Below, piece after piece: positions 1 to 43,609 of a stretch of DNA of 43,609 bases (position 1 is the stretch's first letter; each line of letters opens with the position of its first letter). The DNA lies in contig JBCCUP010000035.1 of assembly GCA_039196715.1 (NCBI GenBank), positions 1 to 43,609 on the forward strand. The letters are read 5' to 3'. Position numbers and translations under genes: made by a program. The notes under the pieces are model-generated. The model was not told where the DNA came from, made no database searches, and saw nothing but the letters and a program-made list of their open reading frames with translations. The stretch comes from Pseudomonadota bacterium. GTDB taxonomy: Bacteria; Pseudomonadota; Gammaproteobacteria; CALCKW01.

Positions 1-366
1 CCCCCCGCTGCTGCGCCGGATCAGGGCACGACAGCGCGCGTCGAGTTCGTCGATGTCGAAGGGCTTGGTCAGGTAGTCGTCGGCGCCGAGGTCGAGCACG
101 CTGACACGGTCCGAAACCCGGCTGCGCGCGGTCAGGACCAACACCGGTGTGGTGTCGGCGCGGGCCCGGTGCCGGGCGAGGAAGTCGCGACCGTCGCCAT
201 CGGGCAGCATGATGTCGAGCACGATCAGGTCGACGCCACTCGCGGCCAGCACGGCGTCAGCCTCGGCCAAGGTGCGCGCCCAGTCCACGGCGTGGCCCTG
301 TTCGCTCAGCCGTGCGGTCACCGCCTGTCCGATGTCCTCACTGTCCTCAACCAGTAAATAGTGCAT
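1..366 (-). CDS. tctD: TctD-like response regulator, receiver domain (partial)
   Basis: This is the N-terminal 122 codons of a response regulator; the rest lies beyond the left edge. It starts with MHYLLVEDSED, so the acidic pocket is present. The phosphoacceptor aspartate is D51 in VLDIMLPDGDG, followed by LTAR and the conserved lysine in DYLTKPFD. The visible part is the complete receiver fold. An OmpR-type winged-helix domain is expected outside the window but cannot be seen. The gene is divergent from tctC. TctD-type regulators next to tctCBA control tricarboxylate uptake, normally with the sensor kinase TctE, so the gene name rests on context. The start ATG at 366 lies 3 bases from the proposed operator repeats at 369-386, which suggests autoregulation. 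That it is a response regulator is certain; the TctD assignment is likely. Confidence 0.8.
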   Translation of the reverse strand, partial: MHYLLVEDSEDIGQAVTARLSEQGHAVDWARTLAEADAVLAASGVDLIVLDIMLPDGDGRDFLARHRARADTTPVLVLTARSRVSDRVSVLDLGADDYLTKPFDIDELDARCRALIRRSSGG

Positions 367-368
367 GT

Positions 369-386
369 TGTCAGGCTGGTGTCAGG
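369..386. promoter_or_regulatory. Direct repeat TGTCAGG x2, likely TctD operator
   Basis: TGTCAGG occurs at 369-375 and again at 380-386, an 11-base period, i.e. one helical turn. Direct repeats of this spacing are the usual recognition pattern of OmpR/PhoB-family response regulators. The pair sits between the tctD start (366, minus) and the tctC start (462, plus). Binding by TctD is an inference from pattern and position. Confidence 0.5.
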
Positions 387-394
387 GTGATGTG

Positions 395-424
395 GCACTA
401 TTGGCGTGTGCTGCAGCACTATTG
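395..424. repeat. 9-bp direct repeat and 12-bp palindrome in tctC upstream region
   Basis: GCACTATTG is present at 395-403 and again at 416-424, 21 bases apart (two helical turns). A perfect palindrome GTGCTGCAGCAC lies between and partly over them at 408-419. This is a second layer of possible operator sequence between the TGTCAGG pair and the tctC ribosome binding site. No convincing -35/-10 pair was identified. Function is unknown. Confidence 0.5.
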
Positions 425-461
425 TGCAGGCGGCTGAATAAAGCCAATGGAGGATATTGTG

Positions 462-1436
462 ATGAAAATGTTGAAAAAGACGCAACACCTCGCCGCAGCG
501 GCGGTGCTGGCCCTGGCCGGCGCGTCAGCGCACGCGGCGTCGACCGTGGATTCGATCCACTTCCTGATCCCCGGCGGTGCCGGCGGCGGTTGGGATGGCA
601 CCGCCCGTGGTACCGGCGAGGCGTTGACAAACGCCGGGCTGGTCGGCTCTGCGTCCTACGAGAACATGTCGGGCGGCGGTGGCGGCAAGGCGATCGGCTA
701 CCTGATCGAGAACGCCGCGTCCAACCACGGCACCATGATGGTCAACTCCACACCGATCGTGATTCGCTCGTTGACGGGTGTGTTCCCGCAGAGCTTCCGC
801 GACCTGACCCTGGTGGCAGGCACCATCGGAGACTACGCCGCGTTGGTCGTGCCAGCCGAGGGTGATATCCAGGACCTCAATGGCCTGATTTCGGCCTTCA
901 ACGCGGATCCGAGCAGCGTTGCCATCGGCGGTGGCTCGGTGCCGGGCGGCATGGACCACCTTGTGGCGGCCATGGTGTTTCAGACCGCTGGGGCCGACCC
1001 GATCTCCATGAAATACGTGCCCTACGACGGTGGTGGCGCGACCATGGCGGGCCTGCTGTCAGGCGAAGTGCAGGCCGTGTCCACCGGGTTCTCCGAGGCG
1101 GTTGAGCTCGCCAAGGCCGGCGAAGTCAAGATCATCGGTGTGACCTCCGACGAGCGCGTCGACGCCTTCCCGGATGCCATGACCATGAAGGAACAGGGCA
1201 ACGACACCACTTTCGTGAACTGGCGTGGCTTCTTCGCGGCACCCGGCCTGCCGGCCGACACGCTCGCGGCCTACCAGGATGTGCTGACCAAGATGTACGA
1301 CACCCCGGAGTGGGAAGAGGTGCGCGCACGCAACGGGTGGGTGAACATCCACAACAACGGCGACGATTTCCGCGTCTTCCTCGAACAGCAGGAAGAGGTG
1401 ATCGGCGACCTGATGCGCAAGCTCGGCTTCCTCTGA
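462..1436 (+). CDS. tctC: Tripartite tricarboxylate transporter substrate-binding protein TctC
   Basis: Periplasmic solute-binding subunit of a tripartite tricarboxylate transporter (TTT family), which captures citrate-like carboxylates and delivers them to the TctAB membrane pair. The 324-residue product has a signal peptide of about 25 residues (MKMLKKTQ, then an Ala/Leu-rich core, cleavage near AHA|AST). The mature N-terminus is IHFLIPGGAGGGWDGTAR, and the family glycine-rich ligand loop GGGSVPGGMDH is visible. Length is normal for the family. The ATG at 462 is chosen over one at 447 because GGAGG at 449-453 is 8 bases upstream of it and the signal peptide then begins cleanly. It is first in tctC-tctB-tctA and is followed by a terminator hairpin that should make its transcript more abundant than the membrane genes. 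The exact substrate cannot be read from the sequence. Confidence 0.92.
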   Translation: MKMLKKTQHLAAAAVLALAGASAHAASTVDSIHFLIPGGAGGGWDGTARGTGEALTNAGLVGSASYENMSGGGGGKAIGYLIENAASNHGTMMVNSTPIVIRSLTGVFPQSFRDLTLVAGTIGDYAALVVPAEGDIQDLNGLISAFNADPSSVAIGGGSVPGGMDHLVAAMVFQTAGADPISMKYVPYDGGGATMAGLLSGEVQAVSTGFSEAVELAKAGEVKIIGVTSDERVDAFPDAMTMKEQGNDTTFVNWRGFFAAPGLPADTLAAYQDVLTKMYDTPEWEEVRARNGWVNIHNNGDDFRVFLEQQEEVIGDLMRKLGFL

Positions 1437-1456
1437 GCCTCGGCGCAGCTCGTGAC

Positions 1457-1487
1457 CCGGCCGGCGCCTGCGCTGGCCGGTTTTTTT
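1457..1487 (+). terminator. Intrinsic terminator/attenuator between tctC and tctB
   Basis: CCGGCC (1457-1462) pairs with GGCCGG (1475-1480) and continues inward through one G-T and three further pairs to the tetraloop CCTG. Seven T residues follow at 1481-1487. The stem is about 10 bp and GC-rich. It lies within the operon, so it probably terminates part of the transcription after tctC rather than all of it. Confidence 0.85.
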
Positions 1488-1504
1488 GACCAGGAACGAT
1501 CACC

Positions 1505-1987
1505 ATGACGCTCGACCGTTGGATTGCGATTGTCATTCTGGTGGTGTGCCTCGCCTACGGGTACACGGCCTTTTTTGCCATGGACGATCTGCTGCCGCCG
1601 ATCATGCGACGCAGTCCGATCTGGCCGTCGAGCTTTCCTAAGGTGCTCGCTGTCGGCGGCATCCTGTTGTCGCTGGCCATCATCTTCGGCGTAGAGAAAA
1701 ACGCGGGTACGGCGCAGAGCGACATCGACCTCAACCGGCTCGGCCAATACAAGGTGGGCCAGGCGCTGTTGTTGCTCGGACTGATGGTCGCGTACGCCCA
1801 GTTGCTCCGGCCGCTCGGGTTTCTCGCCGCGACCTTCGCGTTTCTTTTCATCGGCAGTTACCTCCTGGGTGAACGCCGGTATCTGCTGATGGCGACGGTG
1901 TCGGCTGTCGCCGCCGGGTTCATCTGGTACCTCGTCAACGAGGTGCTCGGGATCTTCCTGAGCCCCTTGCCGCTTTTCCTGAGTTGA
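1505..1987 (+). CDS. tctB: Tripartite tricarboxylate transporter small membrane subunit TctB
   Basis: Small four-helix membrane subunit of the TTT transporter, 160 residues, typical length for TctB. The helices are visible as hydrophobic stretches at about residues 7-25, 37-55, 74-95 and 110-150. The region QALLLLGLMVAYAQLLRPLG followed by LAATFAFLFIGSYLLGERR is characteristic of the family. AGGA lies just upstream of the ATG. The gene starts 18 bases after the terminator behind tctC and ends 7 bases before tctA, so the two membrane genes are translated as a pair. TctB packs against TctA; its exact mechanistic role is poorly defined in the family. Confidence 0.88.
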   Translation: MTLDRWIAIVILVVCLAYGYTAFFAMDDLLPPIMRRSPIWPSSFPKVLAVGGILLSLAIIFGVEKNAGTAQSDIDLNRLGQYKVGQALLLLGLMVAYAQLLRPLGFLAATFAFLFIGSYLLGERRYLLMATVSAVAAGFIWYLVNEVLGIFLSPLPLFLS

Positions 1988-1994
1988 GGCCGCC

Positions 1995-3488
1995 ATGTTC
2001 GAAGGCATACTCACCGGGCTGTCGACAGCCTTCAGTCTCACCAACATCGTGATCGTGGTCGCCGGCTGCCTGGTCGGCACCTTCATCGGCATGTTGCCGG
2101 GCCTCGGGCCGATGTCGATCATCGCCATCATGATCCCGGTGGCGATCACCATCGGTGACCCGTCCACCGCGTTGATCCTGCTCGCCGGTGTGTATTACGG
2201 CGCGGTTTTCGGCGGCTCGACGTCGTCCATCCTGATCAACGCGCCGGGGGTGGCGTCCACCGTGGCGACGAGTTTTGACGGCTACCCGCTCGCGCGAAAA
2301 GGGCAGGCGGGCAAGGCGCTCACCGTGGCCGCGATCGCGAGCTTCGCGGGCGGCACCATCGGCGCGATCCTGCTCATGATCTTCGCCCCGGCGCTCGCGT
2401 CGGTGGCGCTGCTTTTTCACTCCTCGGAGTACTTTGCCCTGATGGTGGTGGGGTTGTCTGCCATCGCCGCCTTTGCCGGCACCGGGCAGGTGTGCAAGGC
2501 CCTCTTGATGACCTTTCTCGGGTTGATCATGGCGACGGTGGGCGAGGGTGTGCTGTTCAATGCGCCGCGTTTCACCATGGGCATCATGGATCTGCAGTCG
2601 GGCTTCGGTTTCATCACCCTGGCGATGGCCATGTTCGCCCTGCCGGAAGCCATCTACCTGGTGCTCGACCCGAACCGCTCCAAGACCGGCGACGGTGAGA
2701 GCGGCGAGATCACGAACCTGCGCATCACGCGCGACGAGGCCAAACGCATAGCGCCGGTGATCGGTCGTCAGTCGCTGCAGGGTTTTTTCATCGGCGTGCT
2801 GCCTGGCGCCGGGGCCACCATCGCCTCGTTTCTCGGCTATGCGGTCGAGCGCAACATCGCGTCCACGGAGGAGCGGGACCAGTTCGGCAAGGGCTCGGTC
2901 AAAGGTGTCGCCGCGCCCGAGAGCGCCAACAACGCCGCGGCAACAGGCTCCTTCGTGCCCTTGCTGACCCTCGGTATCCCCGGGTCCGGTACCACGGCGA
3001 TCCTGCTCGGCGCGCTGGTCGCGTTGAACGTCAGCCCGGGGCCGCGCTTGATGATCGACGAGCCGCAGATCTTCTGGGCAGTCATCATTTCCATGTACCT
3101 TGGCAACCTCGTGTTGTTGATACTCAACCTGCCGCTGATCCCGTACATTGCAAAAGTGCTCGCGGTGCCGCGCAACTACCTGATCCCGTTCATCCTGTTT
3201 TTCACCCTGATGGGCGCCTACATTGGGCAAAACAACGCGACCGAACTGTTGTTGCTCGTCGGTTTCGGTGTGTGTGCCACGCTGTTGCGTTTCGCGAACT
3301 ACCCGCTTGCACCGCTCCTGATCGGCTTCATTCTGGGGCCGCTGCTTGAAAACAACTTCTCGCGGGCGATGCAGCTCTACGACGGCATGGCCTTTGTCTG
3401 GGAGCGCCCCATGACGCTGGCGCTGTTGCTGCTGGCGCTCGTTCTGCTCGTGTTGCCGAGCATCCGGCGGCGGCGGCGCGCGGACTGA
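1995..3488 (+). CDS. tctA: Tripartite tricarboxylate transporter large membrane subunit TctA
   Basis: Large permease subunit of the TTT system, expected to form the translocation path for the carboxylate in symport with cations. The 497-residue product has about 12 hydrophobic segments. Family-typical stretches are visible: GTFIGMLPGLGPMSIIAIM near the N-terminus, GAVFGGSTSSILINAPG around residue 75, and the repeat-related sequences FIGVLPGAGATIASFLGYA and LTLGIPGSGTTAILLGAL in the second half. The paired PGLGP/PGAGA and INAPG/GIPGSG motifs reflect the internal duplication of the family. Length is normal. It is the last gene of tctCBA. No U-tract terminator follows, only two inverted repeats. 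Confidence 0.93.
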   Translation: MFEGILTGLSTAFSLTNIVIVVAGCLVGTFIGMLPGLGPMSIIAIMIPVAITIGDPSTALILLAGVYYGAVFGGSTSSILINAPGVASTVATSFDGYPLARKGQAGKALTVAAIASFAGGTIGAILLMIFAPALASVALLFHSSEYFALMVVGLSAIAAFAGTGQVCKALLMTFLGLIMATVGEGVLFNAPRFTMGIMDLQSGFGFITLAMAMFALPEAIYLVLDPNRSKTGDGESGEITNLRITRDEAKRIAPVIGRQSLQGFFIGVLPGAGATIASFLGYAVERNIASTEERDQFGKGSVKGVAAPESANNAAATGSFVPLLTLGIPGSGTTAILLGALVALNVSPGPRLMIDEPQIFWAVIISMYLGNLVLLILNLPLIPYIAKVLAVPRNYLIPFILFFTLMGAYIGQNNATELLLLVGFGVCATLLRFANYPLAPLLIGFILGPLLENNFSRAMQLYDGMAFVWERPMTLALLLLALVLLVLPSIRRRRRAD

Positions 3489-3508
3489 GGGCGTACATCC
3501 GCCCTCGG
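3485..3508 (+). terminator. Hairpin at the tctA stop codon (no U-tract)
   Basis: GAGGGCG (3487-3493) pairs with CGCCCTC (3500-3506) around a 6-base loop, extended by a wobble and a C-G pair. It begins at the tctA stop codon. No T run follows, so it may protect the 3' end or act in Rho-dependent termination. Its role is inferred. Confidence 0.35.
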
Positions 3509-3543
3509 GACGGTCGGGCAGCAACGCACGTGTACGCGGACTT

Positions 3544-3566
3544 GAGCGAGACAAAGCGTCTCACTC
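3544..3566. repeat. Inverted repeat between tctA and the BCCT gene
   Basis: GAGCGAGAC (3544-3552) and GTCTCACTC (3558-3566) are complementary except for one mismatch, separated by 5 bases. There is no T run. It could be an operator or a second weak terminator. Nothing in the sequence decides between these. Confidence 0.3.
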
Positions 3567-3624
3567 GGGGTGCGTGGTCTGTGCGCGCCGTCAAAATGCC
3601 AACACGGCTTTTTGGGTCGTCGGG

Positions 3625-3653
3625 TTGCAAATTGCCTGCGAATGGCTTTTCAT
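3625..3653 (+). promoter_or_regulatory. Possible sigma-70 promoter for the BCCT gene
   Basis: TTGCAA (3625-3630) and TTTCAT (3648-3653) are separated by exactly 17 bases and each match 4 of 6 consensus positions. The element lies about 100 bases upstream of the transporter start. The match is modest and chance is possible. Confidence 0.25.
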
Positions 3654-3751
3654 GGAACGCGCCTGCACCGCGCTGGTGCGAGTGGCCAACCAGGACCCCT
3701 GCCTAGACGACACGACAACACCGTTCCCCCCAATCACGAGAGGACAGCCCC

Positions 3752-5320
3752 ATGGCGGATTCGCACGACACGCCGCAGCCGGACTACGAGGCCGGCAGCG
3801 ACAACATCAGGCCCTTCGGACTCGACATCCACAACCCGGTCTTTCTCGTGTCTGCGGGCGTGATCTGTTTGTTCGTGATTGCCTCGTTGTCCTTTCAGGA
3901 GGCCTCAGCCGAATTCTTCGGGTGGTTGCGGCCCTTTCTGACCCGCGAGTTCGATTGGTTTCTCGTGATCGCCGTGGACATCATGCTGGTGTTCTGCCTG
4001 TTGTTGGTGGTACTGCCAATCGGGTCGGTGCGAATCGGTGGCAAGCACGCGACACCCGACTACTCCTACGCCGGTTGGATCGCGATGCTGTTCGCCGCGG
4101 GCATCGGCATCGGGCTGCTGTTTTTCGGCGTGCTCGAGCCGGTGTATTACACCTACGCCGAAGGCGGCGCGGCCAACCCGTTGGGCATCGACCCCAAGAC
4201 ACCCGGCAACGAGAACATCGGCATCGTCGGCACCGTGCACCATTGGGGCCTCGGCGGCTGGGCCGTCTACGCGGTGGTGGGTCTGAGCCTCGCGGTCTTT
4301 TGCTACAACAAGGGGCTGCCGCTGACACTGCGCTCGGCGTTCTACCCCTTGCTCGGCGACAAGGTCTGGCGTTGGCCGGGGCACGTCATTGACACGCTGG
4401 CGGTCTTCGCGACCTTGTTCGGTCTGACGACGTCGCTCGGCCTTGGCGCCAAGCAGATTGCAGCCGGACTCTACGATGTGTTCGGCATCGAACCCAGCAA
4501 CACGGTGGTTGTGCTGCTGATTGTCGGTATCACCATCGTCGCGCTCGGGTCGGTGCTCGCCGGCATGGACAAGGGCGTCAAGCGCTTGTCCGAGATCAAC
4601 ATGGTCATGGCGATCTGCCTGTTCTTCTTCGTGCTGTTCGTGACCGGGGTCGGGTCGGCCATCGCCCGCTACGCTGACGTGATGGTCCAGTACATGGTGC
4701 AGATCGTGCCGCTGTCGAACCCCTTCGGCCGGGAGGACACGAGTTACTTCCACGGCTGGACCACCTTCTACTGGGCCTGGTGGATCGCGTGGTCGCCGTT
4801 TGTCGGCATGTTCATCGCGCGGATTTCGAAGGGCCGCACGGTGCGGGAGTTCGTCATTTGCGTGCTGATTGCGCCGACGCTGGTGTGCGCGTTGTGGATG
4901 AGTACCTTCGGCGGTGCAGCAATCGACATGATCGAGAACGGCACAGGACAGGGCATCACGGGGGTGGTGGTCGACACCTACAAGCCGGAGATCTCGCTCT
5001 TCCGTTTTCTCGATCAGCTTCCGTTGTACTCGATCATTGCACCCATCTCGCTGGTGTTGATCATCATCTTCTTCGTGACCTCTTCGGACAGTGGCTCGCT
5101 CGTGATCGACACGATCACGGCCGGTGGCAAGATGGATGCACCGTCGGTGCAGCGGGTGTTCTGGTGCACGCTGGAGGGTCTGGTGGCCATAGCCCTGTTG
5201 CTTGGCGGCGGCCTCTCGGCGTTGCAGGGGGCGGCGGTGTCCACTGGCATCCCCTTCACCGTGGTGGTTCTGCTGATGTGTTACACGGTGTTCAAGGCAC
5301 TGCAGACCGAAGAACGGTGA
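3752..5320 (+). CDS. BCCT-family betaine/choline/carnitine-type transporter
   Basis: Inner-membrane secondary transporter of the BCCT family (12 helices, LeuT-like fold), which takes up quaternary ammonium or sulfonium compounds such as glycine betaine. The 522-residue product carries the glycine-rich third-helix motif AAGIGIGLLFFGVLEP near residues 115-130. It also has the Trp-rich eighth-helix segment FYWAWWIAWSPFVGMFIARI and the following GRTVREF loop. The conserved DSGSLVIDTI stretch occurs late in the protein. The C-terminal tail is very short, so a cytoplasmic osmosensing tail like that of Corynebacterium BetP is absent. GAGAGGA is a good ribosome binding site for the ATG at 3752. It is monocistronic and convergent with the DUF2797 gene. 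Family membership is clear. The substrate (betaine, choline, carnitine or DMSP) is not determinable here. Confidence 0.9.
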   Translation: MADSHDTPQPDYEAGSDNIRPFGLDIHNPVFLVSAGVICLFVIASLSFQEASAEFFGWLRPFLTREFDWFLVIAVDIMLVFCLLLVVLPIGSVRIGGKHATPDYSYAGWIAMLFAAGIGIGLLFFGVLEPVYYTYAEGGAANPLGIDPKTPGNENIGIVGTVHHWGLGGWAVYAVVGLSLAVFCYNKGLPLTLRSAFYPLLGDKVWRWPGHVIDTLAVFATLFGLTTSLGLGAKQIAAGLYDVFGIEPSNTVVVLLIVGITIVALGSVLAGMDKGVKRLSEINMVMAICLFFFVLFVTGVGSAIARYADVMVQYMVQIVPLSNPFGREDTSYFHGWTTFYWAWWIAWSPFVGMFIARISKGRTVREFVICVLIAPTLVCALWMSTFGGAAIDMIENGTGQGITGVVVDTYKPEISLFRFLDQLPLYSIIAPISLVLIIIFFVTSSDSGSLVIDTITAGGKMDAPSVQRVFWCTLEGLVAIALLLGGGLSALQGAAVSTGIPFTVVVLLMCYTVFKALQTEER

Positions 5321-5326
5321 ACGCCT

Positions 5327-5375
5327 GATCGGCCACGCGCCGATCGCCAACGGTGCGGCCCGCGCGGCCGCACCG
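5327..5375. terminator. Two tandem hairpins between convergent genes
   Basis: GATCGGC/GCCGATC (5327-5333 with 5339-5345) is followed by a perfect 10-bp stem CGGTGCGGCC/GGCCGCACCG (5351-5360 with 5366-5375). They fill the gap between the BCCT stop codon (5320) and the DUF2797 stop codon (5378). Neither strand has a clear U-tract. A bidirectional terminator is the likely role from position and symmetry. Confidence 0.55.
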
Positions 5376-5377
5376 CT

Positions 5378-6187
5378 TCAGGCCAGGGTGGCGTCGTAGC
5401 CCGTGAACTTTCGGACGTTGATCACGCCGGTGTCGAACATCAGGTACTGGCCCTTGATGCCCAGCAACACGCCGGCGACCTCGGGGTCCTTGTCGAAGTT
5501 GTGCGAGGCGATCTTGCCGGGGTACTCCAGCACCGGATAGTCGAGCGTGACCACGTCTTCACTGAGGCGCTCGATGGCGTCCTCGCCGTGCGCAGCGAGG
5601 ATGGGTGCAAGTGCCGGTTCCAGCTTGGCCAACAGCGTTGCCGCAGCGTCGTGCATGTCGCAGGGCTCGGGATCGCCCCTGAGCAGCGCGCGCCAGTTGG
5701 TCTTGTCGGCCACGTGTTGTGCGAGCGCGACCTCGACCAGGCCGGCGACCAGCCGGCTTTTCACCCGCAACAGAGGCAGTGCCTGGGTCGCGCCCTGGTC
5801 GATCCAGCGCGTCGGCACCTGGCTCTGCCGGGTGATGCCGACTTTCAATCCGCTGGTGTTGGCGAGGTAGACGATGTGCGGCGCAAAGCAGTTGGCCAGG
5901 CCCCACTCCGGTTCGCGGCAGGTGCCGAGGTGGTGGTGGCAGGTCTCGGGACGGATGATGCAGTTGTCACAGCTTGCCAGCGTTTTCATGCACGAGAAAC
6001 AGTGGCCCTGCGCGTAGCTTTTGGGTGTGCGCTTGTGGCAATGGTCGCAGTAGATGTTGCCGGTGTGGTGCAAGCGCAGTCGCTGGCCGAGGTAGGCGTT
6101 AAGCGGTTCGGCTGCCTCGCCCATCGGCAAGGCGTACTGGATGGGGTCGCCGAGCGTCGCGGTCATCTTGTCGAGCGGCGTGGGCAC
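5378..6187 (-). CDS. DUF2797 family protein with cysteine-rich zinc-binding region
   Basis: Protein of about 269 residues recognisable as DUF2797. A cysteine/histidine-rich N-terminal region contains YCDHCHKR, HCFSCM, SCDNC, and further Cys/His pairs through TCREPEWG, which suggests one or two structural zinc sites. It is followed by a GIY-YIG-like segment, IVYLANTSGLKVGITR, around residues 105-122. The conserved C-terminal core includes YPVLEYPGKIASHNFDKDP and GIKGQYLMFDTGVINVRKF. No function is established for the family. The resemblance to the GIY-YIG fold hints at nucleic acid interaction, but this is inference. The start is taken as GTG at 6187 because GGAG lies about 7 bases upstream on this strand; an ATG at 6166 is the alternative. 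It is convergent with the BCCT gene and divergent from the GST gene. Confidence 0.8.
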   Translation of the reverse strand: MPTPLDKMTATLGDPIQYALPMGEAAEPLNAYLGQRLRLHHTGNIYCDHCHKRTPKSYAQGHCFSCMKTLASCDNCIIRPETCHHHLGTCREPEWGLANCFAPHIVYLANTSGLKVGITRQSQVPTRWIDQGATQALPLLRVKSRLVAGLVEVALAQHVADKTNWRALLRGDPEPCDMHDAAATLLAKLEPALAPILAAHGEDAIERLSEDVVTLDYPVLEYPGKIASHNFDKDPEVAGVLLGIKGQYLMFDTGVINVRKFTGYDATLA

Positions 6188-6270
6188 CGGCTGCTCCGAG
6201 CGGAAGTCAATGTGCGATCATACCGGGCTTGTGCGCTGCTGCGCGAACCCGACCCGACGTGAGGATGGCC

Positions 6271-6984
6271 ATGGCTTTGTTGATGTACGACTTGTGCGGT
6301 GAGGAGCTCGACCGCCGATTCAGCCCCTACTGCTGGTTGGTCAAACTGGTTGTGGCGCACAAGGGCCTGCCGCTCGAGACACGCCCCCTGCCGTTCACCG
6401 ACAAGGCCAGCATCGCGTTTGCCGATTGGAAACAACTGCCGGTGCTGACCGATGGCGAGCAGACCGTGGTCGATTCCTGGCAGATCGTCCAACACCTGGA
6501 GGCGCAGTACCCTGAGACACCGGCGGCGGGTTCGGCTGACGCGCTCGGACAGGCGACGCTGATCAAGCTGGTGGTCGAGCACACCGTGATGGGCCCCGTG
6601 CTGCGCAGCGTGATTCTGGACATCCACAACCACCTGGCGCCCGCCGACGCGGCCTATTTTCGCGAAACGCGCGAGGCACGGTTCGGCAACACGCTGGAGG
6701 CGTTGCAGGCGGGCCGAGAGGCACACCGCCGCGATTTGCAGACTGCGCTTGGCCCCTTTCGCGCCACACTCAAACGGCAGCGCTGGCTGAGCGGCGATGA
6801 CCCGGGGCTCGCCGACCTGTTGTTGTTCGCGTCGTTCATGTGGGCGCGCAGCGTGTCCGATTTTCAGCTGTTGAACGCAGATGACCCGGTCTACGTGTGG
6901 CGTGACGCCATGCTGGCGCGCTACAGCGCGGTGACGGCCTCGGCAGTGGGCTACGACTTCGCCGACGCGGGGATGGCATCGTGA
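6271..6984 (+). CDS. Glutathione S-transferase family protein
   Basis: Cytosolic GST-superfamily protein of about 237 residues. The N-terminal thioredoxin-like domain begins LLMYDLCGEELDRRFSPYC, with S18-P-Y-C21 in the position of the catalytic motif. It continues to WKQLPVLTDGEQTVVDSW, the cis-proline and glutathione-binding region. An all-helical C-terminal domain follows from about residue 90. Likely roles are glutathione conjugation or thiol exchange on an unknown substrate. The ATG at 6271 is preferred because GAGG at 6261-6264 is well spaced for it; ATG at 6265 is too close to that site. The stop codon overlaps the start of the next GST gene by 4 bases, so the two are co-translated. The family is secure, the substrate is not. 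Confidence 0.85.
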   Translation: MALLMYDLCGEELDRRFSPYCWLVKLVVAHKGLPLETRPLPFTDKASIAFADWKQLPVLTDGEQTVVDSWQIVQHLEAQYPETPAAGSADALGQATLIKLVVEHTVMGPVLRSVILDIHNHLAPADAAYFRETREARFGNTLEALQAGREAHRRDLQTALGPFRATLKRQRWLSGDDPGLADLLLFASFMWARSVSDFQLLNADDPVYVWRDAMLARYSAVTASAVGYDFADAGMAS

Positions 6985-7670
6985 TCGACTTGTATTATTG
7001 GGCGACGCCGAACGGCAAGAAGTGCACGATCATGCTCGAGGAATGTGGGCTGGCGTACAACGCCATACCGGTCGACATCAGCAAGGGCGAGCAATTCGAA
7101 CCCGATTTTCTGGCCATCAGCCCGAACAACAAGATTCCGGTGCTGGTGGATCCCGACGGACCCGACGGCGACCCGATCGCGGTCAACGACTCGGTTGCGA
7201 TCCTGCTGTACCTTGCCGAGAAAACCGGTCTGTTCTGGGTCAGCGACGCACGTGCGCGCCACACCTTGATGCCCTGGCTGCTGTTTCAAGCGGCCCACAT
7301 CGGCCCGATGCTCGGCCAGAATCACCATTTCCGCACCTACGCGCCTGACAAGATTCCCTACGCGATCGATCGCTACACCACCGAGGCGGCACGGCTCTAC
7401 GGTGTGCTCAACACCCGCCTGGAGCACAACACCTGGCTCGGCGGGGCTGACTACTCGATTCTGGATATCGCCACCTTTCCCTGGATCGTGCCGCACGAGC
7501 GCCAAGGTCAGGACCTCGCCGATTTTCCGGCGCTCGCGCGCTGGTTCGAGGCCTGTGAGGGCCGCCCGGCCGTGCAACGCGGCATGGCCGTGCTGACCGA
7601 TCTGCGCGTCAACCCGAGCATGGATAAGGCCGCGTGGCAAACCCTGTTCGACAACAAGGCGCCCGATTGA
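6981..7670 (+). CDS. YfcG/YghU-like glutathione-dependent disulfide-bond oxidoreductase
   Basis: Second GST-superfamily member, 229 residues, starting with GTG inside the stop codon of the previous gene (GTGA). The N-terminus MIDLYYWATPNGKK is the hallmark of the Nu-class group represented by E. coli YfcG, in which a Thr/Asn pair (T9, N11) replaces the usual Tyr/Ser. Next come the glutathione-site segment SPNNKIPVLVD and a helical C-terminal domain containing TWLGGADYSILDIATFPW. YfcG-type enzymes reduce disulfides with glutathione rather than conjugating it. That activity is inferred from family resemblance. The tight coupling with the upstream GST suggests related physiological use, perhaps in oxidative or xenobiotic stress. 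Confidence 0.85.
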   Translation: MIDLYYWATPNGKKCTIMLEECGLAYNAIPVDISKGEQFEPDFLAISPNNKIPVLVDPDGPDGDPIAVNDSVAILLYLAEKTGLFWVSDARARHTLMPWLLFQAAHIGPMLGQNHHFRTYAPDKIPYAIDRYTTEAARLYGVLNTRLEHNTWLGGADYSILDIATFPWIVPHERQGQDLADFPALARWFEACEGRPAVQRGMAVLTDLRVNPSMDKAAWQTLFDNKAPD

Positions 7671-7760
7671 GCCGGCACGGCGCAGTTGCGCAGGTTTCGG
7701 GTGGTGTGATGGCGGGTGAAGCCGGACAGTGCCGGGCGGCGTCGATCACGGAGTAGGGAC

Positions 7761-8666
7761 ATGCAAACGGCCAAGACCATGGACCGCGTGGACTGGGGTC
7801 TGTTGCTGCTGCTCGCGCTGCTCTGGGGCGGGGCGTACTTTTTTGTTGGTGTCGCGGTGCGTGAATTGCCGCCGCTGACCGTGGTGTTGCTGCGCGTCGC
7901 CATCGCCGCCTGCGTGATGCTACCGGTGGTCTGGTGGCTGGGGCAGCGCCTGCCCACCGCTGCGCGCGCCTGGTTGCCGTTTCTCGGCATGGGCCTGCTC
8001 AACAACGTGCTGCCGTTTTCGTTGATCTTCTACGGTCAGACCCACATCACGGTGGGCCTGTCTTCGGTGATCAACGCGCTGACCCCCCTGTTCACGGTGT
8101 TGGTCATGGCGGGGTTTCGGGAAGAGCGGCTGACCGCCTACCGGGTGTTGGGCGTGGTGCTCGGTGTGGTGGGGGTCGCCGTGTTGCGCGGTGCCGGATA
8201 CGACCTTGCGGACGCGCAGGTGCTCGGTATCGGACTGTGCATGGCAGCCGCCCTCAGCTACGGCTTTGCCGGCTTGTGGGGGCGGCGCTACCTCGCGACC
8301 GTGCCGCCGGTGACGTCTGCCACCTGCCAGTTGATCTGTTCGGCCGCGGTCATGGCCTGCGTGGTGGCCGTCGTGGACCGCCCCTGGGAACTCGGGATGC
8401 CGAGCGTGGCGGTGGTCTGGGCCATCCTCGCCCTCGCGGTGCTCGGCACGGCGCTCGCCTACATCGTGTTCTTCACACTGCTGGTACGCGCCGGTGCCAG
8501 CAATGTCATGTTGGTGACCCTGCTGATCCCGGTGATCGCCATTGCGCTGGGCGCCGTGTTTCTCGGCGAAGCCGTGCACGCGAGTGAAGTGGCCGGTGCA
8601 CTTGTGATCGGCGCCGGCCTCCTGTGTATCGACGGCCGGCTGGTGTCGTGGTGGCGGCGCCCGTGA
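7761..8666 (+). CDS. EamA (drug/metabolite transporter superfamily) exporter
   Basis: Inner-membrane protein of about 301 residues with ten hydrophobic helices arranged as two EamA repeats. The first repeat opens with LLLLLALLWGGAYFFVGVAV; the second ends around GAVFLGEAVHASEVAGALVIGAG, where the FLGE motif typical of DMT exporters is visible. DMT members usually export amino acids, nucleobases or other metabolites; the substrate is unknown. The ATG at 7761 is chosen because GGAG at 7750-7753 precedes it at normal distance and the first helix then follows at once; an upstream start at 7716 would add an arginine-rich extension. It ends 78 bases before the DUF1428 pseudogene. Confidence 0.85.
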   Translation: MQTAKTMDRVDWGLLLLLALLWGGAYFFVGVAVRELPPLTVVLLRVAIAACVMLPVVWWLGQRLPTAARAWLPFLGMGLLNNVLPFSLIFYGQTHITVGLSSVINALTPLFTVLVMAGFREERLTAYRVLGVVLGVVGVAVLRGAGYDLADAQVLGIGLCMAAALSYGFAGLWGRRYLATVPPVTSATCQLICSAAVMACVVAVVDRPWELGMPSVAVVWAILALAVLGTALAYIVFFTLLVRAGASNVMLVTLLIPVIAIALGAVFLGEAVHASEVAGALVIGAGLLCIDGRLVSWWRRP

Positions 8667-8744
8667 CGTGCCGGTGGGCTGGTAGTCCAGGCCACAGCCT
8701 GTCGCTGCACCGTGCAGCGCAAGTCAACCTCGGGGAGCGACACC

Positions 8745-9128
8745 ATGGCCTGTATCGACGGTTTCGTGCAGGCGGTGCCAACGGTCAACTAGACCGCGTA
8801 CATCCGACACGCTGCGGCTTCAGCCGAGGTGCATGAGGCGTACGGTGCCGTGAATCTGGTCGCGTGTTGTGGCGATGACGCGCAAGCCGGCGAACGCACA
8901 CCCTGTGTTGACGAGTTGCAACGCGAGCCTGACGAAACTGGGGTGTTCTCGTGGATCTGGTGGCTGTCCATGACCGCCCGGGACGTCGGCATGGCCGCCG
9001 CGGTGCAGGACGAGCGTCCGCCGCCCGGGCGCAACCCCATGCCCTTCGACGGCAACCAGATGATCCTTGCAGGCTTCGACGTGGTTGGGGGAGCTGAGGC
9101 GTGGCCCCCACAGTGTCCAGTGCGTTAG
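8745..9128 (+). pseudogene. DUF1428 (YbaA-like) gene interrupted by in-frame TAG
   Basis: Reading one frame from ATG at 8745 (GGGGAG at 8732-8737 is a good ribosome binding site) gives MACIDGFVQAVPTVN, a TAG stop at 8790-8792, then TAYIRHAA and more than 100 further codons without another stop to 9128. The ends match DUF1428 proteins such as E. coli YbaA: the opening YVDGFVVAVP pattern, the central VFSWI segment, and the near-C-terminal MPFDG.QMI..GF segment. The stop falls where the family usually has lysine, so one A-to-T change (AAG to TAG) would explain it. Some normally conserved positions are also changed, for example VECW has become VACC, which fits relaxed selection. A shorter product could still start at GTG 8829 but would lack the first strand. 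The stop overlaps the mgtE stop on the other strand. Confidence 0.8.
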
Positions 9129-10486
9129 CGCAGCAGCACCGCGGAGGCCAGACCGAGAAACGCCACGAATCCGACCACGTCGGTGACGGTCGTCAGCACC
9201 ACGCTGCCCGCCAGGGCCGGGTCGACCCCCATGCGGCGCAACAGCGTCGGCACCGCGACGCCGGCGGCGGTTGCGGCGGCCATGTTGATCACCAGCGCGG
9301 CGGCGATGATCAGGCCGAGCTCGGCGTCTCCGAACCAGAGGTAGGTGATCAGCGCGACGATCGTCGCCCAGAAGACGCCGTTGACAAAGCCCACGATCAC
9401 TTCCTTGTTCAGCAACCAGCGGACGTTGTGGGATGAGAGGTGGCCGAGTGCCTGGCCTCGAATGACCAGAGTCAGTGTCTGGCTGCCGGCGATCCCGCCC
9501 ATGCTCGCCACCACCGGGTTCAGGATGGCCAGTGCCACGATCTCCTCGAGTGCGACCTCGAAACGGCCGATCACCCACGCGGCGAGCAGGGCGGTCAACA
9601 GGTTGATGCCCAACCAGATGGCACGGCGGCGGCTGGCGTTCAGCACGGAGCCGAACAGGTCCTCTTCTGTGGACACGCCAGCCATGCCGTACATCTGCTG
9701 GTCTGCCTCCTCACGCATCGCGTCGACAACGTCGTCCACGGTGATCCGACCGAGCAGTTTGTTGTCGCGGTCGACCACGGCCGCCGACACCAGGTCGAGT
9801 TCCTCGAACTGGCGTATCACCTCGTGCTGGTCCGTTTCAACGGGTATGGCGTCGACGTCGGTGCGCATGAGCGCGGCCACGTCGAGCTCCGGGTCGTTGC
9901 AGAGCAGGCGTCGGATCGGCAACACACCGAGGTAGTGATCGAATCGATCGACGACGATCAGGCGGTCGGTGTAGCGTGGAATCTCGCCCTTCAGCCGCAG
10001 ATAGCGGATCACCACATCGAGCGACACGTCGGCCCGCACCGTGACCACGTCGAGGTCCATCAGGCCGCCGGCGCTGTCCTCGGGCCAGGACAGCACCGAC
10101 TCGAGGCGCTGGCGATTCTGCTTGTCCATGCCGGCCAGCACTTCGGGGATCGCGGCATCGGGCAAGCCCTGAACCAGGTCGGCGATGTCGTCGACTTCGA
10201 GGTGCCGGATGGCCTGGAGCAGGTCTTCCGAGTCGAGGTGCTTGACCAGCGAGTCGCGTGACTCCTCGTTCAGCTCGATCAGCACGTCGCCCGCGAGCGC
10301 GTCGTCCAGCAGTTGCCACACCACCAGGCGTTTGTTGCCGGGAATGCCCTCGAGGACGTTGGCGATTTCAGCCGGGTGCATGCCTTGCAGGGTCTTGCGG
10401 GCGGAATCAGCCTGCCCGCTCTGGAGTATCGCCTGCAGTGCGCCGATCTCGGGGCGGGTTTCGAGTTCTGGTGATGTCGATGGCAT
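9125..10486 (-). CDS. mgtE: Magnesium transporter MgtE
   Basis: Dimeric, Mg2+-gated magnesium channel of the inner membrane, about 453 residues, normal length. The helical N domain covers roughly residues 15-130 and includes MHPAEIANVLEGIPGNKR. A CBS pair follows (about 135-260, containing YTDRLIVVDRFDHYLGVL and LGRITVDDVVDAM). Then come five transmembrane helices from about 280, with the conserved NPVVASMGGIAGSQTLTL and the closing helices. In the family, N and CBS domains sense cytosolic Mg2+ and close the pore. The start is uncertain between ATG 10486 and GTG 10495; neither has a strong ribosome binding site. It follows ptsI by 80 bases on the same strand with no clear terminator between, so it is probably the last gene of the PTS operon. 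No Mg2+ riboswitch was recognised upstream. Confidence 0.92.
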   Translation of the reverse strand: MPSTSPELETRPEIGALQAILQSGQADSARKTLQGMHPAEIANVLEGIPGNKRLVVWQLLDDALAGDVLIELNEESRDSLVKHLDSEDLLQAIRHLEVDDIADLVQGLPDAAIPEVLAGMDKQNRQRLESVLSWPEDSAGGLMDLDVVTVRADVSLDVVIRYLRLKGEIPRYTDRLIVVDRFDHYLGVLPIRRLLCNDPELDVAALMRTDVDAIPVETDQHEVIRQFEELDLVSAAVVDRDNKLLGRITVDDVVDAMREEADQQMYGMAGVSTEEDLFGSVLNASRRRAIWLGINLLTALLAAWVIGRFEVALEEIVALAILNPVVASMGGIAGSQTLTLVIRGQALGHLSSHNVRWLLNKEVIVGFVNGVFWATIVALITYLWFGDAELGLIIAAALVINMAAATAAGVAVPTLLRRMGVDPALAGSVVLTTVTDVVGFVAFLGLASAVLLR

Positions 10487-10566
10487 GTCGGGCACTCGAG
10501 AAGAGGTCGGTCTGCGTGGTGATCGAGGGCAGGTGAGCTCGTGCTACCGGGCACCGTTTACGTCAA

Positions 10567-12315
10567 TCAGGCTTGCAAATCCAGGTCGCTGTTCATGGCC
10601 TCGAGCAAGGCCTTGCGCTTTTCACCGTCGGTGGTGCGCACAAAGGCCAGCGCCTTTGGCCGTAATTCCTTCAGTCGGCTGTTCAGGATGACGTTTTTCG
10701 TTGCCAGCAGGCTGTTCACCGGCATCGAGAAATCGCGCAGGCCGAGCCCGAGCAACAGTCGGGTGAACCGCGGCTCACCTGCCATCTCGCCGCACAGCGA
10801 TACCGGAATGCCACGTTTGTTGCCGGCATCGATCGCCGCTTTCACCAGCATCAACACGGCCGGGTGCAATGGGTCGTAGAGGTAGTTGACGTGGTCGTCG
10901 ATGCGGTCGATCGCGAGGGTGTATTGAATGAGGTCGTTGGTGCCGATCGAGAGGAAATCGAGCTCGGCGGCGAACTGATCCGCCGCGATGGCAGCGGCAG
11001 GCACTTCGATCATCCCACCAATGCGGTAGTCGCCTTCGATCTTGTAGCCTTCGCCCCGCAGTGCGTCGCGTGTTTGCGCGATCAACGCGCGCGCCTGGCG
11101 CACCTCTTCGAGGCTGGTCAACATGGGAAGCAGGATGTTCACCGGCCCCTTGCTCGCAGCGCGCAGGATGGCCCGGAGCTGCGGCACGAACAACGCCGGC
11201 TCCTTCAGTGAACGGCGGATGCCGCGCAGGCCGAGGGCCGGGTTGTGCGCCAACGGTCCCTGCATGCTTGAGGCTTCCTTGTCCGCGCCGAGATCGACCG
11301 TGCGGATGGTCAACGGTGCGCCCCGCAGGGCCCGTAGGATGCGTGTGTAATTACGGTAGTGCTCTTCTTCAGTCGGGATGTCATCGCGGTTCATGTACAG
11401 GAATTCGGTCCGGTACAGCCCGACACCAATCGCGTTGGCGCGCCGCAGGGCTTTCACGTCCTCGTCGATTTCGATGTTGGCGAACAGGCCGATGGCCTCA
11501 CCGCTGCGCGCCTTGGCCGGCGCATCCCGCAAGGCCTCGAGTGCCTTGCTTGCGCGGCGTTGCTCTCGTTGCCGCTTTCGGTAGTCTGCCAGGCTCTTGT
11601 CGTCAGGGGCGGCTGCCACGAGGCCGTTCGAGCCGTCGATCAGCAGCTCCTCGCCGTCGAGGATGTAGCGCCGCGCCTCGTGCACGCCGACGATCGCCGG
11701 GATGCCGAGCGACCGTGCGAGGATCGCCGTGTGCGACAGGTGACCACCGGTCTCGGTGATGAACCCGGCGACACCCTGGGTCTGCATGTGCACCGTGTCT
11801 GCCGGCGTCAAGTCGTCTGCGATGACGATCACACCGCGCCAATCGGCCTGGGTCAGATCGTCGGCCGACGCGCCACCGGTTTGCAGGGCGCGCAGCACGG
11901 AATCGGCCACGTGGTTGACGTCGTTCTTGCGCGTTGCGAGGTAGGGGTCCTCCATCGCTTCGAACACTTCAATGATGCTCTGGCGGTGGGAGTGGACTGC
12001 CCACTCGGCGTTGACCAGTTGCTCGCGAATGATGTCCTTGGGTCGGTTGACGAAGGCGTCGTCGGAGAGCATCAGCAGGTGCGTTTCGATGAAACCGCGG
12101 ATGTCCGTGGTCGCCGACTCCGGGATGGTCTTCTGAACGTCTGTCAGTTCCCGGGTTGCGTTCTTGATCGCGCGTTGGAAGCGGCGAATCTCGGCTGTCA
12201 CCTGGCTGCGTTCGATCGGGGTCTCCCGCAGCTCACCCAAGTCGCGCTTGAGTGTACGGGCCGGTGCGATCTCGATCCCGCGCGACACACCGATGCCGTT
12301 GAACATCAGACTCAT
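10567..12315 (-). CDS. ptsI: Phosphoenolpyruvate-protein phosphotransferase (Enzyme I)
   Basis: Enzyme I transfers phosphate from phosphoenolpyruvate to HPr. The 582-residue product has the HPr-binding/phosphohistidine part first, with the active-site motif GGHLSHTAILAR and catalytic H195. The PEP-binding TIM barrel follows and shows GLYRTEFLYMNRD, TIRTVDLGADK, LGLRGIRRSL, SIGTNDLIQYTLAIDR and the cysteine-containing SLCGEMAGEP. There is no N-terminal GAF domain, so it resembles PtsI rather than enteric PtsP. With HPr and EIIA-Ntr encoded just upstream and no sugar permease in view, it probably heads a regulatory (nitrogen-type) relay. It begins 43 bases after ptsH. Confidence 0.93.
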   Translation of the reverse strand: MSLMFNGIGVSRGIEIAPARTLKRDLGELRETPIERSQVTAEIRRFQRAIKNATRELTDVQKTIPESATTDIRGFIETHLLMLSDDAFVNRPKDIIREQLVNAEWAVHSHRQSIIEVFEAMEDPYLATRKNDVNHVADSVLRALQTGGASADDLTQADWRGVIVIADDLTPADTVHMQTQGVAGFITETGGHLSHTAILARSLGIPAIVGVHEARRYILDGEELLIDGSNGLVAAAPDDKSLADYRKRQREQRRASKALEALRDAPAKARSGEAIGLFANIEIDEDVKALRRANAIGVGLYRTEFLYMNRDDIPTEEEHYRNYTRILRALRGAPLTIRTVDLGADKEASSMQGPLAHNPALGLRGIRRSLKEPALFVPQLRAILRAASKGPVNILLPMLTSLEEVRQARALIAQTRDALRGEGYKIEGDYRIGGMIEVPAAAIAADQFAAELDFLSIGTNDLIQYTLAIDRIDDHVNYLYDPLHPAVLMLVKAAIDAGNKRGIPVSLCGEMAGEPRFTRLLLGLGLRDFSMPVNSLLATKNVILNSRLKELRPKALAFVRTTDGEKRKALLEAMNSDLDLQA

Positions 12316-12358
12316 CGCACACGTCTCTCGGCGCGCGTGATGCCGACGGCAGCCGTGG

Positions 12359-12628
12359 TCATTCGTCCTCGCCGAAGCGGTCGTTGATCAGGTCGACGAC
12401 GGCGTCGAGCGCTTCGTCGGCATCCTCGCCTTCGGCTGAGACGATCACCGTGGTGCCCTTGCTGGCAGCGAGCATCATCACGCCCATGATGCTCTTGGCT
12501 GACACTGTTTGCTCGTTGCGCTCGAGCGAAATGTCGGACGCGAAAACCGCTGCCGTCTTGACAAGTTTTGCCGCTGCCCGGGCGTGCAAGCCCAACTTGT
12601 TGATGATTTCAACCTGTGCACTCGGCAT
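12359..12628 (-). CDS. ptsH: HPr phosphocarrier protein
   Basis: Small phosphocarrier of 89 residues. The catalytic histidine is H15 in NKLGLHARAAAK and the regulatory serine is S46 in SAKSIMGVMMLAA, so both the Enzyme I site and the HprK site are intact. AGGGG sits at the right distance before ATG 12628. HPr passes phosphate from Enzyme I to EIIA-Ntr, and phosphorylation of S46 by HprK would reduce that flow. It lies 19 bases after rapZ and 43 before ptsI on the same strand. It could equally be called NPr, given the context. Confidence 0.93.
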   Translation of the reverse strand: MPSAQVEIINKLGLHARAAAKLVKTAAVFASDISLERNEQTVSAKSIMGVMMLAASKGTTVIVSAEGEDADEALDAVVDLINDRFGEDE

Positions 12629-12647
12629 GTTCAGCCCCCTGTGACGG

Positions 12648-13508
12648 TCAGTGGATCTCGCGGTGGCGGACCGAGACGGTGTGTCCGGACTTGCGAAACG
12701 CAGCCGCAAGCTTCTCGACCATGTAAACGCTGCGGTGTCTTCCGCCGGTGCAGCCAATGGAAATGGTCAGATAGGCCCGACCCTCGGACTCGAAATCGGG
12801 CACGAAACGGTGCAGGAACTGCTCGATGGAGCCGTACATGTCGCCAACCGAACTGTGCTCCTCGAGAAAGTCGATGATCGGCTTGTCGCGGCCGTCCAGC
12901 GGCCGCAGATTGACCTGCCAGTGCGGGTTCGGCAGGCAGCGGATATCGAAGGCGAAGTCGGTGTCCAGCGGCGTGCCGTGCTTGTAGCCGAAGGACTGGA
13001 AGAGAATCGACATGCCGTCGCCGCGGTTCTTGACGATGCGGTCGCGCACATGCTGACGCAACTGGTGCAAGTTGGTCGTCGTGGTGTCGATGAAGGCGTC
13101 GGCGAGCTGGGAGATGGGCTCCAACACGCGCCGCTCCTCGTGGATCGCCTGCACCAGCGGCCGGTCCTGTCGGGTCATCGGGTGTCGCCGGCGCGTCTCG
13201 TTGAATCGCCGCACCAGGGTGTCGAGGTCAGTCTGCAGGAACACGACCTGCAGCGAGTCGACCCGGCTGCGCACCCGGCCGATGATGTCCGGAAAGTGCA
13301 ACAGGCTGTCGGCGTCGCTCGAGCGCGCATCCACGCCGATCGCGACGTTCTGGTGCAGCTCCGCGTGGGTGGTCGAAATCCGCTCGATCAGGTCCGGGAT
13401 CAGGGAAATCGGCAGATTGTCCACACAGTAGAAGCCCTCGTCCTCGAGGGTGTGCAGGGCAACCGTCTTGCCGGAGCCGCTCTGGCCGCTGACGATGACG
13501 CATCTCAT
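12648..13508 (-). CDS. rapZ: RapZ, RNase adapter / nucleotide-binding regulator
   Basis: RapZ (YvcJ family) of 286 residues, normal length. An N-terminal P-loop GQSGSGKT (residues 8-15) is followed by EDEGFYCVDNLP, and the C-terminal domain contains SFGYKHGTPLDTDFAFDIR and SIGCTGGRHRSVYM, all family hallmarks. In E. coli RapZ binds glucosamine-6-phosphate and the small RNA GlmZ and presents it to RNase E, which tunes GlmS and thus the UDP-GlcNAc supply for peptidoglycan and LPS. Whether a GlmZ-like RNA exists in this organism is unknown. The ATG overlaps the hprK stop by 4 bases (ATGA), so the two are translationally coupled. Confidence 0.94.
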   Translation of the reverse strand: MRCVIVSGQSGSGKTVALHTLEDEGFYCVDNLPISLIPDLIERISTTHAELHQNVAIGVDARSSDADSLLHFPDIIGRVRSRVDSLQVVFLQTDLDTLVRRFNETRRRHPMTRQDRPLVQAIHEERRVLEPISQLADAFIDTTTTNLHQLRQHVRDRIVKNRGDGMSILFQSFGYKHGTPLDTDFAFDIRCLPNPHWQVNLRPLDGRDKPIIDFLEEHSSVGDMYGSIEQFLHRFVPDFESEGRAYLTISIGCTGGRHRSVYMVEKLAAAFRKSGHTVSVRHREIH

Positions 13509-14422
13509 CCGTCTTCTCGCATCATAAGACGTTGTCTCTCTTGCAAGTCTTCAGCCGCGTAGTCGCCCTGTGCCATCAAAAGGTAGTTTCGCACCGCGGC
13601 CTCAACCAGCACCGCGAGGTTTCGGCCCGGTGCGACCGGCAATGTGATCTCGGTGATGTCGACACCGAGGAAGTCACAGACCCGGCGCTTGCCTTCAAGC
13701 CGATCGAGGTCGCTCAGCCCGTCAGCGTCGAATTGCCTGAGGTCGACGATCAGGTTGAGCGGCATCTCGGGTCGCGTGGCCGCGTCGCCGTACATCTTCT
13801 GCACGTTGAGGATACCGAGACCACGCACCTCGAGGAAATCGATCAGGACGTCCGGGCAGGTGCCGTAGACCAACCCGTCAGTGCGGCGGGTGAAATACGG
13901 CGCGTCGTCGGCCACGAGGGCGTGTCCCCGGCTGATCAGTTCGAGCGCGAGTTCGCTCTTGCCGATGCTCGGTTTCCCGGTCAACAGCACGCCGGTGCCG
14001 AGTACGTCGAGAAACACACCGTGGGCCACGGTGCGGCGGGCGCGTTGGCGGGCGAGCGCATCGCGCACTTCCTGGATGACCTCGGCGGCGGGCTGGTCGG
14101 ACAGCACCACCGCGGTGTCGCCGACCACTGCGGCCACGTCCGCGGGCGGGCGCAAGCCGTTGCAGTAGATCACCAGTGCACAGGGGGCCTCGAAGACGTG
14201 CGTCAGCGGATAGGGGGTCGGCGTGTCGCCGTGCAGGGCGTTGAACGCACGCCCGTCGATGATGTGGATGCTCGCGGCCGCGAGCGGGTTGTAGAGCCCG
14301 ACCGTGTCATCGGCGTGTTCGCTGAACACCGCTGTACCGACGTGCTCCCTGCCGTGAATCCACGTCAAGGAAAGCGGGTCCTGCAGTGCGTTGATGAGTT
14401 TTGCGACGCCGAGTGTGGCCAC
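13505..14422 (-). CDS. hprK: HPr kinase/phosphorylase
   Basis: Bifunctional enzyme that phosphorylates and dephosphorylates S46 of HPr. The predicted 305-residue product has an N-terminal domain and a C-terminal catalytic domain with HGVFLDVLGTGVLLTGKPS, the Walker A sequence GKPSIGKS near residues 149-156, VADD near 170, and the family signature EVRGLGILNV. The start is taken as GTG 14422, only 2 bases after the ptsN stop, because the characteristic N-terminal sequence begins there; upstream codons in this frame lie inside ptsN and encode an Arg-rich stretch with no family character. Proteobacterial HprK normally works with ptsN-type relays in regulation rather than sugar uptake. The ribosome binding site is weak, consistent with coupling to ptsN. 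Confidence 0.9.
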   Translation of the reverse strand: MATLGVAKLINALQDPLSLTWIHGREHVGTAVFSEHADDTVGLYNPLAAASIHIIDGRAFNALHGDTPTPYPLTHVFEAPCALVIYCNGLRPPADVAAVVGDTAVVLSDQPAAEVIQEVRDALARQRARRTVAHGVFLDVLGTGVLLTGKPSIGKSELALELISRGHALVADDAPYFTRRTDGLVYGTCPDVLIDFLEVRGLGILNVQKMYGDAATRPEMPLNLIVDLRQFDADGLSDLDRLEGKRRVCDFLGVDITEITLPVAPGRNLAVLVEAAVRNYLLMAQGDYAAEDLQERQRLMMREDG

Positions 14423-14424
14423 CG

Positions 14425-14901
14425 TCAGCCCGAAGCAGCGTTGTCGTGCGGGGGATCGGCGGCGAGGAGGTCGAGCACGTCGGCGGGGGTTTGCGCGGCA
14501 CGGATCGCGGCGCACAGTTCGGCGTCACTCAAATGGCCGGCAAGGGTCGCGAGGATCTGCAAGTGGGCTTCGTCGGCGTCCTCGGGGACCAGCAGGCCGA
14601 CCAACAGGTCGACCGGGGCATCGTCGATGGCGTCGAAGTCGATGCCCTCCTGCAGCGTCAACAGGGCGGCGCGCGGAGCGGCGAGGCCGGGGACGCGCCC
14701 GTGCGGGATGCCGATGCCGGCGCCGAGCCCGGTCGAGCCAAGCCGCTCGCGCGAACAGAGACGGTCGTACACCGTGCGGTCCAGCACATCGGGGTTGTCG
14801 TGGGAGAGCAGGTCGGCGAGCTGTTGCAGCACCCGTTTCTTGCTCGTGAGCTCCGCGCGGCAGCGCACGCGGTCCGTGCTCAGCAGGTCAATGAGCGTCA
14901 T
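14425..14901 (-). CDS. ptsN: Nitrogen-regulatory EIIA (EIIA-Ntr)
   Basis: EIIA-Ntr, the terminal phosphate acceptor of the nitrogen PTS, about 158 residues. It belongs to the fructose-type EIIA family. The phosphorylated histidine is H67 in GLGAGIGIPHGRVPG, and the typical LLVGLLVPEDADEAHLQILA segment follows. In other proteobacteria its phosphorylation state controls potassium transport, carbon storage and stress responses; the target here is unknown. ATG 14901 is preferred over ATG 14919 because a weak purine-rich site precedes it and none precedes the other. It stands between hpf and hprK, the canonical rpoN-hpf-ptsN order. Confidence 0.92.
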   Translation of the reverse strand: MTLIDLLSTDRVRCRAELTSKKRVLQQLADLLSHDNPDVLDRTVYDRLCSRERLGSTGLGAGIGIPHGRVPGLAAPRAALLTLQEGIDFDAIDDAPVDLLVGLLVPEDADEAHLQILATLAGHLSDAELCAAIRAAQTPADVLDLLAADPPHDNAASG

Positions 14902-15041
14902 GGAGGTTCCCGTTCGCATTTCAGCGACAGGTCAATGGCGCATCACACGAGGGTGATGCGCACCGGCCGGCCCGCTGGGTCAAGGGCCGAGATTACACAG
15001 CGGGCGCGGTCCACCGTCAAGTCGGTGAGGGTCAGACCGGG

Positions 15042-15377
15042 CTAGGAGGAGCCCTGTATCTGTTGTTCGATTTTCTCTTTTTCCCGTTTGTGGTGGTCCT
15101 TGAGCTTCTCTTTGTATTTTATGAGCTGTCTGTCGAGCTTGTCCGTCATGATGTCGATCGCAGCGTACATGTTTTCATCGGTGTTATCTGCGTACAGCGT
15201 TGCGCCGCTGACGTGGGCCGTGGCTTCGGCTTTCTGCCGCTGTTTTTCCACGGTGAGGGTGACATGAATATCGGTGACGTTGTCGAAGTGCCTTTCTAGC
15301 TTATGGATCTTTTCGCCCACGTAGTGGTTGAGCGAATCGGTGACATCAACGTGGTGGCCTGCGACAGTTAGATTCAT
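15042..15377 (-). CDS. hpf: Ribosome hibernation promoting factor
   Basis: Short-type HPF (YhbH family), 111 residues, which binds the 30S A/P-site region and inactivates ribosomes in stationary phase or starvation. MNLTVAGHHVDVTDSLNHYV, KLERHFD and the conserved DMYAAID-like segment (ENMYAAIDIMTDKLDRQL) are typical. The C-terminal tail is longer than in E. coli HPF, strongly charged and Lys/Glu-rich. GGAG is correctly spaced before ATG 15377. It follows rpoN after a strong terminator, so most of its expression probably depends on read-through or on a promoter in the 100 bases between 15378 and 15479. I could not identify that promoter with confidence. Confidence 0.93.
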   Translation of the reverse strand: MNLTVAGHHVDVTDSLNHYVGEKIHKLERHFDNVTDIHVTLTVEKQRQKAEATAHVSGATLYADNTDENMYAAIDIMTDKLDRQLIKYKEKLKDHHKREKEKIEQQIQGSS

Positions 15378-15478
15378 GTGCAACTCCTGAGTCGTTCGGG
15401 TGGGTTGGAGCGCCTCTCTGGCACCGGAGCTCCGGGGTTGTCGCGCCAAGCGGGGGGCGTCATGGGTGTGCCAGACAC

Positions 15479-15525
15479 AAAAAAAGCCGCTCCTCCCCGC
15501 GCGGAAAGCGGGGAATGAGCGGCTT
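15479..15525 (-). terminator. Strong intrinsic terminator after rpoN
   Basis: On the minus strand AAGCCGCTC pairs with GAGCGGCTT (15517-15525 with 15484-15492), with an inner CCCCGC/GCGGGG stem (15508-15513 with 15495-15500). A run of T follows on that strand (A-run 15479-15485 on the plus strand). This is a textbook Rho-independent terminator separating rpoN from hpf. Confidence 0.9.
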
Positions 15526-15546
15526 CGAGGGAGACGTTTGACGTAT

Positions 15547-17139
15547 TCAGTGCAACCGTTTCCTTTCGTTCGACGGTGGGATCGCCATGGACTCACGGTA
15601 CTTGGCAATCGTCCTGCGCGCCACCTTTATGCCGTCGGCAACCAGGGTGTTCGCGATTTTGCTGTCGCTCAGCGGCTGGCTGCCGCTCTCGCTGGCAACG
15701 AGCTTGCGGATCATGGCGCGGATGGCCGTCGCCGAGCACTCGCCGCCGTCCGCGGTAGAGACGTGTGAGGAGAAGAAGAACTTGAACTCGTGGATGCCAC
15801 GTGGTGTGTGCATGTATTTCTGTGTGGTCACGCGGGAGATGGTCGACTCGTGCATGCCGAGTTGTTCGGCGATGTCACGCAACACCAGGGGTTTCATGGC
15901 CATCTCACCGCGCTCGAAATAGTCGCGCTGGTGCTCGACGATCGCGGTGGCCACCCGGAGCAGGGTCTCGTTGCGGCTCTGCAGGCTCTTGATGAACCAG
16001 CGCGCCTCCTGCAAGTGGTTGCGTATGAAGGTGTTGTCGTCGCTCTTGTCCGCACGTTTGACCAGGCTCGCGTACATCGCGTTGATACCCAGTTTGGGTG
16101 CAATTTCGGGGTTGAGTTCCACTTTCCAGACATGGCGGTCCCGGCGGACGATGACATCGGGCACGATGTAGTGTGTCTTGTCGGAGGAAATCTGGGAGCC
16201 CGGCCGCGGGTTGACCTGACGGATCAGCGCAATCACCTCGTTCAGCTCTGCTTCGTTGATGCGCAGCTCGCGACGGATCTTCGGCAGCTCGTGGTTGGCC
16301 AGCCGCTTGAGGTGATCCTTGACGACCAGCATGGCGCGGTCGCGCACGTTGGAGGGCGGAAGCTGCTCGAGTTGCACGTACATGCACTCGCCAGCGTCGC
16401 GGGCGCCACAGCCGATTGGGTCCAGCCGTTGAATGAAGTGCAGTACCGACTCGATGTCGTCCATGCCCGCAGAACCCGCGGTCAGCCATTCGCTGGTGCT
16501 GAAGATGTCGTCCAGTTCGAGGGTCAGGTAGCCCGAATCGTCGATGGACTCGATGATCGCTGCACCAATCTGGTGCTCGCGTTCGCTGAGCTTGCTGAGG
16601 TAGAGCTGCTCGAGCAGGTGATCCTGCAGCGAGGCGCTGTCGCCAGCGTGGAACTCGGTGAAGTCGCGGTCGCTGTCCTCGGCGCGGCCCAGCGGTGTCG
16701 AGAAGCTGGGCTCGTAAACGTCTTCCCAGGCGCTGTCGACGGGCAGCTCGTCGGGCATCTGCTCGTTTTCAACGGCTTCAACCGTGGCGGTGCCGTCGAA
16801 ACCCTCGAGCACATCGAAGCTGTCGTCGACGGTTTCGGTGACGATGTCCGTGACCGGCTCGTCCGCGTTGGCGGAAGCGCCCTCGACCTCGAGCTCGCGG
16901 GTCTCGGAGCGGACCTGGGCGGTGTCCTCGACGGCGTTCTGCTGTTCGGCCGTGGCGGTGTCGGCGCCCTCGGCGTTATCGCCTTCGCCCTCGACCTCCA
17001 GCAGGGGATTGCTCTCCAGTGCCTCCTGAATCTCGGCCTGCAACTCCAGTGTGGACAGTTGCAACAGGCGGATCGCCTGCTGAAGTTGCGGCGTCATGGC
17101 CAGTGACTGGCCGAGCTTAAGCTGGAGGGCTTGTTTCAT
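15547..17139 (-). CDS. rpoN: RNA polymerase sigma-54 factor
   Basis: Alternative sigma factor that recognises -24/-12 promoters and needs AAA+ activators. The 530-residue protein has the Gln/Leu-rich activator-interacting region I at residues 1-50, containing LQLKLGQSLAMTPQLQQAIR. A long acidic region II covers about residues 50-165 and is rich in Glu, Asp, Ala and Thr. The core-binding domain includes LEQLYLSKLSEREHQIGAAI and LDPIGCGARDAGE. The C-terminal DNA-binding domain ends with the RpoN box, reading ARRTIAKYRE (residues 507-516) where most have ARRTVAKYRE, a conservative change. The position between lptB and hpf is canonical. It is preceded by a 267-base gap with an AT-rich island that probably carries its promoter. 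Confidence 0.95.
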   Translation of the reverse strand: MKQALQLKLGQSLAMTPQLQQAIRLLQLSTLELQAEIQEALESNPLLEVEGEGDNAEGADTATAEQQNAVEDTAQVRSETRELEVEGASANADEPVTDIVTETVDDSFDVLEGFDGTATVEAVENEQMPDELPVDSAWEDVYEPSFSTPLGRAEDSDRDFTEFHAGDSASLQDHLLEQLYLSKLSEREHQIGAAIIESIDDSGYLTLELDDIFSTSEWLTAGSAGMDDIESVLHFIQRLDPIGCGARDAGECMYVQLEQLPPSNVRDRAMLVVKDHLKRLANHELPKIRRELRINEAELNEVIALIRQVNPRPGSQISSDKTHYIVPDVIVRRDRHVWKVELNPEIAPKLGINAMYASLVKRADKSDDNTFIRNHLQEARWFIKSLQSRNETLLRVATAIVEHQRDYFERGEMAMKPLVLRDIAEQLGMHESTISRVTTQKYMHTPRGIHEFKFFFSSHVSTADGGECSATAIRAMIRKLVASESGSQPLSDSKIANTLVADGIKVARRTIAKYRESMAIPPSNERKRLH

Positions 17140-17318
17140 GTGTCAGCATCCCTTGTCAGGCCGTCAGCGCCCTGGCGCGAATCTTGTGGCCGTGTCAATT
17201 TCAGCGTCCGTCTGAGACAACAGTTGACCTGTTGCCGCCAAACCGACGCTCACCGTAGGCCCATCGCTGGGCCGGTACAAGGGCAAGTATGGTTAGCAGG
17301 CGCTCGTGTGCAATCACA

Positions 17319-17412
17319 CAAGTGCAGAAATGGCGCTAATAGGCAATATTGATTCACATTTGAGATATTTACTAGTAATATTGGCACGCAAAGTGCTAGA
17401 TATCTCTCAAAT
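17319..17412. other. AT-rich island with palindromes between lptB and rpoN
   Basis: This stretch is markedly AT-rich against its GC-rich surroundings. It contains a perfect 10-bp palindrome TTACTAGTAA (17369-17378) flanked by an imperfect inverted repeat, ATTTGAGATAT (17358-17368) with ATATCTCTCAAAT (17400-17412). The right arm overlaps the end of lptB. It may be the lptB 3' structure, an operator or part of the rpoN promoter. The rest of the 17140-17406 gap holds no gene that I can see; on the minus strand TTGACA occurs about 50 bases before rpoN, but no good -10 follows it. Confidence 0.5.
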
Positions 17413-18132
17413 TTGGAAATCTTTTCCCAAATACACTTCTTTGACCTGGGCGTTGTCCAGGATATCGGCCGGCGTTCCCTCTGCCATCACCGATCCCCCA
17501 CCCAAGATGTATGCCCGCTGGCAAATGCCGAGCGTTTCTCGCACGTTGTGGTCCGTGATCAGCACGCCGATGCCGCGGTCCTTGAGGTGACGCACGATCC
17601 GCTGGATTTCACCGACCGAGATCGGGTCGACGCCCGCGAAAGGCTCGTCGAGCAGGATGAACTGGGGTTCCATTGACAGAGCGCGTGCGATTTCCACACG
17701 ACGGCGCTCGCCACCCGAGAGCGCGATCCCCTCGCTGTCGCGGATGTGCTGGATCTGCAATTCGTCCAGCAACGACTCGAGCATGCTCTCGCGCTCGCGG
17801 GTCCCGAGTCCGCGGCGGAGCTGCAGCATTGACATGATGTTGTCGGCGACGGACAGGCGGCGGAACACCGACGCCTCCTGCGGCAGGTAGCCGATACCGA
17901 GCGCCGCGCGCTGGTGGACGGGCAGGGCGGTGATGTCCTGATCGTCGAGTGTGACGTCACCGGCGTCGGCTTTGACCAACCCGGCAATCATGTAGAAACA
18001 GGTGGTCTTGCCGGCGCCGTTTGGCCCGAGCAGGCCAACGATTTCGCCCGAGTGCACGACCAGGCTCGCGTCCGTGACAATCTGACGCTTTTTATAGGCC
18101 TTGCGCAGGTTTTGCGCGCGCAGCGTGGCCAT
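17407..18132 (-). CDS. lptB: LPS export ABC transporter ATPase LptB
   Basis: Cytoplasmic ATPase that powers extraction of LPS from the inner membrane by LptFG and its passage to LptC. The 241-residue protein shows Walker [10 protein letters not shown] (36-44), the signature [15 protein letters not shown], Walker [14 protein letters not shown], and the switch segment [12 protein letters not shown] that is typical of LptB. Length is standard. ATG 18132 shares one base with the lptA stop (TGATG), so lptA and lptB are coupled. LptF, LptG and LptD are not in this window. Confidence 0.96.
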
Positions 18133-18704
18133 CAGTCTCCTGAGCCAGATGACAGCGTCGGTACCACGGTGGGGTCGATCACCACGCGCACCCGGGTGTT
18201 GTTGCCGCTCAGTGCCTGCACGTTGGCTTTGGTGATGTCGTAGTCGATGCGGTCACCGCTGAGCTCGCGGCCGTCGCTGAACAGCACGGCGGCGCCGAGC
18301 AGGGAGAGCGTCGCGTCGTCGGGTTTGTAGAGCAGGCGCTCAGACTGGGCGGTCACGGTTGCGCCGGTGTCGTCTTCGATGCTGAAGGACAGTGGGCCGC
18401 CCTCGGCGTTGATTTCTGTCAGTCTGCCGTCGGCGAGCTGCAACACGATGCGCTCGGCGTTGACCGACATGGTGCCCTGGCGGATGCGCACATCGCCCTC
18501 GAGGGTGTGACGCTGCAGCTGGTTGTCAAACGCCGTGCTGTCGGCTTCGACCTCGATCGGCTGCTGTGCATCGGACTCGCGTGCAAGCGTGGCGCCGTGC
18601 GAGCCGAGCAGCGCCCATCCGAGGCACAGGGCAGCGAGCGTGACACCCGAGCTGCGGTGTGGGCGCGGATGCCGCGCCTCAGGGTTGCGTGCGGTAGCGG
18701 CCAT
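18132..18704 (-). CDS. lptA: LPS transport periplasmic protein LptA
   Basis: Periplasmic bridge protein of the Lpt machine, 190 residues. An N-terminal signal peptide with an Arg/His-rich start precedes a hydrophobic core ([14 protein letters not shown]), with cleavage probably near ATLA. The OstA-type beta-jellyroll follows: [40 protein letters not shown] and [15 protein letters not shown]. LptA oligomerises head to tail between LptC and LptD. GGGGAG precedes ATG 18704. It overlaps the end of lptC by 26 bases, indicating a tightly coupled lptC-lptA-lptB unit. Confidence 0.92.
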
Positions 18705-19257
18705 GTGTTCTCCCCGTCAGTTCAAGCGCGCCCTGCTCGGTGTCTGCGGCCATGCCGAGGGCGTCAATCTGCCAGCCGGGACCCGTCAGGGTCACCGGTT
18801 CGTCACCGCGTATTGTGCCTGCGTCGATATCGATGTCGATCTCTTCCGTCGACAAGGTCGAGGGCTGGCTGCCGTCGGGCAGGGTCCGAACCAGCTCGAC
18901 CGCGTCGGTCAGGGTCATGTTGCGGCCGTCTCGGGGCATGCTGCCGCGCTCGGCGCTCAGCGCCCAGACCAGACCGTCGGGTTGCGCGACGTGCAGCCGC
19001 GGCGCGTGCAGGCTGGCGATGTCGGTCAGCGGGTCGTAGCTGAGCAGCGCCCCGACCAGGGCGTACTCGGTCCGCCCTTCGGGGTCGCTTTGCAGGATCT
19101 GGAAGCCTTCGAGGTAGTAGTCGCTGCGCGCTTCCACCATCGACACGCTCTCGAATTCCGGTGCGTCGTCCGGCGTTTGCGGCCGCAGCCAGGTGAACAG
19201 CGCCAGCGCGATCAGGACCACGAAGGCCACGCGTCGAACGAGTCGGCCGATGCCCAC
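18679..19257 (-). CDS. lptC: LPS export system protein LptC
   Basis: Bitopic inner-membrane protein, 192 residues, which receives LPS from LptB2FG and hands it to LptA. One N-terminal helix (about residues 8-24, VRRVAFVVLIALALFTWL) is followed by a periplasmic jellyroll with DYYLEGFQILQSDPEGRTEY and TGPGWQIDALGMAAD. The length matches E. coli LptC. Translation starts with GTG at 19257, 3 bases after the kdsD stop. The kdsC gene that usually separates kdsD from lptC is absent. Confidence 0.9.
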   Translation of the reverse strand: MGIGRLVRRVAFVVLIALALFTWLRPQTPDDAPEFESVSMVEARSDYYLEGFQILQSDPEGRTEYALVGALLSYDPLTDIASLHAPRLHVAQPDGLVWALSAERGSMPRDGRNMTLTDAVELVRTLPDGSQPSTLSTEEIDIDIDAGTIRGDEPVTLTGPGWQIDALGMAADTEQGALELTGRTHGRYRTQP

Positions 19258-19260
19258 AGT

Positions 19261-20228
19261 TCAGGCGACCCCGGCGCGCAACAGCGCGTTGAGGTGCACG
19301 ACCCCACGCAGCGCGCCATCGACATTGACGACCGGCAGCGCGGTGATGCTGTGGGCCTGCATGGTCTGCAGCGCCACGGCGGCCAGCTCGGTGTCCTCGA
19401 TGCGCTTGCCGTCGCGTGTCATCACCTCGCGCGCGGTCGCCTGCTTGACGTCGGTGTCGCCGTCGAGTGTTCGGCGCAGGTCGCCGTCGGTGAACACGCC
19501 CTCGATGTTGACGCCGTCGTCGCTCACGACGGTCATGCCGAGGCCCTTGCTGCTCATCACCACCAGCATGTCGGTCAGTCGGGTCTCGGGTTTGACCGTC
19601 GGGATGTCAGTGCCTGAAACCATGACGTCGGACACCCGCATCAGCAGTTTGCGGCCAAGCGCACCGGCGGGGTGGGACCGGGCGAAATCCTCAGCGGTGA
19701 AGCCGCGGCTGTCGAGCAGCGCAATCGCCAACGCATCGCCCATCGCGAGTGTCGCGGTGGTGCTGGCGGTCGGCGCCAGCCCGAGGGGGCAGGCCTCCTG
19801 TTCGACGCTGACATCCAGGTGGGCGCTGGCGGCACGGGCGAGCGAGGACCGTGGCTGGCCTGTCAGCGCAATCAGGCCGATGCCGTGGCGAAGCAGCCAC
19901 GGCAGCAGTGCGAGCAGCTCTGGCGTCTCCCCGGAATTGGACAGTGCGACGACGACATCGTGCTCGCGGATCATGCCGAGATCGCCGTGCGTCGCTTCCC
20001 CTGGGTGCACATAGAAGGCGGCCGTGCCGGTACTGGCGAGTGTCGCGGCGAGCTTGCGGCCGATGTGACCGGACTTGCCCATGCCGGTGACCACGACGCG
20101 GCCGGTGCATGCGAGCAGCAGCGAGCACGCGCGCACGAAATCGTCGTCGAGCCGCCGCCGCAGCGCGGTGATCGCGCGCGCTTCGGTCTCCAGCACGGCA
20201 TCGGCGAGTTCGGTCAGGCGGTGCGCGC

Positions 20229-20232
<4 letters not shown>
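19261..20232 (-). CDS. kdsD: Arabinose-5-phosphate isomerase KdsD
   Basis: Converts ribulose-5-phosphate to arabinose-5-phosphate, the first committed precursor of Kdo in LPS. The product has 323 residues (E. coli KdsD is 328). An N-terminal SIS domain has VVVTGMGKSGHIGRKLAATL, STGTAAFYVHPGEATHGDLG, ALSNSGETPEL and APTASTTATLAMGDALA. Two CBS domains follow from about residue 205, including GVFTDGDLRRTLD and SITALPVVN. ATG 20232 overlaps the yrbG stop (ATGA). The open frame continues far upstream, but that extension only shadows yrbG. Confidence 0.95.
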
Positions 20233-22791
<2,559 letters not shown>

Positions 22792-22801
22792 TGAGGTACC
22801 C

Positions 22802-23443
22802 GTGTTAACCATTGCCCTGGCGAAGGGGCGCCTGCTCGACGACATGCATCCGCTGCTGACTGCAGCCGGCTGCGGGCTGGCCGAAGACCCTGACAGCCAC
22901 CGCAAACTCGTGGTCGACACCGTCGACCCCGGCTTGCGTGCCCTCGTCGTGCGCGCGAGCGATGTGCCCGTGTACGTCGAGCACGGTGCGGCCGACCTCG
23001 GCATCGTCGGCAAGGACACCTTGCTCGAACACGGTGGCAACGGCCTCTACGAACCGCTCGACCTCGGTATCGGCCTGTGCCGGCTCAGCGTTGCTGGCCG
23101 CCCGGGCACCGGCTGGTCCACCGAACGCAGCCTGCGTGTGGCGACCAAATTCGAACGCCTGGCCCAACAGCATTTCGCCAGCGGCCCCGGCACGCCGCAA
23201 CAGATCGAGATCATCAAACTCTACGGATCGATGGAATTGGCGCCCCTCGTCGGGCTCGCCGATGTCATCGTCGACCTCGTCGACACCGGCAGCACCCTGG
23301 CCGCCAACGGCCTGGTTGAGCTCGAAACCATCATGCCCATCAGCGCGCGACTGGTGGTCAACAAAGCCTCGGCAAAACTCAAACACGCGGCCGTCAATGA
23401 TTTCATTGCCCGGATACAGGCCGCCCTGGAAGCCCGCTCATGA
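22802..23443 (+). CDS. hisG: ATP phosphoribosyltransferase, short form (HisG)
   Basis: First enzyme of histidine synthesis, joining ATP and PRPP. The product is about 213 residues, so it is the short form lacking the C-terminal regulatory domain; such enzymes need the HisRS-like partner HisZ, which is not in this window. TIALAKGRLLDDMHPLL, VEHGAADLGIVGKDTLLE, KLYGSMELAPLVGLADVIVD and TGSTLAANGLVE are typical. The start is GTG 22802, with GAGG about 5 bases upstream; the protein begins as expected for short HisG (MLTIALAKGR). It is 10 bases after murA and overlaps the first DAHP synthase by 4 bases (ATGA). Confidence 0.93.
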   Translation: MLTIALAKGRLLDDMHPLLTAAGCGLAEDPDSHRKLVVDTVDPGLRALVVRASDVPVYVEHGAADLGIVGKDTLLEHGGNGLYEPLDLGIGLCRLSVAGRPGTGWSTERSLRVATKFERLAQQHFASGPGTPQQIEIIKLYGSMELAPLVGLADVIVDLVDTGSTLAANGLVELETIMPISARLVVNKASAKLKHAAVNDFIARIQAALEARS

Positions 23444-24507
23444 CCCAGCACCAGACCGACGATCTCCGCATCCGCGAACTCAAGGAGCTCTCTCCCCCGA
23501 AACAGGTGATGGACGAAATCCCCGTGTCCGCGACGGCAGCGGAGACGGTATTCAACGCCCGCCAGGCCATGCGCGAGGTGCTCGACGGCACCGACGACCG
23601 GGTCGCGGTGGTGGTGGGGCCGTGTTCGATCCACGACCCTGACGCGGCGCGCGACTACGCCGAGCGTCTCGCGGCACTCACGCCCGAGCTCGAGCAGGAC
23701 CTGCTGATCATCATGCGCGTCTATTTCGAGAAGCCGCGGACCACGGTGGGTTGGAAAGGCCTGATCAACGACCCCGGCATCGACGGCAGCTTCGAGATCA
23801 ACCGTGGCCTGCGCATCGCCAGACAACTGCTGCTCGACATCAACGAGCTCGGCTTGCCCTGCGGTGTCGAGTACCTCGACCTGATCAGCCCGCAGTTCAT
23901 TGCCGACCTCGTCAGCTGGGGCGCAATCGGGGCGCGCACGACGGAGAGCCAGTCGCACCGCGAGCTGGCCAGCGGACTGTCTTGTCCGGTCGGTTTCAAG
24001 AACGGCACGGCCGGCAGCGTGCAGATGGCCGTGGACGCCATCCGCTCGGCCATGCAGCCGCACCATTTTCTCTCGGTGACCAAGGACGGGGGCTCGGCGA
24101 TCTTCGCGACCACCGGCAACACCGATTGCCACATCATTCTCCGCGGCGGCGCGTACACCAACTACGATGCCGCCAGCGTCGACGATGCCTGCGCGCTGCT
24201 CGAGAAGGTCGATCTGATGCCGCGCGTCATGATCGACTGCAGCCATGCCAACAGCCGGAAGAAACACGCCCGGCAGGTCTACGTCAACCGCGATATCTGC
24301 CACCAGATTGCCGACGGTGACGCGCGCATCACCGGCGTCATGATCGAGAGCAACCTGGTGGAGGGCAACCAGCCGTACCGGGCTGACCGTGAACCCGTCT
24401 ACGGGCAGAGCATCACCGACGCCTGCGTCGCCTGGGACAACACTGTCCCGATGTTGCACCAGCTCGCCGAGGCCGTGCGCGCCCGCCGGGCACTCTCAAC
24501 CGCTTAA
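23440..24507 (+). CDS. DAHP synthase, AroFGH class I (copy 1)
   Basis: Condenses PEP and erythrose-4-phosphate to DAHP, the entry to aromatic amino acid synthesis. The 355-residue product closely follows E. coli AroF/G/H: it opens TDDLRIRELKELSPP, with metal/substrate residues in VVGPCSIHDP (C62), the lysine-rich MRVYFEKPRTTVGWKGLIND, GARTTESQSHRELASGLSCP, SHANSRKKH and ESNLVEGNQ. The N-terminal DDLRI segment, which forms the allosteric site in AroF/G/H, is intact, so feedback inhibition by an aromatic amino acid is likely; which one cannot be read. The gene is coupled to hisG by a 4-base overlap. The histidine-operon location, with a second copy next to it, is unusual. Confidence 0.93.
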   Translation: MTQHQTDDLRIRELKELSPPKQVMDEIPVSATAAETVFNARQAMREVLDGTDDRVAVVVGPCSIHDPDAARDYAERLAALTPELEQDLLIIMRVYFEKPRTTVGWKGLINDPGIDGSFEINRGLRIARQLLLDINELGLPCGVEYLDLISPQFIADLVSWGAIGARTTESQSHRELASGLSCPVGFKNGTAGSVQMAVDAIRSAMQPHHFLSVTKDGGSAIFATTGNTDCHIILRGGAYTNYDAASVDDACALLEKVDLMPRVMIDCSHANSRKKHARQVYVNRDICHQIADGDARITGVMIESNLVEGNQPYRADREPVYGQSITDACVAWDNTVPMLHQLAEAVRARRALSTA

Positions 24508-24531
24508 TTTACTGCATCGACACCCGAGCTC

Positions 24532-25593
24532 ATGAACACCACCACCGACGACCTCCGCATCCGCGAGCAACACGAACTCACCAGCCCGCAGGCTCTCTGC
24601 GACGCGCACCCGCTGACAGAAGCGGCGGCAAACACTGTCACGGCGTCGCGTCAGGCCGCCCGCGCCATCCTGGACGGCGTGGACGACAAACTCATCGTTG
24701 TGGTCGGGCCCTGTTCGATCCATGACCCCGCTGCCGCCCGCGAGTACGCCAGACGGCTGGTGGAGGCCATGCCGCAATTCGCGTCAGAGTTGCACATCAT
24801 CATGCGCGTGTATTTCGAGAAGCCACGCACCACCGTTGGGTGGAAAGGGCTGATCAACGACCCGCACCTCGACGAGTCCTTCGACATCAACAGCGGTCTG
24901 GTGGTGGCGCGCGAACTGTTGCTCGACTTCAACCACATGGGTGTCTCCTGCGGGGTGGAGTTTCTCGACCTGATCAGCCCGCAGTACATCGCCGACCTGG
25001 TCAGTTGGGGCGCCATCGGGGCGCGGACGACGGAGAGCCAATCGCACCGCGAACTCGCCAGCGGGCTGTCGTGCCCGGTCGGCTTCAAGAACGGCACCGC
25101 GGGCAGCGTGCAGATAGCCGTCGATGCGTTGCGCTCGGCAGCTTACCCGCACCGCTTCATCGGTGTGACCAAGGGCGGAGCGTCGGCGATTCTGACAACG
25201 ACCGGCAATTCGGACTGTCACGTGATCCTGCGCGGTGGCAAGAACACCAACTACGACGCGGCGAGCGTCGACGACGCCTGCGCCCTGCTGGCCAAGGCCG
25301 ATCAGGCCGAGCGGGTCATGATCGATTTCAGCCACGCCAACAGCCGCAAGAAGCACGAACGTCAGGTGTACGTGGGCCGCGATGTCGCCTCCCAGGTCGC
25401 CGCAGGCGACGACCGTATCGTCGGTGTGATGATCGAGAGCCACCTGGTTGCGGGCAACCAGAGTTACAGCGCCGACCGCACGCCGACCTACGGGCAGAGC
25501 ATCACCGATGCGTGCATCGGGTGGGAAGACACGGTGCCGTTGCTGCAATCGCTGGCTGACGCGGTCAAGGCGCGCCGGGACGCGCGGGGCTAG
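24532..25593 (+). CDS. DAHP synthase, AroFGH class I (copy 2)
   Basis: Tandem paralogue of the preceding gene, 353 residues, starting TTDDLRIREQHELTSPQ. All catalytic motifs are present: GPCSIHDP (C61), YFEKPRTTVGWKGLIND, TTESQSHRELASGLSCPVGF, DFSHANSRKKHERQ and MIESHLVAGNQ. Long stretches are identical to copy 1, while the region around DFNHMGVSCGVEFLDL and the C-terminal third differ. An old duplication with retained function is the simplest reading, possibly giving isoenzymes with different feedback ligands. It starts 24 bases after copy 1 and ends 10 bases before hisC, so it is cotranscribed. Confidence 0.93.
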   Translation: MNTTTDDLRIREQHELTSPQALCDAHPLTEAAANTVTASRQAARAILDGVDDKLIVVVGPCSIHDPAAAREYARRLVEAMPQFASELHIIMRVYFEKPRTTVGWKGLINDPHLDESFDINSGLVVARELLLDFNHMGVSCGVEFLDLISPQYIADLVSWGAIGARTTESQSHRELASGLSCPVGFKNGTAGSVQIAVDALRSAAYPHRFIGVTKGGASAILTTTGNSDCHVILRGGKNTNYDAASVDDACALLAKADQAERVMIDFSHANSRKKHERQVYVGRDVASQVAAGDDRIVGVMIESHLVAGNQSYSADRTPTYGQSITDACIGWEDTVPLLQSLADAVKARRDARG

Positions 25594-25603
25594 GCGCAAC
25601 ACA

Positions 25604-26656
25604 ATGAGCCAGTTCTGGAGTCCCGACGTCCACGCGTTGCGCCCCTACACACCGGGTGAGCAACCCGCCGTTCAGGACCTCATCAAGCTCAACACCAACG
25701 AGAGTCCGTACCCACCGGCGCCCGGTGTAGCGGCAGCCATACAGGCAGCTGTGGATGACCTGCGTCTGTACCCCGAGCCCGACTCCGCGGCGTTGCGCAG
25801 CAGCCTCGCGCAATACCACGGCGTGGGCGACGAGCAGGTGTTCGTCGGCAACGGCTCGGACGAAGTGTTGGCACACGCATTCCGCGCGCTGTTCCGACAC
25901 ACACAGCCGTTGCTGTACCCCGACATCAGCTACAGCTTCTATCCGGTGTACGCGGGGCTCTTCGCTGTGCCGACGCGCACAGTACCACTCGACGCCGAAC
26001 TGAAGATTGACCCGGAGGGATTCGCCGGCGACTGCGGCGGCGTGATTTTCCCGAACCCCAACGCGCCGACCGGGCGACTGATGCCGCTGGATGCGGTCGC
26101 GGCGATTGCCGAGCGCAACGCCCACTGCGCCGTGATCGTCGACGAGGCCTACATTGATTTCGGCGGTGAATCGGCGATCGTGCTGCTGCCGCAGCACCCC
26201 AACGTGCTGGTGGTGCGCACCTTCTCGAAGTCGCGTGCACTCGCTGGCATGCGGGTGGGCTACGCGGTGGGCTCAGCCGAGCTGGTCGACGGCCTCACCC
26301 GGGTCAAGGACAGCTTCAATTCCTATCCGCTCGACCGCCTGGCGCACGCGGCCGCGGTCGCGAGCGTCGCCGACGAGACCTACTTCCAGGCCAATTGCGC
26401 GCGCGTGGTGCGCAACCGCGATCAGCTCGTGGCGTCGTTGGCCGGCCTCGGATTCGAAACCGTGCCGTCGGCGGCCAATTTTCTCTTCACCCGACACCCG
26501 GACCACGCCGGTGCGGCACTGGCCGCGGCCTTGCGCGAGCGGCATATCCTGGTGCGTCACTTCGACAAGCCGCGCATCGATGACCACCTTCGGATCAGCG
26601 TCGGTAGCGGCGCCGAGTGTGCGGCGCTGGTCGAGGCACTGAGCGCCATCGTCTGA
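25604..26656 (+). CDS. hisC: Histidinol-phosphate aminotransferase HisC
   Basis: PLP-dependent aminotransferase, about 350 residues, which converts imidazole acetol phosphate to histidinol phosphate. LIKLNTNESPYPPAP, the cofactor phosphate region VGNGSDEVL, FPNPNAPTGRLMP, VDEAYIDFGG and the Schiff-base lysine K209 in RTFSKSRALAGMRVGY are all visible. Class-I HisC enzymes can overlap with aromatic aminotransferases, which may matter next to two DAHP synthases. ATG 25604 is chosen because the conserved FWSP...RPYTPGEQ start follows. hisD, normally between hisG and hisC, is absent. It converges on the DegS-like gene 20 bases away; no terminator was seen. Confidence 0.93.
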   Translation: MSQFWSPDVHALRPYTPGEQPAVQDLIKLNTNESPYPPAPGVAAAIQAAVDDLRLYPEPDSAALRSSLAQYHGVGDEQVFVGNGSDEVLAHAFRALFRHTQPLLYPDISYSFYPVYAGLFAVPTRTVPLDAELKIDPEGFAGDCGGVIFPNPNAPTGRLMPLDAVAAIAERNAHCAVIVDEAYIDFGGESAIVLLPQHPNVLVVRTFSKSRALAGMRVGYAVGSAELVDGLTRVKDSFNSYPLDRLAHAAAVASVADETYFQANCARVVRNRDQLVASLAGLGFETVPSAANFLFTRHPDHAGAALAAALRERHILVRHFDKPRIDDHLRISVGSGAECAALVEALSAIV

Positions 26657-26676
26657 CGCCCAGGCCGCTGTCACAA

Positions 26677-27747
26677 TCAGGACGGTCGCTCACCGAGCAC
26701 GAGTTCAACGTCGTAGAGCGAGCCCTGGCGCGCCACGCGCAGCAGCACCGTGTCGCCCGGCCCGTAGCGCGAACTCAGGTATTGCAAGCTGCGCACGTTG
26801 TCGGTCGACTCGGTGTCGATCGCACGGATGATGTCGCCGGGCCGCAAGCCTGCGTTCTCGGCCGGACTGTTTCGGTAGATGCCGGTGATCAACACCCCCG
26901 GCGCCGGCTGGCCGTCGCCCAGCGTCCAGTCGGTCGCTGCGACACCGAGCCAGCTGCGCCGCACGGTGCCGTGCTCGATCAGCTGTTGTGCGATCGAGAT
27001 CAACAATTGCGTGGGGATTGCGAAACTGATCCCCTGGCTGCTGTCGCCGCGGTCGAATACAGACGTGTTGAGCCCGATCAGCTCGCCGCGCAGGTTGACC
27101 AACGCGCCGCCGGAACTGCCCGGGTTGATGGCAGCGTCGGTTTGAATGAACTGATCGTAGGCGGTGAACCCGCCGACCTGTCGGCGCAGTGCTGAGACGA
27201 TGCCTTGAGTGACGCTCTGGCCGATCCCGAACGGGTTGCCGATGGCCAGCACGATGTCGCCCACTTGCAGCAGCTGATCGTCGCCGAGTGCGATCACCGG
27301 CAGCGGCTCGTCGGCCTCGATCTTCAGCACGGCCATGTCGGTTTCGCGGTCTGCACCGATCACGGTCGCGGCGTATTCGTTGAGGTTGTTGAGCGTCACC
27401 TTGATGTCAACGGCATCGGCGATGACGTGATGGTTGGTGATGATGTGGCCGGTGTCATTGACGATAACGCCCGAGCCCTGGGTGCGCAGCGGTGTCGGTT
27501 CCTGGTCGTCGTTGAACAGCTCGTCCAGCAGCGGGTTGTCGGTCGCAGCGCGTTCGGCGGGTCGCTGTGCGCGGACCTCGACCACGGCGGGCGCCGCGCG
27601 GGTCACCGCCGAAGCGTAGCTCGGCACGGCCAGCTCGGCTGGCACCATGTAGCGTTGCCACGATTGCCAGACACCCCACGCCGCCAGCGCCGCAAGCAGA
27701 CCGAAGCCGGCCGAGCGCAGCCAGAAGGCGATGGAAGCTGTTTTCAT
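26677..27747 (-). CDS. degS: DegS-like inner-membrane serine protease with one PDZ domain
   Basis: Envelope-stress protease of the HtrA family, 356 residues. An N-terminal membrane anchor (about residues 11-28) is followed by a trypsin-like domain and a single PDZ domain (about 255-350), the DegS architecture. The catalytic triad is H107 in TNHHVIA, D137 in ETDMAVLKI and S212 in NPGSSGGAL. The usual HtrA core is present (QTDAAINPG, AIGNPFGIGQSVTQGIVSA). DegS senses unfolded outer-membrane proteins through PDZ and starts cleavage of the anti-sigma factor RseA, releasing sigma-E. Gene and stop codon are intact. It is divergent from the Nif3-like gene across 130 bases that hold no other gene. 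Confidence 0.9.
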   Translation of the reverse strand: MKTASIAFWLRSAGFGLLAALAAWGVWQSWQRYMVPAELAVPSYASAVTRAAPAVVEVRAQRPAERAATDNPLLDELFNDDQEPTPLRTQGSGVIVNDTGHIITNHHVIADAVDIKVTLNNLNEYAATVIGADRETDMAVLKIEADEPLPVIALGDDQLLQVGDIVLAIGNPFGIGQSVTQGIVSALRRQVGGFTAYDQFIQTDAAINPGSSGGALVNLRGELIGLNTSVFDRGDSSQGISFAIPTQLLISIAQQLIEHGTVRRSWLGVAATDWTLGDGQPAPGVLITGIYRNSPAENAGLRPGDIIRAIDTESTDNVRSLQYLSSRYGPGDTVLLRVARQGSLYDVELVLGERPS

Positions 27748-27877
27748 GGTCCGGGAGCCAGGGCGACGAGAGCGCTGTTCATCAAGGGTCGCGCTGTTCG
27801 CCAGCGGAAACGCATCGTGTCGACATCATCCGCTAGCATAGCAGCTGGCACTGTCCGATCCGGGCGGGGGAGGGAAG

Positions 27878-28639
27878 ATGGTCGAACGCGACGAACTGGT
27901 GGCACGGTGTGAATCGGTGATGGCAAGTCACGCCATCACCGACTATTGCCCCAACGGCCTGCAGGTTGAAGGTCGCGCCCAGGTGCAACGGGTGCTGGCC
28001 GGGGTCACGGCGTGCGAGGCGCTGTTGGACGAGGCGATTCGGTGGGATGCGTGTGCCGTGTTGGTGCACCACGGGTACTTCTGGCGCGGTGAGGCCGAGC
28101 CGCTGGTGGGTATGAAGGGCCGCCGCGTGGCCAAGCTGATTCGCGCCAACCAGAACCTGATCGCCTACCACCTGCCACTTGACGTGCACCCCACGCTCGG
28201 CAACAACGCACAGCTCGCTTCGCGCCTCGGGCTGCAACAGACCCGCGCTCTTGCGGCGGGCGGGACCGAGGGCCTGCTCTGGGTCGGCGAACTTGATGAG
28301 GCGGAACCGCTGGACGCCTTTGCAGCGCGGGTTGCCGGTGTGGTGGCGCGGACGCCGACAGTGGTGGGCACACCTGCGCGCGGGGAGGTCAAACGGGTTG
28401 CCCTGTGTTCTGGCGGTGCGCAGGGCTTCTTGTCCGACGCGGCCGCGCTCGGCGCGGACGTCTACATCTCGGGTGAAATCTCGGAGCGGACGACGCACGA
28501 AGCACGCGAACTTGGCGTCGGTTTTTTGGCGGCAGGGCACCACGCCACGGAGCGCCTGGGGGTGCAGGCACTCGGCGCCTTTCTGGCCAACGAGTGTGCG
28601 ATCGAGTACCGGTTTTTCGACGTCGAAAACCCGGCCTGA
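27878..28639 (+). CDS. Nif3/YbgI-family dinuclear metal protein
   Basis: Nif3-like protein of 253 residues, annotated in databases as GTP cyclohydrolase 1 type 2 homologue, though that activity is not established for most members. YCPNGLQVEG near the N-terminus, the metal-site segment VLVHHGYFW, the AYHLPLDVHPTLGNNAQLA region and the C-terminal AGHHATERLGVQALG are the family's metal-binding landmarks. The purine-rich GGGGGAGGGA lies just before ATG 27878. Located upstream of the bc1 operon, as in several gammaproteobacteria. Physiological role unknown. Confidence 0.9.
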   Translation: MVERDELVARCESVMASHAITDYCPNGLQVEGRAQVQRVLAGVTACEALLDEAIRWDACAVLVHHGYFWRGEAEPLVGMKGRRVAKLIRANQNLIAYHLPLDVHPTLGNNAQLASRLGLQQTRALAAGGTEGLLWVGELDEAEPLDAFAARVAGVVARTPTVVGTPARGEVKRVALCSGGAQGFLSDAAALGADVYISGEISERTTHEARELGVGFLAAGHHATERLGVQALGAFLANECAIEYRFFDVENPA

Positions 28640-28693
28640 ACGCCAGTGTGCAAGATGTTGCGTCAACCGCTTGGCAATGCCCGGTTGCCGCAT

Positions 28694-28720
28694 TTGACTG
28701 CGCGTTTGATGTGATAAACT
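28694..28720 (+). promoter_or_regulatory. Probable promoter of petABC
   Basis: TTGACT (28694-28699) is followed 15 bases later by an extended -10 reading TGATAAACT (28712-28720). Both hexamers are good; the spacer is 2 bases short of ideal, which an extended -10 can offset. It lies about 95 bases upstream of petA in a 175-base gap without genes. Confidence 0.5.
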
Positions 28721-28814
28721 CCGCGGATTACCGGTTTGCATAACCTTTGCGTTCATTTGGCCGACGTCGGTCTGTGAGGCAGGGGTCATTCGTGTTTTTC
28801 GGAGACTACTCAAC

Positions 28815-29432
28815 ATGACAGAAGCAGACACCGGGGCTGTGGACCCAGACGGTCCGGACCCGAAGCGGCGCCGACTTCTGACACTCGGTGTTGCCGGGGT
28901 CGGGGTGGCAGGGGTGGCGGCGCTGGCCGCGCCGATGCTGTCGTCCTTTGCGCCGAGCCGACGGGCGAAGGCGGCTGGCGCACCCGTGGAAGTGGACATC
29001 AGCAAGCTCGAGGCCGGCCAGATGATGACGGTCGAGTGGCGGGGCAAGCCCGTCTGGATCGTCAACCGTACGGACGAAGCCCTGGCGAGCCTGGGTGAGG
29101 TCACCGGTGAACTGGCCGACCCCGCGTCCGAGATGCCGCAGCAGCCGGAGTACGTTTCCGACGAAACGCGGTCGATCAAACCCAACATGATGGTGATGCT
29201 GGGCGTCTGCACGCACCTCGGGTGTGCGCCCACATACCGGCCAGAAATCGCACCGCCGGATCTCGGCGCCGACTGGCTCGGGGGATTCTTCTGCCCGTGC
29301 CACGGCTCGAAGTTCGATTTTGCCGGTCGGGTTTACAGCGGTGTGCCCGCGCCGACCAACCTCGAGGTGCCGCCCCACTCCTACGTGAGCGACACGCTTG
29401 TCTTGATTGGCGTTGATCAGGAGGCTGCGTAA
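28815..29432 (+). CDS. petA: Ubiquinol-cytochrome c reductase Rieske iron-sulfur subunit
   Basis: Rieske protein of the cytochrome bc1 complex, 205 residues, carrying electrons from quinol at the Qo site to cytochrome c1. The N-terminus holds a twin-arginine-type signal anchor (PKRRRLLTLG followed by a Gly/Ala/Val-rich helix to about residue 45). The 2Fe-2S ligands are C132 and H134 in CTHLGC and C160 and H163 in CPCHGS; C137 and C162 would form the stabilising disulfide. The GGFFCPCHGSKFDFAGRV region is canonical. The stop overlaps the petB start by one base. Confidence 0.96.
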   Translation: MTEADTGAVDPDGPDPKRRRLLTLGVAGVGVAGVAALAAPMLSSFAPSRRAKAAGAPVEVDISKLEAGQMMTVEWRGKPVWIVNRTDEALASLGEVTGELADPASEMPQQPEYVSDETRSIKPNMMVMLGVCTHLGCAPTYRPEIAPPDLGADWLGGFFCPCHGSKFDFAGRVYSGVPAPTNLEVPPHSYVSDTLVLIGVDQEAA

Positions 29433-30670
29433 TGGCCGATGCCAAGAAAGGGGCCTTCATGACGTGGGTCGACGATCGTTTCCCGTTCACGGAGACGATG
29501 CAGTACCACATGACGAAGTACTACGCACCGAAGAACTTCAACTTCTGGTATTACTTCGGCGTGCTCTCGATGGTCATGCTCGTGATTCAGATCGTCACGG
29601 GCATTTTCCTGACGATGAACTACAAGCCGGACGGGGCGAAGGCCTTCGCCTCGGTCGAGTACATCATGCGCGACGTCAACTTTGGCGACATCCTGCGCTA
29701 CATGCACTCCACGGGCGCAAGCTTCTTCTTCATCGTGGTCTACCTGCACATGTTCCGTGCCCTGCTGTACGGCTCTTACCAGAAGCCGCGTGAGCTGATC
29801 TGGGTATTCGGCATGGTGATCTACCTGTGTCTGATGGCCGAGGCGTTCATGGGCTACCTGCTGCCCTGGGGCCAGATGTCCTACTGGGGTGCGCAGGTCA
29901 TCATCAACCTGTTCAACACCATCCCGTGGATCGGCCCGGCGCTGACCGAGTGGATTCGCGGCGACTACATCGTCTCCGACATCACGCTCAACCGCTTCTT
30001 CGCGTTCCACGTGATCGCCTTGCCGCTGGTGCTCGCTGCCCTGGTGTTTCTGCACATCGTCGCCTTGCACCATGTCGGGTCGAACAACCCCGATGGCATC
30101 GACATCAAGAAGAACAAGGACGAGAACGGCGTGCCGAAAGACGGCATTGCGTTCCACCCGTACTACACCGTCAAGGACACCTTCGGCCTCTCGGTCTTCC
30201 TGACTTTTTTCTTCGCCGTGGTGTTTTTCATGCCGGAAATGGGTGGCTACTTTCTCGAGCATGCCAACTTCATCCCGGCTGACCCGCTGAAAACCCCCGA
30301 GCACATTGCACCGGTGTGGTACTTCACGCCGTTCTACGCGATGCTCCGCGCGGTCCCGCCGATTGCCGGGTCGGCCTTCCCCGGTGTGCTCGTGATGTTC
30401 GGCGCAATCATCGTGCTGTTCTTCCTCCCGTGGATCGACCGCGGCAAGGTGCGCTCGATCCGCTACCGCTCTGCGCTCTACAAGGTGCTGCTCGGTCTGT
30501 TTGCCGTGTCGTTCATCGTGCTCGGCTACTACGGTATCCAGCCGCCCTCGTTCTGGGGCACCCTGTTGTCGCGTATCTGCACCTTCTACTACTTCGCCTA
30601 TTTCGCGCTGCTGTGGTGGATGAGCGGAAACGAGAACACCAAGCCCGTACCGGAGAGGGTCACATCATGA
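29432..30670 (+). CDS. petB: Cytochrome b subunit of the bc1 complex
   Basis: Eight-helix membrane subunit holding the two b hemes and both quinone sites, 412 residues, unsplit bc1 type. Heme ligands are H92 and H106 in one helix and H193 and H208 in another, the latter pair separated by 14 residues as in other gammaproteobacterial proteins. The Qo-site motif reads PVWY (residues 294-297) rather than PEWY, a known variant of beta/gammaproteobacteria. HHVGSNNPDGIDIK follows the second pair. It overlaps petA by 1 base and petC by 4, so the three subunits are translated together. Confidence 0.97.
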   Translation: MADAKKGAFMTWVDDRFPFTETMQYHMTKYYAPKNFNFWYYFGVLSMVMLVIQIVTGIFLTMNYKPDGAKAFASVEYIMRDVNFGDILRYMHSTGASFFFIVVYLHMFRALLYGSYQKPRELIWVFGMVIYLCLMAEAFMGYLLPWGQMSYWGAQVIINLFNTIPWIGPALTEWIRGDYIVSDITLNRFFAFHVIALPLVLAALVFLHIVALHHVGSNNPDGIDIKKNKDENGVPKDGIAFHPYYTVKDTFGLSVFLTFFFAVVFFMPEMGGYFLEHANFIPADPLKTPEHIAPVWYFTPFYAMLRAVPPIAGSAFPGVLVMFGAIIVLFFLPWIDRGKVRSIRYRSALYKVLLGLFAVSFIVLGYYGIQPPSFWGTLLSRICTFYYFAYFALLWWMSGNENTKPVPERVTS

Positions 30671-31419
30671 AGCGTGTGACCACCTGGGTGTTCGTGGCCA
30701 CGCTGTCGCTGCTGGCACCGCAACTCGTGCTCGCAGCGGGCTCCAAGTACCCGCTGGAGAGCCCGCAGATTGACGTCGGCAACGAGCGCTCGCTCCAGCG
30801 CGGCGCCAAAACCTTTGTCAACTACTGCATGACCTGCCACAGCCTGGCGTACATGCGCTACGCGCGGGTCGCGGAGGACCTCGGCATCCCGCCCAAGCTG
30901 GTTGAAGACAACCTGATCTTCGCGGCCGACGACGAGGGCAACCCGCTCAAGGTCACCAGCATGATGGAAAGCGGGATGTCGACCGACTACGGCAAGCAGG
31001 CCTTCGGTGTTGCACCGCCTGACCTGTCACTGACGGCGCGCTCACGGGGTGAGGCGTGGCTCTACACCTACCTCAAGAGCTTTTACGTCGACGAGGGCCG
31101 TGCGGGTCTGGGGTCGAACAACGCGGTGCTCAAGGGCTCGGCCATGCCGAACGTGCTCTGGCAACTGCAAGGACACCAGGCGCCGGTGTATTCCGACGAC
31201 GGCAAGGAGCTCATCGGGGTCGAGTTGGTGAACGAGGGCAGCCAGAGCCCGCGGGAATTCGACAAGACGATCACCGATCTGGTCAATTTCCTGAGCTACG
31301 CCGCCGAGCCCGGACAGGAACGCCGCCGGGCCATGGGCTTTTGGGTGATATTATTCATGCTCGTGTTCTCATGCCTCGCGTGGGTTCTGAAGAAGGAGTA
31401 CTGGCGCGACGTGCACTGA
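30667..31419 (+). CDS. petC: Cytochrome c1 subunit of the bc1 complex
   Basis: Membrane-anchored cytochrome c1, about 250 residues, which passes electrons from the Rieske protein to soluble cytochrome c. A cleavable signal peptide (ending near VLAAG) is followed by the heme-binding motif C54-M-T-C57-H58. The segment GVAPPDLSLTARSRG and the AMPNVLWQLQG region, where the axial methionine probably lies, are typical. A C-terminal anchor helix (GFWVILFMLVFSCLAWVL) ends in KKEYWRDVH. ATG 30667 overlaps the petB stop (ATGA). A strong terminator follows 45 bases downstream. Confidence 0.96.
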   Translation: MKRVTTWVFVATLSLLAPQLVLAAGSKYPLESPQIDVGNERSLQRGAKTFVNYCMTCHSLAYMRYARVAEDLGIPPKLVEDNLIFAADDEGNPLKVTSMMESGMSTDYGKQAFGVAPPDLSLTARSRGEAWLYTYLKSFYVDEGRAGLGSNNAVLKGSAMPNVLWQLQGHQAPVYSDDGKELIGVELVNEGSQSPREFDKTITDLVNFLSYAAEPGQERRRAMGFWVILFMLVFSCLAWVLKKEYWRDVH

Positions 31420-31463
31420 CCACCGCTCCGCCACCAGCGGGTGACCCCTCCGGTCGCCTTGAG

Positions 31464-31503
31464 ACGGGCCCACGCTGACCGTGTTGGGCCCGTTGCTTTT
31501 TTT
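31464..31503 (+). terminator. Intrinsic terminator after petC
   Basis: ACGGGCCCA (31464-31472) pairs perfectly with TGGGCCCGT (31485-31493) around a 12-base loop, and seven T residues follow at 31497-31503. It ends petABC transcription, or attenuates it, since only 33 bases separate it from the sspA start. Confidence 0.9.
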
Positions 31504-31536
31504 AACGACTTGGCCGAAGAGCCCTGGAGAAAGACT

Positions 31537-32157
31537 GTGACCGCGATAACGCGACGTTCTGTCATGACGCTGTTTTCCGTTCCAACCGACTTGCACAGTC
31601 ACCGTGTTCGGGTGGTGTTGTTCGAGAAAGACATCGTCGTGGAAATCGAGGATGTCGACCCGAACGCGTTGCCCGAAGAAGTCCTGGAAGTGAACCCGTC
31701 GAAAGCGATGCCGACGTTGGTCGATCGGGAACTGGTGTTGTACGACTCGCGCGTGATCTGCGAGTACCTGGACGAGCGGTTTCCACACCCGCCGCTGATG
31801 CCGATCGACCCGCTCTCGCGGGCCCAGGCCAGGCTTGCGCTCTACCACATCGAAAACGACTGGTATCCCCTGGCGCACCAACTCGAGACGGCGGGTGAGA
31901 AGAAGCGCACCGAGGCGCGCAAGCAGTTGCGCGAGCACCTGACCAACTCCGCCGAGATCTTCGGTGCGAAGCCGTTCCTCTTCTCCGACGAGTTCTCCAT
32001 GATCGACGTCACGATCGCACCGCTCCTGTGGCGCTTGCCAAAGTACGGCGTGGACCTGCCGGCCAAAGCCAAGCCGATCAACGAGTATGCCGAGCGCATC
32101 TTCAAGCGCGACGGTTTCTCCGCCAGCTTGACCGAGCTGGAACGCGAGATGCGCTGA
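31537..32157 (+). CDS. sspA: Stringent starvation protein A (SspA)
   Basis: GST-fold RNA polymerase-associated regulator active in starvation and acid stress, about 206 residues. RRSVMTLFSVPTDLHSHRVR, NPSKAMPTLVDRELVLYDSR, CEYLDERFPHPPLMP and the closing FSASLTELEREMR match SspA closely. SspA has the GST fold without GST activity. The GTG at 31537 is preferred to ATG 31564 because GGAG stands about 8 bases upstream and because E. coli SspA also has the RSVMTLF segment preceded by a short N-terminal extension. Its stop overlaps the sspB start by one base. petABC-sspAB is a common gammaproteobacterial order. Confidence 0.92.
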   Translation: MTAITRRSVMTLFSVPTDLHSHRVRVVLFEKDIVVEIEDVDPNALPEEVLEVNPSKAMPTLVDRELVLYDSRVICEYLDERFPHPPLMPIDPLSRAQARLALYHIENDWYPLAHQLETAGEKKRTEARKQLREHLTNSAEIFGAKPFLFSDEFSMIDVTIAPLLWRLPKYGVDLPAKAKPINEYAERIFKRDGFSASLTELEREMR

Positions 32158-32597
32158 TGGCTGAAGGCGATACGCCCATGACGTCCAGTCGCCCGTACCT
32201 GATACGGGCCATGTTTGACTGGATTGTCGACAACAACCTCACGCCGTACCTGTTGGTCGACACGACGCGGGACGGCGTCGAGGTGCCGATGGATTACGTC
32301 GACGAAGGGCGCATCGTGTTGAATATCGGACCGGGTGCGACGCGCAACCTCGAACTCGGCAGCAGCGAAATCACGTTCAGCGCCCGGTTCAACGGGCAAG
32401 CCATGTGGGTGACCGCCCCGGTGGCCGCTGTCTCGGCGATCTACGCCAAAGAGAACGGCCAGGGCATGATGTTCAGCGACGACGGTGACAACGGTCCCGG
32501 CGGCGACGTCGTGGACAGCCACGCCGGATCGTCGCCGGACGACGACGGACCGGACGACGACGGGCCGAAGCGCCCGCAGTTGCGCATCGTCAAGTAG
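32157..32597 (+). CDS. sspB: ClpXP protease specificity-enhancing factor SspB
   Basis: Adaptor that tethers ssrA-tagged peptides and other substrates to ClpXP, about 146 residues. The folded domain shows RPYLIRAMFDWIVDNNLTPY, VPMDYVDEGRIVLNIGPGAT and AVSAIYAKENGQGMMF. A flexible Asp/Gly-rich linker (SPDDDGPDDDGP) follows, and the protein ends in RPQLRIVK, the ClpX-docking XB motif. ATG 32157 overlaps the sspA stop (TGATG); ATG 32178 is a possible alternative. Convergent with yraN. Confidence 0.93.
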   Translation: MAEGDTPMTSSRPYLIRAMFDWIVDNNLTPYLLVDTTRDGVEVPMDYVDEGRIVLNIGPGATRNLELGSSEITFSARFNGQAMWVTAPVAAVSAIYAKENGQGMMFSDDGDNGPGGDVVDSHAGSSPDDDGPDDDGPKRPQLRIVK

Positions 32598-32636
32598 CCT
32601 TCCGTCGCGTGGCGTCGGGCGACGTTCGACCTAGTG

Positions 32637-32701
32637 AGGCCTGACCGAGCGCGGCCTGACCGAGCGCGGCCCGACCGAACGCGGCCCGACCGAACGCGGC
32701 C
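32637..32701. repeat. 15-bp tandem direct repeats between sspB and yraN
   Basis: The unit GAGCGCGGCCTGACC is repeated at 32647-32661, 32662-32676 and 32677-32691 with one or two substitutions, followed by a 10-base partial copy to 32701 and preceded by a 10-base partial copy from 32637. It fills the gap between two convergent genes and stops 4 bases before the yraN stop codon. Each unit contains GCGCGGCC-like self-complementary sequence. Likely a slipped-strand minisatellite; no function is evident. Confidence 0.8.
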
Positions 32702-32705
32702 GGTA

Positions 32706-33074
32706 TCACCCCTCTCCCACAACGGCGTTCTGGATCCACTCCACGGTGCACTCGGCGTCGTCGGCGGCCTGCAGTGCCAGCACGTCGATTCGGCACGGAC
32801 GTCGAGCCGACACCGCACGCGCCACGAGGTAGTGCTCGACCGCGCGCTTGAGCTTGCGCTGTTTGGGTGCGGTGACGCTCACTGCGGCGCCGCCGAAGGC
32901 CGCGTTGCGCCGGTAACGGACCTCGACGAAGACCAGCGTGTCGCGGTCGCGCATCACGAGGTCGATCTCACCCATGGCGCAGCGGTAGTTGCTCTCGATG
33001 TGACGCAGGCCGCGCTGCTCGAGCCAGTGCCGCGCCTGGCGCTCCGCTGCGAGACCGCGCGCGCGGCTAGTCAA
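32706..33074 (-). CDS. yraN: YraN family (UPF0102) endonuclease-like protein
   Basis: UPF0102 protein of about 122 residues with the restriction-endonuclease-like fold. The core reads MGEIDLVMRDRDTLVFVEVRYRR, containing the E-x-D...E-V-R pattern corresponding to a PD-(D/E)XK active site, then GGAAVSVTAPKQRKLKRAVEHYL. Family function is uncertain. The best start is TTG 33074, overlapping the lpoA stop on the same strand, because the family N-terminus (RGLAAERQARHWLEQRGL) follows immediately. The longer frame upstream lies wholly inside lpoA and is Arg/Ser-rich. No ATG or GTG fits, so the start is only moderately certain. lpoA-yraN order is conserved in gammaproteobacteria. Confidence 0.85.
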   Translation of the reverse strand: MTSRARGLAAERQARHWLEQRGLRHIESNYRCAMGEIDLVMRDRDTLVFVEVRYRRNAAFGGAAVSVTAPKQRKLKRAVEHYLVARAVSARRPCRIDVLALQAADDAECTVEWIQNAVVGEG

Positions 33075-35112
33075 GGGCGGGTGCGGTCTCGGTGCGCGGG
33101 TCGATTGGCTGGCTGTCGAACAGGTCGCCTGCACCGAAACTGTCCTCCGGCACCGCCGGGACCGGCTCACCCGGGTACGTGAACTCGACACGCCGTGGCA
33201 GGCCGCGGTTGAACTGGGCAAACGGCATCTGGCGCCGGACGCGCCCGTCGACGAGTGTCAATGTGCCGGTTTCACCGCCGAGCGCCGAGACGCTGCCCGT
33301 ACTTAATGCGGGCAGGTTCAGCGCCAGTGTCATGGCGTCGTGGCCGAGTGCGAAGAAGCGGGCGAGTGGGCCGTCGTCGACGCCCAGCGCCTTGGCGGTC
33401 TGGCGCGCGACCTGCTCGCCGGCTTCGCCGTTGAGCAACCAGGGAATGTCGTTGAAAAAGACCTGGTTCAGGTCCCGATCGGTTTCGGCGCGTGGGCGAC
33501 CGGCGTACACCAGCGAGGTCGACACCGTCGGGATGCGTTCGGCGCCGTGAAAGTCCAGTTGCGGTTTCAGCAGGCGGCCGAGTGCCGGTGACACCGGGAT
33601 GAACAACGCTTCGATGTCCTGCCGCGGTGTGGTTTCGAAGGTCAGCTTGGTGCCGAGAGCCGCTTCGAGGCTTCGGCGGCGGGCCAGGCTCTGGTCGGTC
33701 AGCAGCAGCGTGCTGAGTTCGCGGCGAAAGTCCGTGGCGTCCGAGGGCAGTTCGGTCGTCGCCAGCACCTGGCCACCCCAGGCGGCCAGGCGGTCGCTGA
33801 ACGCGCTCGCCGAGCGGGTGCCCGCGTCGGTAGCGGGGTGGATGATCGCCGCGTTGTACAAGCCGTTGCCGATGATGAAATCGGCCGCGTTGCGCGCCTC
33901 GTCCTCGGGTGAGAGGCCGAACTGGATCAGGTTGTCGACGGCGTTTCCGTCGTTCAGGTAGTTGAGCGAGAGCACCGGCACTTGCAGGTTGGCTGACGTG
34001 GCGAGCGCCAGCGCCGCGTTGCGGCGCAGCGGGCCGACCACCAGGTCGGCGCCGTCGACGACCGCGCGCTGGTAGGCCCCGAGCGAGCCGCTCGCGGCGT
34101 CTCCGACGTCGTAGACGGCGAGCGAAACCGGTGTGTCGCTCTCGAGCAAGGCGGTGATGGCCCCGTCTCGGATAGCACCACTGAACGACTGCAGCCGTTC
34201 AGTGAAGGGCAACAGCAGCGCGACCCGGTTCACCTGGCCAATCCGGATTGACGTGCTCGGCGCGCCGGCGAAGAGCGGCGTTTCGGTGTCGTCATAGGCG
34301 ACCAACAGGGCGTCAGCCGGGTGGCCCGGGTAACGCGTCTTCCACGCGGCGACCGTGCTGTTGAGGTCGGCGCCGCGTTCCCGCACGGCGTCGATATCGA
34401 GCGCGAGCTGCAACCAGCCGCGCGGCAGGTCCTCGGTGTACGCGTTCAACAGGCCTGTCAGCGTGAGGGTGTCGAGCTCCGCCAACAGGTCCCAGATTTC
34501 GAGGTTGCGCGCGTCGCGGTTGGCGCCCCCCTCGAGGATGTCGAGGTTGATCAGCGACGCGAGGGCGTTGCCCGGCTGATTGGCGGCCTTGGCCGCGTCG
34601 GCTCGAACGCCGTGAAACCGCAGCAAGGCGTCCGGTGCGAGCACGCGCTCTTCCGCCGGCAGCGCGCGCAGCGCGGCGTCGGCGTCACCCGCGACCAGCA
34701 GCAGCCGGGCGTCCAGCACGGCGCGGCGGTGCGCGAGGTCTTCACTCGCCAGCGGTTCGAGCACGTTGGCGAGCACCGCGCGCGCGTCGTCGTAGGCCTG
34801 TTCATCAACCCGCAATTCCGCGGCGGTGAGCTGGAAGTGCTGTTGCTCGGCGATGTCGGTCGCGCGTTCGGCGAGCTGGGTGTAGGCTGCAGCCGCAGCG
34901 GCGAGGTCGCCGTCGGCCCGCAATTGCTCGGCGATCGCCGTGATCGCGTCGGGGCTGGCTTCCGTCGGTGTGGGCTCGACCGGCTGTCGCGTCGTTGGTG
35001 ACTCGAGTTCCGGGACGCTGCAGCCGGCGATCAGCAGCGTGAGTGCGACGAGGCAGCTCGCCGGCAGGCGGGGTGTGCCGCCCCGGGGACGGTTGGCGAT
35101 GGTGTCGCGCAT
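33067..35112 (-). CDS. lpoA: Penicillin-binding protein activator LpoA
   Basis: Outer-membrane lipoprotein that reaches across the periplasm to stimulate the peptidoglycan synthase PBP1A; 681 residues. The lipobox LIAGC places the acylated cysteine at C31. The N-terminal half (about 50-280) is helical and TPR-like, rich in Ala/Leu/Asp. The C-terminal half (about 290-640) is the periplasmic-binding-protein-like LppC domain, with VALLPFTERLQSFSGAIRDG, VVGPLRRNAALALATSANLQ, LSLNYLND and QFGLSPEDEARNAADFI. It is divergent from rsmI with 47 bases between starts, the same layout as E. coli yraM-rsmI. The presumed PBP1A partner is outside the window. Confidence 0.92.
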   Translation of the reverse strand: MRDTIANRPRGGTPRLPASCLVALTLLIAGCSVPELESPTTRQPVEPTPTEASPDAITAIAEQLRADGDLAAAAAAYTQLAERATDIAEQQHFQLTAAELRVDEQAYDDARAVLANVLEPLASEDLAHRRAVLDARLLLVAGDADAALRALPAEERVLAPDALLRFHGVRADAAKAANQPGNALASLINLDILEGGANRDARNLEIWDLLAELDTLTLTGLLNAYTEDLPRGWLQLALDIDAVRERGADLNSTVAAWKTRYPGHPADALLVAYDDTETPLFAGAPSTSIRIGQVNRVALLLPFTERLQSFSGAIRDGAITALLESDTPVSLAVYDVGDAASGSLGAYQRAVVDGADLVVGPLRRNAALALATSANLQVPVLSLNYLNDGNAVDNLIQFGLSPEDEARNAADFIIGNGLYNAAIIHPATDAGTRSASAFSDRLAAWGGQVLATTELPSDATDFRRELSTLLLTDQSLARRRSLEAALGTKLTFETTPRQDIEALFIPVSPALGRLLKPQLDFHGAERIPTVSTSLVYAGRPRAETDRDLNQVFFNDIPWLLNGEAGEQVARQTAKALGVDDGPLARFFALGHDAMTLALNLPALSTGSVSALGGETGTLTLVDGRVRRQMPFAQFNRGLPRRVEFTYPGEPVPAVPEDSFGAGDLFDSQPIDPRTETAPALD

Positions 35113-35159
35113 GCGTGGTCGGACCGCTGATGTGATCGCACAGTTTAGTAGGATGCCCA

Positions 35160-36026
35160 GTGAGCGACAAAACCCCAGAGACCCTCGAGCCCGCCTTGTA
35201 TGTGGTGGCGACGCCTATCGGCAACCTGGGTGATCTGTCGCCGCGCGCTCGAGAGGTACTGGCCTCGGTCGATCGGGTGTACGCCGAGGACACACGGCAC
35301 AGCCAGCAGATGTTTCGTCGGGTCGGTGTAGCGGTCCGGGTGCGGTCCCTGCACCAACACAACGAGCGAGCCCGCGCCGACGAGGTGGCGGGCCTGGTCG
35401 CTGACGGGGGCGCCGTGGCGCTCGTCTCGGACGCGGGCACCCCGGTGATTTCGGACCCTGGTGGGCGCCTGGTTGACCACTTTCACGGGTTGGGGTTGGC
35501 TGTGCGCGCGGTGCCCGGCCCGTCGGCGGTTGTCGCTGCGCTGTCGGTCAGCGGTCTGTCCGCAGAGGGTTTTCGGTTCGGCGGCTTCCTGCCCGCCAAG
35601 GCGGGCGCGCGCGACCGGGCGCTGGCGGACGTCGCCGCGGTGGCGGACACATTGGTGTACTACGAGGCACCGCACCGGGTGCTCGCCACCTTGCAGGCCA
35701 TGCGCGCGCAGTTCGGCGGTGCGCGCCGAGCGACCCTGGTGCGCGAATTGACCAAGCGATTCGAAACCACGCGGCGCGCCTCTCTCGAGGTGTTGTGCGA
35801 CTGGGTCCAGCGCGACCCCGATCAGCAACGTGGAGAGATCGTGTTGGTCGTCGAGGGCTGCGCCGTCGGGGGGCGTGCCGATGCGCACGCGGCTGTGAAC
35901 GTCGACGCGGTGTTGCGCGCGCTGTCCGGTGCGCTGCCGCCGCGCCAGGCGGCGAGCCTGGCAGCACAGGTCCTCGGCGGCGAGAAGAACCACTGGTACC
36001 GCGAGATTCTCGCCCGAAAACCCTGA
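35160..36026 (+). CDS. rsmI: 16S rRNA 2'-O-methyltransferase RsmI
   Basis: Methylates the ribose of C1402 in 16S rRNA at the decoding centre, together with RsmH, which is also encoded in this window. 288 residues. The tetrapyrrole-methylase fold is shown by YVVATPIGNLGDLSPRA, YAEDTRHSQQMFRRVG, ALVSDAGTPVISDPG, PGPSAVVAALSVSGL and YYEAPHRVLATL. Translation begins with GTG 35160, with AGGA about 6 bases upstream. It ends 20 bases before the RNase P RNA. Confidence 0.95.
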   Translation: MSDKTPETLEPALYVVATPIGNLGDLSPRAREVLASVDRVYAEDTRHSQQMFRRVGVAVRVRSLHQHNERARADEVAGLVADGGAVALVSDAGTPVISDPGGRLVDHFHGLGLAVRAVPGPSAVVAALSVSGLSAEGFRFGGFLPAKAGARDRALADVAAVADTLVYYEAPHRVLATLQAMRAQFGGARRATLVRELTKRFETTRRASLEVLCDWVQRDPDQQRGEIVLVVEGCAVGGRADAHAAVNVDAVLRALSGALPPRQAASLAAQVLGGEKNHWYREILARKP

Positions 36027-36046
36027 ATAGAGCGCATACTCAGCGC

Positions 36047-36396
<350 letters not shown>

Positions 36397-36730
36397 CCTC
36401 TTTCCTCGGGCGCCGCGCGGAGGCAGGGCCACCTGCAGGTTGCCGGCCAGTGTGTTGGCTGTGCGGCAGCCGTCGCAACGGCACTCGCCCTTGCGGAGGG
36501 CGCCATCGCGGCAGTCACAGCGGCGGCGCTTCCCCCGGTCCGCAATCCCGCGTTACGGGCCTGACCCGGGACCGTCCGCTCAGCCTGTACTTGAAGTGAT
36601 TTTTCAATAGTCCGTGTAAGCGCATGAAATCCAAGGAAATGGACTTGGAGCCTTTGGATTCGCTGTCAGGGATGTCGCTAAGTGCTTGTGCTGTCTGCTT
36701 TTTTTTTGCCGCAGAAACCCCAAACGGTCC
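36397..36730. other. Intergenic region between rnpB and the mraZ promoter
   Basis: About 330 bases without a supportable gene. The first part is very GC-rich; on the minus strand an open frame at 36385-36552 would encode a Cys-rich peptide (CDCRDGALRKGECRCDGC) but has no start codon. The second part has lower GC and includes a run of nine T at about 36700-36708 with no convincing stem before it; CCAAG/CTTGG near 36623-36640 is only a weak hairpin. I see no tRNA or other RNA here. Confidence 0.5.
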
Positions 36731-36760
36731 TTGACCGCCTCTGTCGAGGTCACATATAGT
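36731..36760 (+). promoter_or_regulatory. Promoter of mraZ and the dcw cluster
   Basis: TTGACC (36731-36736) and TATAGT (36755-36760) are each 5 of 6 matches to the sigma-70 consensus, with an 18-base spacer. Transcription would start near 36767, just before the MraZ boxes and about 58 bases before the mraZ start. Confidence 0.65.
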
Positions 36761-36777
36761 TCCCGCCGTGGAGAAAA

Positions 36778-36812
36778 GTGGGTTATGGCGGTAAATAGGG
36801 GCAAATTGTGGG
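36778..36812 (+). promoter_or_regulatory. Degenerate MraZ-box array
   Basis: MraZ represses its own operon by binding TGGG-type direct repeats about 10 bases apart. Here GTGGG at 36778-36782 and at 36808-36812 are exactly 30 bases apart, with weaker copies GGCGG (36787-36791) and AGGGG (36797-36801) between. Position between promoter and start codon fits. The inner two copies are imperfect and shifted by a base. Confidence 0.55.
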
Positions 36813-36824
36813 AAATTCGGCTCA

Positions 36825-37316
36825 GTGAGCATCGGTTACTGCGGCATGTCCAGTGTGGGGCTGGACGCCAAAGGCCGGTTGTCGATTCCGACCAAATACC
36901 GTGAGCAGCTCTTGGCTGACTGCGACGGTTGCCTGGTGCTCTCTCTGGATCGGTCTCCTAATTTGTTGATGTTTCCGCTGCCAGTTTGGGATGTGTTGCA
37001 GCAAGAGCTGACGAGTATAGGTGCCAGTGACAAAGCCGTGCGGCTGCGGCGCCTGTACCTCGGCTCTGCCGAGCACGTGAAGATGGACAGTGCCGGTCGG
37101 GTGTTGGTGTCACCGGAGTTGCGCAAGCGCATCGGCCTCGAGACGGGGTCGGGTGCCAAGAAGGCGTGTGTCGTGGGTCAGGGTGGCAAGTTTGAAATCT
37201 GGCGTGAGGACACCTGGTCGGAGTACCTCGACGCCGTGATGGATGACGCCAAGGACCTCGATCTCGGCAGCGACGACGCGGATGCGCAGATCGCCAGCAG
37301 ACTGACCATGCTCTGA
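36825..37316 (+). CDS. mraZ: Transcriptional regulator MraZ
   Basis: Ring-forming DNA-binding protein with two SpoVT/AbrB-like domains, which regulates the dcw cluster and is antagonised by RsmH in E. coli. 163 residues, slightly longer than usual. The first domain has SVGLDAKGRLSIPTKYREQL and the second SAEHVKMDSAGRVLVSPELR, the paired D-x-x-GR signatures; GQGGKFEIWREDTW follows. The start is taken as GTG 36825 because the family N-terminus (M-F-R-G before the first strand) aligns with GYCG; ATG 36846 would remove it. The stop shares one base with the rsmH start. Confidence 0.92.
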   Translation: MSIGYCGMSSVGLDAKGRLSIPTKYREQLLADCDGCLVLSLDRSPNLLMFPLPVWDVLQQELTSIGASDKAVRLRRLYLGSAEHVKMDSAGRVLVSPELRKRIGLETGSGAKKACVVGQGGKFEIWREDTWSEYLDAVMDDAKDLDLGSDDADAQIASRLTML

Positions 37317-38239
37317 TGTCGAATCCCGGCCACCAGGCGGTATTGCTTGAGGAGGCTGTGGAGGCGGTGCTCGGGCCGACCGACGGGGTGTATGTCGATT
37401 GCACCTACGGGCGTGGCGGGCACTCGGAGCGGCTGCTCGGGCGGCTCGGTTCATCGGCATCGTTGCTCGCGCTCGATCGTGACGGCGCCGCCGAGGCGCA
37501 CGCAGCTCAACTGGCACAACGTGATCCACGGTTCCGATTTGTTCGGGCAAATTTTGCAACTCTGGAAAGCGTGCTTCGTGAACACGGATTGTGTGGCCAA
37601 GTGAACGGAATGTTGATGGATCTCGGTGTGTCCAGCCCGCAGCTTGATGAAGCCGAGCGGGGTTTCAGCTTTCGCCAGGACGGCCCGCTGGACATGCGGA
37701 TGGACACCTCGCAGGCGGTGACTGCTGCGGCGTGGCTGGCGTCGGCCGACGAGCAGGACATCGCGGACGCGCTCTACCTCTACGGCGAAGAGCGAAAGTC
37801 CCGGCGTATCGCTCGCCGGATCTGCGAGGCGCGCGATCGAGCGCCGATCCGCACCACGGCGGAGTTGGCGCGGCTGGTGTCCGGTGTTGTCGGGCGCGGT
37901 GACGGGAAGAAGCACCCGGCCACGCGCACCTTCCAGGCGATTCGGATGGTCGTGAACGGCGAGCTCGATGCGCTGCGAGACGGATTGCAGGCGGCCGAAT
38001 CCTGTTTGCCGGCCGGTGGCACGCTCGCCGTGATCAGCTTTCATTCCCTCGAAGACCGTCTGGTGAAACGGTTCTTTCGACCGGCCCCGGAGCACGACGT
38101 GCCGCGGGGTCTGCCGGTCGAGACGCGGCCGGCAGCCTGGCGTGTGCGTGGCAAGCCCGTGCGGGCCGGTGCGTCGGAGCTGTCAGGGAACGCGCGATCG
38201 CGCAGTGCGATCCTGCGCGTCGCGGAGCGCGCCGCATGA
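37316..38239 (+). CDS. rsmH: 16S rRNA N4-methyltransferase RsmH
   Basis: Methylates N4 of C1402 in 16S rRNA, complementing RsmI. 307 residues. The SAM-binding motif DCTYGRGGHSERLLGRLG is near residue 25. MDLGVSSPQLDEAERGFSF, GPLDMRMD, GKKHPATRTFQAIRMVVNGE and ISFHSLEDRLVKRFFR are the MraW-family signatures. It starts at ATG 37316 inside the mraZ stop (TGATG) and ends overlapping ftsL by 4 bases. Confidence 0.96.
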   Translation: MSNPGHQAVLLEEAVEAVLGPTDGVYVDCTYGRGGHSERLLGRLGSSASLLALDRDGAAEAHAAQLAQRDPRFRFVRANFATLESVLREHGLCGQVNGMLMDLGVSSPQLDEAERGFSFRQDGPLDMRMDTSQAVTAAAWLASADEQDIADALYLYGEERKSRRIARRICEARDRAPIRTTAELARLVSGVVGRGDGKKHPATRTFQAIRMVVNGELDALRDGLQAAESCLPAGGTLAVISFHSLEDRLVKRFFRPAPEHDVPRGLPVETRPAAWRVRGKPVRAGASELSGNARSRSAILRVAERAA

Positions 38240-38505
38240 ACCGCAACGTCTGGGTGCTGCCTTCGCTCTGGTTCGTGGTGTTCGTCAGTGCGCTCTCGGT
38301 GGTGTACAGCAAGCACGTCAGCCGTGAGCTGTTCGGCGAGCTGCGGTCCTACGAGCGAAAGCTCGACGAGTTGGAGGTGGACTGGAGCCAGCTCCAGCTG
38401 GAGTACGGCACGTGGTCCATGGACGCGCGCGTGGACGAGATCGCGCGTCGCCGGCTCGGCATGTACGCCCCGGATTTGCACGATGTCAGGATGATTCAGC
38501 TGTGA
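38236..38505 (+). CDS. ftsL: Cell division protein FtsL
   Basis: Small bitopic division protein of 89 residues; with FtsB and FtsQ it forms the complex that activates FtsWI. One N-terminal membrane helix (about residues 5-22, VLPSLWFVVFVSALSVVYS) is followed by a periplasmic coiled coil with the ERKLDELEVDWSQLQLEYGT leucine pattern. The conserved end reads RRRLGMYAPD. Sequence similarity within FtsL is low, so the call rests on size, topology and position between rsmH and ftsI. ATG 38236 overlaps the rsmH stop. Confidence 0.9.
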   Translation: MNRNVWVLPSLWFVVFVSALSVVYSKHVSRELFGELRSYERKLDELEVDWSQLQLEYGTWSMDARVDEIARRRLGMYAPDLHDVRMIQL

Positions 38506-40229
38506 AGCGACGTCAGGACCACATCGTCCAACCCTGGCGCCTGACGTTCATGTGCGTCGCGCTGGTGTGCATGGCAGCGGTGGTGCTCGGTCGTGCCTGG
38601 CAGTTGCAGGTTCACGAGCAGGATTTTCTTGTCAAGCAGGGCATTGCGCGGCACCAGCGCACGATCCCCGTACCCGCGTCGCGCGGGCGGATTCTGGACC
38701 GCAACGGTACGGCGCTGGCGGTCAGCACACCGATCAGCTCGGTCTGGGCCGAGCCGCAGAAACTGCGTCAACAGGACGGCGTGGTATCGACGCTGGCGTC
38801 GACTCTGTCGATCTCCGAGCCGCGGCTGCAGGCGGCGCTCGACAAGGCCTCGGCGACCAGTGAATTCATGTACGTCGCTCGGCACGTGGACCCGCGCATC
38901 GCAGACCAGGTGGCGGACCTCAAGCTCGAAGGCGTGCACTTGCAGCGCGAGTTTCGGCGCTACTACCCGGCCGGTGAGGTCGCCTCTCACGTGCTCGGGG
39001 CCACCAACATCGACGACCGCGGCATCGAAGGTATCGAGAACCTGTGGGATGAACTGCTGGCAGGCACCAGCGGTGCGCGTCGTGTGATGCGCGACCTCAA
39101 GGGCCGGGCTTTCTCCGAAGTCGAGTACATCGAGCGTGAACGCCCGGGTGGCGAATTGGTGCTGAGCCTCGACCGGCGTATCCAGTACCTGGCGTTCCGT
39201 GAGCTCAAGCGCGCTGTGGAGGTCCACGGTGCGCTGTCGGGCAGTGTGGTGGTGTTGCGGGCGCAGACCGGTGAGGTGTTGGCGCTTGCCAACCAGCCGT
39301 CGTTCAACCCGAATGCACCTGCCGCCGATCGCGATGCCAGTCGACGCAATCGCGCTGTGACAGACCCGCTCGAGCCAGGCTCGACGATCAAGCCCTTTAC
39401 CATCGCCGCGGCCCTCGAGTTGGGTGTGGTCGAGGCCGCAGAGGTCGTCGACACGGCACCCGGCACCTACCGGGTCGGGCGACTGGAAGTGAAGGACTTC
39501 CGCGACTACGGGGACCTGAGTCTCGAGGATATCCTGAAGAAGTCCAGCAACGTCGGCGTGACCAAGGTGTCGCTCGGCGCCGACCCGGCCAAGATGTGGG
39601 AGGTGCTTGACGAGCTCGGTTTCGGTCGCGACACCGGCAGTCTGTTCCCCGGGGAAAACTTCGGTGTGCTGCGACACGGCTCGAACTGGCGCCGGATCGA
39701 GCAGGCCACGATCGCCTACGGCTACGGTCTGTCCGCCACGCCACTGCAACTGGCGCGCGCGTACGCGGCGCTCGGCAACGACGGGGTGCTGCCGGAGATC
39801 AGTTTCCTCAAGCGCGACGACGCGAACTACCGTGGCCGTCGCGTGCTCTCGCCCGACGTTGCGCGCACGGTGCGCCGCATGCTCGAGTCCGTGGTCGAGC
39901 CCGGCGGCACAGGTGAGCGCGCACGCGTGGCGGGCTTCCGGGTTGCCGGCAAGACCGGCACGTCGCGCAAGCCCGCGCCGGGCGGGTACCGCGACGACAA
40001 GTACTACGCTTTTTTTGCAGGCATGGCGCCAGCGAGTGATCCCGAGCTGGTCGTGGTCGTGCTGATCGACGAGCCGAGTGGCAAGCAGTATTACGGCGGC
40101 GAAGTAGCCGCGCCGGCCTTCGCTTCGATCATGGCGGGTTCTCTGCGCGTGCTGGGCACGCCGATGGACGCCATCGAGCACCCGGCGCGGTTGGCGGCGG
40201 GCGAGCCCGAGCAGGGGGCGGCGCTGTGA
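38502..40229 (+). CDS. ftsI: Septal peptidoglycan transpeptidase FtsI (PBP3)
   Basis: Class B penicillin-binding protein, about 575 residues, which crosslinks septal peptidoglycan with FtsW. One membrane helix near residues 14-32 is followed by the pedestal domain (RGRILDRNGTALAVSTP) and the transpeptidase domain. The active-site motifs are S294-T-I-K in EPGSTIKPF, S348-S-N in KKSSNVGV and K484-T-G in GKTGTSRK, all intact. It starts at GTG 38502, which overlaps the ftsL stop (GTGA); upstream codons in this frame are inside ftsL. It overlaps murE by 4 bases. Confidence 0.96.
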   Translation: MKRRQDHIVQPWRLTFMCVALVCMAAVVLGRAWQLQVHEQDFLVKQGIARHQRTIPVPASRGRILDRNGTALAVSTPISSVWAEPQKLRQQDGVVSTLASTLSISEPRLQAALDKASATSEFMYVARHVDPRIADQVADLKLEGVHLQREFRRYYPAGEVASHVLGATNIDDRGIEGIENLWDELLAGTSGARRVMRDLKGRAFSEVEYIERERPGGELVLSLDRRIQYLAFRELKRAVEVHGALSGSVVVLRAQTGEVLALANQPSFNPNAPAADRDASRRNRAVTDPLEPGSTIKPFTIAAALELGVVEAAEVVDTAPGTYRVGRLEVKDFRDYGDLSLEDILKKSSNVGVTKVSLGADPAKMWEVLDELGFGRDTGSLFPGENFGVLRHGSNWRRIEQATIAYGYGLSATPLQLARAYAALGNDGVLPEISFLKRDDANYRGRRVLSPDVARTVRRMLESVVEPGGTGERARVAGFRVAGKTGTSRKPAPGGYRDDKYYAFFAGMAPASDPELVVVVLIDEPSGKQYYGGEVAAPAFASIMAGSLRVLGTPMDAIEHPARLAAGEPEQGAAL

Positions 40230-41710
40230 CCGCGCTGTCGCTCGGATCAGCAGAGCACGGGGTTGATCTGACCCGCCTGGTCGGTGCGCCAGTGTCGTCG
40301 CCGATTCGTGTCGGCGGACTGGCGCTGGACACGCGGCAGATCCGCCCCGGTGACGGCTTCGTCGCGCTGGCAGGCGCGGCGTCGCACGGGCTCGACCACC
40401 TTGCGCAGGCCGAGTCGGCCGGCGCCGCTGCCGTGGTGGTGGACGCCGCGGACGCTCAGCGCCTGAACGACACGGACACGGTCCTGCCAGGCTTTGCCGT
40501 CGACGGCTTGCGCGCGCGCTTGCCAGACTGGGCGCGCGCCGTGTCAGGCGATGTCGACGCGCGCCTCACCTTGTGCGGCGTGACCGGCACCGACGGCAAG
40601 ACCTCGACTGCGGTGTTTCTCGCCCAATTGATGCACACCGCCGGCGCACCGTGCGGTGTGCTTGGCACCCTCGGGACGGGCTTCCTCGGCGAGCTCGAAC
40701 CCGCGTCGCACACCACGGCCGACGTGTTTTCAACCTACCGTGCGCTGGCGGATGTCGCCGACGAGGGCGCACAGGCCGTTGCGATGGAAGTCTCCTCGCA
40801 CGCTCTCGACCAGGCGCGGGTGGGGGGCTTGTCTTACGCCGTGGGTGCGCTGACCAACATCGGGCGCGACCACCTCGACTACCACGGAACGCTCGAGCAT
40901 TACATCGCGGCCAAGCGCCGGCTGTTCCAGCAGCACGCCGTGCGCTCGGTCTTCAACCTCGACGACCCGGTGGGCGCACAGTGGTTTTCCGAGACGCCGG
41001 GCGCGCTCGGGTACAGCACAGCGGGCAGCGTGGACGCGCGCTGGCGCGGTGCGGTGCTCGACATGACGGCGACGGGTATGCGCTGCCGGATCGATGTCGG
41101 ATCGACACGCAGCATCGAGTGCGAGTTGCCCCTGTTGGGCCGCTTCAATTTGGCGAACGTGCTGTGTGCGTGTGCCATGGCCGACGCCGCCGGGCGCGCA
41201 CCGGCTGAGATCCTCTCGCGCCTGTCGGCATTGGCGCCTGTGGTCGGGCGACTCGAGTGCCTGCGCGCGCCAGGCCACGCGGTTGCCGTGATCGACTACG
41301 CCCACACCGAGCAGGCCCTGCGCAGCGCAGTACAGGCCGTGCGTGAGCACGTATCGGGCACCCTGTGGTGTGTGTTCGGGTGCGGTGGCGACCGTGATCC
41401 GGGCAAGCGCCCGGGCATGGCGCGCGCTGCCTGTCTGGCAGACCGTGTGGTGCTGACCACCGACAATCCCCGTTTCGAGTCGCCCGAGGCCATTGCCCGC
41501 GATGCGGCGCGGGGGCTGGTCAGCGGGCACCCGATCGAGACCATTCTCGATCGAACTGAAGCAATTGCCTTTGCCATGACGCATGCCTCCGCGAACGACT
41601 GCGTGCTGATCGCCGGCAAGGGTCACGAGCCCTACCAGGACATTCGCGGTCAGCGTGTCCCGTTCAGCGACCACGCCGTCGTGCGAGCCCATTTCGGGGG
41701 TGTGCTGTGA
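40226..41710 (+). CDS. murE: UDP-MurNAc-tripeptide ligase MurE (meso-DAP adding)
   Basis: Cytoplasmic ligase that adds the third residue to UDP-MurNAc-L-Ala-D-Glu. 494 residues. The ATP site is GVTGTDGKTS (118-127). NIGRDHLDYHGTLEHYIAAK and the C-terminal domain (VIDYAHTEQAL, FGCGGDRDPGKRPGM) are typical. D413-N-P-R416 is the motif that selects meso-diaminopimelate, so the peptidoglycan is of the mDAP type expected for a Gram-negative. GTG start 40226 overlaps the ftsI stop and the end overlaps murF by 4 bases. Confidence 0.96.
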   Translation: MTALSLGSAEHGVDLTRLVGAPVSSPIRVGGLALDTRQIRPGDGFVALAGAASHGLDHLAQAESAGAAAVVVDAADAQRLNDTDTVLPGFAVDGLRARLPDWARAVSGDVDARLTLCGVTGTDGKTSTAVFLAQLMHTAGAPCGVLGTLGTGFLGELEPASHTTADVFSTYRALADVADEGAQAVAMEVSSHALDQARVGGLSYAVGALTNIGRDHLDYHGTLEHYIAAKRRLFQQHAVRSVFNLDDPVGAQWFSETPGALGYSTAGSVDARWRGAVLDMTATGMRCRIDVGSTRSIECELPLLGRFNLANVLCACAMADAAGRAPAEILSRLSALAPVVGRLECLRAPGHAVAVIDYAHTEQALRSAVQAVREHVSGTLWCVFGCGGDRDPGKRPGMARAACLADRVVLTTDNPRFESPEAIARDAARGLVSGHPIETILDRTEAIAFAMTHASANDCVLIAGKGHEPYQDIRGQRVPFSDHAVVRAHFGGVL

Positions 41711-43056
41711 TCAGCTTGGCGTTCTCAGACATCGCGGCCCAGGTGGGAGGCACCTTGCTCGGCGGTGAACTCGAGCTGCGGCGCGTCAGTGTCGACACAC
41801 GCACGCTGCAGCGGGGCGATGTGTATTTTGCGCTGACCGGTGACCAGTTTGACGGCCACCAGTTTGTCGAAGACGCGGTCGCGCGAGGCGCGGCCGGCGT
41901 GGTGGTTGAGCGCGAGTGCGGTGTCTTGGTGCCACAACTCGTTGTGCGCGATGCGCGCCGCGCGCTCGGAGACAGTGCCGCGCTCTGGTGTGCTCGAACG
42001 ACAGCCCGCCGCATCGCTTTGACCGGCAGCAACGGCAAGACCACTGTCAAGGAAATGCTGCGCTCGATCCTGACACGGCTCGGCGAGACGCTGGCGACCG
42101 AAGGCAACCTCAATAACGATGTCGGGTTGCCTCTGACGCTGTTCCGCTTGACCGAGTCCACCGAGTACGCGGTGCTGGAGATGGGCGCCAACCACGCCGG
42201 CGAGATCGACCGCCTGGCGTCGCTGGTCAAGCCTGACATCGCCGTCGTGAACAATGTCGGGCCCGCCCACCTGGACGGTTTCGGCAGTTTGCACGGTGTG
42301 GCTGCAGCCAAGGGTGAGATTTACGAGCACCTCGTTGGCCCTGGCGTCGCGGTGATCAACCTCGACGAGTTTGCAGCGGATGACTGGCTGGCACGCTCCA
42401 CCGGTAGTACTGTGCTTGGCTTTTCGATGCGCGGTGTCGGCGACCTGCAGGGACGCATCGTCAGCGACGGTGTGCTCGAGGTCAGCGAAGCGGGTGAAAC
42501 CCACACGATCGAGCTGCCGCTGGCCGGTGAGCACAATCTCTGCAATGCCTTGACGGCGGCGGCGGTCTGCCGCGGGCTCGGTGTTGCGTGGGCTGATATC
42601 CCGTTGGGCCTGGCGGCCATGCACGCGGTACCCGGCCGCCTCGTGCCACAGGCCTTCGGCTCCGTGCACGTGCTGGATGACAGCTACAACGCCAACCCGG
42701 CTTCGACGCTCGCTGCACTGAAAGTGCTGGCAGCGCAACGGGGTGGACGCCGCTGGTGCGTGCTCGGCGAGATGGCGGAGCTCGGCGACGAGGCGGGCGA
42801 GTTACATGGCAAGGTCGGCAAGCAGGCGGCGCAACTCGGCATCGAGTGTTTCCTGAGTATTGGTCGTCACGCCGTCGATGCCCGCCGCGGATTCGGCGCC
42901 AAGGGGCTTGATTTTCAGGATCAGGATGCCTTGATTGCCGAACTGGTCGACGGGGTGCAGGCCGGTGATAGCGTGCTCGTCAAGGGGTCTCGACTCGCTC
43001 GCATGGAGAACGTTGTTGACGCATTGCGTGCGGCCCTGTCGGAGTCGTGCGCGTGA
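41707..43056 (+). CDS. murF: UDP-MurNAc-pentapeptide synthetase MurF
   Basis: Adds D-Ala-D-Ala to UDP-MurNAc-tripeptide, completing the cytoplasmic pentapeptide. 449 residues. The substrate-binding N-terminus contains VDTRTLQRGDVYFALTGDQF; the ATP-binding loop is LTGSNGKTTVKEML (from residue 105); then EGNLNNDVGLPLTL, LEMGANHAGEI, and the C-terminal DDSYNANPAST and VLGEMAELGDEAGELH. It starts at GTG 41707 within the murE stop (GTGA) and overlaps mraY by 4 bases. Confidence 0.96.
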   Translation: MISLAFSDIAAQVGGTLLGGELELRRVSVDTRTLQRGDVYFALTGDQFDGHQFVEDAVARGAAGVVVERECGVLVPQLVVRDARRALGDSAALWCARTTARRIALTGSNGKTTVKEMLRSILTRLGETLATEGNLNNDVGLPLTLFRLTESTEYAVLEMGANHAGEIDRLASLVKPDIAVVNNVGPAHLDGFGSLHGVAAAKGEIYEHLVGPGVAVINLDEFAADDWLARSTGSTVLGFSMRGVGDLQGRIVSDGVLEVSEAGETHTIELPLAGEHNLCNALTAAAVCRGLGVAWADIPLGLAAMHAVPGRLVPQAFGSVHVLDDSYNANPASTLAALKVLAAQRGGRRWCVLGEMAELGDEAGELHGKVGKQAAQLGIECFLSIGRHAVDARRGFGAKGLDFQDQDALIAELVDGVQAGDSVLVKGSRLARMENVVDALRAALSESCA

Positions 43057-43609
43057 TTCTTCTCCTCACAGACTGGCTGGGTCAGCTGGACAGCGGGTTC
43101 GGCGTGCTGCAATACATCACGCTGCGCTCGATCATGGCCGCGCTCACGGCCTTGCTTATCTCGTTGATGATCGGCCCTCGTCTGATCCGTTTCCTGTCGC
43201 GCGAGAGCATTGGCCAGCAGGTTCGGGAGGACGGCCCGAGCAGCCATTTCGACAAACGCGGCACGCCGACCATGGGCGGTGCCCTGATCCTCGTCGCCAT
43301 GGCGGTGTCGGTGTTGCTTTGGGCGGACCTTGGCGTCCACCAGGTCTGGATTGTGTTGCTGACGACACTCGCCTTTGGCGTCATCGGTTGGGTGGACGAC
43401 TACCGGAAGATCGTCAAGCAGAACAGTGCGGGCCTCTCGGCGCGCGAGAAGTACGGCTGGCAGTCTTTGTGTGCGGCGGTGGCTGCGATCACCCTGTATC
43501 TGTTGGCCACCTCGTCGCTCGAGACCACCCTGATCGTACCGTTCTTCAAGGATGTCACCGTGGCGCTCGGCGTGCTGTTCATTCCCTTTGCGTACTTCGT
43601 CATTGTCGG
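43053..43609 (+). CDS. mraY: Phospho-MurNAc-pentapeptide transferase MraY (partial)
   Basis: First membrane step of peptidoglycan synthesis: transfers phospho-MurNAc-pentapeptide to undecaprenyl phosphate to make lipid I. The frame is open from GTG 43053, which overlaps the murF stop, to the right edge of the window, giving the first 185 residues. The N-terminus LLLTDWLGQLDSGFGVLQYI, the loop KRGTPTMGGALILVA, and the catalytic pair D115-D116 in GWVDDYRKI are as in E. coli MraY, followed by GLSAREKYGWQSL. The C-terminal half lies outside the window. Confidence 0.95.
   Translation, partial: MILLLTDWLGQLDSGFGVLQYITLRSIMAALTALLISLMIGPRLIRFLSRESIGQQVREDGPSSHFDKRGTPTMGGALILVAMAVSVLLWADLGVHQVWIVLLTTLAFGVIGWVDDYRKIVKQNSAGLSAREKYGWQSLCAAVAAITLYLLATSSLETTLIVPFFKDVTVALGVLFIPFAYFVIV

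Follow-up and report, generated by a model that had tools for sequence, protein, structure and literature searches.

Proteins of the DUF1428 family have a dimeric alpha-beta barrel fold. Among the described members is YbaA of Escherichia coli (PF07237, PDB 2okq), whose solved structure is matched by the intact DUF1428 protein of a congener of the genome studied here (genome G003; E = 8.1 × 10−36). An expression table in PMC4924334 lists ybaA among its genes, and among the literature matches listed for a link to 4.5S RNA or ffs there was nothing with YbaA. Bacterial pseudogenes that result from failed transfers or from abandoned accessory genes are treated in PMC522871.

Here we describe a DUF1428 frame in the window, by which we mean the whole stretch of 43,609 nucleotides that was analysed (contig JBCCUP010000035.1 of a Pseudomonadota bacterium, genome G000). 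As in E. coli YbaA, the frame matches the family profile almost from end to end (positions 3–102 of 102); unlike YbaA, it has a stop at codon 16, has lost conserved residues and carries 10 extra codons. It resembles the failed or abandoned accessory genes of PMC522871 in being disabled and patchily distributed, with empty sites in sister species, and it does not differ in principle from the pseudogenes treated there, outside transfer being only one option for the window copy. We consider it very probable that this is an ordinary decayed pseudogene, specific to its lineage: situated between eamA and mgtE, this DUF1428 gene would have lost its use and be decaying by point mutation.

A DUF1428 frame split by one stop codon

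The PF07237 profile matches positions 8,754–9,053 of the window with 87.7 bits (E = 2.3 × 10−24; curated cut-off of 27), and one TAG lies inside the match (Table 1). A profile search of the draft assembly found this to be the sole DUF1428 match of the genome. The part 3′ of the TAG scores 68.5 bits by itself (E = 6.4 × 10−19), and the likeness to DUF1428 is therefore not due to chance. NCBIfam gave no match for the window frame or for the protein of congener G003.

Table 1 Features of the DUF1428 locus and its neighbours (positions in the window)
Feature	Position	Strand	Basis
EamA-type transporter, intact, upstream	7716..8666	+	Pfam PF00892
Shine–Dalgarno-like GGGGAG	8732..8737	+	7 nt 5′ of ATG; read off the sequence
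Decayed DUF1428 (PF07237) frame, from the ATG to the last TAG	8745..9128	+	Translation and PF07237 profile match
Premature in-frame TAG, codon 16	8790..8792	+	Sequence and translation
Remaining open frame from GTG 8829 (99 aa, without the first 28 residues), showing no sign of use	8829..9128	+	ORF list and alignment
Overrun of 10 codons past the usual 117-codon family length, then TAG 9126–9128	9096..9128	+	Translation compared with lengths of intact members
MgtE magnesium transporter, intact, convergent	9125..10495	−	Pfam PF01769, PF03448, PF00571

A preliminary description of this DNA had proposed a single DUF1428 frame interrupted by one in-frame TAG, with a ribosome binding site and without a frameshift. 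The translation and the profile match across the stop bear out the first point, the Shine–Dalgarno-like motif the second, and an alignment to intact members, with zero net gap across the 117-codon family body, the third. The column of the stop was also correctly described as one that usually holds lysine (of 55 relatives, 35 have lysine there, 15 arginine, 3 leucine, and one each isoleucine and valine). The claim that no other gene of the window is broken stands for the proteins that were scanned: three Pfam scans of 20 window proteins (7 of 8 proteins besides the pseudogene frame, 2 of 8, and 10 of 10) showed no second disabled family.

Loss of conserved residues

We aligned the window frame with 31 sequences that lack internal stops, leaving out a disabled copy from genome G045. 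At the columns conserved in at least 80% of the sequences, the window agrees at 33 of 46 and departs at 13. When each relative was left out in turn and scored against the others, 26 of the 31 kept 40–46 of 46–48 conserved columns, and two kept 37 of 48. In three divergent but intact relatives, the proportion of conserved columns retained is lower than in the window (L010, 28 of 49; L011, 29 of 49; L050, 33 of 48), which counts against reading the altered columns as decay.

An enlarged set of 65 sequences, reduced by five that were long or divergent and by four that were identical, gave 56 sequences including the window. Within this set, 26 of the 116 comparable residues of the window occur in none of the 55 other sequences; this is the largest number of such private residues in any of the 56 rows, the median of the others being 3 and the next highest values 22 and 17. 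More than half of them (14 of 26) crowd into residues 30–58, just past GTG 8829. The columns of R105 and G109 are invariant in all 55 relatives and altered in the window, which, with these two included, departs at 4 of the 16 columns that differ in at most one of the 55. The end of the frame is likewise shifted from its usual place, beyond the 117 codons of the usual DUF1428 body. The frame thus scores above the curated cut-off of the DUF1428 profile, carries a disabling lesion relative to intact homologues in the TAG at codon 16, and has signs of relaxed constraint beyond that stop in its private residues and lost conserved columns. Because it departs at near-invariant columns, we class it as a pseudogene of the DUF1428 family and not as a working member.

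The preliminary description had suggested an alignment to DUF1428 relatives and had taken changes at other conserved positions as a sign of decay rather than of a base-call error; the alignment confirms both the stop and the loss of conserved columns, and together with the overrun supports this view. If the TAG instead resulted from an assembly or sequencing error in a working, fast-diverging DUF1428 gene, there would be only a single stop and no frameshift, as observed; the assembly has draft status, with 169 contigs, and the codon models described below are compatible with constraint along a long branch. However, the private residues, the two altered columns that are invariant in relatives and the overrun of 10 codons would then have to be explained in some other way. 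This makes a lone base-call error unlikely, and we give this explanation very little weight.

Reading of the stop codon

TAG terminates 3 of the 27 large open reading frames of the window. As it serves them as an ordinary stop, we rejected a reassignment of TAG or its general read-through. Translation of the DUF1428 frame would accordingly be expected to end after 15 residues, and a DUF1428 protein would not be made.

A more specific form of expression would be read-through of this one TAG, or a restart at GTG 8829, yielding a diverged or shortened DUF1428 protein that is made and used, possibly in a new role. The downstream frame is open to position 9,128 and retains its profile score, and a translated, strongly diverged protein would explain the single stop, the absent frameshift and codon rates that give no sign of relaxed selection. 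Against this stand the ordinary use of TAG in the window, the fold around the stop, which is unremarkable (z = −1.25), and, for a restart, the position of GTG 8829 immediately before one of the most altered stretches of the frame. We regard such a protein as highly improbable, slightly more so than an error in the assembly. Searches of the locus for promoter-like or terminator-like sites found none, and Rfam gave no match in positions 8,500–9,300 at E values up to 0.1.

Branch length, codon rates and simulated decay

In a phylogeny of the 56 sequences (LG+G4), the window is the longest tip, with 1.45 changes per site compared with 0.77 for the next; in a mixture model of 36 of these sequences, its tip measures 2.43. 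A home-made codon model (GY94, 13 of the 56 sequences) gave the window branch log-likelihoods of −3445.80 with omega equal to the background, −3445.72 with omega free (0.041) and −3449.85 with omega fixed at 1, so that neutrality of the whole branch is 4.0 units worse than the background rate, all at saturated synonymous sites. With a late neutral part of the branch, the best fit lay near 0.10–0.15 substitutions per base and gained 1.9 units, again under saturation. Of five intact control tips, L013 and L032 gained as much, L004 gained about 1.2, and L009 and L061 gained nothing. The comparison of dN/dS that the preliminary description had recommended is thus affected both by saturation and by equal gains in two of five intact controls, and we set the codon-rate models aside as evidence for decay. 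They tell only that neutrality did not extend over the whole of the long window branch; a long period of constraint with recent decay at its end would agree with this, and so would a complete absence of decay.

The lack of a signal of relaxed selection on the whole branch counts against decay, as does the presence of one stop only, with no frameshift in the body. On the number of stops, we simulated neutral decay by placing 45 random mutations in each of two intact genes (400 runs each; indels were outside the model). About 24% of residues were changed, close to the excess loss of the window at conserved columns, and there were 1.3–1.4 stops on average, with at most one stop in 59–63% of runs. 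A single stop is therefore what decay to the extent seen in the window predicts. The absence of an indel in the body argues mildly against long neutral decay.

Empty sites and remnants in sister species

The transporter genes on either side of the decayed frame remain intact, and both are found in sister species: the EamA neighbour is 72% identical in G001 and G003, and the MgtE neighbour is 86% identical in G001 and 84% in G003. Counted off the junction sequences, the distance between the eamA and mgtE stops is 458 bp in the window, 13 bp in G003 (on two contigs) and 43 bp in G001. The site of the window gene is empty in these two sister species. In G002, mgtE (69% identity) lies beside another gene, and the stretch of G002 that was read holds no DUF1428. 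The two junction copies of G003 (L026 on contig C178 and L028 on contig C127) differ slightly, perhaps because of strain variation in the assembly. In the window, the TAG at which the decayed frame ends (9126–9128) overlaps the mgtE stop codon (9125–9127, minus strand). A search for direct repeats at the insertion edges yielded only a 7-base match (at 8,732 and 9,088), which is likely to be due to chance.

The profile search finds DUF1428 in two of the four genomes of the genus (G000 and G003), G001 being only 79% complete. In G003, an intact DUF1428 gene is flanked by genes for ectoine synthase and for a 2OG-Fe(II) oxygenase. G000 lacks a DUF1428 gene at this junction, where the stops are 14 bp apart, whereas G001 retains there a short C-terminal piece of DUF1428, a remnant overlooked by the profile search. 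The gene is thus absent from the eamA–mgtE site in sisters, intact elsewhere in one and a remnant in another, which makes it sporadic and dispensable in the genus; the junctions that lack it, together with the remnant, indicate that its loss is tolerated. The window DUF1428 is probably such a dispensable gene in the course of being lost. The case is of little wider importance: it is a further example of a minor accessory gene that appears and disappears between closely related species, one of which keeps the family intact, while a second has only a remnant and a third a dead copy at another position.

Origin of the window copy

Either relocation or transfer from an outside source would have brought the gene to its place between eamA and mgtE. 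We judge the chances to be even that the window copy represents a separate acquisition and not a relocation of the intact gene seen in G003. The reciprocal empty sites favour separate acquisition, the junction that holds the gene in G003 having 14 bp between stops in G000, as does the sporadic occurrence of the family, which the profile search found in 12 of 94 relatives and, across the class, in 34 of 369 genomes. The nearest row to the window in the tree of 56 sequences is from a Rhodopila metagenome-assembled genome, albeit with a bootstrap of 55, and the mixture model of 36 sequences again places the two side by side with low support. However, a clade of the window and G003 copies is not rejected by the AU test (p-AU = 0.463), and loss of an ancestral copy from the eamA–mgtE site in both G001 and G003 could also have produced the present distribution. 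Given the low support and the outcome of the AU test, we rejected the tree as proof of transfer.

Homologues of DUF1428 occur in 61 of 72,556 plasmid records, every one at less than 60% identity. The disabled copy that was left out of the first alignment (L012, G045:C6:5129–5353) belongs to an unrelated genome of the class and has one TGA and three TAA codons within the match. In G001 (L058, contig C15, about 1141–1580), the remnant gives way to a spacer containing two almost identical repeats, each about 40 bases long, which may be REP-like; a search of the window for this repeat did not find it.
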